Shown here one piece after another: positions 1 through 7,146 of a stretch of DNA of 7,146 nucleotides. The stretch's first letter is position 1. Every line of letters starts with the position of its first letter. The stretch is from contig JAOPYU010000288.1 in assembly GCA_025964455.1 (NCBI GenBank), positions 1 to 7,146 on the forward strand, read 5' to 3'. Position numbers and translations under genes: made by a program. The DNA comes from Thermoleophilia bacterium (GTDB taxonomy: Bacteria > Actinomycetota > Thermoleophilia > Gaiellales > SKUG01). Below the pieces are notes generated by a model. That model was not told the origin of the DNA. It was given only the letters and a program-made list of their open reading frames with translations, and made no database searches.

Positions 1-640
1 ACGGCCGCAGGCCGGGGCCCCAGTACGCGTCGGCGCGGCCGGTGGCGACCTGCGCGAGGGCGCAGGCGGCGCTGCCGCCCCGACGCACGTCGCGTGCACG
101 ATCGATGAGCGCGCCGAACACGTCGCCGGCGCACTCGCGTTGGTCGGGGCGGCCGTGGTTGACCTCGACGAGTGCATCGATGAGCGGGCGGTCCCGAGTG
201 ATGTCACAGCGTTCCGTGCCCGCCCAGGCGCCGCCGCCGCGCACCGCATGCGTGCACCTGTCGAGGGCGGGCTCCTCGACCACGCCGACCACGATGCGCC
301 CGTCGGCCTCGCGCTCGATGGCGATGCTGACAGCCCAGTCCGAGCGCCCGTAGAGGTAGTTGGTGGTCCCGTCGATCGGGTCCACGAGCCATCGATAACC
401 GCTGGTGCCGTGCTGCTCGCCCGCCTCCTCGCCGAGGATACCGTCGCGTGGACGCGCAGCGCGGATCACCTCCCGTGCGGCGGCCTCCGCCTCGCGGTCT
501 GCCTGGCTGACCAGGTCGTCACGGCCCGCCTTCTGGTCCACGCAGAGCCCGGGGCGGCGCTGCCAGTCGAGCGCGACCGTCGCCGCCGCCCTGGAGGCCT
601 CGATGGCCACCTCGAGCAGTGCCTGCAGTTCCCGGCTCAT
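1..640 (-). CDS. Inositol-monophosphatase-family phosphatase, C-terminus cut by window edge
   Basis: This is a Mg2+-dependent phosphomonoesterase of the IMPase/HisN/FBPase-like superfamily, probably cytosolic. Only the first 213 codons are present. Visible landmarks are K37 in KAGRDDLVSQAD (34-48 region), the metal-binding glutamates in ILGEE (E71/E72), the signature DPIDGTTNY at 87-95 (D87 and D90 ligands), and the late core GGSAACALAQVATGRADAYW (188-207). The WD motif with the last metal ligand should follow LRP just beyond the window. The ATG at 640 overlaps the upstream stop as ATGA, so translation is probably coupled to the UbiA-like gene. The substrate cannot be told from the sequence: inositol phosphate, histidinol phosphate and other sugar phosphates are all possible. 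Family assignment is secure; exact function is not. Confidence 0.9.
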   Translation of the reverse strand, partial: MSRELQALLEVAIEASRAAATVALDWQRRPGLCVDQKAGRDDLVSQADREAEAAAREVIRAARPRDGILGEEAGEQHGTSGYRWLVDPIDGTTNYLYGRSDWAVSIAIEREADGRIVVGVVEEPALDRCTHAVRGGGAWAGTERCDITRDRPLIDALVEVNHGRPDQRECAGDVFGALIDRARDVRRGGSAACALAQVATGRADAYWGPGLRP

Positions 641-1815
641 GCCGGACGCCGGGACACGACGGCGCGGCGCGGCGATGGGCGCCGCCTGTCGAGCGCCGCA
701 CGGACCGGTGAACCCACCGTGCGGAGCGACTGCCCCGCGAAGAAGGCGTGCCCGCCGACCACGAGCAGCCACGGAAGCGGCACGAGCCCTGGATCGGCGA
801 TGCCTGCCGTCCACGCGACGAGTGCGAGGACGGCTGCCCAACCGAGCAGCAGCGCCGGCCGGGCGTGGGCCGTGCGTGCGACCAGCACGGCACCCACGGC
901 GCCGGCGACCGACACGGCGCCGGTCCACACGGACGCCCCCTGCAACAGGGCCCCTGCGGCCGCCGCACTCGCCGCCGAGACGAGCAGGGCGAGATTCCAG
1001 GGTGCGCGCAGCGTGGTCGCACCTGCCAGCGGGCGCCACGACTCCGGACGGCCGTCGGCGGCCCCGTCCGGCACCCTCGACGGCAACCACCGACGCAAGC
1101 TGGTGGTGTGTTCACGAGCGCGGGCACGCTCGAGTCGCCAGCGCAGCTGGCCGTCCGTCACCTCTGCGAAAGCGAGTGATTCGAGGGCCCAGCGGGCGGT
1201 CACGAACGCCACACCGAACGCCCAGAACGCCGTAGTGGCCGCGAGTGCCAAGCCGGGACGCCCACCCAGATCCACGGCGAGCGCCATGCCCGCCATCCCC
1301 CGGATCGCGTACCCGCCTCCGGCGACGAGCCACAGCGAGGTGATCCATCCGGTCACGCCTGGCTGCCCATGGCCGGTGGCGTTCGAGCGAGCCACCTCGT
1401 ACACGATCGCCACGCCGAACACCCCGACCACGAGCGCGAACACGATCCAGATGAGGTCGAGCGCCGGAGCGGCCACCGCGATCGCCGCGGCAAGCGCGAG
1501 GCGGATGCCGACGACCGCCCAGCTGGCGCGCTTGCGCGACGGCCCTCGTTCGATCGGGCCCGGCAGCCGGCCCCGCTCGTCAGCGTCGGGGTGCGCCTGG
1601 TCCGCCTCGAATCCACGAATGTCGTTCCACTGGTACCGCGCCTGGTAGATGAGCAGCTCCAGGATGCCCCATGCGATCGCGGCGCGCAGGAGCGACGCCG
1701 GTTCGGGCCGGCCGACCGAGAGCGTGCCCACCGCGAAGGACAGCGGCAGCAACCATCCCTTGATCACGTCCTTGGGACGGGGCAGCAACAGGTAACTGCG
1801 CAGCGTGCGCGACAC
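637..1815 (-). CDS. Polytopic membrane protein, UbiA-prenyltransferase-like with degenerate Asp motif
   Basis: This is a 392-residue integral membrane protein with about eight or nine hydrophobic segments (near 20-34, 44-58, 98-118, 121-140, 157-180, 187-206, 273-292, 298-314 and 320-361). After the second segment comes YQWNDIRGFEADQAHP (61-76), which resembles the first Asp-rich loop of UbiA prenyltransferases (NDxxDxxxD followed by HP). Here the middle Asp is Gly67, and I see no second DxxxD loop, so catalysis is doubtful. An Arg-rich cytosolic loop spans about 222-260, and the C-terminal tail is basic. The GTG at 1815 is preferred to the in-frame ATG at 1830 because a strong Shine-Dalgarno lies between them. 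The ATGA overlap with the phosphatase suggests a lipid-linked pair, which is an inference. Other membrane-protein families remain possible. Confidence 0.72.
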   Translation of the reverse strand: MSRTLRSYLLLPRPKDVIKGWLLPLSFAVGTLSVGRPEPASLLRAAIAWGILELLIYQARYQWNDIRGFEADQAHPDADERGRLPGPIERGPSRKRASWAVVGIRLALAAAIAVAAPALDLIWIVFALVVGVFGVAIVYEVARSNATGHGQPGVTGWITSLWLVAGGGYAIRGMAGMALAVDLGGRPGLALAATTAFWAFGVAFVTARWALESLAFAEVTDGQLRWRLERARAREHTTSLRRWLPSRVPDGAADGRPESWRPLAGATTLRAPWNLALLVSAASAAAAGALLQGASVWTGAVSVAGAVGAVLVARTAHARPALLLGWAAVLALVAWTAGIADPGLVPLPWLLVVGGHAFFAGQSLRTVGSPVRAALDRRRPSPRRAVVSRRPA

Positions 1816-1820
1816 GTGGT

Positions 1821-1828
1821 CCTCCTCC
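1821..1828 (-). promoter_or_regulatory. Ribosome binding site deciding the GTG start at 1815
   Basis: Read on the minus strand, GGAGGAGG lies 5 bases before GTG at 1815. The ATG at 1830 overlaps this site itself and has no Shine-Dalgarno of its own, so the shorter protein beginning MSRTLRSYLL is favoured. Confidence 0.7.
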
Positions 1829-1905
1829 ATGGGGCGTGCTGAACCGATTTCGACGACCCTCTACCCGGGCCGAGAATCGCTAGCTCGCCGAGGTACGTGC
1901 CGGGT

Positions 1906-2319
1906 TCATTCGGTCGGCGGCAGCGGCTTCGGGCCCGCGGCGGATGACTCGAGGATGAACCGGCGGATGGCGAGCGGGTCGTTGCCCGCCTTGCGCAGGT
2001 ACCGGTCGGCGCCTGCCGCGAGCGCCTCCGCTTCGCCTGCGTCGCCGACTGTCGACGCTGTCCAGATGACGATCCACGCGCGGGGCGCTTCGCGCCGGAT
2101 CTCGGGGAGTGCGGAGAACCCGTCCAGGATCGGCATGCTCACGTCGAGGACGATGATGTCCGGGTTGCACGACCCGGCGAGCTCGATCCCCTGCGCGCCG
2201 TTCGCAGCCTCGGCGACGACCTCCACGTCCGTGTCCTCGAGCATCATCCGCACGAGCTTGCGCACGTCGGCGTTGTCATCGATCACGAGGAGTCGGGATG
2301 AGGTAGCGCTCTGGGGCAT
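1906..2319 (-). CDS. Stand-alone receiver-domain response regulator (CheY-like)
   Basis: This 137-residue protein is essentially one receiver domain. The acidic pair D14-D15 (LLVIDDNADVR) binds Mg2+, D59 in IIVLDVSMPILDGF is the expected phosphoacceptor, T87 (IVIWTAST) is the switch threonine and K110 (DRYLRKAG) the conserved lysine. All active residues are present, so it should be phosphorylatable. There is no DNA-binding, enzymatic or other output domain; only a short Ser/Pro-rich tail follows (about 125-137). It probably acts by protein-protein contact or in a phosphorelay. No histidine kinase is in the window. The start has no clear Shine-Dalgarno. The open frame continues far upstream, but that part is antisense to the radical SAM gene. 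A LexA box lies 56 bases upstream in the shared divergent spacer, so joint control is possible. Confidence 0.93.
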   Translation of the reverse strand: MPQSATSSRLLVIDDNADVRKLVRMMLEDTDVEVVAEAANGAQGIELAGSCNPDIIVLDVSMPILDGFSALPEIRREAPRAWIVIWTASTVGDAGEAEALAAGADRYLRKAGNDPLAIRRFILESSAAGPKPLPPTE

Positions 2320-2335
2320 GCACAGGTGACATGCC
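2315..2335. repeat. Short inverted repeat at the receiver gene start
   Basis: GGCATG (2315-2320) and CATGCC (2330-2335) are perfect inverted arms around a 9-base spacer that covers the first bases upstream of the receiver ATG. It could be an operator or a weak hairpin in the leader. Six-base arms are short enough to arise by chance. Confidence 0.25.
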
Positions 2336-2374
2336 ACGAGCGGCGCGAGCCAAACGCATGAGGCAGGCACCCGA

Positions 2375-2390
2375 TCGAACGTACGTTCGT
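2375..2390. promoter_or_regulatory. LexA-binding SOS box
   Basis: TCGAACGTACGTTCGT contains a perfect 14-base palindrome (2376-2389) that matches the Gram-positive/actinobacterial SOS operator (CGAAC-N4-GTTCG). It sits 22 bases before the radical SAM start, overlapping the expected -35 region, which is where a LexA repressor would block transcription. It also lies 56 bases from the divergent receiver gene. No lexA or recA gene is in the window, so binding is inferred from the sequence match. Confidence 0.82.
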
Positions 2391-2399
2391 GCATCGCGC

Positions 2400-2405
2400 T
2401 ACGCT
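2400..2405 (+). promoter_or_regulatory. Probable -10 element for a leaderless radical SAM transcript
   Basis: TACGCT fits the actinobacterial TAnnnT -10 pattern and ends 7 bases before the ATG at 2413. This would place the transcription start at or next to the start codon. No Shine-Dalgarno precedes that ATG, which fits a leaderless mRNA. The -35 would fall inside the SOS box. Confidence 0.45.
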
Positions 2406-2412
2406 GTAGTGC

Positions 2413-3297
2413 ATGGCGCGTGTCACCTACAGCGAGACCGAGACCGGGCGGGCGCTCGGTCGGGTCACCGGGAACCTGATCCAGTGGTCGCTCAACCCGT
2501 ACACGGGATGCGTGCATCGCTGCACCTTCTGCTACGTGCGTGGGTTCGAACGTCGCGCCGGCCGCCCCTCCGATGACCGGTACGGCAGCGACATCCGGGT
2601 GAAGGTCAACATCGTCGATCAGCTGCGCCGGGAGCTGCGCACGCGCTCGTGCCCCCAGGGCGTGACCATCGGCACCGCGACCGATCCCTACCAGCCTGCA
2701 GAAGGGCGCTATCGCCTCACCCGCGGGTGCATCCGCGAGCTGGGCGCAGCACGTGTCCCGATCGACATCATCACGCGTGGGCCGCTGATCATCCGCGACA
2801 TCGACGTGCTGACCGAGGCAGCGCGGTGCGCTCCCGTGCGGGTGAACCTGTCGATCCCCACCGTCGACCTCGACGTGTGGCGCGCCACCGAACCGAGCAC
2901 GGCGCCGCCCCACCAGCGCTTCCGCGCGATGCGCGAGCTGACCGACGCGGGCATCGACACGAGCATCGGGCTGGCGCCCCTGCTCCCGGGCATCTCCGAT
3001 TCCATGGAGAGCGTCCGCCGCGTGCTCGAACAGGCCCGGGCGAGCGGCGCATGCCGGGCCTGGGTGAACATGCTCAACTTGCGGCCCGGCGTATACGAGC
3101 ACTTCATGGAAGGTCTCGCTCGGGACTTCCCCGACGACGTCGAGCGCTACGTCGCGCAGTACGGCACGCGCCCCTACCTGCCCGCTGCGCGGGACAAGGA
3201 GATCAAGCTTGCGGTCAGTGCGATCAAGCGGGAGGTCGGCATCGCCGACCGGCGCGCGAATCCGATCGTCCCCGAGCTGCAGCTCTCACTGCTGTAA
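2413..3297 (+). CDS. Radical SAM protein, Rv2578c / spore photoproduct lyase-like family
   Basis: This 294-residue radical S-adenosylmethionine enzyme has the 4Fe-4S cysteines C33-x3-C37-x2-C40 in NPYTGCVHRCTFCYVRGF. The TIGTATDPYQPAE motif (85-97) is typical of the SplB-like branch, which includes the actinobacterial Rv2578c proteins. The C-terminal part carries MLNLRPGVYEHF (220-231). True spore photoproduct lyases repair a UV thymine dimer, but the substrate of the Rv2578c branch is not established to my knowledge, so lesion repair is only a suggestion. The SOS box upstream supports a DNA-damage role. The start is the ATG just after a -10-like element; the protein is full length with a normal N-terminus. 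The last 41 codons overlap the convergent cobalamin-protein gene. Confidence 0.92.
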   Translation: MARVTYSETETGRALGRVTGNLIQWSLNPYTGCVHRCTFCYVRGFERRAGRPSDDRYGSDIRVKVNIVDQLRRELRTRSCPQGVTIGTATDPYQPAEGRYRLTRGCIRELGAARVPIDIITRGPLIIRDIDVLTEAARCAPVRVNLSIPTVDLDVWRATEPSTAPPHQRFRAMRELTDAGIDTSIGLAPLLPGISDSMESVRRVLEQARASGACRAWVNMLNLRPGVYEHFMEGLARDFPDDVERYVAQYGTRPYLPAARDKEIKLAVSAIKREVGIADRRANPIVPELQLSLL

Positions 3298-3977
3298 TCT
3301 GTGGGCTGGCTGCGCTGCGTCGCGACCAGTGCAGCCTGGGCCGCGGCCGCGCGCACGTCCGTGCAGAGGACATCTGCGCCGACGCGCCGCCACGCGTCCG
3401 TGTCCGCGCCGGTGAACGCAGCTCCGCCCACCAGGACGGGGTCGCGGTAGCCGTTCCAGCGCAGGTCGCGAATGAGGCCCTGCACCACGTCGAGGTTCTC
3501 GGACATGGTCGCCGACAGGCCGACGAGCGCCGGGCGGAGGTCCTCGACGATCTGGACGATGTCACCGTCCGGTACGTCCGATCCGAGATATCGCACCGAC
3601 CATCCCTGTGCTTCGAATGCGTCGGCGATCAGGTGCGGACCGAGGGAGTGCATCTCGCCGCGCACGCCGCCAATGACCGCCAGCAACCCCGCCCCTGACA
3701 TGGGCGCTGGCGCGCGGTGGTAGAGCACGTTGAGCGCGTACTGCGATATCGCGGTCGCCACGTGCTCCTCGGCGACCGAGATGGTTCCGGCCGCCCACCC
3801 CCGGCCGATTTCGTGCTGTGCCCACTCGATCACGTCGGCATAGAGCACCAGGAGCGGGCAGCCCTCGTCGAACGCGTCGGTGAGGACCGCTATCGCGCGA
3901 TGGCGATCCCCGTCGATCAGTGCCGCGAGGTAGGCCGACGCGACGGGTGCGGCGTTCGTGACGGCGGGAGCGATCAC
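3174..3977 (-). CDS. Cobalamin-binding protein with CarH-type photoreceptor signature, no DNA-binding domain
   Basis: This 267-residue soluble protein has a helical cap domain (about 12-88) followed by a Rossmann-like B12-binding domain (about 97-222). The cap contains W61-x9-E71-H72, the signature of the light-sensing CarH/LitR group. The B12 domain has E108-M-H110-S-L-G113, in which H110 is the expected cobalt ligand, and a GG at 184-185. CarH usually has an N-terminal MerR helix-turn-helix, which is absent here. AerR-type proteins are a precedent for B12 photosensors that act through a partner. The residue after W61 is Ala, whereas Thermus CarH, as I recall, has the second cobalt-binding His there. 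A methyltransferase corrinoid protein is the alternative. The GTG at 3977 is chosen for its AGGGGGG site and GTGA coupling. Residues 227-267 form an unusual tail encoded opposite the radical SAM gene. Confidence 0.85.
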   Translation of the reverse strand: MIAPAVTNAAPVASAYLAALIDGDRHRAIAVLTDAFDEGCPLLVLYADVIEWAQHEIGRGWAAGTISVAEEHVATAISQYALNVLYHRAPAPMSGAGLLAVIGGVRGEMHSLGPHLIADAFEAQGWSVRYLGSDVPDGDIVQIVEDLRPALVGLSATMSENLDVVQGLIRDLRWNGYRDPVLVGGAAFTGADTDAWRRVGADVLCTDVRAAAAQAALVATQRSQPTDYSSESCSSGTIGFARRSAMPTSRLIALTASLISLSRAAGR

Positions 3978-4204
3978 GTCGTGCCCCCCTGACCGTCGCC
4001 GCTGCAGTTCGGGCACAGCGCCATTCGCTCCTCGGCGATTCGGAGGCGGGTGCGCAGCGAATCGACTTCGGCCGCAGCTTCGTCGAGGTCCAGCATCGCC
4101 TGCTCGAGCATCCGCGTCGTACGCGCGCTCTCGCGGGTGAGGACCGCGAGGTCGGTGTTCACGCGTGCGAGCTGCTCGTGGTACATCTCCGCATCGCTCG
4201 ACAT
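3974..4204 (-). CDS. Small coiled-coil protein with C-terminal CxxC
   Basis: I do not recognise a family. The 76-residue protein is one long amphipathic helix (about 5-62, rich in Glu, Ala, Leu and Arg with heptad-like Leu/Val/Met spacing), then C64-P-N-C67 and a flexible Gly/Thr tail (SGDGQGGTT). A single CxxC could bind zinc as a dimer or act as a redox pair. There is no membrane segment or signal peptide. It lies directly upstream of the cobalamin protein with a GTGA overlap (3974-3977), so the two are almost certainly co-translated and may form a complex; the coiled coil could be the partner that the DNA-binding-free photosensor lacks. No Shine-Dalgarno precedes the ATG, but TAGTAT lies 7 bases upstream, which suggests a leaderless mRNA. 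Confidence 0.75.
   Translation of the reverse strand: MSSDAEMYHEQLARVNTDLAVLTRESARTTRMLEQAMLDLDEAAAEVDSLRTRLRIAEERMALCPNCSGDGQGGTT
3984..3990 (-). promoter_or_regulatory. Ribosome binding site for the cobalamin-protein GTG start
   Basis: AGGGGGG on the minus strand lies 6 bases before the GTG at 3977, inside the end of the coiled-coil gene. It favours this start over the longer in-frame ATG at 4016, which would add 13 residues of low-complexity sequence. Confidence 0.55.
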
Positions 4205-4211
4205 GCCACAG

Positions 4212-4217
4212 ATACTA
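4212..4217 (-). promoter_or_regulatory. Probable -10 element for the coiled-coil/B12 operon
   Basis: TAGTAT on the minus strand is followed by 7 bases and then the ATG at 4204, the geometry of a leaderless promoter. Its first three bases are also the stop codon of the small ORF at 4215-4262. No clear -35 is visible. Confidence 0.4.
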
Positions 4218-4262
4218 GCGCCCGATGTCGAAGCCCGGAGCGAACCAATAACTGGAACACAT
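4215..4262 (-). CDS. Candidate micro-ORF ending in PGFDIGR
   Basis: Fifteen codons encode MCSSYWFAPGFDIGR and end in TAG, 10 bases before the coiled-coil start. A longer form could begin at GTG 4310 (31 residues, adding a hydrophilic stretch with DQLLEKKW). The last nine residues, FAPGFDIGR, match the C-terminus of the 223-residue protein at 6201 (FTPGFDIGR) in all but one residue, with the same stop codon, and four of the five base differences are at third codon positions. That pattern argues for a translated peptide, not a chance match. The nearest Shine-Dalgarno-like GGAG is about 12 bases before the ATG, which is far. Alternatives are a remnant 3' end of a lost paralogue or a conserved DNA element. 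Confidence 0.35.
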   Translation of the reverse strand: MCSSYWFAPGFDIGR

Positions 4263-4311
4263 GGTCCATTTTTTCTCCAGCAATTGATCGGAGCTGCCGA
4301 TAGCCGCCACG

Positions 4312-5643
4312 ATGAGTGCCCACTTGATGTTCACGGTTGCCCTGTCGGTCGGTTTCGCGCTGCAGCTCGTTGCCTGGCGCATCGTGGTGCGCCGCGCCCG
4401 GCTCACCGGGCTCGAGCGCGACGCGGCGCGCGATCGCCGTGCCGCCCCCTCCCGCGCGGCGTTCGATCGGCTCGCCGACCAGGAGCTTGCGCGCGCGCAG
4501 CGCCTTGGCCATGACCTGTCGATCGCCGTGTTCGACACCGATGCGCTCGGCGAGTGCAACGACGTACATGGCTACGCGTCCGGCGACCTGCTCATCTCGG
4601 CCACGCGGCGCGTGCTCGTGGAGGAGGCGCGTCGCATCGACACGATCGTGTCGCTGGGCGGTGGTGCGTGGGCCATGCTGCTCCCGGACCTGTCCCGCGA
4701 GGATGCTGGCCGGACCGTGGAGGCCCTGCGTGCCGCCGTCCATGGACGCGTCGCCGAGGAACTCGTCGTCGCGCTTGGCATCGACCACGCGCAGGTGCCG
4801 ACGCTGAGCGCCGGCGCAGCCACGTCCGCGGCCGGCTCGATCTCGGCCAAGGACCTCATGCAGGCGTCGGACCAGGCCTGCCTCGCGGCCAAGGCCCAGG
4901 GCGGCGACCGCTCGTGCGGCTGGAGCACCGAGGCACGCGACATCGTCCGCCGCGCCGCGGGTCGGCGCCGCCAGCAGCGCGACAGCGAGCTTGCCACCGT
5001 GCTGTCGCTCGCCGAGGCGCTCGACCTGCGCGACGCCGATACCTCCAACCACTCGCGGCAGGTGGGTCGCTACGCGGAGCTCATGGCGCAGGGTCTGGGG
5101 CTCGCCCCGGCGCATGTCGAGCGGGTACGGGTTGCCGGGCTCCTCCACGACATCGGCAAGATCGGCGTCCCCGATTCCGTGCTGCGCAAGCCCGGCAAGC
5201 TCGACGAGGACGAGTGGGCGCAGATGCAGGCACACCCGGAGATCGGCGCTCGACTGCTGGCTTCGATCGACGCGGAAGACATCCGCAGCTGGGTGATCGC
5301 ACACCATGAACGCCCCGATGGCCGCGGCTACCCGCACGGACTCAGCAATGCCGACATCCCACTCGAAGCCAAGATCCTCTCCGTGGCCGACGCGTACGAG
5401 GCGATGACTGCCGACCGCGTCTATCGCGCAGCGCCCGGCCCGGTGATCGCCCGAGCCGAGCTCGACAAGTGGCGAGGTGCGCAGTTCGACGGCGAGGTCG
5501 TCGACGTGTTCCTGCAGGTCCTCGACGAGCTGGAGCCGCTCCCGGCCCCGGGCGAGGAGACCGGCGCGACCGTCACGCAGCTGCGCCCGGTGCAGCCGCC
5601 CGCGAGCGACTCAGGCGACGCCCAGGAGGCGGAGGCAGCATGA
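4312..5643 (+). CDS. Membrane-anchored degenerate GGDEF plus HD-GYP c-di-GMP phosphodiesterase
   Basis: This 443-residue signalling protein should hydrolyse cyclic di-GMP. One N-terminal membrane helix (about 6-26) is followed by a GGDEF-like domain (about 45-200) and an HD-GYP domain (about 225-408). The HD-GYP part is complete: H247 (NHSRQV), H279-D280 in HDIGKIGVPD, H308 (HPEIG), HHERPDGRGYP at 331-341 and D360 (VADAYEAMT). In the GGDEF-like part the catalytic loop is GGGAW (116-120), so cyclase activity is unlikely, but an RxxD (R107-D110) sits 5 residues upstream at the position of the inhibitory site, so nucleotide sensing is possible. The tail after 410 is Pro/Glu/Ala-rich. No Shine-Dalgarno precedes the ATG. 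Its stop overlaps the next start as ATGA. Confidence 0.93.
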   Translation: MSAHLMFTVALSVGFALQLVAWRIVVRRARLTGLERDAARDRRAAPSRAAFDRLADQELARAQRLGHDLSIAVFDTDALGECNDVHGYASGDLLISATRRVLVEEARRIDTIVSLGGGAWAMLLPDLSREDAGRTVEALRAAVHGRVAEELVVALGIDHAQVPTLSAGAATSAAGSISAKDLMQASDQACLAAKAQGGDRSCGWSTEARDIVRRAAGRRRQQRDSELATVLSLAEALDLRDADTSNHSRQVGRYAELMAQGLGLAPAHVERVRVAGLLHDIGKIGVPDSVLRKPGKLDEDEWAQMQAHPEIGARLLASIDAEDIRSWVIAHHERPDGRGYPHGLSNADIPLEAKILSVADAYEAMTADRVYRAAPGPVIARAELDKWRGAQFDGEVVDVFLQVLDELEPLPAPGEETGATVTQLRPVQPPASDSGDAQEAEAA

Positions 5644-6167
5644 GCGCGCCCGTCGATGTGCCGATCCGGCTCGCCAGTGACGGCTCCGAGGTCACGCTGC
5701 GGGAGCTCTCGGGCGGCCAGCCGATGCTCGTGGTGCTGACGCGCCACATGGACTGCCCGTACTGCGAGGTGCACGTCGGGCGGGTGCAGCGCAGCCGCAA
5801 TCGGTTGGGGCGGATCGTGGTGGTGGCACACGGCGACGTCGATGAGCTGCGCGAGCACTACATCGACCTGCCGGACGAGATCGTCGTCGTGACGGATTCG
5901 ACGCAGGCCCTGTACGACGCCTTCGCGACTCGCAGGTATGCCAGCGCACGGGAGATTCGCGTCCGGGCCCGCAGCCTGTTCACCCACGGCCTCTGGCACG
6001 TGCTGCGAGGACGGCGCATCTCGCGCCCCGGCCAGGACCTGCTCCAGCTCGGCGGCGACGCCGTGGTCGACACCGACGGGCGCGTCGCGTTCATCCACCG
6101 CGCGACCAAGCCGGACGACCGCCTCGACATCAGTGAACTGGCGAGCCGGCTCCACCGCGCGGGCTGA
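5640..6167 (+). CDS. Peroxiredoxin-like thiol protein (AhpC/TSA_2-type)
   Basis: This 175-residue cytosolic thioredoxin-fold protein contains T34-RHMD-C39-P-Y-C42 at the end of the first strand-helix unit, the expected peroxidatic or resolving cysteine site. A typical late segment, GQDLLQLGGDAVVDTDGRVA (131-150), is followed by PDDRLDISELASRL. This layout matches the peroxiredoxin-like family that includes eukaryotic PRXL2 proteins. It probably reduces peroxides or acts as a disulfide reductase; the CPYC form also resembles thioredoxins and glutaredoxins. The ATG overlaps the HD-GYP stop (ATGA) and has purine-rich sites at 5624-5629 and 5631-5635, so it is translated from the same mRNA. A GC hairpin begins within its last codons. 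Confidence 0.8.
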   Translation: MSAPVDVPIRLASDGSEVTLRELSGGQPMLVVLTRHMDCPYCEVHVGRVQRSRNRLGRIVVVAHGDVDELREHYIDLPDEIVVVTDSTQALYDAFATRRYASAREIRVRARSLFTHGLWHVLRGRRISRPGQDLLQLGGDAVVDTDGRVAFIHRATKPDDRLDISELASRLHRAG

Positions 6168-6182
6168 CCCCAGCCCGTCGCG
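6156..6182 (+). terminator. GC-rich hairpin between convergent genes
   Basis: CGCG-CGGGCTG and CAGCCCG-T-CGCG form an 11-base-pair stem with one bulged T and an ACCC loop. The left arm covers the end and stop codon of the peroxiredoxin-like gene. No T-tract follows, as is common for actinobacterial terminators. By symmetry it could also act on transcripts from the facing gene that stops at 6201. Confidence 0.5.
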
Positions 6183-6200
6183 CGGTGCGCCGCCGCGGCA

Positions 6201-6230
6201 CTACCGACCGATATCGAAGCCCGGCGTGAA
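6201..6230 (-). repeat. Second copy of the FxPGFDIGR-stop coding segment
   Basis: Ten codons including TAG match those at 4215-4244. Eleven consecutive bases are identical (TCGAAGCCCGG on the plus strand, 6214-6224 and 4228-4238). The remaining differences are CGC/CGG, GGG/GGT, GAC/GAT and GCT/ACG, so only one residue changes. Confidence 0.6.
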
Positions 6231-6872
6231 GGACGGCGTGCCGCTGGGCTCCTGCCCGGCAGGTGTGTCGCGCTGGGGAAGCGCGAGGTCCGAGGCGCGC
6301 GACGGGCGCGGCGGGGTGGTCGTGGTGTCGAGCACCATGAGCTTGCCGGCACGGATCGCGTCGAGCACCTGGTCGGAGATGACCGTGTCGGCGGCCGGGC
6401 CGGGCTGCAGGCCGGAGATCGCGGCGCGCACGCCGATGTCAGTGCCAACAGCGTTGTTGTGCATGTCCATCGCCGAGGAGTACTGGTTGTGCAGGCCGGT
6501 GAGCTTGGAGTCGGCCTCGTGGGCGATGCCCTCCTTGGCGACCAGGTCGATCGCCTGCTCCACGGTCGTGCCCGCAACGGTGATGAGGCGATAGGACATG
6601 AGCGCTTCGCCGTAGGCGTGGCGGTACGCGTCGGAGCCGTTGTCGTAGCCCTGCTTGTCGCGGCCGCCCTGGAACAGGTCGTGTTCGGCCTGGATCGCAT
6701 CCATCTGCGCGGCATAGCTCACCTTGACCCAGCTCGGGTGCACGATGCCGGTTCGCAGCGCGAGCTTCACGAGGCTGATGTCACCGGTCAGCTTCGCCCA
6801 GAGCGTTCCGCGCGCAGTACCGCCCTGGCCGACCTTCACGGGCCCGAACAGCGGGGGGAGCTTGAACGACAT
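6201..6872 (-). CDS. Uncharacterised protein with RHA/AHE/HNN core and PGFDIGR C-terminal tag
   Basis: This is a 223-residue protein of unknown function with no signal peptide or clear membrane helix. Its core carries D81-x2-R84-H85-A (DAYRHAYGEALM), A117-H118-E119 and D136-M-H138-N139-N140-x-V-G, an arrangement I recall from DUF6973-like domains (DAFRHAYWNAL, AHE, MDLHNNxVG). The His/Asp/Glu/Asn pattern looks like a metal or hydrolase site, but this is unproven. A Pro/Thr-rich linker (about 182-215) leads to FTPGFDIGR at the very end. That tag recurs in the micro-ORF near 4215 and may be a docking, sorting or processing signal. The ATG at 6872 has AAGGAA 7 bases upstream and is preferred to the in-frame ATG at 7013, whose added 47 residues look like non-coding translation. 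It lies 151 bases downstream of tRNA-Phe. Confidence 0.8.
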   Translation of the reverse strand: MSFKLPPLFGPVKVGQGGTARGTLWAKLTGDISLVKLALRTGIVHPSWVKVSYAAQMDAIQAEHDLFQGGRDKQGYDNGSDAYRHAYGEALMSYRLITVAGTTVEQAIDLVAKEGIAHEADSKLTGLHNQYSSAMDMHNNAVGTDIGVRAAISGLQPGPAADTVISDQVLDAIRAGKLMVLDTTTTPPRPSRASDLALPQRDTPAGQEPSGTPSFTPGFDIGR

Positions 6873-7023
6873 GCGGACTTCCTTCTCGAGGGTGCCGCTG
6901 CACTGTCGCGCACGCACGTGAACAGACCGGCCGATCGGCGCTGACGTGGCCGCTTGCACCGCGCGGGTGGCCGTACCGGCTCGGGGCCCGCCTCGGACCT
7001 GGGCGGCGCGCATCTCGTTGAAG
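6873..7023. other. Spacer between tRNA-Phe and the 223-residue protein gene
   Basis: This 151-base stretch has no convincing gene. It holds the ribosome binding site of the downstream gene (about 6880-6886) and a perfect 10-base palindrome GCCGATCGGC at 6930-6939. I see no clear promoter or terminator, so read-through from the tRNA is possible. Confidence 0.4.
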
Positions 7024-7096
7024 TGGCCGGGGTTAGACTTGAACTCACGACCCCACGATTTTCAGTCGTGTGCTCTACCAGCTGAGCTACCCGGCC
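7024..7096 (-). tRNA. tRNA-Phe (anticodon GAA)
   Basis: The 73-base cloverleaf begins GGCCGGG, paired perfectly with CCCGGCC in the acceptor stem. The D arm is GCTC/GAGC and the anticodon stem is CACGA/TCGTG around loop CTGAAAA, giving anticodon GAA. The T loop is TTCAAGT. The T stem GTGAG/CTAAC has one mismatch (G51 opposite A63). The 3' CCA is not encoded, because CTT follows A73 on the minus strand. Confidence 0.95.
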
Positions 7097-7146
7097 GGGT
7101 CGTGGCCTGGTACCAGTCGCTCGCGAGCCGCGCCGCGACCGCCGCC

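Follow-up and report, generated by a model that had tools for sequence, protein, structure and literature searches.

The stretch of DNA analysed here (the window) comprises 7,146 nucleotides from a Thermoleophilia bacterium, and encodes a DUF6973 protein with a conserved C-terminal tail; the final ten codons of its gene recur, in frame, elsewhere on the same strand (Table 1). The two copies, which run in the same direction, bracket a single block of approximately 2 kb harbouring two plus-strand genes. The first of these specifies a GGDEF-HD protein; GGDEF is the expected cyclase signature, and since the domain reads LGGGAW at 4654-4671 (+) the cyclase half is probably inactive. The second specifies a redoxin. 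Where this gene ends and faces the convergent DUF6973 gene, a perfect 9-bp inverted repeat (CACCGCGCG/CGCGCGGTG, 6153-6187) is possibly a terminator. Beyond copy 2 lies a gene for a 76-aa protein, which has a single CxxC and returned no Pfam match, and the B12-binding gene, whose GTG start overlaps the 76-aa gene and whose end overlaps the radical SAM gene. For the B12-binding protein the nearest NCBIfam model is CarH, at 62.7 of 400 bits and thus far below the cut-off, and no DNA-binding domain was recognised in it by the Pfam scan. The DUF6973 reading frame is also open up to an ATG at 7013.

Table 1. Genes and other features of the window
Feature	Position	Strand	Remarks
Inositol monophosphatase family gene	runs off left edge	-	
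397-aa frame		-	no Pfam or NCBIfam match
Response regulator receiver gene		-	
Radical SAM protein gene		+	
B12-binding protein reading frame	3174..4016	-	PF02310, PF02607; downstream of 76-aa gene
76-aa gene	3974..4204	-	ATG 10 nt after copy 2 stop; ends in CPNCSGDGQGGTT; weak Shine-Dalgarno
GC-poor spacer between divergent genes	4205..4311		55% GC vs 71% for the window
Copy 2, FAPGFDIGR-stop, in spacer	4215..4244	-	stop 10 nt before next start codon
Shortest ATG frame with copy 2	4215..4262	-	15 aa, MCSSYWFAPGFDIGR; GGAG 12 nt before ATG
GGDEF-HD (HD-GYP type) protein gene	4312..5643	+	PF13487, PF00990; between copies
AhpC/TSA-like redoxin gene	5640..6167	+	PF13911; NF040769 below cut-off; between copies
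Copy 1, FTPGFDIGR-stop, C-terminal tail of DUF6973 protein	6201..6230	-	tail (residues 213-221) conserved at 0.96, predicted disordered
DUF6973 protein gene	6201..6872	-	223 aa; ATG start, GAGAAGGAAG upstream; Pfam PF22322, E 9e-14
tRNA-Phe	7023-7096	-	

The initial annotation had reported a C-terminal peptide encoded twice on the minus strand, each time followed by a stop codon, and both copies were found in place. Copy 1 (TTCACGCCGGGCTTCGATATCGGTCGGTAG) is the end of the 223-aa open reading frame, and copy 2 (TTCGCTCCGGGCTTCGACATCGGGCGCTAG) lies approximately 2 kb from it. The copies are identical at 25 of 30 bases, stop included, with a similarity that begins at the Phe codon and extends one base past the stop, and no other direct repeat in the window reaches 25/30; the direct-repeat search revealed no third copy, and none of 20 sequences generated by an order-2 Markov model contained a direct repeat of this quality. 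At the peptide level, comparison of FTPGFDIGR with the residues preceding all 167 six-frame stops in the window gave best matches of 9 (itself), 8 (copy 2) and, next, 3 residues, while a match of 8 of 9 residues never arose when the pooled tail letters were shuffled 2000 times, the maximum of 6 being attained once. The differences between the copies are mostly silent, as had been proposed: four of the five fall at third codon positions, and the Ala/Thr codon carries one first-position and one third-position change, so that a single base change alters the protein. This third-position excess corresponds to a P value of 0.031, and random five-base changes altered at most one residue in 1.4% of cases (P 0.014), both statistics being based on five differences and post hoc, the pattern having been seen first.

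The 223-aa protein scored 51.6 bits (E 9e-14) against the Pfam model of DUF6973 (PF22322), for which the gathering cut-off is 27 bits, and is therefore a member of this family; all 10 members of our alignment A1 match the same model at E <= 1. A single-sequence protein search retrieved 10 proteins, the query included, and a profile search among 7999 scored candidates extended the family to at least 29 proteins, again with the window protein among them. The close clade that carries TPGFDI shares 72-82% identity with the window protein. The protein had no PADLOC and no NCBIfam match, a search of BFVD returned nothing at E <= 0.001, and DUF6973 was not mentioned in the literature searched. There was no DUF6973 match among the phages searched, two weak matches were obtained among the plasmids searched, and the viral contigs searched held no relative of the DUF6973, HD or B12 proteins and no copy of the peptide in the pattern tried. 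The only sequence matches in the PDB, three designed toroid proteins, were rejected as kin (best E 0.00046 over 30 residues).

The motif [FW]TPGFDI is present in 10 of the 29 listed family proteins (P0001-P0009 and P0023), at 2 to 9 residues from the end, while 13 of the 29 have [AT]PG[FY] followed by a longer and different end, and six have neither form, three of these showing the variants AAGF, ATGY and ADGF. On the sequences compared, TPGFDI is a hallmark of one DUF6973 clade with a looser echo across the family. All eight close relatives (P0002-P0009) keep PS-x-TPGFDI, x being Phe in five and Trp in three, as does a ninth relative, P0023. Mean identity to the window protein across these eight relatives, P0010 and P0023 being left out of the count, was 0.96 for segment 213-221, as compared to 0.89-0.93 for helices 2-4, 0.65 for the linker, 0.19 for the first 12 residues and 0.12 for the last two; the terminal GR is variable within the close clade, the G being matched in two of eight relatives and the R in none. 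The selection on a peptide that had been suggested from the window is thus borne out for the long protein by this conservation, and the substitutions between the copies likewise favour silent sites. The initial annotation had also described a flexible Pro/Thr-rich linker leading into the tail: the flexible end holds, residues 201-223 being predicted as disordered (pLDDT under 50) and the tail segment likewise in the models of two family members, the window protein and P0008 (pLDDT about 30-48), but TTTTPPRP, the part rich in Pro and Thr, precedes this end, at residues ~183-190. As the tail is kept as strictly as a catalytic core and yet is predicted to be disordered, it is best read as a putative binding motif, and it is probably a short linear motif that docks the protein to a partner. 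Nearly invariant but disordered, the tail is a clear candidate for such a motif, and its binding partner, once known, would provide a handle on the placement or restraint of DUF6973 proteins.

Ten DUF6973 relatives (P0016-P0022 and P0024-P0026) are longer, at 312-325 aa, and have a hydrophobic N-terminus which in eight of the ten is preceded by SGGG or RGGG. All ten share a conserved C-terminus of their own, PRE/PRD..PQA or PQS, and clade-specific conserved tails therefore occur in more than one DUF6973 clade.

The proposal that the peptide is a C-terminal tag common to unrelated proteins found no support, as the carriers found, in searches that are insensitive for so short a motif, belong to one DUF6973 clade only. 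Scanning one genome per species for PGFDIG[R/S]-TAG yielded four stretches, in Sporomusa, Roseburia, Dehalococcoidia and Bradyrhizobium, which are unrelated taxa, and the frames, counted from the preceding stop, are only 18-43 residues long; in none of them is there an aromatic residue two before the Pro, and the Dehalococcoidia stretch is antisense within a 341-aa ORF. These four were taken as chance matches. The Bradyrhizobium genome behind the scan match gave no DUF6973 match (0/1), as compared to one of 14 control genomes (Corynebacterium glutamicum), and the family alignment found no match in either the Dehalococcoidia genome or a Miltoncostaea plasmid (0/2). The pattern fixed the ending of the motif, and the tails of the relatives, which end otherwise, are undetectable by it. 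With the tail region alone as query, a protein search yielded 14 candidates, of which four were family members (one being the query itself), and failed to recover known carriers; moreover, by our estimate a motif of 7-9 residues on unrelated proteins would not reach significance in the protein search, given the size of its database. Other carriers are therefore possible. Neither PGFDIG nor GFDIGR was found in the literature searched, and among the papers listed for micropeptides of bacteria that bear a C-terminal motif none was relevant. In C-terminal peptides that serve for docking or cargo loading, encapsulin cargo peptides among them, a flexible linker leads into a hydrophobic motif that is short and conserved. 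The DUF6973 protein shares this design, but its tail was found on one protein family only; no support was found for an encapsulin-type tag, and no shell gene was present among the nine window proteins scanned.

Copy 2 is located in a spacer which, as noted initially, is richer in AT than the window as a whole. No promoter- or terminator-like site was found in the spacer (4205..4311), and its predicted RNA fold is no better than that of shuffled sequences (z -0.45); an inverted repeat hinted at by the fold was discarded, as the repeat search found none. Beyond copy 2 nothing in the spacer is similar to the DUF6973 gene or its family, the masked DNA score being reached by 39% of 500 shuffles, while the 31 residues upstream of the motif scored 30 as compared to a shuffle mean of 29.5. 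Such absence of upstream likeness to this gene or to the family is as expected of a scar. Moreover, as a stop followed after 10 nt by a co-directional ATG is an ordinary operon junction, copy 2 reads as the end of an upstream operon gene. The initial annotation had left the choice between a free peptide and the remnant of a lost tagged gene, and of these we favour the latter, giving roughly even odds that copy 2 is what remains of the 3′ end of a tagged gene, either displaced by the ~2-kb block or left behind by a lost paralogue. In the simplest history, a tagged gene would formerly have immediately preceded the 76-aa and B12-binding genes, and either the HD-GYP/redoxin block (~2 kb) would have inserted at the end of this gene, bringing with it a replacement 3′ end, or a tandem paralogue would have been lost except for its last codons; the silent differences would have accumulated while both ends were still part of working genes. 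Against a relic stand the lack of a recombinase in the block between the copies, which holds two ordinary-looking genes, and the replacement in copy 2 of the clade-invariant Thr by Ala. If true, the relic reading would make copy 2 the readable scar of an operon split, and would caution against taking short repeated peptides for tags.

The free peptide, that is copy 2 as a working micro-ORF specifying a peptide of 15-31 aa whose docking motif competes with or reports on the DUF6973 tail, we consider unlikely. Its frame and stop are intact, an ATG preceded at 12 nt by GGAG is available, the terminal GR, variable in relatives, is common to both copies in this genome, and the substitution pattern given above is as predicted for a selected micropeptide; a recent relic, however, predicts the same pattern. 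Other possible starts for the frame are at 4283 (TTG, 22 aa) and 4310 (GTG, 31 aa), and more occur upstream, in the region antisense to the HD gene, the farthest at 4559 (114 aa). The best-spaced Shine-Dalgarno sequence near copy 2 (GGAG, 5 nt) belongs to another frame, and the residues before the motif are unlike anything in the DUF6973 family, both of which argue against the micro-ORF. The more specific notion that such a micropeptide mimics the docking tail of the Lipocone-like effector 2 kb away, and so competes for its partner or restrains the effector, is more doubtful still, and would, if copy 2 is made as a peptide, represent an unusual design, a tail mimic. A similarly low probability attaches to copy 2 as a leader peptide that opens or couples translation to the 76-aa gene, its likeness to the tail deriving from a duplicated fragment. 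Its stop, 10 nt short of the ATG that starts the 76-aa gene, and the lack of a good Shine-Dalgarno sequence before that ATG would suit coupling, but the spacer RNA fold is ordinary and coupling needs no particular peptide sequence, so that the match would be left unexplained. That the repeat is a DNA-level element, such as a binding or recombination site, is improbable: the copies do flank one block in the same orientation, but their differences are concentrated at third positions, the similarity is limited to the motif codons and stop, give or take one base, and the window holds no third copy. Chance convergence, even allowing for a pattern selected by a reader from one window, is hardly credible in view of the Markov and shuffle controls.

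The body of the DUF6973 protein invites comparison with a known superfamily. Structural comparison of two modelled family members placed BteO, Wnt and SAA3 first, and the DUF6973 body accordingly looks like proteins of the Lipocone superfamily, namely the T6SS effector BteO, Wnt and serum amyloid A. From these models we infer that the window protein may be a soluble Lipocone-type enzyme with a predicted His-Glu-Asp pocket, acting in lipid head-group chemistry. The Lipocone pocket pattern, as given in the main text of its description, consists of a His in H2, a Glu in H3, an Asp in H4 and an acidic residue at the end of H3 (PMC12419801). These polar residues are present in the window protein by both sequence and predicted helix position: predicted helices 78-98, 104-120 and 126-152 hold H85, E119 and D136, respectively, with D121 directly after the second, and in a 29-row alignment, some rows of which are partial, H85, E119 and D121 are at least 90% conserved and D136 is invariant. 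The DUF6973 core resembles the SAW clade of this superfamily (Min-Wnt, prok-SAA; PMC12419801) in its helical arrangement with His in H2, Glu in H3 and Asp in H4, and further in the acidic residue at the end of H3, the Asn and Gly in H4, and a fifth helix after H4, predicted at 159-174 in the window protein and at 156-171 in P0008. It differs in that the clade motif sNxxGR in H4 reads NNAVGT in the window protein, while NNxxGR occurs in four of the 29 listed family proteins (P0018, P0022, P0027 and P0028). The main text of the Lipocone paper (PMC12419801) does not name DUF6973, nor does it contain the terms C-terminal tag, C-terminal tail or targeting peptide, and BteO was not found together with Bacteroides fragilis in the literature searched. 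The conserved tail is carried by a bacterial protein that looks related to Wnt and serum amyloid A.

For the arrangement of the two copies the closest parallel is prophage e14 in the E. coli icd gene, where the duplicated 3′ segment of 165 bp is described as differing at 12 bases, with two amino acids replaced, which shows that an element can, on integrating, provide a gene with a substitute 3′ end whose differences are mostly silent (PMC11148124). The locus analysed here differs from e14 in the length of the repeat, 30 bp as compared to 165 bp, and in the nature of the block, which consists of two ordinary-looking genes, only the GGDEF-HD and redoxin genes being present between the repeats and no integrase or mobile genes. 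It shares with e14 a direct repeat of a gene end, stop included (25/30), which flanks a block and in which the differences are mostly silent.
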